Origin: Bacteroidales bacterium
GTDB taxonomy: Bacteria; Bacteroidota; Bacteroidia; Bacteroidales; P3
Direction of reading: 5' to 3'
Assembly (NCBI GenBank): GCA_017439185.1
Contig: JAFRTM010000025.1
Coordinates: forward strand, 1 to 40,715
Length of the DNA: 40,715 nucleotides
Under the pieces are notes generated by a model. That model did not search any database and was not told the DNA's origin. It saw nothing but the letters and a program-made list of their open reading frames with translations. Numbering within the stretch: the stretch's first letter is position 1; every line of letters begins with the position of its first letter. Of this stretch, positions 1 through 40,715 are shown piece by piece. A program made the translations under genes and the position numbers.

Positions 1-123
1 CGGTGTGTTGGCGTCGTGATGGGTGCAGCCCAGCATCCTGTAGTAGTGTTTGCCACGCTGTTTGAATCCTACCACGTTGTCAAGTTTTCCATGAAACTTG
101 AAAAGTTCATTGGTTTTTGCCAT
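1..123 (-). CDS. DUF6266-like protein, 5' end only (partial)
   Basis: Only the first 41 codons are inside the window; the gene continues beyond the left edge. The N-terminus reads MAKTNELFKFHGKLDNVVGF, followed by a basic RG-x-x-Y-x-RM stretch. This is the pattern of the Bacteroidota DUF6266 family, short proteins of unknown function that start with a GKL/GKV-x-x-VV segment and then an RG...R motif. The same pattern opens the complete protein at 33492-34232. The ATG at 121-123 is the only start near the beginning of the conserved block. No TAnnTTTG promoter is evident just upstream. Function is unknown. The family call is from remembered pattern and is moderately sure. Confidence 0.6.
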   Translation of the reverse strand, partial: MAKTNELFKFHGKLDNVVGFKQRGKHYYRMLGCTHHDANTP

Positions 124-257
124 AATGTTGTTCCTTTCTTTTGTTAAGTGTGAATAATTAATTTTGAAGGTCCTTCTAATGGTAAGACGGGTGAGTGAGA
201 AAAAAAAAAGGTGTTTTTTTGAAGTTTTTTTTTCGCGGAGGGGGAAAAGCTATCGTT

Positions 258-290
258 GCAAGGTAATGTGCCTCCGGCACACTACCTTGC
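258..290. repeat. 15-bp-stem inverted repeat
   Basis: The left arm 258-272 (GCAAGGTAATGTGCC) and right arm 276-290 (GGCACACTACCTTGC) are complementary except for one position, with loop TCC. No T-run follows on either strand, so this is not a standard intrinsic terminator. The right half of the left arm plus the loop is also complementary to 311-319. Confidence 0.7.
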
Positions 291-344
291 TCTCATATAG
301 GAGGCAAGTAGGAGGCACATTCGATAGAAGCCCGTATATCGGCT

Positions 345-377
345 GGGGTATTATATATCTGTAAAGATATATACCCC
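345..377. repeat. inverted repeat GGGGTAT...ATACCCC
   Basis: A GC clamp (GGGG/CCCC) closes an AT-rich stem with a small bulge and the loop TGTAAA. It lies about 55 bp downstream of the first hairpin. No T-run follows. Role unknown. Confidence 0.55.
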
Positions 378-499
378 GCCGAAGGGGGTAGGGCTGAGAA
401 ATGAGGGTTAAGAGAGGGAGCCTTTACGTATGTTAAGAAAGTTAGATTACTGATTGTTAACAAAATACCGATTTGTTGATAAAAAGACTGAATTCAACT

Positions 500-529
500 C
501 TGCCAATTGCAAAAAAAGTCGTATCTTTG
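500..529 (+). promoter_or_regulatory. Bacteroidota-type promoter for the 548 gene
   Basis: The -7 element TATCTTTG lies at 522-529. The -33 box at 500-502 reads CTG rather than TTG. Transcription would begin about 10 bases before the ATG at 548. This argues against the TTG start at 473, which lies upstream of the promoter. Confidence 0.65.
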
Positions 530-547
530 CAGCGACATATAGAAATC

Positions 548-1462
548 ATGTCAGAATATAAAAAAAATATTATAAAGAGCGATGCAACATTGTCGGGGGA
601 CGATGTTTCTGACATGGTTATTGATAGAAGTCCTGCTTTATTACGTGATTTCAAATTCTTTATGGCGTCACTTGAGGGGTATGCGATAGCGGGAGGAATC
701 GAAACTGCACTGCATACGAGGGAAGATATTGAAATAGCAGAGATAATGCTCAAAAATCCGGATATTCCGGAGTGGGCAATTAGAAATTATATGAGACTGT
801 CACTTGCGTGTGCAAAGCAGTCGATGAGAGAAGAAAGTGCGGGAGATGAGGGAAGAGAATCAGATCGATTGGCGCTGGTTATAGAATCCCAACAAGCGAC
901 AATAAATTCCCAGCAAGCAACGATAGAATCTCAGCAAGCAACGATAGAATCCCAACAGTCTAAATATGCGGAACTAGTCGACTTGCTTGAGGGAAGGTCA
1001 AGAGGGTTGAAAGAGGTGCGGCGGCATATTGGTGAAGAGAGTAAGGCAAAAGTAAAGGAACTAAAAGGCAACCCGTGGTGGAAAAAGGCGATAGACAAGT
1101 TGTCCAAGACGCGTGTGGCAGGGGATAGTGGGCTTATGTATATAGAGAAAGTGGAAGATAGTTACGAGTATTTGAAGTGGAACGGTAAAAATGTAGAACT
1201 GCTTCGCTTTATAAAAAATACAGAAAGGTATATTGGGTGGTACGCACCGGAGGAGGTAGGAAAGTATGCTCGTTCAAAAGTGAAGAAAAAAAAGATGCAC
1301 CATTGGGCTCCGTTCGGATATATTTTTAATGTTGAAAATTTGTCCAGGATGTATGACCAGCACAGATGCGAGCTTGAGGATGAGGATGCTCAATTCGGTG
1401 TAATTGATGAATTGTACCCCCAAAAAACGAGTAAAAAAAGCCTCAAGGAAAAAATAAGATAA
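548..1462 (+). CDS. hypothetical coiled-coil protein
   Basis: I do not recognise this 304-residue protein. The frame is open from a TTG at 473, but a promoter -7 box at 522-529 makes the ATG at 548 the likely start. No signal peptide or membrane segment is visible. Residues about 112-138 contain three full copies and one partial copy of a seven-residue unit of the type ESQQATI, encoded by a 21-bp tandem repeat; this fits a coiled coil and is prone to copy-number change. The part after it is rich in Lys, Trp and Tyr (NPWWKKAIDK, RYIGWYAPEEVGKYA). Base composition is more AT-rich than the housekeeping genes of the window, suggesting acquisition. It has its own promoter and a terminator at 1484-1526, so it is probably monocistronic. 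Confidence 0.75.
   Translation: MSEYKKNIIKSDATLSGDDVSDMVIDRSPALLRDFKFFMASLEGYAIAGGIETALHTREDIEIAEIMLKNPDIPEWAIRNYMRLSLACAKQSMREESAGDEGRESDRLALVIESQQATINSQQATIESQQATIESQQSKYAELVDLLEGRSRGLKEVRRHIGEESKAKVKELKGNPWWKKAIDKLSKTRVAGDSGLMYIEKVEDSYEYLKWNGKNVELLRFIKNTERYIGWYAPEEVGKYARSKVKKKKMHHWAPFGYIFNVENLSRMYDQHRCELEDEDAQFGVIDELYPQKTSKKSLKEKIR
881..964 (+). repeat. 21-bp tandem repeat inside the coiled-coil gene
   Basis: Units begin at 881, 902, 923 and 944 (the last is partial). Each encodes I-E/N-S-Q-Q-A-T. The exact 21-bp period keeps the heptad in frame, so gain or loss of a unit would lengthen or shorten the coil without a frameshift. Confidence 0.75.
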
Positions 1463-1483
1463 AATACTAATAATCAGAGTTAT

Positions 1484-1526
1484 AACAGGGTGACTAGTCA
1501 TTGACTGGTCACCCCTTGTTTTTTTG
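1484..1526 (+). terminator. intrinsic terminator after the coiled-coil gene
   Basis: A stem formed by AACAGGGTGACTAGTCA and its near-complement TGACTGGTCACCCCTTGTT is followed by a run of T. It sits 20 bases after the stop codon. Confidence 0.8.
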
Positions 1527-1530
1527 TGAT

Positions 1531-1608
1531 GTTGAATTTTTGCACTGCGTTCCGAGAGTCGGGGCGTGGCTGGCAAGGCTTTTCTTGCCGAATTCAAAAA
1601 AATTCAAC
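1531..1608. repeat. nested inverted repeats before the sigma-like gene
   Basis: GTTGAATTTTT at 1531-1541 and AAAAATTCAAC at 1598-1608 form a perfect 11-bp inverted repeat. Inside it is a 6-bp hairpin, GGCAAG/CTTGCC, at 1572-1589. The right arm ends two bases before the ATG at 1611. The structure would enclose the translation start region of the next gene, or act as a paired operator. Confidence 0.6.
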
Positions 1609-1610
1609 AT

Positions 1611-2396
1611 ATGTCAGGATTTAATGACAAAAACAGAAGAGGTCTGGCGTTGAGCGATGCCGAGACCGAGAGAGTTTACCTTATTATTAACGAGATGGTG
1701 GAGAGGATGGATTTCCTGAGGCGGTGGCCGTCGCTGAGGGAGGAGTGCAAGATAGCGGCCCAGGACAAGGTGCTGTTTGGCGGCGGCTGGAGAGACTGCG
1801 AGGGTTGGGACGACGAGAAAGTGAGAGGTGCGTGGCTTTGGAGAACGGTGAGAAGGATGTGTCTGGACCTGGTGAGGGTGAAAGGCCGTACATTCGTGGA
1901 GAGCCGAGAGGAGTTGGCGGAGCCGGCAGCTGGCGAGGAGAGGATGATTGGGGAGGAATTGCTGAAGGAGATGGAGGGTGTGGAGCAGTGGCTGAGTGAG
2001 AGCCGATGGGGAGAGAAGGGCATTGATGTGTCGGACGAGGCGAAGGAGAACCACGCGAGCAACCTGACGAACAGGGAGGCCGGTGAGATGGTGGCAGCGG
2101 CGTTGGAAGAGCTGAGGGGAAGGTATGGCGCTGCTGCCATTGTGTTCGGGATTGTAGATTATTTCGGGAACACTACGGAGAATGGCACGGAGAGCCGTGT
2201 CTGGGGCCACCGTCTGGTGGCTGCGATGCCAGAGCGGGTGAAGAGGGAATTGGAGCAGCAGGGATATAAGGTAAGCGAGGCACAAGGGAGTGCCGAATTG
2301 AGGGAGGAGATAAGGCTGGCAATCAAGCGTTTGGAGAGAAAGGAGAAAAAAAAGTGGCAAGAAAAAGGGGATTTTTTCGGAGAACAAACGTCTTGA
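1611..2396 (+). CDS. hypothetical protein with sigma-factor-like segment
   Basis: The protein has 261 residues from the ATG at 1611; a GTG at 1566 lies inside the inverted-repeat leader and is less likely. I do not recognise the full protein. Residues about 45-90 contain AAQDKVLF...WDDEKVRGAWLWRT followed by VRRMCLDLVRVKGR. This resembles the end of region 2 in ECF sigma factors, where a WL-x-x-I-x-x-N/R-x-x-x-D-x-x-R helix precedes a basic stretch. A clear region 4 helix-turn-helix is not visible; the C-terminal half is Glu/Arg-rich and probably helical. It precedes a small unknown gene and a primase-helicase on the same strand, suggesting a role in the same replication or mobile module. A divergent sigma factor is one option; a DNA-binding accessory protein is another. 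Confidence 0.65.
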   Translation: MSGFNDKNRRGLALSDAETERVYLIINEMVERMDFLRRWPSLREECKIAAQDKVLFGGGWRDCEGWDDEKVRGAWLWRTVRRMCLDLVRVKGRTFVESREELAEPAAGEERMIGEELLKEMEGVEQWLSESRWGEKGIDVSDEAKENHASNLTNREAGEMVAAALEELRGRYGAAAIVFGIVDYFGNTTENGTESRVWGHRLVAAMPERVKRELEQQGYKVSEAQGSAELREEIRLAIKRLERKEKKKWQEKGDFFGEQTS

Positions 2397-2437
2397 ATAC
2401 GGAGGGCAATGAAGCTCTGCCATAAAAGATTAACAAT

Positions 2438-2842
2438 ATGAAAGTAAATTTAGAAATCGCGGAGAAGATCCGCAACGAGTACAGCCTGACACTTGAATCG
2501 GGCGGCAGGAGCATCAAACTTGGAATCCGCACGGCGGACATGGACTTGGAGCACCTGCCTCATGTGAAGCTGAAAGCGGGTATAGCTCCGTCGGCGCAAG
2601 AGAAAGAGCTTGTGGTTGCCATTTTGACAGTCGGCGGCCCCCATTTCTTCAGTCCCAAGAAGAAGGACTGGGAGAAGATCAGGCGCAATGCCAGCCTCTT
2701 CGACAATGTGCTCACATCGCGCAACATCGCAGGATTCTATCAGACGTGGTATTACCTGAAAAGCGACGAGTTCTACTTTCCGCTGGTATTCAACGAGGGA
2801 CTGAGTAAAAGAATGCGCGAGAGCGGTAAGAAAAAGCATTAA
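2438..2842 (+). CDS. hypothetical protein, 134 aa
   Basis: Unrecognised. It starts at ATG 2438, 41 bases after the sigma-like gene, with no signal peptide or membrane segment. Residues about 63-95 (AILTVGGPHFFSPKKKDWEK) and 105-122 (FYQTWYYLKSDEFYFPLVF) are aromatic and look like a compact globular fold. The C-terminus is basic (KRMRESGKKKH). The primase-helicase gene follows 77 bases later on the same strand, so the three genes may be cotranscribed. Codon use is close to that of the primase gene. No function is offered. Confidence 0.65.
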   Translation: MKVNLEIAEKIRNEYSLTLESGGRSIKLGIRTADMDLEHLPHVKLKAGIAPSAQEKELVVAILTVGGPHFFSPKKKDWEKIRRNASLFDNVLTSRNIAGFYQTWYYLKSDEFYFPLVFNEGLSKRMRESGKKKH

Positions 2843-2919
2843 CCCAGACACATAAAAACCAACATCGGTGTGGCAATCGGTGACGGCTGCCACATCGCAA
2901 ATAGAAATAAACAATTGAC

Positions 2920-4845
2920 ATGATTATGAAATACAACACTGCGTTTATCCCCGAAGGGGAAGAGGGTCTTCACTACGAGTTGCGGCTGATTGGCAACCAG
3001 ACTGACGAGAGCGGAAAACCCAAGGTGAAGTCGACTTATTTCAGGAGTTTAGAGGAACTGCAAGTGAGGATGGAAGAGCTGAGCCTTGAAGACTGGCAGG
3101 ATATAGCCTTCAACGCCTATTACACCATCAATCCGGTGAAAGCCGAAGTGGCAAAGACCTCACATAACCCCGACATTGCCGAGCGGCGAGATTTGCTCTT
3201 GGACCTTGACCCCATACGCCCGGCCAACACCATGGCCACCGAAGAGCAACGACAGGCCGCCTACGCGCAGGCCAAGGAGGCAATAGAATGGCTGAGCACC
3301 GAAGGTATAGAAGACATAGTGGTAGCCGATTCTGGCAACGGTGCACATCTACACTTATCGATTGCGATGGATAACACAGAAGAGAGCAGAAGAGTGGTTG
3401 AGGACTTTCTGAAACAGGCAGCCGAGAAGTTAGACACGGCGACGAGCCATGTTGACCAAGGCGTCCATAACGCCGCGAGACTCTGCCGTCTCTATGGCAG
3501 CGAGAACTGCAAGGGCAGCGACCCGGCCCTATGGCGCCGTAGCCGTATAAAAGAGCCCAAGACGTGGAGACGCGAAGTGGCCGAGAAGAACACAGACATA
3601 ATAAGACGGCTGGTGAAGGAGTGGCGAGAGCAGACAGTCCAATGCCAGCAAACATCTACTCCTGAGACACCTTCAGAAGAGCAAAAAAGCATAACGCAAA
3701 ACACAAGCTCGCTGATGCTGGCCACGGGATTGCTGAGCACGGCAGGGGTAGCCTACCGCCAGGAGTTGTTGGCCGACGGCACGATAATGCTGCGCCTGGA
3801 ACACTGTCCCTGGGAGAGCGAACACACCGGTGCCAGCAGGCCTTACGAAGCCTCCGTGATCATCGATAAAGAGGGGCGGTTGGGGTACAAGTGTTTTCAT
3901 GCCCATTGTGCCCTGCGAGGATGGAAAGAGCTGAGGGCCGAACTGAAACGCATGATACTCGCCAAGACGACCGCCGTGAGTGCCGAGCCGTGGCAGTGGG
4001 GCACCAGCAACAGCCACTGGATATCGCCGCTCGACCAACTGCATACACTTACAGACAACCCATTAGAAGGTCTTATAGAGACCGGGTTTTCCACGCTGGA
4101 CAGCCGATTGCGCGGTTTCCTGCCGGGGCAGCTCACGCTGCTTTGCGGCGACACCTCCTGCGGAAAGACCACCTTAGCCCTGAGCCTCACAATAAATCTC
4201 CTTGCCGCCGGGCGCAAAGTGGCCTACGTCTCGAACGAGATGAGTCCCAAGCTGCTCCTGGAACGCACTATGCAAGCCGCCGCCACGGCCGACGAGCTGG
4301 AGATGGGACGCTACGACTGGCAAGTGAAAGAGACGTCCAAAGAGGCCATCTGCCAAAGACTTCAAGGGATGGTGCAACACACCGGAGGTCCCTCGGCCAC
4401 CGCCATCCTCGCCTCGCTGACACAGATGAGAGGCGTAGATCTCATAGTTATCGACAACCTCATGAGTACCGACCTTGCCTCGGACGGGAACAGCATCTAT
4501 GAACAGCAGAAAGCCTTTGTTCAGACCCTCAGCCGACTGGCGCAAAGTCTCGACTGCCACGTTCTGCTGATAGCCCACAGCAAGAAGACCGGCAAAGAGC
4601 TGCCAAGAATAGGCGATATCTTCGGAAGCTCGAACATCGCCAACCTCTGCGACAACATAGTGATGCAGCACCGCTCCAGTCCCGACTTCGAGCAAAAGAT
4701 GCGCGCGTTCTACAAGAGCTCGCTCCCTGTGAATTTCGACAGCGACACCTACCTCGAAGTGATGAAGAACCGCACCTTCGGCGAGCTGGGCTGGTGTTCG
4801 CTGAACTACGATGTAAAGGGGAAGAGAGTGGTGGGGGGATGTTGA
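2920..4845 (+). CDS. AEP primase / RecA-type replicative helicase
   Basis: This 641-residue protein looks like a plasmid- or phage-type primase-helicase that would make primers and unwind DNA. In order: an archaeo-eukaryotic-type primase domain with the LDLD metal-binding motif (D95, D97) and a SGNGAHLHLS motif (138-147); a Cys/His cluster that may bind zinc (C296, H302, C325, H327, H329, C330); a RecA/DnaB-like ATPase with Walker A GDTSCGKT (410-417) and Walker B LIVID (508-512); and a GSSNIANLCDNIV segment (569-581) like the late motif of Twinkle/gp4 helicases. The start MIMK offers two close ATGs; the first is used here. The stop TGA (4843-4845) lies in the first unit of an 8-bp tandem repeat. 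No integrase or Rep protein is seen in the window. Confidence 0.85.
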   Translation: MIMKYNTAFIPEGEEGLHYELRLIGNQTDESGKPKVKSTYFRSLEELQVRMEELSLEDWQDIAFNAYYTINPVKAEVAKTSHNPDIAERRDLLLDLDPIRPANTMATEEQRQAAYAQAKEAIEWLSTEGIEDIVVADSGNGAHLHLSIAMDNTEESRRVVEDFLKQAAEKLDTATSHVDQGVHNAARLCRLYGSENCKGSDPALWRRSRIKEPKTWRREVAEKNTDIIRRLVKEWREQTVQCQQTSTPETPSEEQKSITQNTSSLMLATGLLSTAGVAYRQELLADGTIMLRLEHCPWESEHTGASRPYEASVIIDKEGRLGYKCFHAHCALRGWKELRAELKRMILAKTTAVSAEPWQWGTSNSHWISPLDQLHTLTDNPLEGLIETGFSTLDSRLRGFLPGQLTLLCGDTSCGKTTLALSLTINLLAAGRKVAYVSNEMSPKLLLERTMQAAATADELEMGRYDWQVKETSKEAICQRLQGMVQHTGGPSATAILASLTQMRGVDLIVIDNLMSTDLASDGNSIYEQQKAFVQTLSRLAQSLDCHVLLIAHSKKTGKELPRIGDIFGSSNIANLCDNIVMQHRSSPDFEQKMRAFYKSSLPVNFDSDTYLEVMKNRTFGELGWCSLNYDVKGKRVVGGC

Positions 4846-5057
4846 TATGTGGATATGTGGATAGGTGGATAGGTGGATAGGTGGATAGGTTGATAGGTTG
4901 ATAGGTGGATAGGTGGATAGGTTGATAGGTTGATAGGTTGATAGGTGGATAGGTGGATAGGTGGATAGGTTGATAGGTGGATAGGTTGATAGGTGGATAG
5001 GTGGATAGGTGGATAGGTTGATAGGTGGATAGGTGGATAGGTTGATAGGTTGATAGG
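4842..5057. repeat. 27-copy tandem repeat of an 8-bp unit
   Basis: Exactly 27 contiguous units of T(G/T)GATAGG run from 4842 to 5057; the first two end in ATG instead of AGG. Sixteen units carry G and eleven carry T at position two, in an irregular order. The array begins within the last codons of the primase-helicase gene. Neither the unit length nor the lack of spacers fits CRISPR. It may be an iteron-like binding array or origin, or a slippage-generated minisatellite. Antisense ORFs through it, rich in Ser, Thr, Tyr and Pro, are repeat artefacts. Confidence 0.9.
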
Positions 5058-5060
5058 TGG

Positions 5061-5136
5061 TTTGCTCTTTGAGCAAAGAGGTTTTCGCTTTGCAAAAGTC
5101 TCTTTCTCCGCTCAGCAAACAAGTAAACTTGTCTGC
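5061..5136. repeat. cluster of palindromes after the tandem repeat
   Basis: TTTGCTC (5061-5067) and GAGCAAA (5071-5077) form a 7-bp hairpin with a 3-base loop. GCAAACAAGT (5115-5124) and ACTTGTCTGC (5127-5136) form a second palindrome with one mismatch. Two variants of CGCTTTGC(A/G)AAAG lie between and after them (starting near 5086 and 5140). Together with the 8-bp array, this leaves 4846-5212 without a gene. The GCAAAC/GTTTGC half-motif recurs in the palindrome inside the macrodomain gene at 37839-37858. Confidence 0.6.
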
Positions 5137-5212
5137 CTTCGCTTTGCGAAAGAGGTCTTTGACATATTGGAACAATGGTTAGGTAGGCACTGAAATCTCT
5201 GGCCACTGACCA

Positions 5213-5755
5213 CTACTTAGGGTCGTCGTCGCGGGGGTCGCGGGCCAGGAACTCGGTGCCTTTCTCTTTCTTGAGGAGTTTGAGGGCCGCGTTGTCGGTG
5301 ATGGTGAGGAGGATGAAATACTCGCCGCCGACGTAGATGGCCTTGAGTTCGGCGGTGCCTTGGGGTGTCTCCCAGCGGCGGTCGGGATAGTTGTCGCGGG
5401 TGAGTTCTTGGGGTTCGCCGTATTGCATGCCGTATTTGTAGAGCTTGGTGTAAGCCATGTCGAAGTGGTTTTGGTCGCCGGTGACGACGCGGTAACGGCG
5501 TTCGAAGCGATAGACGGTGTTGGTCTTGGGGGTCACGTAGATGACCAGCTGGGCCTGGCGGTAGAAGTAGAAGAAGCAGCGGTTGGGGATGTCGAGCTGC
5601 TGGAGGTGCGACGCGTTGAGCCGGGAGGTGAGCTCGGGGAAAACGTCGTTGAAGGGGCGACCGAGTTCGACGCCGTCCATGGCGATATGCTGCTGGGCGC
5701 GGGCGCCGAGGGAGAGGAGGAGCGTCAGGGTTATTGCAAAAAGGGTGTGTTTCAT
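5213..5755 (-). CDS. secreted hypothetical protein, 180 aa
   Basis: Residues 1-20 (MKHTLFAITLTLLLSLGARA, then QQ) form a clear Sec signal peptide with an A-x-A cleavage site, so the mature protein is probably periplasmic. The rest has no motif I recognise. It is rich in aromatic residues and beta-like segments (RCFFYFYRQAQLVIYV, VYRFERRYRVV, AIYVGGEYFILLTI) and ends in an acidic RDDDPK tail. It starts 5 bases after the hflX stop on the same strand and is therefore probably the last gene of the minus-strand operon. Function unknown. Confidence 0.75.
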   Translation of the reverse strand: MKHTLFAITLTLLLSLGARAQQHIAMDGVELGRPFNDVFPELTSRLNASHLQQLDIPNRCFFYFYRQAQLVIYVTPKTNTVYRFERRYRVVTGDQNHFDMAYTKLYKYGMQYGEPQELTRDNYPDRRWETPQGTAELKAIYVGGEYFILLTITDNAALKLLKKEKGTEFLARDPRDDDPK

Positions 5756-5760
5756 AACGG

Positions 5761-7035
5761 TCAGTATAAGAAATTGTTATAAGGATATCTTATGGCGTGG
5801 ATGTGGCGGATACGTTCGTACATGGTGTCGCGTAGGCGGTCGATGTTCTGCCTGGACTGGGCGGAGATGAAGAGCGTGTCGCCCGAGGAGCGTCGGGCCA
5901 TCCAGGAGTCCTGGAGCATGGCGAGAGTCCAGTTGGCCTTGGTCTCGGGGGTGAGGTCGTCGGGGTCTTTGGGGGTGAAGGTGTAGGCGTCGATCTTGTT
6001 GAAGCAGAGGATGGTGGGCTTGTCGGCGGCGCCGATTTCCTCGAGGGTCTTGTTGACCGAGTCGATCTGTTCCTCGTAGTTGCGGTGGGAGATATCGACG
6101 ACATGGATGAGGAGGTCGGCTTCGCGCACCTCGTCGAGGGTGGACTTGAAGGATTCCACGAGACCGTGGGGGAGCTTGCGGATGAAGCCTACGGTGTCGG
6201 TGAGGAGGAACGGCAGGTTGGCGATGACCACCTTGCGGGTGGTGGTGTCGAGGGTGGCGAAGAGTTTGTTTTCGGCGAGGACGTCGCTCTTGGAGAGGAG
6301 GTTCATGAGTGTCGACTTGCCTACATTGGTATAGCCCACGAGGGCGACGCGCACGAGGCTTTCGCGGTTTTTGCGCTGCTGGACTTTCTGCTTGTCGATG
6401 GAAGAGAGGCGCTCCTTGAGGAGTGTGATCTTCTCGGTGATAAGTCGGCGGTCGGTCTCGATCTGGGTCTCGCCGGGGCCGCGCATGCCGATGCCGCCCC
6501 GCTGGCGCTCGAGGTGAGTCCAGAGGCGTGTGAGGCGCGGGAGCATATACTGGAGCTGGGCGAGTTCCACCTGAGTCTTGGCGATGGAGGTGCGAGCCCG
6601 CTTGGCGAAGATATCGAGGATGAGAGAGGTGCGGTCGAGGATGCGGCAGGAGAAGGCCTTCTCGAGGTTGCGGAGCTGGGTGGGCGAGAGCTCGTCGTCG
6701 AAGACGAGGAAGTCGGCGTCGAGAGCCTCCTTGTATTCGACGACCTCGTCGATTTTTCCGCTGCCGATATAGGTGCGTGAGTCGGGGCGTTCGAGGCGCT
6801 GGATGACCTGCTTGACCGGCACGCCGCCGGCGGTGGTGAGGAGGAAAGAGAGCTCGTTGAGGCACTCTTCGGCATATTCCATGGTGGTGCCCGACGGACA
6901 GACGCTGACAAGGATGGCCTTCTCCGGCACCTCGGCGGTGGAGAAGGTGTTACGTTCCTGTGGCGAAGGACGCCGGGTCTCCTCGCCGAGAGAGTTGCGG
7001 AACTTCCCTTGTTTATTTGGATTCCAGTTGGGCAT
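5761..7035 (-). CDS. hflX: ribosome-associated GTPase HflX
   Basis: HflX binds the large ribosomal subunit and can split stalled 70S ribosomes after stress. The 424-residue length is normal for the family. The N-terminal HflX domain includes SRTYIGSGKIDEV (86-98) and the glycine-rich linker GGIGMRGPGETQIETDRR (180-197). The GTPase domain shows G1 GYTNVGKS (234-241), G3 DTVG (280-283), G4 NKID (346-349) and G5 SAQ (391-393). The first 35 residues are a poorly conserved Asn/Arg-rich extension. Its start overlaps the end of the upstream glycosyltransferase gene by 23 bases, implying cotranscription. The call is secure. Confidence 0.97.
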   Translation of the reverse strand: MPNWNPNKQGKFRNSLGEETRRPSPQERNTFSTAEVPEKAILVSVCPSGTTMEYAEECLNELSFLLTTAGGVPVKQVIQRLERPDSRTYIGSGKIDEVVEYKEALDADFLVFDDELSPTQLRNLEKAFSCRILDRTSLILDIFAKRARTSIAKTQVELAQLQYMLPRLTRLWTHLERQRGGIGMRGPGETQIETDRRLITEKITLLKERLSSIDKQKVQQRKNRESLVRVALVGYTNVGKSTLMNLLSKSDVLAENKLFATLDTTTRKVVIANLPFLLTDTVGFIRKLPHGLVESFKSTLDEVREADLLIHVVDISHRNYEEQIDSVNKTLEEIGAADKPTILCFNKIDAYTFTPKDPDDLTPETKANWTLAMLQDSWMARRSSGDTLFISAQSRQNIDRLRDTMYERIRHIHAIRYPYNNFLY

Positions 7036-8185
7036 AGAAAATCTGTTCTAAAGGTTCGACGGCTGCAGTCCAGGAATAACGGTCGAGGACAAAACGGTGG
7101 CCCTTCTCGGCGAGAGCTTGACGCTCGTCGGAGGAAGAGAGGAGCTTCACGATATGGGCAGCCAGGGACTGGGCGTCGTCGGCCACCAGTACCTGATCGC
7201 CGGCAGAGGCACCCAGAGGGGTGTTGGCCAACGAGGTGGTGACACACGGAAGACCCATGGCCATGGCCTCGAGGAGCTTGTTCTGGAGGCCGCTGCCGAG
7301 ACGCATGGGAGCCACGAAGACCTGCGACGAGGCGTAGGCCTGGCGGATATCGGCCACACGGCCCGACACCGTCACCAGGCCGGAGGAGAGAGAGGTGACG
7401 GACGACTTGGGGTCGGCGCCGGCCAGAAGGAGCGTCGCCGAAGGGAGGACACGCCACACATGGGGCATGATACCGTGGACCAGGAAGCGCGCCGCATCGA
7501 CGTTGGGGGCGTAGGACATGTTGCCGCAGAAGACGATGTCGTAACGGTTGTCCGGCTGCCCGGCCGCATTCTTGTCGAAATATCCGGTATCGACGCCGTT
7601 GGGGACGATGACAGTGTTGGGCGAGAGGTGACTCTGGTCTATATGGCTTATGACCGTGGTCCTGTCGAAGAGGCGGAGAGCGCGCTGCTCGGTGCGCTGG
7701 AGCGCTTTGGACTCGTAGCCGAGCATGAGGCGCCACAGGCCGCGGCTGCGCTCCATACGGCGGCGGGTGTTCATGGAGAGGGCGTCCTGGAAGTCGAGGA
7801 CCTTGAAGGTCGGGGACTTAAGAACCCACGGCATGGTGCGCACCATCTGGCAATAGAGCGCGTCGGGGGCGACCCGGCGTTCGAAGTCGAGGAAAGCCCG
7901 GCGGGTGCGGCAGGAGTTCCAGTAGCCCACCTGGAGCGAGCCGCCCTTCAGGAACGAGAAGACGGCGTTCACGAGGCAGAGGGCCGGATTCATCTTCACC
8001 ACGCGGATTTCCTTGCAGAACGTGAGGATTTCGGCCTTCTCCGAGTCGGAGACGGCATGTTCGGAGGTGCAGAAGAGGTAGATGTCGTGGTGACGGGAGA
8101 GGAGGCGCAGCTGATGATAGGCACGCAGCTTGTCACCTTTGTCCAAAGGGAACGGGAAACGTGGCAAGACGGCGAGGATTTTCAT
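7013..8185 (-). CDS. GT4-type glycosyltransferase
   Basis: A 390-residue GT-B fold glycosyltransferase, probably cytoplasmic and acting on a surface glycan. The N-terminal acceptor domain opens with MKILAVLPRFPFPLDKGDKL, the pattern of sugar transferases that bind through a PxPxDxGxxxR loop. The donor domain carries VPNGVDTGYF (194-203) and the conserved GSGLQNKLLEAMAMGLPCV (298-314), with Glu306 in the family's nucleotide-sugar site. It resembles the exosortase-associated sugar transferase group, but no exosortase genes are in the window, so donor and acceptor are unknown. It lies between parC (83 bases upstream) and hflX (overlapping) on one strand. Confidence 0.9.
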   Translation of the reverse strand: MKILAVLPRFPFPLDKGDKLRAYHQLRLLSRHHDIYLFCTSEHAVSDSEKAEILTFCKEIRVVKMNPALCLVNAVFSFLKGGSLQVGYWNSCRTRRAFLDFERRVAPDALYCQMVRTMPWVLKSPTFKVLDFQDALSMNTRRRMERSRGLWRLMLGYESKALQRTEQRALRLFDRTTVISHIDQSHLSPNTVIVPNGVDTGYFDKNAAGQPDNRYDIVFCGNMSYAPNVDAARFLVHGIMPHVWRVLPSATLLLAGADPKSSVTSLSSGLVTVSGRVADIRQAYASSQVFVAPMRLGSGLQNKLLEAMAMGLPCVTTSLANTPLGASAGDQVLVADDAQSLAAHIVKLLSSSDERQALAEKGHRFVLDRYSWTAAVEPLEQIFYAQLESK

Positions 8186-8268
8186 CGTGGCGGTGTTAGA
8201 ATCGGTTAGGGTCAGGTTGCACTCCGGTTAATATCAACTTAATATTTGATTAATGTATTGTACGAGGA

Positions 8269-10974
8269 TTATTCGTCGGGGAAGAGTTCCACCTGAGTGC
8301 CTTCGGCATAGCCCAGGCGGTCGTTGGGTTCGTCGTCGGACTCGGCGGGTTCGTCGTCGGGCTCATACTCCGGTTCCGGGAGAGGTTCGAGCCAACGGAA
8401 CTCCTTGATGTCGAAAGTGGAGAGTCGCTTGCCCTTGGCCTTGAAGCCCTTGACGGCGATGAAGTCGGAGACCTCAATGGTCTCGGCGGTTATCTTCTTG
8501 CCGCTCTGCTCGCCATAGTCCAGCTCGAGACGCGGGAAAGTGTCGAGCGAGTAGGTGACGAGGGAGTCGCTGCCGTCGTCGGCGAGGAAGAACTGCTTCT
8601 TGTCGCTGGCCTCTTCGGCCGAGAAACGCTTGATGTAGTAGAGGCCCGACTCGCCTTCGCGGTAGATGATGGTCACGATATTGTGGCGGTTATACTTGCG
8701 GATTTCGAGGAGGTCGTCCTCGAAATGGTTGGCGAGGTCGAAATTGGTGGTGCGGAAAGAGCCCGACTGCATGATGGTGAGGATGCGGTCGGCTCCTTTG
8801 AACTCGCCCAGCAGGCGGCCGGCGTCGGTGATGTTGAGACGCTTGACGCTGTCGTCGAACCATATCTTGCGGGCGCCGAGGGTGCTTATCCCCTCCCCTG
8901 CCTTGTTGATGAGGCGCACGGCATAGCGGGTGAGGATATTGCCGATGGCGCCGCGTCCCTTGATGGCGATGGAGGCGAAGTCGAAGTCGAAACTAGTCTT
9001 GCGGATCTTCGGTTTGCTCACGTGGTGGACTGTGACCATCTCGGCTTCGCCGTTGGCGTTGGCCGAGAAGTAGAGAATCTTCGAGCCTTTGGTGCCTTTG
9101 GTGAGCGTGTAGTCGCGGTCGCGGGTGATGCCCGTCACGGAGAAACGCTTGACGAAGGTGTAGCCGGCGTTGCCGTCGCGGTAGGCGATGTTGTAAACGG
9201 TGCGCTCGTCGCGCTTGTGGAACACCGATATATATATGATTTCGGTACAATCCTTTGTGCCGACAAAACATTTCTCCTGGACACGTGTGACCATCATGGT
9301 GCCGTCGCGGCGGAAGACGATGATGTCGTCCATCTTGGAGCATTCGCAAGCCACTTCCACCCCTTCTTCTCGCTTAAGTGCGTAGCCGGCGAAGCCGGTG
9401 GAGCGGTTGACGTAGAGTTTCTCGTTGGCGACAGCCACGGTGTAGGCCTGGATGTCCTCGAAATTGCGTATCTCGGTCCTGCGCTCGCGGTTCTTGCCGT
9501 ATTTCTCCAGGATGTGGCGGAAATAGCTGATGGCGTATTCGGTGAGGTGGGCGAGATGGTTTTCCGTCTCGTCGATATTGACCTCGATGGCCTTGATGTC
9601 GTCTTCGGCCTTCTTGATGTTGAACTTGCTGATGCGGCTGACCGGCTTCTCGGTCAGTTTCAGCACGTCTTCGCGCGTTACCTCGCGGTGGAGTTTCTTT
9701 TTGTAGGGGCCGAAAGCCTTGAGCATGTCGTCGACCTGCTCGTCCCAGTCGGTGCTGTCGCGTTTCTCCATCTTCTTGTAGATGCCCTTCTCGAAGAAAA
9801 TCTTCTCGAGGGAGACCCAGTACCAGCGGTCGTGGAGCTCGCCGAGTTCGATTTCCAGCTCCTGACGCAGCAGCTCGCGGGTGCGGAAGGTAGAGTGGCG
9901 AAGAATTTCGGAGACCGTGGTGAATACCGGCTTGTTGTCGATGATCACGCACGTCTGTGGCGAGAAAGCCACCTGGCAGCTGGTGAAGGCGTAGAGCGCG
10001 TCGATGGTCTGGTCGGGCGAGATGCCGCTGGGGAGATAGACCACCACCTCGGCTTCGGCGGCGGTATAGTCTTCCACCTTCTTGATCTTTATCTTGCCCT
10101 TCTCGTTGGCCTTCATTATGCTCTCTTTGAGGTCGCCGGTGGTGATAGTGTAAGGAATCTCGTTGATGACGATAGCCTTGCGTTTCTCGTCGTAGTGCAT
10201 CTTGGCCCTTATGCGCAGGCGGCCGCCTGCGGCGCCGTCGTTATACTTGGAGACGTCGATAGAGCCGCCCGTGGGGAAGTCGGGGTAGATCTCGAAAGGC
10301 TCGTCGCGGAGGATCTTGATGCAGGCCTCGAGGAGTTCGCAGAAGTTGTAGGGCAGGATTACCGAGGTGAGCGTTACGGCGATGCCTTTGGTGCCTTGGG
10401 CGAGGAGCAGCGGGAACTTGACCGGCAGCGTCTCGGGTTCCTTGTGGCGGCCGTCGTAGCTGGGCAGCCAGTGGGTGGTCTTGGCGTTGAACACCACCTC
10501 CTTGGCGAACTTCGAGAGGCGAGCCTCGATGTAACGTCCGGCAGCGGCGTCTTCGCCGGTGAGAATGTTACCCCAGTTACCCTGACAGTCGATGAGGAGG
10601 TCCTTCTGGCCCATATTGACGAGGGCGTCCTTGATGCTCTGGTCACCGTGAGGGTGATACTGCATGGTGTGACCCACGATGCTCTGCACCTTGTTCATGC
10701 GGCCGTCGTCCATCTCCTCCATAGAGTGGAGGATACGGCGCTGGACCGGCTTCAGGCCGTCGTCGATATTGGGCACCGAACGGTCGAGGATGACGTCGGA
10801 GGCGTAGTCGATCCAGTAGTCGCGGAACATGCTGTTGAGCGATATGGTAGTGCCTTCGCCTTGAGGTTCCTCGTCGTCTTTCGGCACCGACACGGGAGAA
10901 TCTTCTGTAGGTTCCAGTTGCTCGTTGTCCTGATTTTCCAAGTTTTCTTCGTTATCGTTGTAGATTTCGTCCAT
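8269..10974 (-). CDS. parC: DNA topoisomerase IV subunit A
   Basis: ParC is the DNA-cleaving subunit of topoisomerase IV, which separates linked daughter chromosomes. The 901-residue length fits the long Bacteroidota form. The catalytic Tyr is Y148 in AAGRYIEARLS; the quinolone-region helix KVQSIVGHTMQYHPHG (95-110) precedes it. A beta-pinwheel-like C-terminal region follows residue 500. The first 42 residues are acidic and probably disordered, and so is the C-terminal tail (repeated EPxxEP/DDEP). The partner parE is not in the window. The start lies 23 bases after the dxs stop, consistent with one operon. It is told from GyrA by the Bacteroidota-type tail and overall sequence, so ParC is favoured strongly. 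Confidence 0.95.
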   Translation of the reverse strand: MDEIYNDNEENLENQDNEQLEPTEDSPVSVPKDDEEPQGEGTTISLNSMFRDYWIDYASDVILDRSVPNIDDGLKPVQRRILHSMEEMDDGRMNKVQSIVGHTMQYHPHGDQSIKDALVNMGQKDLLIDCQGNWGNILTGEDAAAGRYIEARLSKFAKEVVFNAKTTHWLPSYDGRHKEPETLPVKFPLLLAQGTKGIAVTLTSVILPYNFCELLEACIKILRDEPFEIYPDFPTGGSIDVSKYNDGAAGGRLRIRAKMHYDEKRKAIVINEIPYTITTGDLKESIMKANEKGKIKIKKVEDYTAAEAEVVVYLPSGISPDQTIDALYAFTSCQVAFSPQTCVIIDNKPVFTTVSEILRHSTFRTRELLRQELEIELGELHDRWYWVSLEKIFFEKGIYKKMEKRDSTDWDEQVDDMLKAFGPYKKKLHREVTREDVLKLTEKPVSRISKFNIKKAEDDIKAIEVNIDETENHLAHLTEYAISYFRHILEKYGKNRERRTEIRNFEDIQAYTVAVANEKLYVNRSTGFAGYALKREEGVEVACECSKMDDIIVFRRDGTMMVTRVQEKCFVGTKDCTEIIYISVFHKRDERTVYNIAYRDGNAGYTFVKRFSVTGITRDRDYTLTKGTKGSKILYFSANANGEAEMVTVHHVSKPKIRKTSFDFDFASIAIKGRGAIGNILTRYAVRLINKAGEGISTLGARKIWFDDSVKRLNITDAGRLLGEFKGADRILTIMQSGSFRTTNFDLANHFEDDLLEIRKYNRHNIVTIIYREGESGLYYIKRFSAEEASDKKQFFLADDGSDSLVTYSLDTFPRLELDYGEQSGKKITAETIEVSDFIAVKGFKAKGKRLSTFDIKEFRWLEPLPEPEYEPDDEPAESDDEPNDRLGYAEGTQVELFPDE

Positions 10975-10997
10975 TTATGTAGAGTAGTTTCAATTGT

Positions 10998-12878
10998 TCA
11001 AAAAGTTGCCTTAGCGATACCTTGGGCATCAATGCCGTAAAGTTGCTTGAGTTCGGCCACGCTGGCGTGTTCGGCGAACTCGTCGGGGATGCCCAGTATT
11101 CTTATGTCCGTTTTATAATCTTTCAGTGCGAAATATTCCACCACCGCCGATCCCAGTCCGCCTTTCTTCACGCCGTCCTCGACGGTGACGACCCGCTTGA
11201 AGCCGCGTGCGGCGATGGAGTCGAGCAGAGCGGTGTCGAGAGGTTTGAGGAAGCGCATATCGTAAACGGCAGCCGACACGCCCTCCTGCTGCAGCATCTC
11301 GGCCGCTTTCAGGGCGTCGTTGGACGGTTGTCCTATGGCGACAATCGCCACGTCGCTGCCCTCGCGGAGGCAGCGTCCCTTGCCCACCTCGACGGCTTCG
11401 AAAGTGTTGTGCCAGTCGGCATGTTCCACCTTGCCGCGCGGATAGCGAATCACGAAAGGCCCCTGGTCGGGCAGCTGAGCCGTGTACATCATATTGCGCA
11501 GCTCGTGCTCGTCCATAGGTGCGCAGATGGTGAGGTTGGGTATTGGTCTCATATAAGCCAGGTCGAAGACCCCGTGGTGGGTGGCGCCGTCTTCGCCGAC
11601 GAGGCCGCCGCGGTCGAGGCACATCACCACGTTGAGACGCTGCAGCGCCACGTCGTGAATCACCTGGTCGTAGGCGCGCTGCATAAACGAAGAATAGATG
11701 TTGCAGAACGGCACCATCCCCTGGCTGGCCATACCGGCTGCCAGTGTTACCGCGTGCTGCTCGGCGATTCCCACGTCGAAAGCCCGGTCGGGCATCTGCT
11801 CCATCATCATGTTGAGGGAACAGCCGGTAGGCATGGCCGGCGTTATTCCAACGATCTTGTCGTTCTGCCCGGCGAGTTCTATTATGGTCTTTCCGAAGAC
11901 CTCCTGATAGCGCAGGAGAGTGTTGGTCCCCTTGCTGGAGATCTGTTTCCCCGTCTCGGCGTCGAACAACCCCGGGGCATGGTACTGAACTGGGTTCTCC
12001 TCGGCTTCGCGCAATCCTTTGCCTTTCTTGGTCACAATATGCAACAGTCGAGGACCTTTTATGTCACGGAGGCGGGAGAGGGTTTTCACCAACTCCTCCA
12101 CGTCGTGGCCGTCGATAGGGCCGAAATAGCGGAAACCGAGCGACTCGAAGAGGTTACTCTCTTTGATGAGAGTCGTCTTGACCAGGAAGAGCAGTTTGCG
12201 GAAGAACTCCATTCCCTTCTTGGGCTCGCTCTCGCCGCCAAGTCCACGCCATACAGCCTCCTTGAAACGGTTATAGCGCGGCGACGCTGTGATGCGCACC
12301 AGGTGTTTGCTCAAGCCGCCCACCGAACGGTCGATTGAGATGCCGTTGTCGTTGAGTATCACCAACACGTTGGACTTGCTCACGCCGGCGTTATTGAGTG
12401 CCTCGAAGGCTTCGCCACCGGTCATGGAGCCGTCGCCGATGATGGCGATATGCTGACGGGTGGTGTTCCCCTGCAGTTCCGACGCGATGGCCATGCCCAG
12501 TGCCGCCGATATCGAGGTCGAGGAATGGCCGGTACCGAAAGCGTCGTAGGGGCTTTCGCTCATCTTGGGGAAGCCGCTGAGGCCCCCTTTGGTCCTTATG
12601 GTCTGGAACTCGTTGTAGCGGCCGGTAAGGATCTTGTGGGCGTAAGCCTGGTGCCCCACGTCCCATATCAGTTTGTCGTCAGGGGTGTTGAACACATAAT
12701 GCAGCGCCACGGCCAGTTCCACGGTGCCCAGCGACGAAGCCAGGTGGCCGGGATGGACCGCCAGGGTTCCTATGATATATTGCCTCAACTCGGCAACCAC
12801 CTGCGGCAATTGGCCGACGGGCAGCTGCTTCAAGCTCTGGGGATTATCGATTTTCTCCAATAGATTTTTCTCGGACAT
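10998..12878 (-). CDS. dxs: 1-deoxy-D-xylulose-5-phosphate synthase
   Basis: DXS condenses pyruvate and glyceraldehyde 3-phosphate to DXP. This is the first step of the MEP isoprenoid route, and DXP also feeds thiamine and pyridoxal synthesis. The 626 residues match the family. The thiamine-diphosphate site is clear: PGHLASSLG (43-51), IIGDGSMTGGEAFEALN (146-162) with GDG at 148-150, and LNDNGISI (175-182). Later come DRGGLVGEDGATHHG and the transketolase-type YPRG. The gene lies 9 bases after a secreted-protein gene and 23 before parC, so it is likely cotranscribed with both. The call is secure. Confidence 0.97.
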   Translation of the reverse strand: MSEKNLLEKIDNPQSLKQLPVGQLPQVVAELRQYIIGTLAVHPGHLASSLGTVELAVALHYVFNTPDDKLIWDVGHQAYAHKILTGRYNEFQTIRTKGGLSGFPKMSESPYDAFGTGHSSTSISAALGMAIASELQGNTTRQHIAIIGDGSMTGGEAFEALNNAGVSKSNVLVILNDNGISIDRSVGGLSKHLVRITASPRYNRFKEAVWRGLGGESEPKKGMEFFRKLLFLVKTTLIKESNLFESLGFRYFGPIDGHDVEELVKTLSRLRDIKGPRLLHIVTKKGKGLREAEENPVQYHAPGLFDAETGKQISSKGTNTLLRYQEVFGKTIIELAGQNDKIVGITPAMPTGCSLNMMMEQMPDRAFDVGIAEQHAVTLAAGMASQGMVPFCNIYSSFMQRAYDQVIHDVALQRLNVVMCLDRGGLVGEDGATHHGVFDLAYMRPIPNLTICAPMDEHELRNMMYTAQLPDQGPFVIRYPRGKVEHADWHNTFEAVEVGKGRCLREGSDVAIVAIGQPSNDALKAAEMLQQEGVSAAVYDMRFLKPLDTALLDSIAARGFKRVVTVEDGVKKGGLGSAVVEYFALKDYKTDIRILGIPDEFAEHASVAELKQLYGIDAQGIAKATF

Positions 12879-12887
12879 CGCTCTCTT

Positions 12888-13874
12888 CTATTCTCCTATT
12901 GTCTGATATGCCGGTTTCTTTTTTTCTATAGGTTTGAATTCCTTGTTCAGCTTTTTGTCGTCCAGGCGCCCTTGGGCGTTCTCCCGCAAGGTCCACTTGC
13001 CACCCTCGAAGACGTAGGCCAGTTCCTTGCCCGACGGCACATAGTACTGGTACAGGCCTTCCATGCCCTGCACCTGAGGCTCCAGCTCGTCGAAGATGAT
13101 CATCTGCTCTTTCTGCTCGTGGTTCACCTGAGTGGTCACCATGCGGCCGTCCTTCTTCGTCCTCACGTTTTCGGTGGAGACGGAGAGTTGCTGCTCATAG
13201 CTGAGGTTCACCATCGCCTCTTTGCTGTATTCCAGAATCACGCGGCGGCGGTTCTTGTCCTTCTTGAACAACGCCTGGCCGAATATCGGACGTCCGTCCC
13301 TGGAGTTGAAGCTTATCGGCTCGATGACCCTCCGCTGCGTCAGCATGCTGCAGCCGTTCCAGCCCAGCAGGGTGTAGAAAGTTTTTCCTTCGAAGCTGGT
13401 CTGTATCAACTCCTGATAGACAGAGCCGAGCCACTGGTTGGCCTCCAGGACGGTCTCTTCGCGGTTGATGATCTCGTCGCTGCGGTCGTGCAGCACGAAG
13501 GTCTTCCACTCGTCCTCGTCGTCCTCGTCCTTGCAGAGACACTGCACGAATCCGAAACACTCATATTCGCCGTCGTCCTTGACCACGGGCCAAGTGATGA
13601 TGGTGAAATGTTTGTCGGGCGAGCGGAGAACCGACACATAATTGGAGAACTGCCATTTCCAGTTTTGCGAATCCTCTTCCTGCAAGGCTTCGGTCATCAG
13701 CTGGACAGCTTCCTCGTTGGCGAGGTAGCGTTCGTTGTCGGTCGGGGCGTTCTGAACTTTGTCAAACAGTTGCTGCAGGCGCGACTGGTACTTGCCCATC
13801 ACGGCCTTGTCCTGCGCCATACCGCTCCCCGCGAGCAGTACAATAATTATTATCGTCAAAAGTGCTTTCTTCAT
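12888..13874 (-). CDS. secreted hypothetical protein, 328 aa
   Basis: Residues 1-20 (MKKALLTIIIIVLLAGSGMA) form a Sec signal peptide. The mature part is unrecognised. It contains an acidic run (CKDEDDEDEW) and repeated beta-type segments, and ends in a Lys-rich tail. It starts just downstream of an 18-bp palindrome (13896-13913) and is the first gene of the minus-strand run that continues into dxs and parC, so the palindrome may bear on the expression of all of them. The dxs start lies 9 bases after its stop. Probably periplasmic; function unknown. Confidence 0.8.
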   Translation of the reverse strand: MKKALLTIIIIVLLAGSGMAQDKAVMGKYQSRLQQLFDKVQNAPTDNERYLANEEAVQLMTEALQEEDSQNWKWQFSNYVSVLRSPDKHFTIITWPVVKDDGEYECFGFVQCLCKDEDDEDEWKTFVLHDRSDEIINREETVLEANQWLGSVYQELIQTSFEGKTFYTLLGWNGCSMLTQRRVIEPISFNSRDGRPIFGQALFKKDKNRRRVILEYSKEAMVNLSYEQQLSVSTENVRTKKDGRMVTTQVNHEQKEQMIIFDELEPQVQGMEGLYQYYVPSGKELAYVFEGGKWTLRENAQGRLDDKKLNKEFKPIEKKKPAYQTIGE

Positions 13875-13895
13875 TTTTAATGTATTATCTATAAT

Positions 13896-13913
13896 AACGC
13901 AACCGGTTGCGTT
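13896..13913. promoter_or_regulatory. 18-bp perfect palindrome: operator or terminator
   Basis: AACGCAACCGGTTGCGTT reads the same on both strands. It lies between the stop of the MATE gene (13953) and the start of the secreted protein gene (13874). Its shape, with a CCGG centre and TTGCGT ends, is like LacI/GntR-family operators. It could equally be the stem of a terminator for the MATE transcript, but there is no proper loop and only a weak T-rich tail. Undecided. Confidence 0.55.
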
Positions 13914-13952
13914 TTATTGTGCCGTGACCGATTTTTTTCTTTCCACGCCGTA

Positions 13953-15353
13953 CTAATCAACTGAATCCGAACTACTTTCCTTTTTCTCATTCTCCGCCAT
14001 CCTGCCCAGTTTACGGTAAATCCATATCGCGTAAGGCACCGCGAGCAGGAAGGTGCAGGCGTCGGCCGTTGCCTGGGTGGCCTCCAACCCGCCAAGGCCC
14101 CATATCCGCGGCAGTATGGCTATCGCCGGCAGGAAGAAGAGTCCTTGACGTCCGATACTCAAGAGGGTCGATTTTATGGTCATACGGATATTCTGGAACA
14201 ACATGTTGGTCGCCGTTCCGAGCCCTATGAGCGGGAAAGCCACCCACTGCCACCTCAAAGCCCGCGTGCCGATTTCTATCAGCACCGGGTCTTCGTCCCT
14301 GAAGACCATAACTATCTGACGGGCAAAGATATAGCCCACCACCGATATCACCGCCAGCGCCACCGTGGTCACCTTCAGCGTAAAGGTATAGGCTTCCCTT
14401 ACCCTCAGGAACTTGTGGGCTCCGTAGTTGAAGCCGCAGACCGGCTGGAACCCCTGGTCGAAACCCAGCACGAGGGCGAAGGCGAACATCGTGGTCCTCG
14501 TCACTATGGCGAAAGCCCCGACCGTAGAAGCCTCACAGCCGGGTGCCGCATAACTCGCGGCGGCATAGTTCAGCGTGAGTGCGGCGGCCATATTGAAGAG
14601 CTGTCGGCACAGCGACGGCAATCCGCCTCTCAATATCTCGTAATAGCAGCTCAGCGTAGGCTTGAAGTTGGAGAATTTTATCTTCACGCCGTCCGACCTC
14701 CGTGTGCCCATAAGGAGCAGCACCCAGCTGAAGAGTTGGCTCACCGCCGTGGCCGCCGACGCCCCTTCCACGCCCCAACCCAGCACGAAGATAAACAGCG
14801 GGTCGAGCAGCATGTTCAGCACGGCTCCCGAGCCGATGCCTACCATGGCAAAACGGGCGTTACCCTGCAACCTCAGCTGGTTGTTCAGCGTCAGGGCGGT
14901 CATCATAAAAGGTGTTGCCGCAACGATATAGCGCAAGTATCCGACGGTCGGCGCCACCACCTCGCCCGGAGCTCCCATCAGGCGAGCCAACGGCTCGAGG
15001 AAGCACAATCCGGCCACCGCCGTCACGGTTCCGATTATCATGGGGGTAAAGAATCCCACTGCCGCCATCTTCCCGGCGTCATCGTACTGCTTGGCGCCCA
15101 AGGCACGCGAGATATGGTTGCCCGAGCCGTGGCCGAAGAAGAAGCCCATCGCCTGTATAAATGTCATATAGGCGAACGCGATGCCGATGCCGGCAGTGGC
15201 CTCGGTGGAGAGATGTCCCACGAAGGCGGCGTCCACCACGTTGTACAAAGCCGTGACCATCATGCTCACCATGGTGGGCACGGCCAGCTTCAACACCAGC
15301 TTCCTCACCGGCGTCTCGGTCATATAGACATATTTGTCGTCGAGGCTCTTCAT
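13953..15353 (-). CDS. MATE-family multidrug/cation antiporter
   Basis: A 466-residue inner-membrane protein with about 12 hydrophobic segments and the MATE pattern. It starts with TETPVRKLVLKLAVPTMVSMMVTALYNVVDAAFVG, followed by the GIGIAFAYMTFIQAMGFFFGHGSGNHISRALGAK block typical of the first repeat. The second half repeats the layout (VLGFDQGFQPVCGFNYGA). MATE proteins export drugs or metabolites in exchange for H+ or Na+; the substrate cannot be read from sequence. It lies 39 bases downstream of the HtrA-type protease gene and is probably cotranscribed with it. The C-terminal tail is Lys/Glu/Ser-rich. Confidence 0.93.
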   Translation of the reverse strand: MKSLDDKYVYMTETPVRKLVLKLAVPTMVSMMVTALYNVVDAAFVGHLSTEATAGIGIAFAYMTFIQAMGFFFGHGSGNHISRALGAKQYDDAGKMAAVGFFTPMIIGTVTAVAGLCFLEPLARLMGAPGEVVAPTVGYLRYIVAATPFMMTALTLNNQLRLQGNARFAMVGIGSGAVLNMLLDPLFIFVLGWGVEGASAATAVSQLFSWVLLLMGTRRSDGVKIKFSNFKPTLSCYYEILRGGLPSLCRQLFNMAAALTLNYAAASYAAPGCEASTVGAFAIVTRTTMFAFALVLGFDQGFQPVCGFNYGAHKFLRVREAYTFTLKVTTVALAVISVVGYIFARQIVMVFRDEDPVLIEIGTRALRWQWVAFPLIGLGTATNMLFQNIRMTIKSTLLSIGRQGLFFLPAIAILPRIWGLGGLEATQATADACTFLLAVPYAIWIYRKLGRMAENEKKESSSDSVD

Positions 15354-15392
15354 CGGGCAATCCTACAGTTCTTCACATCTTACGTCCCACGA

Positions 15393-16523
15393 TTATCTCC
15401 TGTGAACCTCGGTGGTTCCCTGTGCGTTGAGCAATATTGCCGTGGTCTTTTTCAGTTGTCCTTCCCTGGTAAATATCACCTCCACGCTGTCGCCAGGCCT
15501 CATGCGGGCCAGTTCCTCGGTCAGCTGGGCGTAGGTGTCCACCGCCACTCCTCCTATCTTCTTTATGACGTCGCCGCTCCTGATGCCGGCCTTGGCTGCC
15601 GCACAGCCGTTTATGGTCCTCACCACATAAAGTCCCTTTAGCTCTGTCTCGTTGGTCTGGCGTGCCACCGCATCGGTCATCTCAACCACGTTCACACCCA
15701 GGTAAGCCCTCTGGGTCTGGCCGAACTCCTTGAGGTCGGCAGCCACTTTCTTCACCAGGTTGGAAGGAATGGCAAAGCTGTAGCCCGTATAATAGCCGTC
15801 GGCACTCGCTATGGCCGTCACGATTCCTATCAGCTCGCCACGCTCGTTCACCAGTGCGCCGCCCGAGTTGCCCGGGTTGACCGCCGCGTCGGTCTGGATG
15901 AACGACTCTATCGGGCTTTCCTGGCCTCCCGGATTGCTGATTATGTTGGCGTTACGGGCTTTGGCGCTTATTATGCCGGCAGTCACCGTGCTCGTCAGGT
16001 TGAACGGGTTGCCAATAGCCAGCACCGGCTCCCCTATCCTCGCCTCGTCGGAGTTGCCGTAGTCCAGGCAGCTCAAGCCCGTGGCCTCTATCTTTATCAG
16101 CGCCAAGTCGCATGCCGGGTCGGTGCCAATTATCCTGCCGCTCAACACACGCTTGTCGTTCAGCGTCACCGTTATCACCTCAGCGTCCTGCACCACATGG
16201 TTGTTCGTCACTATATATCCGTCCTCGCTCACTATCACGCCGCTTCCGTAGGCCTCGTATTTCTGTTTCTGAACCCCCCGGTCGATTATCATGCCGAAAA
16301 AGGTCTGGTACAGCGGCGTAAGCTTCGTGATCTCGGTCCTGATATGCACCACAGCGTCGATGCTGTAGGCCGCCACGTCAGAGAAATCCACCACCCGCGG
16401 CGTCGCTACCACGGACCTTTCCACCTTCGGCTGCTCGTTCTCGTTAGCCACAGCCCCAGTCTCCACTCCGCTTCCCATACAGCCAACGGCTAACAAACTC
16501 ATTATCACCATCAAAATTTTCAT
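15393..16523 (-). CDS. HtrA/DegP-type serine protease, lipoprotein
   Basis: An envelope-quality-control protease of the trypsin-like S1C family. The triad is complete: H109 in VTNNHVV, D139 in DPACDLALIK, S220 in NPGNSGGAL. One PDZ domain follows (about 275-365), so it is DegS-like in layout rather than the two-PDZ DegP. A lipobox LAVGC with Cys15 suggests a lipid-anchored protein, with a disordered linker after it. The length is 376 residues. A good Shine-Dalgarno (AAAGGAG) lies 8 bases before the ATG, which is unusual in this window. The MATE gene follows. About 630 bases of gene-free DNA with phased repeats lie upstream. Confidence 0.95.
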   Translation of the reverse strand: MKILMVIMSLLAVGCMGSGVETGAVANENEQPKVERSVVATPRVVDFSDVAAYSIDAVVHIRTEITKLTPLYQTFFGMIIDRGVQKQKYEAYGSGVIVSEDGYIVTNNHVVQDAEVITVTLNDKRVLSGRIIGTDPACDLALIKIEATGLSCLDYGNSDEARIGEPVLAIGNPFNLTSTVTAGIISAKARNANIISNPGGQESPIESFIQTDAAVNPGNSGGALVNERGELIGIVTAIASADGYYTGYSFAIPSNLVKKVAADLKEFGQTQRAYLGVNVVEMTDAVARQTNETELKGLYVVRTINGCAAAKAGIRSGDVIKKIGGVAVDTYAQLTEELARMRPGDSVEVIFTREGQLKKTTAILLNAQGTTEVHRR

Positions 16524-16653
16524 CTCTTTGTCTCCTTTCTTTTATACATTATTATATATAGAAAAAATATACCATAGTAACGCCGGAACGCAAAAAAAAT
16601 TGTGCCCTCACCTCATATTTTTTTCTCCTCAAGGCCAAAAATCCGATTTTACT

Positions 16654-16708
16654 CATTCGACTCCCATTCGACACACATTCGATATTCATTCGACACAAAT
16701 CCGACCGC
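16654..16708. repeat. phased 11-bp direct repeats (CATTCGACACA type)
   Basis: CATTCGA occurs at 16654, 16665, 16676 and 16687, exactly 11 bases apart. A degenerate fifth unit, AATCCGACCGC, follows at 16698, and ACCCGACC occurs twice at 16716-16732. The spacing is close to one helical turn, so a protein binding each unit would sit on one face of the DNA. The array lies about 130 bases upstream of the protease start and 390 upstream of the gapA promoter. Confidence 0.75.
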
Positions 16709-16751
16709 TCTCCTACCCGACCTTACCCGACCATGGTTAAGTCAAAAAACA

Positions 16752-16799
16752 ACCATAGAGTTACCATAGAGTTGATACCTAGTTGAGTGCTATGTATCA
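16752..16799. repeat. tandem ACCATAGAGTT pair plus hairpin
   Basis: ACCATAGAGTT is repeated twice without a gap (16752-16762, 16763-16773). It runs directly into an inverted repeat, TGATACCTAG (16773-16782) with CTATGTATCA (16790-16799): 9 of 10 pairs, 7-base loop. No T-run follows on either strand. Confidence 0.6.
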
Positions 16800-17073
16800 G
16801 CAATTTAGCTTTTGCCGAAAATTGTCCTCTCTTCAAAAAATCATCACTTTTTGTACAACAACCGTAACATCTATGATAATCAGTATATTGTATAAATTTT
16901 AAGACATTTTAACACTAATCACTCGTCCTGTCCAATTCTCATCAGAACACCCCGAATTTTAACATTTCCACACCGATTCCCCCATCCTTTGACCCATAAT
17001 CATTTTTTCGTACTCTTTCACACTGACAATCAGCCCTCTAATGAAAATGTTGATAATATTTAATGAATTATTC

Positions 17074-17103
17074 TTTATATATAGAAAAATATTAGTATCT
17101 TTG
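17074..17103 (+). promoter_or_regulatory. gapA promoter
   Basis: The -7 element TATCTTTG lies at 17096-17103, with TTT in the -33 position 19 bases upstream. This leaves a leader of about 45 bases before the gapA ATG. Confidence 0.75.
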
Positions 17104-17157
17104 CAAATTGTTGAATAAAGTCAAAATATTATATAAACAAATTAAACACAGTATATT

Positions 17158-18165
17158 ATGGCAAAAGTAGCAATCAACGGTTTCGGCCGTATCGGACGTA
17201 TGTCCTTCCGCGCAATGTTGGCACATCCTGAACTCGACGTGGTCGCCGTCAACGACCTCACCAGTGCCGACACTCTGGCTTACCTCTTCAAATACGACTC
17301 AGTCCACGCTGGTTTCGACGGTGAAGTGCACGCCGAAGGCGACTGCATCGTGGTCAACGGCAAAAAGGTGAAGATCTACGCCGAGCGCGACCCCGAAAAC
17401 CTCCCCTGGAAAGAACTCGGTATCGACATCGTGGTCGAGTCAACCGGCCTCTTCAAAAAGCGCGAGCAGATGATGAAACACATCAACGCCGGCGCCAAGA
17501 AGGTCATCCTCACCGTTCCCGCTGCCAAAGCCGACGATGTTGACGCTACCATCGTTCTCGGTGTCAACGACAACACACTCACCAAAGAGATGCAGCTCGT
17601 CTCCAACGCCAGCTGCACCACCAACTGCCTCGCTCCCGTGGCCAAAGTCCTCAACGACAAGTTCGGCATCAAGCGCGGCCTCATGAACACCATCCACTCC
17701 TACACCAACGACCAGAAGATCCTCGACCAGCCCCACAGCGACCTCCGTCGTGCACGTGCTGCCGCAGTGTCTATCATTCCTACCTCCTCCGGCGCAGCCA
17801 AAGCCGTTGGTCTGGTTATCCCTGAGCTGAAAGGCAAACTCGACGGCTTCGCCATGCGCGTGCCCACTCCCGACGGCTCCGTTGTTGACCTCACCGCCGA
17901 GCTCAGCCACACAGTCACCAAAGAGGGAATCAACGCTGCCATCAAAGAGGCCGCCGAAGGCCCGATGAAAGGCATCCTCGAATATGTTGACGAGCCTATC
18001 GTGAGCATCGACATCGTGGACAATCGCCACAGCTCCATCTTCGACTCGCTCCTCACCCAGGTCATGGACGGCAACTTTGTGAAAGTGGTCTCCTGGTACG
18101 ACAACGAGCAGGGCTACAGCACCCGCGTGGGCGACTTGGCCTCGAAACTGGCTACTCTGCTGTAA
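17158..18165 (+). CDS. gapA: glyceraldehyde-3-phosphate dehydrogenase
   Basis: This enzyme catalyses NAD-dependent oxidation and phosphorylation of glyceraldehyde 3-phosphate in glycolysis. The 335 residues are full length. The Rossmann motif is NGFGRIGR (7-14). D33 in VAVNDL points to NAD rather than NADP use. The catalytic Cys is C153 in SNASCTTNC, with H180 in MNTIHSYTNDQ. The C-terminal WYDNEQGYSTRVGDL is typical. It has its own promoter and a strong terminator 15 bases after the stop, so it is probably monocistronic. Codon use is biased toward C-ending codons, as expected for a highly expressed gene. The call is secure. Confidence 0.98.
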   Translation: MAKVAINGFGRIGRMSFRAMLAHPELDVVAVNDLTSADTLAYLFKYDSVHAGFDGEVHAEGDCIVVNGKKVKIYAERDPENLPWKELGIDIVVESTGLFKKREQMMKHINAGAKKVILTVPAAKADDVDATIVLGVNDNTLTKEMQLVSNASCTTNCLAPVAKVLNDKFGIKRGLMNTIHSYTNDQKILDQPHSDLRRARAAAVSIIPTSSGAAKAVGLVIPELKGKLDGFAMRVPTPDGSVVDLTAELSHTVTKEGINAAIKEAAEGPMKGILEYVDEPIVSIDIVDNRHSSIFDSLLTQVMDGNFVKVVSWYDNEQGYSTRVGDLASKLATLL

Positions 18166-18180
18166 GAGCACGACCATAAC

Positions 18181-18236
18181 AATCGGAGTAGTCGGAATAC
18201 CCCTGAGTATTCGGATTACTCCGATTTCTTGTTTAT
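18181..18236 (+). terminator. gapA terminator
   Basis: A 20-bp stem (18181-18200 with 18207-18226, two mismatches) and the loop CCCTGA are followed by a T-rich tail (TTTCTTGTTT). It lies just after the gapA stop and partly overlaps a possible TTG start for the next gene, which supports the later ATG there. Confidence 0.85.
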
Positions 18237-18255
18237 TACTAAAAAAGGACATCCA

Positions 18256-19005
18256 ATGCCCAATATTCTCGAAGGAAAAGTGGCTATCATCACCGGTGCC
18301 ACACGCGGCATAGGCAAAGCCATCGCCCTCCGCTTCGCCAGCGAAGGCTGCGACATCGCTTTCTGCGCCCGCCACTCCGACCTTATCCCCGACACAGAAA
18401 ACGCCCTCCACCAACTCGGCCGCAAGGCAAGAGGCTACGTCGCCGACGTCTCCTACATGGAGCAGGCCGCCCAGTTTGTCGAAAACGTCCTCAACGATTT
18501 CGGCCATATCGACATCCTGGTCAACAACGCCGGCATCACCGATGACTCGGCCGTCAAGCGCATGACCCAGGAACAGTTCGCCCGTGTGATACAGGTGAAC
18601 CTCGGCAGCGTCTTTGCCATGACCAAAGCCATCCAGCCCGTGATGTGGAAGCAAGGATTCGGCTCCATAGTCAATATGGGTTCCGTAGTAGGAATCGCCG
18701 GCAACTACAAACAGGCCAACTATGCCGCCTCCAAAGCCGGCATCATAGGATTCTCCAAGAGCTGCGCCAAAGAATTCGCCGCACGAAATATCAGGGTCAA
18801 CGTGGTTTGTCCCGGATTCATCGAGACAGAGATGACCGCCGACATTCCGCAGGAGCTGATGGACACCTGGTGCAGCCGCATTCCCATGAAGCGCCCCGGC
18901 ACCACCGACGAGGTCGCCCAAGCCTGCGTGTTCCTCGCCAGCGACATGTGCCCCTACATTACCAGCGTCGTACTACCCGTCTGCGGCGGAATGGAAGACG
19001 CGTGA
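18256..19005 (+). CDS. fabG: 3-oxoacyl-ACP reductase (FabG-type SDR)
   Basis: This is an NADPH-dependent reduction of 3-ketoacyl-ACP in fatty-acid synthesis. The 249-residue length is typical. It has the cofactor motif TGATRGIG (13-20), NNAG (90-93), N115, and the catalytic S143, Y156 and K160 (YAASK). The frame is open from a TTG at 18229 inside the gapA terminator, but the ATG at 18256, with AAAAGGAC before it, is the start. The C-terminal PVCGGM takes the place of the usual VNGGM. No acpP or fabF is beside it, so another SDR substrate remains possible. The next gene starts 46 bases later. Confidence 0.88.
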   Translation: MPNILEGKVAIITGATRGIGKAIALRFASEGCDIAFCARHSDLIPDTENALHQLGRKARGYVADVSYMEQAAQFVENVLNDFGHIDILVNNAGITDDSAVKRMTQEQFARVIQVNLGSVFAMTKAIQPVMWKQGFGSIVNMGSVVGIAGNYKQANYAASKAGIIGFSKSCAKEFAARNIRVNVVCPGFIETEMTADIPQELMDTWCSRIPMKRPGTTDEVAQACVFLASDMCPYITSVVLPVCGGMEDA

Positions 19006-19051
19006 TCCTGTTAAAAGTTTTTGGTTCCCATTATTTCAGTGAGCAAAATCC

Positions 19052-19921
19052 ATGAAACGGTATCTCCTACTTCTTGCCGCCTGCCTTTTGGTCATCGTCG
19101 GATGCCATAGGCAGAAACAGTCCGGCACCTTCCAATACACCGACGACTACGGCACCTCCGTCTCCGTCCCCCAGTCACCCCAGCGCATCGTCTCGATGTC
19201 GCCGGCTGTCACCGAGATCATCTTCGCCCTCGGTGCCGAAGACCTCCTGGTGGGCCGCACCGACTTCTGCTCCTATCCTCCCCAGGTATCGGAGATCGAG
19301 AGCATGGGCGGTATCTCCAACCTCAACATAGAGAAGATCCTCTCTGTCAATCCCGACCTCGTGATCAGCGGCTCCATGATACCTCAAAAATCGGTACAGC
19401 ACCTCGCCAATATGGGAGTTCCCATGGTTTGTGTCATAGAGAAAAACTCCTTCGACAGCCTCTACTCCAACATACAGAAAATCGGGCAGCTCGTAAACCA
19501 TAGTCTGGCAGCTGACAGCCTCGTTACGTTGTTACAACAGCGGATGGCCTCGCTCGACACCCTGCCTCTCCCCTACCGCCCGTCGGTCTATTATTTGGTA
19601 GGATTCGGTGCTGGCGGCAATTTCACCGCCGGCGGCGACACCTTCATCAACGACATCATCACCATGGCAGGCGGCGAAAATATAGCCTCCGACGTAAAAG
19701 GCTGGAACTACAGCCTCGAAGCCCTTATGGAGAAAGACCCCGACTTTGTCATTGTCCGCCGTGAAGACAGCGCCCTCTTCTCCCAAACAAAACCCTACAA
19801 CCAGCTCTCGGCAGTAAAGAAACATCACGTCATCGGCATCGAAAGCGGCACCATCGACCTTCAGGTCCCACGCAACATCGACTGCATCCTCACCCTTCGC
19901 AAAATATTTTCCGAGCGGTAA
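19052..19921 (+). CDS. BtuF/FhuD-type ABC solute-binding lipoprotein
   Basis: A 289-residue substrate-binding protein for vitamin B12, haem or iron-siderophore uptake. The lipoprotein signal ends at C18 (LLVIVGC). The family's opening block RIVSMSPAVTEIIFALGAEDLLVGRTDFCSYP (about 45-76) and NLNIEKILSVNPDLVI (90-105) are clear, as is the C-lobe VYYLVGFGAGGNFTAGGDTFINDII. Typical BtuF recognises corrinoid with this layout, but the ligand cannot be fixed from sequence. No permease or ATPase gene is adjacent, so it must work with proteins encoded elsewhere. It follows fabG on the same strand by 46 bases. Confidence 0.88.
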   Translation: MKRYLLLLAACLLVIVGCHRQKQSGTFQYTDDYGTSVSVPQSPQRIVSMSPAVTEIIFALGAEDLLVGRTDFCSYPPQVSEIESMGGISNLNIEKILSVNPDLVISGSMIPQKSVQHLANMGVPMVCVIEKNSFDSLYSNIQKIGQLVNHSLAADSLVTLLQQRMASLDTLPLPYRPSVYYLVGFGAGGNFTAGGDTFINDIITMAGGENIASDVKGWNYSLEALMEKDPDFVIVRREDSALFSQTKPYNQLSAVKKHHVIGIESGTIDLQVPRNIDCILTLRKIFSER

Positions 19922-19991
19922 CACAACACCAAGCATATCAGCAACATAGGCGATAGTTATTAAAAAAGTGAATAAAATTTATAAAAAACTA

Positions 19992-20021
19992 TTGCCAAAT
20001 ATCAAATAATTAGTATCTTTG
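19992..20021 (+). promoter_or_regulatory. gcvT promoter
   Basis: TTG at 19992-19994, 19 bases, then TATCTTTG at 20014-20021. This is a textbook Bacteroidota vegetative promoter. The leader before the gcvT ATG is about 55 bases. Confidence 0.85.
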
Positions 20022-20081
20022 TACTCTCGTTACAAAAGATAAATAATTAATTAATATACAATCAATCAAAAGATTAGAACA

Positions 20082-21188
20082 ATGAAAACTACTCCTTACA
20101 CCGACTTACACATCGCATTGGGAGCCAAGATGGCAGAATTTGCCGGCTACAATATGCCTATCCAGTACACCGGCCTCGTCGAAGAGCATAACAACGTACG
20201 CAACAATGTTGGCGTGTTCGACGTGAGCCACATGGGCGAATTCCGTGCTAAAGGTCCCATCGCCAAGCATTTCATGCAGTATGTCACCACCAACAACGTC
20301 GAGGACCTCTTCGACGGTAAGGTGCAATATACCTGCCTCCCCAACGGTCAAGGTGGCGTGGTTGACGACATGCTCGTCTATCGCGTGAAGGACGACGAAT
20401 ATTTTATGGTGCCCAACGCCGCCAACATCGACAAGGACTGGAACTGGATGAGCCAGATTGCCGACAAGATGGGCATGGAACTCGGCAAAGACTTCGTCAA
20501 CGAGAGCGAGCAGTGGGCTCAGCTCGCCGTTCAGGGCCCCAACGCCCTCAAGGCTATGCAGAAACTTACCAGCGAGAATATCGTGGATATGGAGTACTAC
20601 ACCTTCAAGATCCTCACCTTCGCCGGCATCCCTGACATCATCCTCTCCACTACCGGTTACACCGGAGCTGGCGGATGCGAGATCTACATCCCGCGCGAGA
20701 AAGCCATCGAAGTGTGGAACGCCGTCTTCGAGGCTGGTAAGGAATTCGGCATCATGCCCGCCGGTCTCGGTTGCCGCGACACCCTGCGTCTGGAGAAGGG
20801 CTTCGCCCTCTATGGCCACGAGATGGACGACACCGTCAGCCCCCTCGAGGCTCCGCTGGCCTTCATCGTCAAGCTGAAAGCCGAGAACAACAACTTCATC
20901 AACAAGGAACTCCTCCTCGCCCAGAAAGCCGCCGGTTTCAAACGCAAAGTGGTCGGATTCGAGATGATTGATCGCGGTATCGCCCGCAACGGCTACGAAG
21001 TCTGCAACGCCGAAGGCAAGAAGATCGGTGAGGTACGCAGCGGAAGCCCCAGCCCCAGCACCGGTAAGAACATCGGCACCGCCCTTATCTGCGCCGACTA
21101 CGCCAAGGTAGGCACCGAGATCTACATCAAGATCCGCGAGAAGCTCCTCAAGGCCGTCACCGTCAAGATGCCGTTCTACGAGGGATAA
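20082..21188 (+). CDS. gcvT: glycine cleavage system T protein (aminomethyltransferase)
   Basis: GcvT transfers the methylene carbon from aminomethyl-lipoyl GcvH to tetrahydrofolate, releasing ammonia. The 368 residues match the family. It opens with TPYTDLHIALGAKMAEFAGYNMPIQY, followed by VFDVSHMGEF (45-54), the folate-site block STTGYTGAGGCEIY, and the C-terminal DRGIARNGYEV and GEVRSGSPSPSTGKNIG. It has its own promoter and is followed 49 bases later by a DUF1015 gene that shares the transcript up to the terminator at 22520. gcvP is 9 kb away on the other strand, and gcvH is not in the window. Confidence 0.97.
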   Translation: MKTTPYTDLHIALGAKMAEFAGYNMPIQYTGLVEEHNNVRNNVGVFDVSHMGEFRAKGPIAKHFMQYVTTNNVEDLFDGKVQYTCLPNGQGGVVDDMLVYRVKDDEYFMVPNAANIDKDWNWMSQIADKMGMELGKDFVNESEQWAQLAVQGPNALKAMQKLTSENIVDMEYYTFKILTFAGIPDIILSTTGYTGAGGCEIYIPREKAIEVWNAVFEAGKEFGIMPAGLGCRDTLRLEKGFALYGHEMDDTVSPLEAPLAFIVKLKAENNNFINKELLLAQKAAGFKRKVVGFEMIDRGIARNGYEVCNAEGKKIGEVRSGSPSPSTGKNIGTALICADYAKVGTEIYIKIREKLLKAVTVKMPFYEG

Positions 21189-21237
21189 GAAGCAAATTTA
21201 TACAACGCAACATTCACAATAACTAAAAAATATTGAT

Positions 21238-22503
21238 ATGAGCATTATAAAACCTTTTAAGGGCTTCCGCCCTCCAGTGGACATTGTAGAGAAACTGGCT
21301 TCGCGTCCTTATGACGTGCTGAACTCCGAAGAGGCCCGCGTGGAGTGCGAGGGCAACCCCTACAGCCTGCTGCATGTGACCAAGGCTGAGATAGACCTGC
21401 CCAAAGGCACCGATGAGCACTCGCCCGAAGTGTACCTGCAGGTGGTGAAGAACTACAACCTGTTCAAAGACCTCGGATGGCTGGTGAAAGACGAGGAGGA
21501 GAAACTCTACATCTACGCCCAGAGCATGAACCCCACCGCTGCCGACGCAAAATGGCAGTACGGCATCGTGGCCTGCGCCTACAGCGAGGACTATGTGAAC
21601 AAGGTCATCAAGAAACACGAGCTGACCCGCAAGGACAAGGAAGAGGACCGCATGAAACACGTGCGCATCACCAACGCCAACGTTGAGCCCGTATTCTTCG
21701 CATATCCCGCCATCGCCCGCATCGACGAGATAGTGGCTGGCATCACCTCGAAGAAGCCCATCTATGACTTCATCGCCAAGGAAGACGGATTCGGCCATCG
21801 TTTCTGGGTAATCGACGACAAGGCCACCATCGCCGAGTTGGTTGACATCTTCGACAAACAGGTTCCCGCCATGTATATCGCCGACGGCCACCACCGCAGT
21901 GCCGCCGCCGCCCTCGTGGGACAGGAGAAGAAAGAGCAGAACCCCAACCACACCGGCAAGGAGGAGTACAACTACTTCATGACCGTCATCTTCCCAGACA
22001 ACCAGCTGAACGTCATCGACTACAACCGCGTGGTGAAAGACCTCAACGGTCTCACGAAGGAGCAGTTCATCGCCGCCGTTGGCGAGAACTACGACTTGCA
22101 GGATATGGGCACCGAGATCTACAAGCCCGCCAAGCTGCATGAGCACAGCATGTACCTCGACGGCCACTGGTACAAGATGACCGCCAAGCCTGGCACCTAC
22201 AACGACAACGACCCCATCGGAGTTTTGGACGTTACCATCCTCTCGAACCTCGTGCTCGACAAGGTGCTCGGCATCAAGGACCTCCGTACCGACAAGCGTA
22301 TAGACTTCGTAGGCGGTATCCGCGGACTCGGCGAGCTGAAACGTCGCGTTGACAACGGCGAGATGAAGGTCGCCTTCGCTCTCTATCCTGTGAGCATGAA
22401 GCAGATCATCGACATCGCAGACACCGGCAACATTATGCCTCCGAAGACCACCTGGTTCGAGCCCAAGCTGCGCTCCGGCCTCGTGATTCACGAACTCTGC
22501 TAA
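21238..22503 (+). CDS. DUF1015 family protein
   Basis: A 421-residue cytoplasmic protein. It begins with IIKPFKGFRPPVDIVEKLASRPYDVLNSEEAR, the hallmark of the DUF1015 family, and carries KKHELTRKDKEEDRMKH (125-141) and AMYIADGHHRSAAAA (211-225). Its function is not established to my knowledge. Members often sit beside serine biosynthesis genes; here the neighbour is gcvT, also in glycine/serine one-carbon metabolism. The ADGHHR motif resembles the nucleotide-binding signature of ParB/sulfiredoxin-fold proteins, some of which are serine kinases (SerK, SbnI), so a related activity is possible but unproven. It lies 49 bases after gcvT and before a clear terminator. Confidence 0.9.
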   Translation: MSIIKPFKGFRPPVDIVEKLASRPYDVLNSEEARVECEGNPYSLLHVTKAEIDLPKGTDEHSPEVYLQVVKNYNLFKDLGWLVKDEEEKLYIYAQSMNPTAADAKWQYGIVACAYSEDYVNKVIKKHELTRKDKEEDRMKHVRITNANVEPVFFAYPAIARIDEIVAGITSKKPIYDFIAKEDGFGHRFWVIDDKATIAELVDIFDKQVPAMYIADGHHRSAAAALVGQEKKEQNPNHTGKEEYNYFMTVIFPDNQLNVIDYNRVVKDLNGLTKEQFIAAVGENYDLQDMGTEIYKPAKLHEHSMYLDGHWYKMTAKPGTYNDNDPIGVLDVTILSNLVLDKVLGIKDLRTDKRIDFVGGIRGLGELKRRVDNGEMKVAFALYPVSMKQIIDIADTGNIMPPKTTWFEPKLRSGLVIHELC

Positions 22504-22519
22504 AATAATACGACAAATA

Positions 22520-22552
22520 CAAAGGGTGTGCCTCAAGCGCGCCCTTTGTTGT
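22520..22552 (+). terminator. terminator of the gcvT-DUF1015 unit
   Basis: A 12-bp stem (22520-22531 with 22537-22548, including two G-T pairs) and a 5-base loop are followed by TTGTTGT. It spans a GTG that could extend the next ORF upstream, so the ATG at 22564 is preferred for that gene. Confidence 0.8.
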
Positions 22553-22563
22553 ATACAACCATA

Positions 22564-23103
22564 ATGGAACAGTTAGGCGAACTCTTATCTGCCAGGATAG
22601 GCAAATCCGAAGTCCTCGAGTTGTCACGGTTGGCAGCCAACAGCGAAGCGACGCGGGAGGAGTGCTTTCGCCTACTTTTCGATGACGACAAGCGCACTTC
22701 CGACAATGCGGCATGGATTATGACTCATCTCCCAAAGAGCGCCGACCGTTGGTTGCAGGGCAAGCAGACTCAACTCATAGACGAAGCCATGACCACCGCC
22801 AGCGACAGCAAACGGCGGCTGATAATGGTGTTGCTCGACCGCCTGAAGTTTGAAAAAGAGACCTTGCAAACCGATTTTCTCGATTTCTGCTTCGGCCGCC
22901 TGCTTGACCCCAACGAGCCTTACGGCATTCGTTCCCTGGCTGCAAAACTCGCCTATGCCCAATGCCATTATTTCCCCGAACTGAGAGAGGAATTGCGGCA
23001 AGCGCTGGAACTTCTCGAACGGGAAGAACTCAAGCCGGGTCTTACCCATACACGCAAAGTGGTGATGGGCAAAGTGGCCAACGCACAAAATGTAAATTAT
23101 TAA
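22564..23103 (+). CDS. hypothetical helical (HEAT-like) protein
   Basis: A 179-residue protein from the ATG at 22564; an alternative GTG at 22528 lies within a terminator stem. No signal peptide. It is almost wholly helical by eye, with repeating Leu/Ala/Arg helices (ECFRLLFDDD, SDNAAWIMTHLP, RRLIMVLLDRL, GIRSLAAKLAYAQ), and resembles HEAT-repeat adaptor proteins. I do not know a function. It lies 19 bases before a lipoprotein gene on the same strand. Confidence 0.75.
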   Translation: MEQLGELLSARIGKSEVLELSRLAANSEATREECFRLLFDDDKRTSDNAAWIMTHLPKSADRWLQGKQTQLIDEAMTTASDSKRRLIMVLLDRLKFEKETLQTDFLDFCFGRLLDPNEPYGIRSLAAKLAYAQCHYFPELREELRQALELLEREELKPGLTHTRKVVMGKVANAQNVNY

Positions 23104-23122
23104 CCCTAAAACAAATAAAACA

Positions 23123-23713
23123 ATGAAAAATAACATTTATTTTATCATGATGGCACTCGCCGTATTGAGTATCGGCGTTATGGGCTGCAAACAACAACCG
23201 AAAGTGGAGACACCCGCAGAAGACACCGTCGTTGTTGAGCAGGAGTGCCCCTATCTCGCAACCATCGAGGCTTATCTTACCAACGAACTGGCCAAAAATT
23301 ACGCACCCGGTGCTGTGTGCATCCCGGCTTACAGTGTAGTTGGAATCGATGACGCCGACGAGGCCGACATCAAAGTGTGGGGCGACTGGTGGGTGTATAA
23401 CTACGACATCTATGGCGACGACACACTGAGAACCGTTTCTGGCGGCAACCATCCGGGACTCATGCACCTGGCCAAAGCTGAAGAGGGCTACACTGTGACC
23501 TCTTTCGAGCAGACTGAGGACGGTGCCGGAAACATGGAAAGCGCAAAACGTATCTTCGGTGAGAAGTATGACGCTTTTGCCGCTGTAAACGGCGACCAGA
23601 AAGTCAAAGACTCTGTGCGTGCCGCAAGAATTGTGAAATACGTCAAGGACGAGGATTTGCCCTATACGAAACTGCAGGACTTGGGCATGGAACCAGTAGA
23701 CCTGCCTCTATAG
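23123..23713 (+). CDS. hypothetical lipoprotein, 196 aa
   Basis: The signal peptide ends in a lipobox-like SIGVMGC with Cys22, so the protein is probably lipid-anchored in the envelope. After an acidic linker come a helix (IEAYLTNELAKNYAPG) and a region rich in Asp and Trp (DIKVWGDWWVYNYDIYGDDTL) with GGNHPGLMHLAKAEEGYTVTSFEQTEDG. This layout recalls small Bacteroidales lipoproteins of unknown function. It starts 19 bases after the preceding gene and is followed by a strong terminator. No function assigned. Confidence 0.8.
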   Translation: MKNNIYFIMMALAVLSIGVMGCKQQPKVETPAEDTVVVEQECPYLATIEAYLTNELAKNYAPGAVCIPAYSVVGIDDADEADIKVWGDWWVYNYDIYGDDTLRTVSGGNHPGLMHLAKAEEGYTVTSFEQTEDGAGNMESAKRIFGEKYDAFAAVNGDQKVKDSVRAARIVKYVKDEDLPYTKLQDLGMEPVDLPL

Positions 23714-23730
23714 TTTTGTGCTGAAAAGAG

Positions 23731-23767
23731 AAAGAAGCCTCGCGTCTCATTGGCGTGAGGCTTCTTT
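23731..23767 (+). terminator. terminator after the lipoprotein gene
   Basis: AAAGAAGCCTCGCG (23731-23744) pairs with CGTGAGGCTTCTTT (23754-23767) with one wobble pair and a 9-base loop. The T-rich tail TTTATTGTTG follows. Confidence 0.85.
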
Positions 23768-23934
23768 ATTGTTGCCTTTCCTTGATAGCAGGTTGGTATA
23801 ACTCCCATTTATGGTTGAGCCGTGTTTGGTATATGGTTGAGTCCACAAAAGAAAAAATATTGGGTGCGGCACAATATTTTACCAGCTGTTGCGTTATTTA
23901 TAGTTATAATGTATATAGTATATAGGATAAGTAT

Positions 23935-24291
23935 ATGGACGATCTCGAGAATCTGATAGTAATTGGCGACCGGATGCTGGTGAAACCGAGTATGGGAGAG
24001 GAGAAGAGCCGTGGTGGCTTGTACCTACCGGTTGGCTACCAAGACAAAGAGGAGGTAAAGAGCGGTTATGTCCTGAAATGTGGTCCGGGCTATCCTTTGC
24101 CGACAATGGACGACGAAAGCGAGTCGTGGACAGGCCATAGGAGTCAGCCCCACTACCTGCCGCTGCAGGTTAAGGCAGGCGACTTGGCGATATTTATGGC
24201 CAAGAATGCGGTGGAAATAAAATACTGTGGCGAGAAGTATCTGATAGTGCCGCAGAGCGCAATACTGATGGTGGAGAGATGCGACGAATAG
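23935..24291 (+). CDS. GroES-fold (Cpn10-like) family protein
   Basis: A 118-residue protein with the co-chaperonin opening LIVIGDRMLVKP, then SRGGLYLPVGYQDKEEVKSGYVLKCGPG, the region that forms the barrel and mobile loop in GroES. Near the end, AGDLAIFMAKNAVEIKYCGEKYLIV matches the GroES C-terminal strands. It is longer than GroES (about 95) because of an insert around PLPTMDDESESWTGHRSQPHY. No groEL is adjacent, so it is probably a paralogue with a different partner or role. The alaS gene begins 36 bases later. The first 18 residues closely match the start of the cupin at 35501. Confidence 0.85.
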   Translation: MDDLENLIVIGDRMLVKPSMGEEKSRGGLYLPVGYQDKEEVKSGYVLKCGPGYPLPTMDDESESWTGHRSQPHYLPLQVKAGDLAIFMAKNAVEIKYCGEKYLIVPQSAILMVERCDE

Positions 24292-24327
24292 CAACAAACG
24301 ATGAATTAATAAATAATATATATCACA

Positions 24328-26925
24328 ATGACATCTAACGAGATACGCAGTAAGTTTCTAAACTATTTTGAATCGAAATCGCACCACATCGTGGCGAGTG
24401 CGCCGATGGTGGTAAAGAACGACCCGACGCTGATGTTCACCAATGCAGGAATGAACCAGTTCAAGGATATCTTTCTTGGTAACCGGGCCGCCCAATACCC
24501 GAGGGTGTGCGACTCCCAGAAGTGCCTGCGAGTAAGTGGCAAGCACAACGACCTGGAAGAGGTTGGGCACGACACCTACCACCACACGATGTTCGAGATG
24601 CTCGGCAACTGGAGCTTCGGCGACTATTTCAAGAAAGAGGCCATTGCCTACGGCTGGGAATTCCTGACCGAGGTAATGGGTATTGATAAAGAGCGGCTGT
24701 ACGTTACCGTGTTCGGCGGCGACGACAAAGAGGGGCTTTCTATGGACAGCGAAGCCTACGACTATTGGAAAGAGCATATCGCGGAAGAGAGAATACTGAA
24801 AGGTTCCAAGAAGGACAACTTCTGGGAGATGGGCGATCAGGGACCCTGCGGTCCTTGCAGCGAGATTCACATCGACCTGCGTGACGACCAAGAGAGAGCT
24901 GCTGTTCCCGGAGCGTCGCTTGTGAACAAGGACAACCCGCTGGTCATAGAAATCTGGAACTTGGTGTTTATGCAGTATAACCGTCTTGCCAACGGCACGC
25001 TGGAACCACTGAAGGCCAAGCACATAGATACCGGAATGGGATTCGAGAGACTGTGTATGGTGATGCAGGGCAAGAAGAGCAACTACGACACCGACGTGTT
25101 CCAGCCGCTTATTCAGGAGCTCGCCAAATTGGCCGGCAAGACTTACGGTAAAGACGAGAAGGCCGACATCGCCATGCGCGTGTGCGCCGACCACCTGAGG
25201 GCTGTGGCGTTCTCGATTGCCGACGGGCAGTTGCCGAGCAACGCCAAAGCCGGATATGTGATCCGCAGGATATTGCGCCGTGCGGTTCGCTACGGCTACA
25301 CATTTCTCGATTTCAAAGAACCCTTCCTCTGTAAGCTGTTGCCCACTCTGGTTGGTCAGATGGGTGTCCAGTTCCCCGAACTGGCTCGCCAACAAGAACT
25401 TATCGGCCGCATAATAATGGAGGAGGAGCAGGCGTTCCTCAAGACTTTGGCTAACGGCATAGCCCGTTTCGAGGATTATATAGCCCGCCACACCGAACAG
25501 AAGACCATCGACGGAGCCTTCGCTTTCGAGCTCTTCGACACCTATGGTTTCCCCATCGACCTTACCCAGCTTATGGCCTCGGAAAAAGGCTATTCTGTGG
25601 ATATGGAGGGATTCCAGCAGGGTCTCGCCGAACAGAAACAGAGAAGCCGTGCCGCCGCCACCGTGGAAAATGACGACTGGGTGGAGCTGCTGCCCGGCAA
25701 GGAAGAAGAGTTTGTAGGATACGACACTTTAACGGCCGAATGCCAGATAATACGTTACCGCAGGGTAAAAGCCAAAGACAGGGAATTCTACCAGCTGGTG
25801 CTCACTGCAACACCGTTCTATGGCGAGAGTGGCGGCCAGTGCGGCGACCAGGGCACCCTCACCAACGAAAACGGCGACGTGATATCTATCATGGACACGA
25901 AAAAGGAAAACGGACTCATCGTGCACCTCGTCAACCAGTTACCCTCGGTTCTCGACGCCACCTTTAAGGCCGAAGTGGACAAATGCCGCCGTTTCGCCAT
26001 AGAGTGCAACCACTCCGCCACCCACCTGCTGCACAAAGCCCTACGGGACACACTCGGCACTCATGTGGAACAGAAAGGATCGAGCGTTGACGACCAGCGC
26101 CTGCGTTTCGACTTCAGCCACTTCGCGAAGATGAGCAAGGAGGAGATCCGCGAGGTGGAGAAACAGGTCAACATCGCCATACGCCACGCCTATCAGCTGG
26201 AAGAGCACCGCGCCATGCCGATAGCCGAAGCCCAGAAACTCGGGGCTATGGCTCTCTTCGGCGAGAAATACGGTGAAACCGTAAGGGTGGTGAAATTCGG
26301 CGAAAGTGTGGAGTTTTGCGGCGGAACCCATATCGCTAACACCGGACATATAGGCAGTTTCCGCATTGTGGGCGAAAGTGCCGTGGCGGCTGGAATGAGA
26401 CGCATTGAGGCCGTGACCGGTGCTGCCGCTGAACGTTATTGCAACGATATGCAGGACCAACTGGATTCCCTGAAAGAGCTGTTCAAGAATCCCAAAGACC
26501 TGACAACCGCAGTTCAGCGCCTACAAGAGGAGAACTCGGCCCTTCGCTCTCAGGTCGAGACTTTCCAGCGCGAACAAGCCATGGCCTTCGTTAAGACTCT
26601 CGACAGTCAACTTGCCGACAGTCCTATTCTTGTACAGCTGGTTGACACCGAGCTGAACCAGCTGAAAGACTCTGTCCTCGCCCTCCGTGAGAAACATCCC
26701 GACATGGCGCTGATACTGGGAAGCAAGACCGGCGGAAAGCCGACACTGATGGTCTGCCTGGGCCAGAACCGCGTTGACTCCGGCAAAAATGCCGGCCAGA
26801 TAGTCCGCACTGCTGGCAAAGAGATGCAAGGAGGCGGAGGCGGACAGCCCGCCTACGCAACGGCTGGCGGGAAACTGCTCGAAGGACTCGAGAAAGCCAT
26901 GCAGGCAGCCAAAGAGCTTGTATAG
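24328..26925 (+). CDS. alaS: alanyl-tRNA synthetase
   Basis: AlaRS charges tRNA-Ala and edits mischarged Ser and Gly. The 865 residues are full length. The class II catalytic core starts with NEIRSKFLNYFESKSHHIVASAPMV and contains NAGMNQFK. The editing domain has the metal-binding HSATH (H562, H566) and CGGTH (C664, H668). The C-Ala domain ends in GGGGGQPAYATAGGK. Nothing is missing. It lies 36 bases after the GroES-fold gene, probably on the same transcript, and is closed by a hairpin at 26946. Confidence 0.98.
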   Translation: MTSNEIRSKFLNYFESKSHHIVASAPMVVKNDPTLMFTNAGMNQFKDIFLGNRAAQYPRVCDSQKCLRVSGKHNDLEEVGHDTYHHTMFEMLGNWSFGDYFKKEAIAYGWEFLTEVMGIDKERLYVTVFGGDDKEGLSMDSEAYDYWKEHIAEERILKGSKKDNFWEMGDQGPCGPCSEIHIDLRDDQERAAVPGASLVNKDNPLVIEIWNLVFMQYNRLANGTLEPLKAKHIDTGMGFERLCMVMQGKKSNYDTDVFQPLIQELAKLAGKTYGKDEKADIAMRVCADHLRAVAFSIADGQLPSNAKAGYVIRRILRRAVRYGYTFLDFKEPFLCKLLPTLVGQMGVQFPELARQQELIGRIIMEEEQAFLKTLANGIARFEDYIARHTEQKTIDGAFAFELFDTYGFPIDLTQLMASEKGYSVDMEGFQQGLAEQKQRSRAAATVENDDWVELLPGKEEEFVGYDTLTAECQIIRYRRVKAKDREFYQLVLTATPFYGESGGQCGDQGTLTNENGDVISIMDTKKENGLIVHLVNQLPSVLDATFKAEVDKCRRFAIECNHSATHLLHKALRDTLGTHVEQKGSSVDDQRLRFDFSHFAKMSKEEIREVEKQVNIAIRHAYQLEEHRAMPIAEAQKLGAMALFGEKYGETVRVVKFGESVEFCGGTHIANTGHIGSFRIVGESAVAAGMRRIEAVTGAAAERYCNDMQDQLDSLKELFKNPKDLTTAVQRLQEENSALRSQVETFQREQAMAFVKTLDSQLADSPILVQLVDTELNQLKDSVLALREKHPDMALILGSKTGGKPTLMVCLGQNRVDSGKNAGQIVRTAGKEMQGGGGGQPAYATAGGKLLEGLEKAMQAAKELV

Positions 26926-26945
26926 TTTCATATTCCTGTAAAAAA

Positions 26946-26985
26946 AAAGAGTGGTACAACATCAACATGTACCACTCTTTAATTT
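26946..26985. terminator. bidirectional terminator between alaS and the GH2 gene
   Basis: AAAGAGTGGTACA (26946-26958) pairs perfectly with TGTACCACTCTTT (26968-26980), with a 9-base loop. An A-run lies on the left and T-rich DNA on the right, so it can stop both rightward alaS and the leftward beta-galactosidase transcript. Confidence 0.85.
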
Positions 26986-26999
26986 TATGTGCCACTCTC

Positions 27000-29900
27000 C
27001 TACTCTACCATTATCTCGTCAACCATCAGCCACGCGTCTTGGCCTTTGTAGTCGTGCCATTCGGGCAACGCGGCCCGGCATTTCACCGTTACTCTCAGCT
27101 GTCCCGCTTTCACCCCTTTCAAAGTAGCAGCATATTTTATGCGTTTACTCTCGTTCTGCTCGTCATATTTGGTGTTGGCCACCGACTTCACCGGCTCGCT
27201 CCACTGCTTGCCGTCAGCCGAATATTCCACCAACACCTCGGTTGGCGGAAGAACCCACTCCCCTGCGGCAGTACAGCTGCCTAGCGTGACCTTGTTTACC
27301 GTACGGAGGCTGTCAAGTGTGGCGGTGAACACCACTTCCCCTTTGCCGAGGAATCCACTCCACTCGCGTCCCCAGGAGCTGACTATAGCCTGTCGGTTGT
27401 TATAGAGGTTACGCGGAAATCCATTCTTGTATTTACTGTCGGGAGCCTCCGTGGCGCGCAGCCTAACTATCGGTGACTTCATCTTCCTAACCATATCGGC
27501 AGGGAACACCATGTCGCCGTTTTCGGCGAAACAGTCGCAGTATCCGCTTACATCCTGATTGTCCTTGTCCTGCGGCACCAGCGTGAAATGATATTTATAG
27601 GTGCTGTCGCCCAGGATGACATAATCATCCAACACTTCCTGTCCACAAGTGGCGGTGCCTAGTCCGGCCTGCTTGTAGTCAATATTGACTATATAATAGC
27701 CCGCCGGCTTCAGGTCTTTTATCCTACGGGCCTTGTACATCACGTCGTCGGTATATTCCCTGACGCTGAAATTCAGCCCTTCCTTCTTGCTTCCGCACAC
27801 TGCCAGCGAGTTCTCCTTCCCTCCAAACTTGACCCACCAGGCCTCCCTGTTGCCACTTTCCTGCGGCACAGGATGCATCTCGCCGAGCACCTGGGCGGTC
27901 TTCTTGCTGTGGCGCCCTATGTTACGCGCCGTACGGCGGTCGGGATAGCTCTCGTAGCTGTTGCCGAACCATTCTGTTGTAGCCATCGAATTGTCCAGCC
28001 CCATCTGTATTCCCATCTTCGGCAAGGTCTGCAGGCTGCCGTTGGCCGAGACCAGATAGCTTATGTTCATCAAGCCGCTGCCGTCTATGTCGAAGACCTC
28101 TTTGACGAGTATATATCCTCCGTCATAGCTCAGAAGCCTCATGTCGAAAGAGGCCCTTACCGCCGAGCCGCACTGTGAGGCCGTGTATTTTCCGTTGGCG
28201 GGCAGCTTGCTGTGGATCATCTTGCACTCGAGGCTGTCCAACCCCTGCCAGGCTTTCACTCCGTTGGCATCGACCCTGTCGTTGAGCGTGGGCGGACGCC
28301 AGAAGTTATAGCGTATCGGGGCACATATCATCGGCTTGCCTTTATACGTATAATCCACGACATAGCCGTTTGTGGTGTCGATGACTATCGAGAAATCGTC
28401 GCCGCTTATCGTGAGACCTTGTGCGTTCCTGCCCACCTTGACCGCACCCGTCGTGCGAGTCGGCAGGCTGCCGAACGTAGGTTTCTCGTTCTTTGTCTTG
28501 AGCTTCTTGAACACGGCGGCTGCCTCGTAATAGTGTTCGTGGGGCACGCGGTCGGAACGTATCAGTCCGTTGGCGCAGAAGGCGTCGTCGTCCTTTATTC
28601 CCGGCAACTCGCCCAGGTCGCCTCCGAGGGCGTACCATACACCTTTCATGTTCTTCGCCTGCCCGGGACTGGTCACCCGTTTGTTACCGCTCATGACAAA
28701 CGACTGGTCGATCCAGTCCCATATAAATCCGCCTTGCAGCACAGGATAGCGTGAGATGGTGTCCCAATAGTCTTTCAGCGCTCCCAGACTGTTGCCCATC
28801 GCATGGCAATATTCGGCTATGATGTAGGGCCGGCGGTCGCTGGCTTCCTTTCGAGATTGCTCCCTGACATATTGGCTGAGGTAGCTTATGGACGGATACA
28901 TCACCGTGGTGATATCGGTCGACTTGCCGTTTTCGGCTCGTTCCAGGCACACAGGCCTCGTCTGGTCCAAGTCTTTCAGCCGCTTGTAGGCTTGGTCGAA
29001 ACAGACGCCGGCACCGGTCTCGTTGCCCAAGGACCACGCAAAGATGCACACATGGTTTTTGTCCCGCATGTACATATTGTTTATCCTGTACCATATTGCC
29101 TCGGCCCACTCGGGACGTTTGGCCAGACTCTCTGCCCGGTAGCCTTGTCCGTGGGCTTCGTTGTTGGCTTCGTCCATCACCAAGATACCGTATTTGTCAC
29201 ACAGCTCGTACCAATATTCGTCGTTGGGATAGTGGCTGGTTCTCACTGCGTTGATACCGGCGGCTTGCATCAGTTTGATGTCGGTCTCCATCTCTTCCCG
29301 CGTAACATATTGACCTCCGAAAGCGCTGTGTTCGTGGCGGTTGACGCCTTTTATCACTATCGGCGTTCCGTTAATCATCAGCTGGCCGTCTTTCAGCTCC
29401 AACGTGCGGAAGCCCACTTTGCTCCCGGTAACTTCCAGCGTATTGTCCTTTTTGTCTTTCAGCCGCAGCACGAGGGTGTAGAGATTCGGCGCCACATCGC
29501 TCCACCGTTTTACTTTCATTATGGTTGCGGCGGGAACCGTGGCTTTTCCGTTGGACGACACTTTGGCAGCGCCGTCAAGCACCTTGCGGCCGCCGTCGTA
29601 GAGTTCATATTCCACCGTGCAGCCGTTGGCCTTGACTGTGGCCACATCGAGCGAAAACGCTCCGCTTGTGTTGTTGACCACCTTGGCCTCCACGCTGTAG
29701 TCTGCGATGTAAGCCGTCGGAGTGCTGTATAGCACCACGTCGCGTGTGATGCCGCTCATTCGCCACATGTCCTGGCATTCGAGATAGCTGCCGTTGCAGA
29801 AACGATAGACGGCCATGGCGAGGCGGTTGCTCCCTTGGGTGACATATTTTGTGATGTCGAACTCGGCGGCAGTCTTGGAGTCCTCGCTATAGCCCACATA

Positions 29901-30416
29901 CTTGCCGTTGATGTAGAGTTCCATGGCGGCCTTGACGGCTCCGAACTTCAGCACCACTCGCCTGCCCTTCCACTCTGCCGGCACCTCGAAGTCGGTTGCA
30001 TAGCAGCCCACGGGATTGTAATCCTTGGGCACATAGGGCGGATTGGCCGGAAACTCGTTAATGGTGTTCACATAGACCGGAATTCCGTAGCCTTGCAGTT
30101 CCAGGTTGCCCGGCACCTTGATTTTGCCCCATTCGTCGATGTTGTATTTCTTGGAGTAGAAATTCTGGGGAATATCGGCAGGCCGTTCCACATACTTTAT
30201 CTTCCACGTGCCGTTGAGCGACTTGCAGTAGGATGAGCCATAGTAGTCGAGAGTCTCTATCGCGGCCTCGTCGCTGTAGGGTATCACATTGACGTGGGGC
30301 GTCAGCTTGTTCTCCTCCATGATGCTCAAAGTGTTCCACCGTTCCTGTCCTCCGGCGGAGATGGAAGTCAACACGGCAGCGAGCAGCAGCAGTAACGGTT
30401 TGAGGGCTTTCTTCAT
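27000..30416 (-). CDS. GH2 beta-galactosidase, secreted
   Basis: A 1138-residue LacZ-type glycoside hydrolase that removes terminal beta-galactose. A signal peptide (1-23) predicts export to the periplasm. The jelly-roll and immunoglobulin-like domains come first. The TIM barrel has the acid/base Glu466 in WSLGNETG and the nucleophile Glu535 in IIAEYCHAMGNS. A Bgal small-chain domain follows. The last 180 or so residues (WGREWSGFLGKGEVVFTATL...) look like an F5/8-type (discoidin) carbohydrate-binding domain. No SusC/SusD pair or regulator adjoins, so it is not in an obvious polysaccharide utilisation locus; the natural substrate is open. It sits downstream of gcvP but is separated from it by a hairpin. 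Confidence 0.95.
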   Translation of the reverse strand: MKKALKPLLLLLAAVLTSISAGGQERWNTLSIMEENKLTPHVNVIPYSDEAAIETLDYYGSSYCKSLNGTWKIKYVERPADIPQNFYSKKYNIDEWGKIKVPGNLELQGYGIPVYVNTINEFPANPPYVPKDYNPVGCYATDFEVPAEWKGRRVVLKFGAVKAAMELYINGKYVGYSEDSKTAAEFDITKYVTQGSNRLAMAVYRFCNGSYLECQDMWRMSGITRDVVLYSTPTAYIADYSVEAKVVNNTSGAFSLDVATVKANGCTVEYELYDGGRKVLDGAAKVSSNGKATVPAATIMKVKRWSDVAPNLYTLVLRLKDKKDNTLEVTGSKVGFRTLELKDGQLMINGTPIVIKGVNRHEHSAFGGQYVTREEMETDIKLMQAAGINAVRTSHYPNDEYWYELCDKYGILVMDEANNEAHGQGYRAESLAKRPEWAEAIWYRINNMYMRDKNHVCIFAWSLGNETGAGVCFDQAYKRLKDLDQTRPVCLERAENGKSTDITTVMYPSISYLSQYVREQSRKEASDRRPYIIAEYCHAMGNSLGALKDYWDTISRYPVLQGGFIWDWIDQSFVMSGNKRVTSPGQAKNMKGVWYALGGDLGELPGIKDDDAFCANGLIRSDRVPHEHYYEAAAVFKKLKTKNEKPTFGSLPTRTTGAVKVGRNAQGLTISGDDFSIVIDTTNGYVVDYTYKGKPMICAPIRYNFWRPPTLNDRVDANGVKAWQGLDSLECKMIHSKLPANGKYTASQCGSAVRASFDMRLLSYDGGYILVKEVFDIDGSGLMNISYLVSANGSLQTLPKMGIQMGLDNSMATTEWFGNSYESYPDRRTARNIGRHSKKTAQVLGEMHPVPQESGNREAWWVKFGGKENSLAVCGSKKEGLNFSVREYTDDVMYKARRIKDLKPAGYYIVNIDYKQAGLGTATCGQEVLDDYVILGDSTYKYHFTLVPQDKDNQDVSGYCDCFAENGDMVFPADMVRKMKSPIVRLRATEAPDSKYKNGFPRNLYNNRQAIVSSWGREWSGFLGKGEVVFTATLDSLRTVNKVTLGSCTAAGEWVLPPTEVLVEYSADGKQWSEPVKSVANTKYDEQNESKRIKYAATLKGVKAGQLRVTVKCRAALPEWHDYKGQDAWLMVDEIMVE

Positions 30417-30433
30417 CTTTTATACGGTTTTAT

Positions 30434-30483
30434 ACAAGTTGGGCTGTCTCTGTTTTGTGCGACAGCCGACAGCCCTTACTTGT
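30434..30483 (-). terminator. hairpin between gcvP and the GH2 gene
   Basis: ACAAGT plus GGGCTGTC (30434-30448) pairs with GACAGCCC plus ACTTGT (30468-30483) around short unpaired steps. It follows the gcvP stop on the minus strand. The downstream side has no long T-run, so termination may be partial. Confidence 0.6.
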
Positions 30484-30501
30484 TTCTTCTTTTATCCCTG
30501 A

Positions 30502-33357
30502 TTACTCTTCGTTGGGCCAGGTTGCCTGGAGGTTACGGTCGCCGTAGGCGTCGTCAATCTTGCTGATGGTCGGCCAGTACTTGTCTTCGTGCGGCATGGG
30601 GAATGCTGCCGTCTGACGGCTGTAAGGATAGTTCCACTCGTCGGCGCAGACCACCTGCATGGTGTGAGGTGCGTTGGCGATGGGATTGTTCTTCTCGTCG
30701 TATTTGCCGCTCATGATGTCGTCGATTTCCTGCTTGATGCTGATCAATGCATCGCAGAAGCGGTCAAGCTCGCTGAGAGGCTCACTCTCGGTAGGCTCCA
30801 CCATCAGGGTGTTGTGGACGGGGAATGCCACAGTGGGAGCGTGGAAGCCGTAGTCGTCGAGACGGCGGGCGATGTCGCCTACGCCTACCTTCAGGCTGTA
30901 TTCGTTGAAATCGACTATCATCTCGTGGCCGCACATGCCGTTCTTGTTGGTATAGAGAATCTTATAGTATTTCTGCAGACGTGCGCGGATGTAGTTGGCG
31001 TTGAGTATGGCATGCTTGGTAGCCTCGGTCAGGCCGTTGCCGCCAAGCATGAGCAGGTAGCCGTAGCTGATGGGGAACAGGAGGAAGTTGCCGAACGGAG
31101 CGGCAGCCATGGCGTTGCCCTTCTCGCCACCCACCTTGCGCATGCAGTGTTTTGGCAGGAAGTCAACCAACTTGGCGCTCACTGCGATAGGACCTACTCC
31201 AGCGCCGCCACCACCGTGAGGACCTGCGAAGGATTTGTGGAGGTTGAGGTGGCACACGTCGGCACCCATGCGGCCCGGCGAGGTTATGCCGATCTGGGCG
31301 TTCATGTTGGCGCCGTCCATATACACCAATCCGCCTGCGCCGTGGATGATGTCCACAATCTCGAGGATGCCCTCTTCGAAAGCGCCGTGGGTGGAAGGAT
31401 AGGTTATCATGATGCAGGAGAGTGTATCCTTGTACTGCTCCACTTTTTCTTTCAGGTCGTTGATATCCACGTCGCCGCGCTCGTCGCACTTCACAACCAC
31501 GACGGTCATGCCCGCCTTGGCTGCCGAGGCGGGGTTGGTGCCGTGAGCCGAAGCTGGGATGAGGCATACGTTACGCTGCGGGTTGCCGTTGTCGATGTGA
31601 TAGTTACGTATGACAGTCAATCCGCTGTACTCGCCAGCCGAGCCCGAGTTGGGCTGCAGCGACACACCGGCAAAGCCTGTGACAATGGCCAGCAGTTCTT
31701 CCATCTCTTTTATCATCTCCAGCGAGCCTTCGGCCTGGTCGGCTGGGGCGAAGGGGTGCATGCCGGCGAATTTGCTCCAACTGAGCGGAAGCATCTCGGT
31801 GGCTGCGTTGAGCTTCATGGTGCAGCTGCCCAGCGGTATCATGGCGCGGTTGAGGCTGAGGTCTTTGACCTCGAGTTTCTTCATGTAACGCATCATCTCG
31901 GTCTCGCTGTGGTATTTGTTGAAGACGCTGTGTGTGAGGTATTTGCTGCTGCGTTTGAGGCTGTCGGGTATCGAGCAGATGTCGGTGCAGCAATTCTTGC
32001 CGCTGCACTGCAGCAGTTCGGGTTGCTTGCCGGCTGCTTCGGCCAACACCTTGATAATGTTATTGATGTCGTCTTTGGATGTGGTTTCGTCGAGGCTGAT
32101 GCCGATGCAATCTTCGCAGATGTAGCGGAAGTTGATTTCGTTGGCCAAAGCAACCTTTTTCACCACGTCGGTCTTGACAGGACACTGCAGGGCCAATGTG
32201 TCGAAGAATACTCGATTGTGCTGTTTGTAGCCGTATTTTTCCAGTTCTTTGGCCAAAACGGTTGCCTGAGCGTGCATGTTGGCGGCAATTCTCCTGATGC
32301 CTTCGGGACCGTGCCAAGCGGCATAGAAACCGCTCATGATGGCCTGCAGAGCCGAAGCAGTGCAGATGTTGGAGGTTGCCTTCTCGCGTTTGATGTGCTG
32401 CTCACGCATACCGAGAGCCATACGGAGGGCGGGATTGCCCTTGGCATCGACGCTCCAGCCGATGATGCGGCCGGGGAAGCTGCGCTTGAACGCCTCGGTG
32501 ACGGCGAAGAAGCCGGCATGAGGACCGCCGAAGCCCATCGGCAGGCCGAAACGCTGGTTGGAACCGAAGGCGCAGTCGGCACCCATCTCGCCGGGAGTCT
32601 TCAGCAGAGCGAGAGCCATCAGGTCGGTGGCGACACCCACGAAGATGCCCAGTTCGTGAGCCTTGGCTATGAAGTCGGTGTAGTCATTGACCTCGCCGAA
32701 CTGGTCGGGATACTGCACCACGGCGCCGAAGAATGTGTTGTCGAGCTGAACCTCAGCGGGTTTACCTGTAACAATCTCGATTCCGCGAGGAGCGGCATTG
32801 GTGCGCATCACGTCGAGTGTCTGCGGGAATATGCGGTCGTCGACGAAAATCTTGTGAACGTTGTCTTTCACAGCCTGACGGCTGCGGGAGTTGTAGAACA
32901 TGATCATACACTCGCCGCCTGCGGTTGCCTCGTCGAGCAGCGATGCGTTGGCCAGAGGCATGCCGGTCATGTCGGCCACCATGGTCTGATAGGTCATGAG
33001 AGCTTCGAGACGGCCTTGGCTGATCTCGGTCTGATAGGGTGTGTAGGCGGTGTACCAGCCGGCGTTCTCAAACACGTTGCGCTGGATGACGGCCGGGGTA
33101 ATGGTGCCGTAGTAGCCCATACCGATGTATGTCTTGTAGAGTTTGTTTTTCTGAGCCAGCGTGCGGCAACGGTTGAGAAACTCATACTCGTTGATGCCGT
33201 CGGCGATTGGCATAGGCTTGTCGAGCCTTATGCTCGCCGGCACTGCCTTGTCGATAAGTTCATCCATCGATGCAACGCCGATGGTTTTAAGCATTTTTTC
33301 TTCCTCGGAAGCCTTTGACACTCCGTCGTGACGCTCTGTGAAATCATTGGTAATCAT
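30502..33357 (-). CDS. gcvP: glycine dehydrogenase (decarboxylating), P protein
   Basis: GcvP decarboxylates glycine with pyridoxal phosphate and passes the aminomethyl group to lipoyl-GcvH. The 951 residues are the single-chain (fused alpha/beta) form. The PLP lysine is K708 in HLNLHKSFAGPHGGGGAGVGPI. The N-terminal half begins with a helix and IGMGYYGTITPAVIQRNVFENAGWYTAYTPYQTEISQGRLEAL, and the mid-chain PLNRAMIPLGSCTMKLN-type block is present (LNRAMIPLGSCTMKLNAATEM). It has its own promoter at 33406. gcvT is 9 kb away on the opposite strand, and gcvH and lpd are not seen. Confidence 0.98.
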   Translation of the reverse strand: MITNDFTERHDGVSKASEEEKMLKTIGVASMDELIDKAVPASIRLDKPMPIADGINEYEFLNRCRTLAQKNKLYKTYIGMGYYGTITPAVIQRNVFENAGWYTAYTPYQTEISQGRLEALMTYQTMVADMTGMPLANASLLDEATAGGECMIMFYNSRSRQAVKDNVHKIFVDDRIFPQTLDVMRTNAAPRGIEIVTGKPAEVQLDNTFFGAVVQYPDQFGEVNDYTDFIAKAHELGIFVGVATDLMALALLKTPGEMGADCAFGSNQRFGLPMGFGGPHAGFFAVTEAFKRSFPGRIIGWSVDAKGNPALRMALGMREQHIKREKATSNICTASALQAIMSGFYAAWHGPEGIRRIAANMHAQATVLAKELEKYGYKQHNRVFFDTLALQCPVKTDVVKKVALANEINFRYICEDCIGISLDETTSKDDINNIIKVLAEAAGKQPELLQCSGKNCCTDICSIPDSLKRSSKYLTHSVFNKYHSETEMMRYMKKLEVKDLSLNRAMIPLGSCTMKLNAATEMLPLSWSKFAGMHPFAPADQAEGSLEMIKEMEELLAIVTGFAGVSLQPNSGSAGEYSGLTVIRNYHIDNGNPQRNVCLIPASAHGTNPASAAKAGMTVVVVKCDERGDVDINDLKEKVEQYKDTLSCIMITYPSTHGAFEEGILEIVDIIHGAGGLVYMDGANMNAQIGITSPGRMGADVCHLNLHKSFAGPHGGGGAGVGPIAVSAKLVDFLPKHCMRKVGGEKGNAMAAAPFGNFLLFPISYGYLLMLGGNGLTEATKHAILNANYIRARLQKYYKILYTNKNGMCGHEMIVDFNEYSLKVGVGDIARRLDDYGFHAPTVAFPVHNTLMVEPTESEPLSELDRFCDALISIKQEIDDIMSGKYDEKNNPIANAPHTMQVVCADEWNYPYSRQTAAFPMPHEDKYWPTISKIDDAYGDRNLQATWPNEE

Positions 33358-33405
33358 AGTATTATTATATTATTACATATTATTATATACAACAATTCAA
33401 GACTA

Positions 33406-33435
33406 CAAAGGTACGAATAATTTTCCTATCAGCAA
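33406..33435 (-). promoter_or_regulatory. gcvP promoter
   Basis: On the minus strand, TTG (33435-33433), 19 bases, then TACCTTTG (33413-33406). The leader before the gcvP ATG is about 45 bases. Confidence 0.8.
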
Positions 33436-33491
33436 AAGTTTTGCCGATAAAATTATTAATTTTTTTTCAACAGAGCCTGGAAATGTGTCTT

Positions 33492-34232
33492 CTACTCTGG
33501 CGGCGAGGCTGGTTTGACCTTTGCCGCCGTGGCCACTTGCAGCATGTATTTGCGGCGGACCCAGTTATGTGCCACTCGGTAAACCAAGCCCCCGTTCTCA
33601 ATCACTTGTTCCTCAGCGGTTTCAGGCGCATTCAGTTCCCCGGCGATTACCGAGACGCTGACGGCGCGAGTCCTCTGGTTGTGCCAAAAACAATATACGA
33701 TAATGTGGTCGCCCTCCCAGTCCTCCGGGATTGCCAGTCGGCAGGAGCCGTCATAGCGCCTGGCCTCGTCGATATGGCTCATGGCGATTGTCCGCGAGGC
33801 GTTTAATACCAATATGTTGAGCGTGTCGGCCGGGTCGCCGTGACCTATGCTCCAACGGAGGGTGAGAGTGGAGTCGGCTTCGGTGACTGAGGTGGGGGTG
33901 AATTGAGGCAGCGACCCTTTGGAAATGAGGAGTTTATGGAGATCGATGGTTAAATCGGGGCGTATCGCGTCGTGGTATATGTGCTTCACGAAGTTGGCCC
34001 GCTGGCAGACTCCCACGTTATAATACTGATATCCAACCTTGTATATCCCGCCAACGAAGTGGGCGAACGACGACGCCAAGGCGAAATGCGAACGGTGGTG
34101 CTGCTGCGCCTCCGAGCGCGGATTGGTCACAGAAGACGGCCTCATCCTCAAGTACTTATGCCCGCGGACGGTGTAAAAGATGACGTTTGACAGCTTGCCT
34201 GATGCGTGGAATATGGATGCGTTGGTTGCCAT
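33492..34232 (-). CDS. DUF6266-like protein
   Basis: A 246-residue protein with no signal peptide. The N-terminus (MATNASIFHASGKLSNVIFY, then TVRGHKYLRMRPSSVTNPRSEAQ) fits DUF6266, in which GK(L/V)-x-x-V is followed by RG...R and NPRSxxQ. The middle has FVGGIYKVGY, and the C-terminal half is beta-rich and immunoglobulin-like (STLTLRWSIGHGDPADTLNILVL, GDHIIVYCFWHN). The family is widespread in Bacteroidales, often in several copies; its role is unknown. A second member starts at the left edge of this window. It has its own promoter and is not cotranscribed with gcvP, which starts about 135 bases downstream behind its own promoter. Confidence 0.75.
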   Translation of the reverse strand: MATNASIFHASGKLSNVIFYTVRGHKYLRMRPSSVTNPRSEAQQHHRSHFALASSFAHFVGGIYKVGYQYYNVGVCQRANFVKHIYHDAIRPDLTIDLHKLLISKGSLPQFTPTSVTEADSTLTLRWSIGHGDPADTLNILVLNASRTIAMSHIDEARRYDGSCRLAIPEDWEGDHIIVYCFWHNQRTRAVSVSVIAGELNAPETAEEQVIENGGLVYRVAHNWVRRKYMLQVATAAKVKPASPPE

Positions 34233-34272
34233 TTTGTGATTGCTTGAATGTTTGAGTGCCTGAAGTTGGGGG

Positions 34273-34302
34273 CAAAGATACGAAGAAGTTTTTAATTGGC
34301 AA
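34273..34302 (-). promoter_or_regulatory. promoter of the DUF6266-like gene
   Basis: On the minus strand, TTG (34302-34300), 19 bases, then TATCTTTG (34280-34273). It lies about 40 bases before the ATG. Confidence 0.8.
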
Positions 34303-34602
34303 AAAAATAGATGATTTTTTTTGATTTCGGGAAATTGACGTTTTTTGTAAGTAGGTGATAACTAAAGGTTAAAGAGGCATCAACTCTATGTGAAGTCTAA
34401 TATAGATTTTGGACAAGTCAAGGGTAGGAATTGGGGGTGTTTGGGATTGTATGGCGAGAACTTTGGGGAATCGCTATGATGAGAGGGGGACTGAAAATCT
34501 TGTCGAGTTTTGTTGGTATTATAAATATAATGTGTATCTTTCTTTCCTTAGGAATGAATATACTTCATTGAGGGATTGTTCAAAAAAAGTTTACACTTTT
34601 TC

Positions 34603-34632
34603 TTGCCATTCCGCAAAACTTTCGTATCTTTG
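34603..34632 (+). promoter_or_regulatory. promoter of the WG-repeat lipoprotein gene
   Basis: TTG at 34603-34605, 19 bases, then TATCTTTG at 34625-34632. The leader is about 30 bases and AT-rich. Confidence 0.85.
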
Positions 34633-34670
34633 CAGATTGTAATATTCGTAACTAATTAAAATTTAACAAT

Positions 34671-35504
34671 ATGAAAATCAGAGGATTATTCATCGTAATG
34701 GTTGCAGGAGCACTGGCTTGCCTGCTGCTGACCGGCTGCAAGAACGGCAAAGTGGCCGCAAATGGAAAACTGACATGGCAGGAGAAAGACGGAAAATGGG
34801 GCATGGTGGACAAGAACGGCAAAGTGGTTGTGCCTTATGAATACGACTATATAGATGAGTACACTCTTAACAATGTGTATAGGTGTTTAGAAAATAAGGA
34901 CGATGACTTTCTATTGAAGGTAGGCAAAGGAGAGCGTGAAGATGAGCATCAATTAAAAGAGGGCGCTAAATATGGATATGTAAATATGCGAGGCGAAGTG
35001 GTGATTCCTCTGGAATATGATTGGATGTATGGATGGTTCGGTGAAGACGGTTGCTCAGTGGTGGAGAAAAACGGCAAGTGGGGCGCAATCGACAAGAAGG
35101 GCAATATAGTTGTGCCAATTGAATATGACGACTTTATTCACCCTGATGGTTATGGCTGGTCTATTTTCAATGAAGACGGATTTGCGGTAGTGGTGAAAGA
35201 TGGAAAGAAAGGTCTAGTGGACAAAAACGGAAAAGAGATTATCCCCTGTGAATATGAGAGTGTTTCCCATGGTTTTTCGGAAGGAATGGCGGCCGTGGGA
35301 ATTGGCGGCGAATTCGATGACGAGGGTTTCTATATTGATGGCGGCAAATGGGGATTCGTTGACGAGACTGGAAAACTGGTTATACCTCTCATCTATGACG
35401 ACGTAACGTCTTTCAAAGACGGCAAGGCTTATGTGAAGAAAGACGGCAAGGAAGGCTATATCAACCAAAAGGGAGAGTTTACCGAGGAAAAACAAGGCAA
35501 ATGA
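34671..35504 (+). CDS. WG-repeat lipoprotein
   Basis: A 277-residue lipoprotein with lipobox LLLTGC (Cys23), so it is probably anchored in the envelope. The mature part is a string of WG-type beta repeats. Five full units follow the pattern GKWG-x-(V/I)D-x-x-GK-(I/V)-(V/I)P-x-x-YD; they occur near residues 40, 98, 136, 181 and 225, and a sixth is shorter (KEGYINQKGEF). Such repeats form surface or periplasmic beta structures of unknown role. The stop codon overlaps the start of the cupin gene (ATGA), so the two are translationally coupled. A clear promoter precedes it. Confidence 0.88.
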   Translation: MKIRGLFIVMVAGALACLLLTGCKNGKVAANGKLTWQEKDGKWGMVDKNGKVVVPYEYDYIDEYTLNNVYRCLENKDDDFLLKVGKGEREDEHQLKEGAKYGYVNMRGEVVIPLEYDWMYGWFGEDGCSVVEKNGKWGAIDKKGNIVVPIEYDDFIHPDGYGWSIFNEDGFAVVVKDGKKGLVDKNGKEIIPCEYESVSHGFSEGMAAVGIGGEFDDEGFYIDGGKWGFVDETGKLVIPLIYDDVTSFKDGKAYVKKDGKEGYINQKGEFTEEKQGK

Positions 35505-35869
35505 ATGATATTGACAACCTTATAGTGATTGGTAACCGAGTGCTGGTGAAGCCCTTGCTCGACTCGGTGAGCGGGCTCTACAACGTCAGTTTCGAACCTG
35601 GCTGCCGCAACAACTGGCACGTCCACCCCGGTGCCGTGCAGATGCTCATCTGCGTCAGCGGTCGCGGCTGGTATCAGGAGTGGGGCAAACCGGCCGTGGA
35701 GCTGAAGCCTGGCGTCACTATCGCCGTCCCCGAGGGTGTGAAGCATTGGCACGGTGCAGCCAAAGACAGTTGGATGCAGCACCTTACCTACCACGCCAAC
35801 GCCAAGCCCGGTAACAGCAATGAGTGGCTCGAACCTGTCACCGACGAACAATACAATACCATGCAGTAA
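35501..35869 (+). CDS. cupin protein with GroES-like N-terminus
   Basis: A 122-residue single-domain cupin. NVSFEPGCRNNWHVHPGAVQMLICVSGRGWYQEWGKPAVELKPGVTIAVPEGVKHWHGA contains both cupin motifs; metal ligands would be His at NWHVH, the Gln near QMLI, and His at KHWH. Members often sit beside carboxymuconolactone-decarboxylase or flavodoxin genes. The odd feature is the start, MNDIDNLIVIGNRVLVKP, which matches the GroES-fold protein at 23935 in 13 of 18 positions. The gene begins 4 bases before the WG-lipoprotein stop and is followed, after 45 bases, by a flavodoxin gene. Substrate unknown. Confidence 0.85.
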   Translation: MNDIDNLIVIGNRVLVKPLLDSVSGLYNVSFEPGCRNNWHVHPGAVQMLICVSGRGWYQEWGKPAVELKPGVTIAVPEGVKHWHGAAKDSWMQHLTYHANAKPGNSNEWLEPVTDEQYNTMQ

Positions 35870-35877
35870 TTTGCAAA

Positions 35878-35925
35878 AAACACTAATACACTAACGCAAT
35901 CACACAATAACGCAATGAACAAGAT
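35878..35925 (+). repeat. 48-bp direct repeat, copy A (first start region)
   Basis: Positions 35878-35925 match 35986-36033 at 43 of 48 bases, an offset of exactly 108 (36 codons). Both copies end in the context CAATGAACAA and each carries an in-frame ATG (35915 and 36023). The repeat is A/C-rich. Confidence 0.85.
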
Positions 35926-36529
35926 CCTCACCTTAGGCCTTGCACTCCTTTTGGCCAGCGGCTGCAATGCGCAAAGCAAACAAGAAAACACTAACACAAT
36001 AACGCAATCAAACAATAACACAATGAACAAAATAGTCATCTTCTTCTCCCACGCGGGCGATAATTACAGCGTGGGCAACATCGAGGTCGGCAACACCAAG
36101 ATTGTGGCCGACTACATCAGCGAAATCACGGGTGCCGACCAATACGAGATTGTCACCCATAAGTACGACGGTATGGCCTACACGCCGCTTATCAACCTGG
36201 CCAAGAAAGAGGCTGCCGACGGTGAGCTGCCTCCCTACGAGGGTGCTGCCCCCGACCTCAGCCAATACGACACCGTCTTCATCGGCGGCCCCGTGTGGTG
36301 GGGTACCTATCCGCAAGTGATGTTCACACTGTTCCGCGACATCGACCTCTCTGGCAAGACCGTTATTCCCTTCACCACCCACGAGGGCAGCGGCCTGGCC
36401 AACTGCGTCAACGACGTGAAGAAAGCCTTCCCCAAGGCCACCGTCACCAAAGGCTTCTCCATCTTTGGCCATGAAGTCCGCACAGGCAAAGCCAAAGTGG
36501 AGAAGTGGCTGAAAGGACTGGGGTATTGA
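35915..36529 (+). CDS. flavodoxin-like protein with lipoprotein signal, two possible starts
   Basis: The long form has 204 residues with a lipobox LLLASGC (Cys17) and a short Asn/Thr/Gln linker. The short form would start at Met37 (ATG 36023; MNKIVIFFSHAGDNYSVG), exactly where a normal cytosolic flavodoxin begins. The body has the flavodoxin features: an FMN phosphate loop near SHAGDNYSVGN...GNTK, DTVFIGGPVWWGTYPQ, and TTHEGSGLAN. Flavodoxins of this type often reduce quinones or act with cupin/HxlR genes. The upstream start region is duplicated within the coding sequence (35986-36033), so both starts have the same initiation context. The cupin gene lies 45 bases upstream, and a second cupin follows. 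Confidence 0.9.
   Translation: MNKILTLGLALLLASGCNAQSKQENTNTITQSNNNTMNKIVIFFSHAGDNYSVGNIEVGNTKIVADYISEITGADQYEIVTHKYDGMAYTPLINLAKKEAADGELPPYEGAAPDLSQYDTVFIGGPVWWGTYPQVMFTLFRDIDLSGKTVIPFTTHEGSGLANCVNDVKKAFPKATVTKGFSIFGHEVRTGKAKVEKWLKGLGY
35986..36033 (+). repeat. 48-bp direct repeat, copy B (internal start region)
   Basis: Copy of 35878-35925 with 5 differences. It encodes residues 25-40 of the long form and places an ATG at 36023 in the same context as the first start. Confidence 0.85.
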
Positions 36530-36681
36530 TATCTCGGCGGTGGCTGCGATTGATACGTTGCTCAACCCCAAAAAGGGAACTTCGCAACTCGATTAAGCAG
36601 AAAAAAGACCGTCATTCCGACGACCTTATGTGTTAAATAAGTGTTAAAGTGCCGGCAGCGGTTTCTTGCAGTTACGATATT

Positions 36682-36699
36682 ACTTACCCAGAAGTAAGT
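36682..36699 (+). promoter_or_regulatory. inverted repeat ACTTAC-N6-GTAAGT, candidate HxlR operator
   Basis: ACTTAC at 36682-36687 and GTAAGT at 36694-36699 are perfectly complementary, separated by six bases. The site lies just upstream of the promoter of the second cupin and 640 bases from the HxlR gene. HxlR-family regulators commonly bind short TTAC/GTAA-type inverted repeats near genes they control, so this is a plausible target, by inference only. Confidence 0.5.
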
Positions 36700-36720
36700 G
36701 GCTTACGCCCGGGTACCCTC

Positions 36721-36751
36721 TTGCGGGGTTTCGGAAAGCATTGTACTTTTG
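36721..36751 (+). promoter_or_regulatory. promoter of the second cupin
   Basis: TTG at 36721-36723, about 20 bases, then TACTTTTG at 36744-36751. This places transcription downstream of an upstream in-frame start at 36666 and makes the ATG at 36792 the true start. Confidence 0.75.
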
Positions 36752-36791
36752 CAACCGAAAAACAGTTAAACAACTTAAAAAAAAAATAGCA

Positions 36792-37244
36792 ATGAGAACA
36801 ATCGAAAACATCAAGAGCGGTCGCAACTATGCCGCCGTCAACGTAGGAAGTATTGAACAGATTATTGAGCACCAGCTCCCAATGGGTCCCAATGTCATCC
36901 AGGGCAAGGTGTTCGTTGGTCAGGCGGTGGGCGCCACCGGCAGCGAGCTGTCGTTCCAGACGCTTGTGCCTGGTCAGGACAGCGGATTCCTGCACACCCA
37001 CAAGACCCACGAGGAGCTCTACATCATCCTGCGCGGCAACGGCACCTATCAGGTCGACGGCGAGCAGTTCCCCGTCAGCGAGGGCACCGTGGTTCGCGTC
37101 AGTCCCGACGGTCGTCGCGCCCTGAAGAACACGGGTTCCGAGCCCCTCACCATGCTTTGCATCCAATACAAGGCCAACGCCTTCACCGAGGCCGACAGCC
37201 CGATGACCGACGGCAACATCCTCGCCGACCCGCTGACTTGGTAA
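36792..37244 (+). CDS. cupin-domain protein, 150 aa
   Basis: A cytoplasmic beta-barrel cupin. The open frame reaches back to 36666, but the promoter at 36744 shows that the start is the ATG at 36792 (MRTIENIKSGRNYAAVNVGS). Motif 1 is SGFLHTHKTHEELYIILRGNG (around 64-84), with His residues and the Glu as metal ligands. Motif 2 is less exact (EGTVVRVSPDGRRALKNTG), where the usual His is replaced. Such cupins are often stress-responsive and lie beside HxlR regulators, as here. A terminator at 37270-37301 separates it from the HxlR gene. Reaction unknown. Confidence 0.88.
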   Translation: MRTIENIKSGRNYAAVNVGSIEQIIEHQLPMGPNVIQGKVFVGQAVGATGSELSFQTLVPGQDSGFLHTHKTHEELYIILRGNGTYQVDGEQFPVSEGTVVRVSPDGRRALKNTGSEPLTMLCIQYKANAFTEADSPMTDGNILADPLTW

Positions 37245-37269
37245 CGACTTGTCACAATTAGCATCATGG

Positions 37270-37301
37270 CAGGCGGACAGGATAGATTGTCCGCCTGTTT
37301 T
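37270..37301 (+). terminator. terminator after the cupin gene
   Basis: CAGGCGGACA (37270-37279) pairs perfectly with TGTCCGCCTG (37288-37297), followed by TTTT. It ends the cupin transcript before the HxlR gene. Confidence 0.85.
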
Positions 37302-37339
37302 AAGAAAAAGTTGTATCTTTACACCTCCAAAACATCGAT

Positions 37340-37714
37340 ATGAACAAAGACTTCATCAAAGACCCTTACTTCCCGGAGTGCCCCATCCGCAATGTTCTGG
37401 CACGCATTGGTGGCAAATGGACGCTGGCAGTTCTTTACACGCTAGGCGGCAGCGAGACACCGCTGCGCTTCAAGGAGATTGAAAAGGCAAACCCCGACTG
37501 CTCCCAAAAGATGCTGACCCAGACCCTTCGCGGCTTGGAGGCTGACGGACTCGTATGCCGCACCGTCTATCCCGAGATGCCGCCACGCGTGGAATATGCC
37601 CTTACCGGCCGTGGCAGCTCCTTCCTTCCCGTCATGCGCCAGCTCATCGACTGGGCCTACCACAACCTGCACGACATCGTAACCGATAGAGAGAAATACT
37701 ATGGGCAGGATTGA
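37340..37714 (+). CDS. HxlR-family winged-helix regulator
   Basis: A 124-residue winged-helix DNA-binding protein. CPIRNVLARIGGKWTLAVLYTLGG (14-37) is the HxlR signature, followed by RFKEIEKANPDCSQKMLTQTLRGLEADGLVCRTVYPEMPPRVEYALTGRG. There is a Cys at position 14, next to the conserved Pro, plus C54 and C73. In the HypR/YodB-type members an N-terminal Cys senses oxidants or electrophiles, so redox sensing is a reasonable inference. The stop overlaps the macrodomain start by 14 bases, so it heads an operon with the macrodomain and sirtuin genes. A weak TATCTTTA lies before it. Confidence 0.92.
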   Translation: MNKDFIKDPYFPECPIRNVLARIGGKWTLAVLYTLGGSETPLRFKEIEKANPDCSQKMLTQTLRGLEADGLVCRTVYPEMPPRVEYALTGRGSSFLPVMRQLIDWAYHNLHDIVTDREKYYGQD

Positions 37715-38522
37715 GAACATCGATTATTGCATCCGTTACCTGCTGGAGCAGAACCACACTCAGGCCGACATTCCAGCAGAATTGGCGGGGAAGCAACAAT
37801 TGCTGCGAGCGCTCATGAACGTTACGGAAGTCGAGAGAAGAGCAAACGTGTTTGCTCTGCCGAGATGCAGTAACGTCACCGAGGGTAATATATGGGAGCC
37901 GCAACCGTTGAGCGTCGAGTTTATTCGGGCGCAGAATGCCGAGTTGCAGGCACAACTGACGGACAAAGGTGTGGTGGCTTTGGAAGACATCTCCACGTCG
38001 GGCAGGACCCCTCTCCTCTGGCAGGGCGACATCACCCAACTGAAGGTTGATGCCATCGTCAATGCCGCCAACAGCCGCGGACTTGGTTGCTGGCATCCGC
38101 TGCATGCCTGCATCGACAACGCTATTCATTCGGCGGCGGGGTTGCAGCTGCGGCAAGCGTGCAACAACATACTGCGTGGAGGCGAGATAGACACTGGTGA
38201 CGCCATTATCACGCCTGGCTATAACCTACCCTCCAAATATGTGATTCACACAGTTGGTCCCATTATCGCCACCGGCAACCCCACGCCGGAGCAGGAACGT
38301 CAGCTGGCAGCTTGCTACCGCAAGTGCCTCGAATTGGCCGAAACCAACGGATGCCACTCGATAGCCTTCTGCTGTATCTCCACCGGCGAGTTCCGCTTCC
38401 CCAACCGCCGTGCCGCCGAGATTGCCGTGGAAGCATGCAGAGGTGCGAAGACAAAAGTGATATTCAACGTTTTCAAGGATATTGACTATGCCATCTACCG
38501 ACAACTTCTCGGAAAGGATTAA
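37701..38522 (+). CDS. zinc-dependent macrodomain protein (ADP-ribosylhydrolase type)
   Basis: This 273-residue protein has the layout of Zn-macro proteins, which remove mono-ADP-ribose from proteins and are encoded beside SirTM sirtuins. The macrodomain reads QGDITQLKVDAIVNAANSRGLGCWHPLHACIDNAIH (108-143); the probable zinc ligands are C130, H135 and C137. SKYVIHTVGPI and IAFCCISTGEF follow. The N-terminal helical part is interrupted: after RALMNV, about 25 residues (roughly 41-65) separate it from PLSVEF, where known relatives run straight on. This stretch carries a palindrome (37839-37858). The gene overlaps HxlR at its start and the sirtuin at its end. Confidence 0.92.
   Translation: MGRIENIDYCIRYLLEQNHTQADIPAELAGKQQLLRALMNVTEVERRANVFALPRCSNVTEGNIWEPQPLSVEFIRAQNAELQAQLTDKGVVALEDISTSGRTPLLWQGDITQLKVDAIVNAANSRGLGCWHPLHACIDNAIHSAAGLQLRQACNNILRGGEIDTGDAIITPGYNLPSKYVIHTVGPIIATGNPTPEQERQLAACYRKCLELAETNGCHSIAFCCISTGEFRFPNRRAAEIAVEACRGAKTKVIFNVFKDIDYAIYRQLLGKD
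37820..37875. mobile_element. possible palindromic element inserted in frame in the macrodomain gene
   Basis: A 20-bp palindrome, AGAGCAAACGTGTTTGCTCT (37839-37858, central GT unpaired), is framed by CGTTAC (37820-37825) and GTAACG (37870-37875). The frame stays open and the palindrome encodes RANVFAL. The inserted stretch lies where the protein is longer than its family. It resembles the Rickettsia palindromic elements in idea, not in sequence. Mobile origin is an inference. Confidence 0.45.
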
Positions 38523-39324
38523 CCTCCTGCACAAGGCGATAAGCGAAGCCGACCATATCATTATTGGCGCGGGCAGCGGGCTTTCAACCGCTGCCGGTAT
38601 CGACTATGGCGGCGAGGAGTTCCGCTGCGAGTTTTCTCCGTGGATTGAGCGCTACGGTTTCACCGACCTCTACACCTCGTCGTTCTACCCCTTCGAGACG
38701 CAGGAAGAATACTGGGCCTACTGGGCCAAGCATATCTGGTTCAGCCGTTACCGCACAGGTGCCACTGGACTGTACAAGATGCTTCTACGGCGTTTCCCCA
38801 AGGCTTTTGTGGTGACGACCAATGTCGACGGCCAGTTCGAGCTGGCAGGCTTCCCCGCGGAGCGCATCTTCGCCACACAAGGCGACTACCGATGGTTTCA
38901 GCCAGCATCCGGGACACCGAAGACTTTGATTGACAACCATGAGTGGGTGATGCGAGTGCTGCCGCTCATCGACGACTGTCGCATACCCACGGAGATGATT
39001 CCCACCATGCCCGACGGCAGCCCGGCTGCGATGAATCTACGCGTGGACGAAACCTTCGTCGAGGACTTCCGCTGGCACCTGCAGGCGCGACGCTACACCG
39101 ATTTCGTGCAGCAGGCTTCGCAGGGTAAACTGCTATTGCTCGAATTCGGCATAGGCTACAACACCCCCGGCATCATTCGCCTCCCTTTCGAGCAGATGGC
39201 ACAGCGATTCCCCCACACCACCCTCATCCGTTTCAACCGCGACAACCCCGAGCCCTACATCGAGGATTTGCCCCGCTTCACAGCATTTACAGAAGACATT
39301 GCGTCGATTCTAAACCTGACGTAA
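38488..39324 (+). CDS. M-class sirtuin (SirTM), protein ADP-ribosyltransferase type
   Basis: A 278-residue NAD-dependent sirtuin of the macro-linked class. In the known Gram-positive cases SirTM adds ADP-ribose to a lipoylated GcvH-like protein. The NAD site starts with IIIGAGSGLSTAAGID (about 25-39). The usual TQNIDxL is VTTNVDGQ (N112, D114). The deacetylase His is replaced by Gln131 in ATQGD, which marks this class. The region that normally holds a four-Cys zinc ribbon has only one Cys (DDCRIP), so zinc appears absent. VDETFVEDFRWHLQARRY and LLLLEFGIGYNTPGIIRLPFEQM follow. It overlaps the macrodomain gene by 35 bases. A TTG at 38482 is a less likely start. Confidence 0.92.
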   Translation: MPSTDNFSERINLLHKAISEADHIIIGAGSGLSTAAGIDYGGEEFRCEFSPWIERYGFTDLYTSSFYPFETQEEYWAYWAKHIWFSRYRTGATGLYKMLLRRFPKAFVVTTNVDGQFELAGFPAERIFATQGDYRWFQPASGTPKTLIDNHEWVMRVLPLIDDCRIPTEMIPTMPDGSPAAMNLRVDETFVEDFRWHLQARRYTDFVQQASQGKLLLLEFGIGYNTPGIIRLPFEQMAQRFPHTTLIRFNRDNPEPYIEDLPRFTAFTEDIASILNLT

Positions 39325-39517
39325 AAGGATCAAACAATAATATCTGCGATTGCACGTTTATTCTATATAGGTGGGTTCTATTAATTCCAGAATTAGATAA
39401 TCTATATTTTGAACGGTTTGATAATTAATGATTTATAATCTTATTTTTTGTTTTTTTCCGTTTTTTCAGATGTTCCCTATAATCAAACATTCTTAACACA
39501 GTAATACAGATACTACA

Positions 39518-40093
39518 ATGAAAAAAGACCTTGGAGTTGTGCCGGCGGTGTACCCGATGCCGGTTTTGATGGTGGCCGCCTACGATGAGAGCGGCCGCGT
39601 GAACGTGATGAATGCCGCTTGGAGCATGATTTGCGGCATGGACAAAATCGCCCTCTTCATCAGCGAAGGCCACAAGACTACGCAGAATATCCTAAAGACA
39701 AAAGCCTTCACCGTCAGCATCGCCGACCGCGACCATATGGATGTGGCCGATTATTTCGGCATTGTCACCGGCAACAAGACCCCCGACAAGTTCGAATGCA
39801 CGGGCTACCACGCCGTCCGCAGCAGCCGCGTCAACGCCCCCGTCATCGACGAGTTCCCCGTGGCGATGGAGTGCGAGCTGGCCGATGTGGTGGAGACCGA
39901 AACGTTGTACTGCATCGTGGGCAGGATAGTCAACGTCGCCGCCGAGGAGAGCGTTCTCAGCGAGAATGGCAAAGTAAACCCAGCCAAGCTCAACGCCCTT
40001 ATATTCGACCAGTTCCAGAACGGCTACTACGTCATGGGCGAGCAGGTGGGCCGTGCCTGGAACGCCGGTGCCGCACTGGCCAAAGCAAAATAG
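39518..40093 (+). CDS. flavin reductase-like protein (FMN split barrel)
   Basis: A 191-residue protein of the flavin reductase-like family, which binds FMN and may reduce flavin or a small substrate with NAD(P)H. The start DLGVVPAVYPMPVLMVAAYDESGRVNVMNAAWSMICGMDKIALFIS fits the split-barrel FMN site, followed by HKTTQNILKTKAFTVSIADRDHMDVADYFGIVTG. It lies 193 bases after the sirtuin, so an independent promoter is possible, though none is convincing. Flavoproteins are also found near SirTM operons in Gram-positive bacteria. The acyltransferase gene follows after 67 bases. Confidence 0.9.
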   Translation: MKKDLGVVPAVYPMPVLMVAAYDESGRVNVMNAAWSMICGMDKIALFISEGHKTTQNILKTKAFTVSIADRDHMDVADYFGIVTGNKTPDKFECTGYHAVRSSRVNAPVIDEFPVAMECELADVVETETLYCIVGRIVNVAAEESVLSENGKVNPAKLNALIFDQFQNGYYVMGEQVGRAWNAGAALAKAK

Positions 40094-40160
40094 TCCGTGA
40101 GGCCTTACAACTGAGAAACGCCACCCTATAGGCAATAACAACCTCCAAAACCTTAAGACA

Positions 40161-40715
40161 TTGAACACACCCACAGGAAAAGACTATGTCGGCAGCGACG
40201 AACTCTACGCCGACGTGCAGCGCACTATGCGGCTCTGCGCCGAAATGAACAGCGGCTACCACACCGAGGCCGAGGTGCGCGACTGCCTGCGCGAGATTAC
40301 ACGCAGCGAGGTACCCGACACCGTGCGTGTCTTCACACCGATTAACATCAACTACGGCCCCGGTGTGCGCTTCGGCGACGACTGCTTCCTCAACTTCGGC
40401 TGTACGCTGCTCGCCATCGGCGGCATCACCATCGGCGGCGGGGCCTTCATCGGCCCCCACTGTGTGCTGGCCACCGAGTACCACCCCGAGGACCCCGCCA
40501 CGCGGCACACTCTGCTCACCAAACCCATCATCATTGGCCGTAACGCCTGGCTGGGCGCCGACGTCAAGGTGCTGGCCGGTGTCACCATAGGCGAGAACGC
40601 CATCGTGGCGGCCGGAAGCGTGGTCACCAAGGATGTGCCCGACAATATGGTCGTGGCCGGAACACCTGCCAAGGTGATTCGCGAAATCAATCAAAAAACC
40701 GCTCATATAAACTAA
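40161..40715 (+). CDS. hexapeptide (maltose/galactoside-type) O-acetyltransferase
   Basis: A 184-residue left-handed beta-helix acyltransferase of the Maa/LacA type, which moves acetyl from acetyl-CoA to a sugar hydroxyl. The N-terminal ELYADVQRTMRLCAEMN matches the family's helical cap. The hexapeptide coils run through GGITIGGGAFIGPHCVLATEYHPED, with catalytic His108, and IIIGRNAWLGADVKVLAGVTIGENAIVAAGSVV, ending in MVVAGTPAKVIREI. No upstream ATG exists back to the in-frame TGA at 40098, so a TTG at 40161 is used. The stop TAA is the last three bases of the window. The substrate is unknown. Confidence 0.9.
   Translation: MNTPTGKDYVGSDELYADVQRTMRLCAEMNSGYHTEAEVRDCLREITRSEVPDTVRVFTPININYGPGVRFGDDCFLNFGCTLLAIGGITIGGGAFIGPHCVLATEYHPEDPATRHTLLTKPIIIGRNAWLGADVKVLAGVTIGENAIVAAGSVVTKDVPDNMVVAGTPAKVIREINQKTAHIN

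Follow-up and report, generated by a model that had tools for sequence, protein, structure and literature searches.

A Class M Sirtuin and Zinc Macrodomain Gene Pair of Bacteroidales Overlapped by a Gene for an HxlR-Type Regulator

Introduction

In the 40,715-nucleotide stretch of Bacteroidales DNA analysed here (the window), three genes on the forward strand overlap end to end, just as an earlier note on this DNA had described: an HxlR/DUF24 winged-helix regulator (37340..37714; PF01638, E 4.3e-27), a zinc-type macrodomain protein (Zn-Macro; 37701..38522) and a class M sirtuin (SirTM; 38488..39324, starting with ATG), with overlaps of 14 bases (HxlR/Macro) and 35 bases (Macro/SirTM). The writer and eraser activities of SirTM and Zn-Macro have been demonstrated by others for Gram-positive members, and the locus raises the question of what such a pair would modify here and whether the regulator belongs to it. 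Rack 2015 (PMC4518038) recognizes class M sirtuins by a QG that replaces the catalytic HG and by a linked macrodomain, and places them in independent or extended operons. Parts of Ariza 2024 (PMC11490716) describe the Zn-Macros and a minimal operon consisting of the pair alone, and give the targets and physiological role of SirTM/Zn-Macro outside the extended operon as unknown. The reading that we favor, and consider reasonably probable, is that the window carries a minimal SirTM/Zn-Macro operon under a dedicated HxlR regulator, providing thiol-stress-regulated, reversible ADP-ribosylation of a target other than the lipoyl carrier GcvH-L.

Results

Two sets of sequences were compared. A genome scan with the genus SirTM alignment as the query found 130 relatives, and the best 80 of the 130, each with up to 7 kb on either side, were combined with the window into 81 stretches; the 80 are titled Bacteroidales, Bacteroidetes, Prevotella or other Bacteroidota and are mostly ruminant-gut drafts. 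The second set comprises 25 genomes of the genus, 12 of which have SirTM (a SirTM scrap in the window's own genome was left out). The two sets partly share contigs, so they are not independent.

The earlier note had called the middle gene a zinc-type macrodomain with a C..H.C motif and the last an M-class sirtuin, and both assignments stood. The Macro protein (PF01661; PDB 8rsi/5kiv) scores above the cut-off of NCBIfam NF003163 (protein-ADP-ribose hydrolase) and contains the zinc loop C130-x4-H135-x-C137; among 77 Macro sequences the first Cys of this loop is kept in 76, the His in 75 and the second Cys in 75, with gaps in the remainder. Against solved Zn-Macros, it gives 234 bits with that of Methanobrevibacter oralis (8rsi), 180 with S. 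aureus and 155 with S. pyogenes, the entries being named as in the relevant part of Ariza 2024 (PMC11490716). It is a MacroD-type domain with a probable N-terminal helical bundle, the latter judged from the alignment to 8rsi. An in-frame insert of 69 bases within the gene (37824..37892, forward strand) is a dispersed palindromic element that lies outside the proposed mechanism.

SirTM has no Pfam match at E 0.001. Among solved structures it has two sequence matches only, 5a3a (SirTM of S. pyogenes) and 8rsn (the fungal Mfs1 fusion), and the same two rank first for its AlphaFold2 model (pLDDT 82.5, from an 8-sequence alignment), with a TM-score of 0.85 to 5a3a. The class M site residues N, D, Q, G and R are present in 81/81 aligned SirTMs; these include the Q and G that stand in place of HG, with Gln replacing the deacylase His, and the residues corresponding to Asn118 and Arg192 (Spy numbering). 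The protein is therefore probably a protein ADP-ribosyltransferase, judging from these residues. The G, G, N, T and P of the G[VI]Gx[NT]TP motif are found in 80 of the 81, with one gap; at the second position, I in the window replaces the V of the paper.

The small domain of the Bacteroidota enzymes is unusual. SpySirTM and six aligned SirTMs from outside Bacteroidota keep two Cys pairs there, whereas the four-cysteine zinc motif is missing from all 81 Bacteroidota SirTMs, which have either one Cys (68) or two (13) in the segment. One of these cysteines is invariant among the 81 (DCRIP in the window), and the region is modeled confidently, with block means of 88-96 and 79 at the end. A zinc-coordinating small domain is present in the solved SpySirTM and is not part of the stated class definition, and the Bacteroidota SirTMs would appear to be a zinc-free lineage.

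In keeping with the macrodomain linkage of the class, Macro accompanies SirTM in 75/81 stretches. For five of the six stretches without it the genome was searched and Macro was found elsewhere; the sixth (L054) ends 146 bases upstream. Every SirTM carrier tested has a Macro in its genome, both in the genus (12/12) and where the Macro is unlinked or distant (6/6). This pattern suits a writer that needs its eraser and equally a toxin-like pair, and does not decide between them. A toxin-antitoxin-like arrangement, in which SirTM would be a harmful ADP-ribosyltransferase, Zn-Macro its antidote and HxlR the operon regulator, would also account for a Macro without SirTM in G008, for the G044 locus, where Macro is full-length and the SirTM next to it has suffered a large deletion, and for the repeated decay of these cassettes. 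We nevertheless consider it unlikely: none of six proteins has a PADLOC match, known SirTMs are specific and are not termed toxic in the passages of Rack 2015 (PMC4518038), and the regulator and neighbors are stress and flavin genes. A phage-defense system was rejected on the same search (0/6 proteins match PADLOC at E 0.001).

The earlier note had staked its idea of a dedicated module on HxlR being kept next to the pair in relatives. An HxlR relative is indeed found in 63 of the 81 Bacteroidales stretches, with at least two copies broken and in several arrangements: 31 lie upstream on the same strand, 15 downstream on the same strand and 17 on the opposite strand. Among the 31 upstream copies, 24 overlap or abut Macro, five directly precede SirTM without Macro between, and two are placed otherwise. 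The HxlR-Macro-SirTM order expected to recur in relatives does so in part, with HxlR directly before Macro in eight of the 12 longer genus loci, after SirTM in three and absent in one (G012). The HxlR/Macro overlap is 14 bases in all eight loci of the first kind (the window and seven relatives), so it is not a chance reading of the frames.

Several loci count against the favored reading. Eighteen stretches show no HxlR, seven of them with <2 kb of upstream sequence; the five HxlR-SirTM loci mentioned above have no adjacent Macro; and L068, which yields fragmentary HxlR matches only, was left out of the HxlR alignment (63 sequences from 62 loci). G012 has SirTM and an HxlR only as a 55% paralog elsewhere, and G018 has a second HxlR (82%) that lies away from SirTM with Cys54 replaced. 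The SirTM-linked copy in G018 (L053) is 67% identical and holds a stop, and L051 looks alike.

At the level of genomes, an HxlR ortholog (at least 74% identity) is present in 11 of the 12 SirTM genomes of the genus, counting G018 by its unlinked copy, versus two of the 13 SirTM-less genomes (G015 and G023), which gives a Fisher p of 0.0002 with G018 so counted and kinship uncorrected. In both of the latter genomes, Macro codons (38 and 31, respectively) remain directly after the HxlR ortholog, as expected if they are what decayed operons would leave. G003 and G024, also without SirTM, have more distant HxlR genes (59% and 53%). Pairwise distances of SirTM correlate with those of HxlR (r 0.66), Macro (0.69) and cupinB (0.37); HxlR thus tracks SirTM nearly as well as Macro does and better than cupinB does, but, uncontrolled for the species tree, this comparison of trees is only suggestive.

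Could HxlR be a chance neighbor that governs the flavodoxin/cupin genes rather than the pair? HxlR genes commonly have flavoprotein neighbors, which favors such a view, as does the persistence of cupinB with HxlR in two loci stripped of SirTM and most of Macro. We judge it very unlikely, given an association that spans so many stretches and such varied arrangements, including the 14-base overlap with Macro and the abutting of SirTM where no Macro intervenes. Chance proximity should moreover be rare because there are just 23 HxlR matches in all across the 25 genus genomes. The layout of the window also argues against it. The gene upstream of HxlR, cupinB, encodes a Cupin_2 protein (36789..37244, forward strand; PF07883) with a likely ATG start, the listed ORF beginning at 36666, and it is followed by a 13-pair hairpin and TTTT (37268..37299, forward strand; fold -22.5 kcal/mol, z -5.9) that is a probable terminator of cupinB and would part it from HxlR. 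A stricter terminator scan did not list this hairpin, and an Rfam scan of 35500-40715 gave no match at E 1.

Between the hairpin and HxlR, TATCTTTA (37314..37321, forward strand) differs by one mismatch from TAnnTTTG, which we take to be the -7 element of Bacteroidota. Of 62 loci, 38 have an exact TAnnTTTG in the 80 bases preceding HxlR, whereas mononucleotide shuffles give a mean of 1.8; the window is outside these 38. A candidate operator, GTAAC-N5-GTTAC with up to two mismatches, was found in 6/17 opposite-strand loci, where shuffles gave 0.9 on average and 4 at most, and in 2/45 others, and was rejected as a common HxlR operator because it is found in a minority of loci.

The N-terminal cysteine that the earlier note had pointed out in HxlR is Cys14. 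It is conserved in 58 of the 63 linked HxlR sequences, and a second cysteine, Cys54, is likewise found in 58/63. Nine HxlR genes of the genus lie away from SirTM or its remnants (L140, L147-L149, L151-L155), and Cys54 is present only in L149, whose frame is interrupted by a stop codon; in the remaining eight the position is occupied by I, L or A, and no alignment was obtained for L156 in this comparison. The second cysteine of HypR, which we take to be Cys49 with its number and role presumed, aligns with Asn51 of the window HxlR. Cys54 thus lies three residues further along, and a HypR-type disulfide therefore cannot be claimed. Parts of PMC6943732 describe how the DUF24 regulators HypR, YodB and CatR of Bacillus subtilis sense HOCl, quinones and diamide via an N-terminal Cys. 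The window protein is like them in belonging to the HxlR family, in its conserved N-terminal Cys and in having flavoprotein genes nearby, and differs from HypR in the placement of the second conserved Cys. From what is known of the family and the two conserved cysteines, we infer that it senses oxidants and controls the operon.

What, then, might be modified? As described earlier, neither carrier nor ligase adjoins the operon, whose neighbors instead encode a flavin reductase, a flavodoxin and two cupins; gcvT (20082-21188) and gcvP (30502-33357) are within the window, yet their coordinates leave them unlinked to it. The pair is adjacent with no GcvH-L or LplA2, which is the minimal operon, and the GcvH-L and LplA2 that an extended operon includes are missing from it. 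A GcvH-like gene close to the pair in related genomes, for which the earlier note had proposed a search, is not present in any of the 81 stretches: no GcvH or LplA relatives were found there with either the genome's own GcvH/LplA or Aerococcus GcvH-L/LplA2 as queries, and the positive controls worked. The model used for the genome searches detects Aerococcus GcvH-L at 65.6 bits. Each of the 12 SirTM genomes of the genus has one GCV_H match (11 full-length, one a weak fragment), and among 19 further SirTM genomes, which are drafts, 16 have one GcvH match and three have none. A second, dedicated GcvH-L was thus not found in the 31 SirTM genomes searched, each having at most one GcvH, and the idea of a GcvH-L elsewhere in these genomes was rejected. 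Of the two possibilities raised earlier, a different substrate or a trans-acting carrier, the first is likely, since neither the surroundings of the pair nor the searched genomes yielded a dedicated GcvH-L, and the second is weakened.

In this second case, canonical GcvH in its lipoylated form, or some other lipoyl protein, would serve a Staphylococcus-like system with unlinked parts. The window's own genome does encode one full-length GcvH, which carries the lipoyl motif, and has one clear LplA (its second LplA-B_cat match looks like a biotin ligase), and gcvT and gcvP fall inside the window. We think this improbable on several grounds. Rack 2015 (PMC4518038) proposes that the modified residues would be occluded in canonical GcvH by a helix that GcvH-L lacks. 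According to parts of Ariza 2024 (PMC11490716), an Arg pair of SauMacro is near the lipoyl lysine in a modeled GcvH-L complex, and MorMacro, from a lone pair, does not demodify GcvH-L. By our own matching of the numbering, this Arg pair aligns with Ala-Thr in the window, and other non-Arg pairs replace it in the 12 commonest variants. The three SirTM drafts of 19 without any GcvH match also speak against such a carrier.

We return to the favored reading, a target other than GcvH-L, and to the genes around the pair. The neighbors named in the earlier note are conserved only partly across the 81 stretches: cupinB in 46, flavodoxin in 11, cupinA in 6 (12 in the raw count, six of which were weak matches to cupinB itself) and flavin reductase in 5, one of them on the opposite strand. 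A lipoprotein recurs in 22, an LRR protein in 10 and an NmrA-like NAD(P)H-binding protein in 7. The most telling partner, rather than any of those named earlier, is a PNPOx-type flavoprotein found in 38 of 81 stretches (31 under stricter clustering); its gene is set apart from the pair in some stretches and in a few lies on the opposite strand. In the genus, all five strong PNPOx matches are beside the SirTM pair, and a sixth, in G017, is weak (23%). The window's own genome has no PNPOx ortholog at E 0.001, which counts against the favored reading and led us to reject an ortholog acting in trans there. Directly 3' of SirTM, the window has a Flavin_Reduct-domain protein (39518..40093, forward strand; PF01613). 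The FMN split-barrel fold is common to PNPOx and Flavin_Reduct domains, and we suggest that this protein is possibly a local stand-in for the PNPOx-type flavoprotein.

Pairs from outside Bacteroidota were examined in nine plasmid records. The Aerococcus record has an extended SirTM operon and the Mesobacillus record two sirtuins with no macrodomain annotated nearby; the other seven have an adjacent sirtuin and Macro. A PNPOx gene is near the pair in three of these seven, adjacent in Enterococcus and Roseburia and one gene away in Treponema. An Rrf2 regulator, along with an NmrA-like or NAD(P)H-binding protein, lies near the pair in Enterococcus, Treponema and Niallia; Enterococcus has an HxlR in addition, some 2 kb downstream. 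The Roseburia pair closes a gene run ending PNPOx/Fer4-Macro-SirTM, at the head of which stands a divergent HxlR with the N-terminal Cys and without Cys54. The Vibrio pair has a flavodoxin-fold protein and LysR regulators as neighbors, and the Subdoligranulum pair a MerR regulator at a distance of about 2.5 kb; the remaining Subdoligranulum neighbors and those of the Streptomyces pair are known as frames only. A stress-type regulator and flavin or NAD(P)H proteins are thus frequent, though not constant, companions of the lone pair.

Discussion

If the favored reading is correct, HxlR probably binds its own promoter, and reaction of Cys14 with oxidants or electrophiles would change its state so that writer and eraser are co-produced under thiol stress. 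SirTM would then mono-ADP-ribosylate a partner protein at the expense of NAD+, and the ADP-ribose tag would be taken off by the zinc macrodomain, as the residues and relatives of both proteins suggest. Rather than a GcvH-L carrier, the target would most plausibly be a protein that works with flavin or NAD(P)H in the same stress response; candidates are the PNPOx-type flavoprotein and the other neighbors. One bolder possibility is that lone pairs across phyla are a single conserved stress module, governed by an HxlR or Rrf2 sensor, for the reversible ADP-ribosylation of a small PNPOx-type (here Flavin_Reduct-type) FMN split-barrel flavoprotein. We regard this as rather unlikely; if true, such a cross-phylum flavoprotein module would supply the missing substrate of lone-pair systems, and the Bacteroidota would have a SirTM lineage free of zinc.

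The pair itself is known; what is new, as far as sequence comparison can tell, is the regulator, the flavoprotein link and the zinc-less SirTM. The minimal operons of Methanobrevibacter oralis, Enterococcus faecalis and Treponema pedis (Ariza 2024) have the same adjacent pair without GcvH-L/LplA2, and MorMacro is the closest solved Zn-Macro to that of the window, which differs in its overlapping HxlR gene and in a SirTM without the zinc Cys motif. Extended operons of Staphylococcus and Streptococcus (Rack 2015) share the writer and eraser families, flavin enzymes nearby and a proposed link to oxidative stress. They differ in GcvH-L and LplA2, which were not found here, and therefore that system does not give the substrate of the window pair; their OYE and LLM are not among the neighbors named here. 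Fungal Mfs1 (8rsn) has the same Zn-Macro and SirTM as a fusion, in contrast to the separate genes and regulator of the window. The words HxlR, Rrf2, pyridoxamine and cupin are absent from the main texts of Rack 2015 (PMC4518038) and Ariza 2024 (PMC11490716). Among the matches listed, literature searches gave no entry naming HxlR in two listings and none naming SirTM in a third, which does not prove that such a link is missing from print.

The conserved context provides a shortlist of candidate targets, namely the PNPOx-type flavoprotein, the flavin reductase and cupinB, and suggests a class of inducers to try. The pair is present in many ruminant-gut Bacteroidales, and the window bacterium is related to ruminant-gut species; the emphasis in passages of Rack 2015 (PMC4518038) was on pathogens. 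Two SirTM-like matches were also seen in phage records.

A dispersed palindromic element within the Zn-Macro gene

The gene for the Zn-Macro protein-ADP-ribose hydrolase carries an in-frame palindromic-element insert of 69 bases (within 37819-37892), which adds 23 residues to the protein. The insert is absent from all seven relatives compared in one alignment, and it is present in four other loci (L032, L083, L088 and L091). The element is dispersed, with 21 places found in 10 of the 16 genomes searched when the window copy is counted, and 11 hand-picked copies show compensatory changes at 9 of the 19 predicted pairs. It has no match in Rfam, and it resembles the palindromic elements that lie within genes of Rickettsia.

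Variation and decay of the cassette

In five loci (L036, L038, L039, L069 and L092), the class M sirtuin (SirTM) gene directly follows the HxlR regulator gene with no Macro gene between them, and each of these genomes has Macro elsewhere. L069 and a further SirTM locus, L034, belong by title to the same assembly (G044) as a locus in which full-length Macro precedes a SirTM gene with a large internal deletion (L185, 5438-6499). On contig C28 of the window's own genome (L186, 1461-3216), a scrap made up of the last 35-37 SirTM codons precedes paralogs of the flavin reductase (94%) and the acetyltransferase (75%), in that order; this stretch is either a second cassette that has decayed or an artefact of the assembly. 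Outside Bacteroidota, a Roseburia plasmid cluster (L191, 704-3244) has a PNPOx/4Fe-4S fusion adjoining the Macro-SirTM pair; ahead of this fusion it encodes an ACGX-repeat peptide together with its radical SAM protein, and also a nitroreductase.
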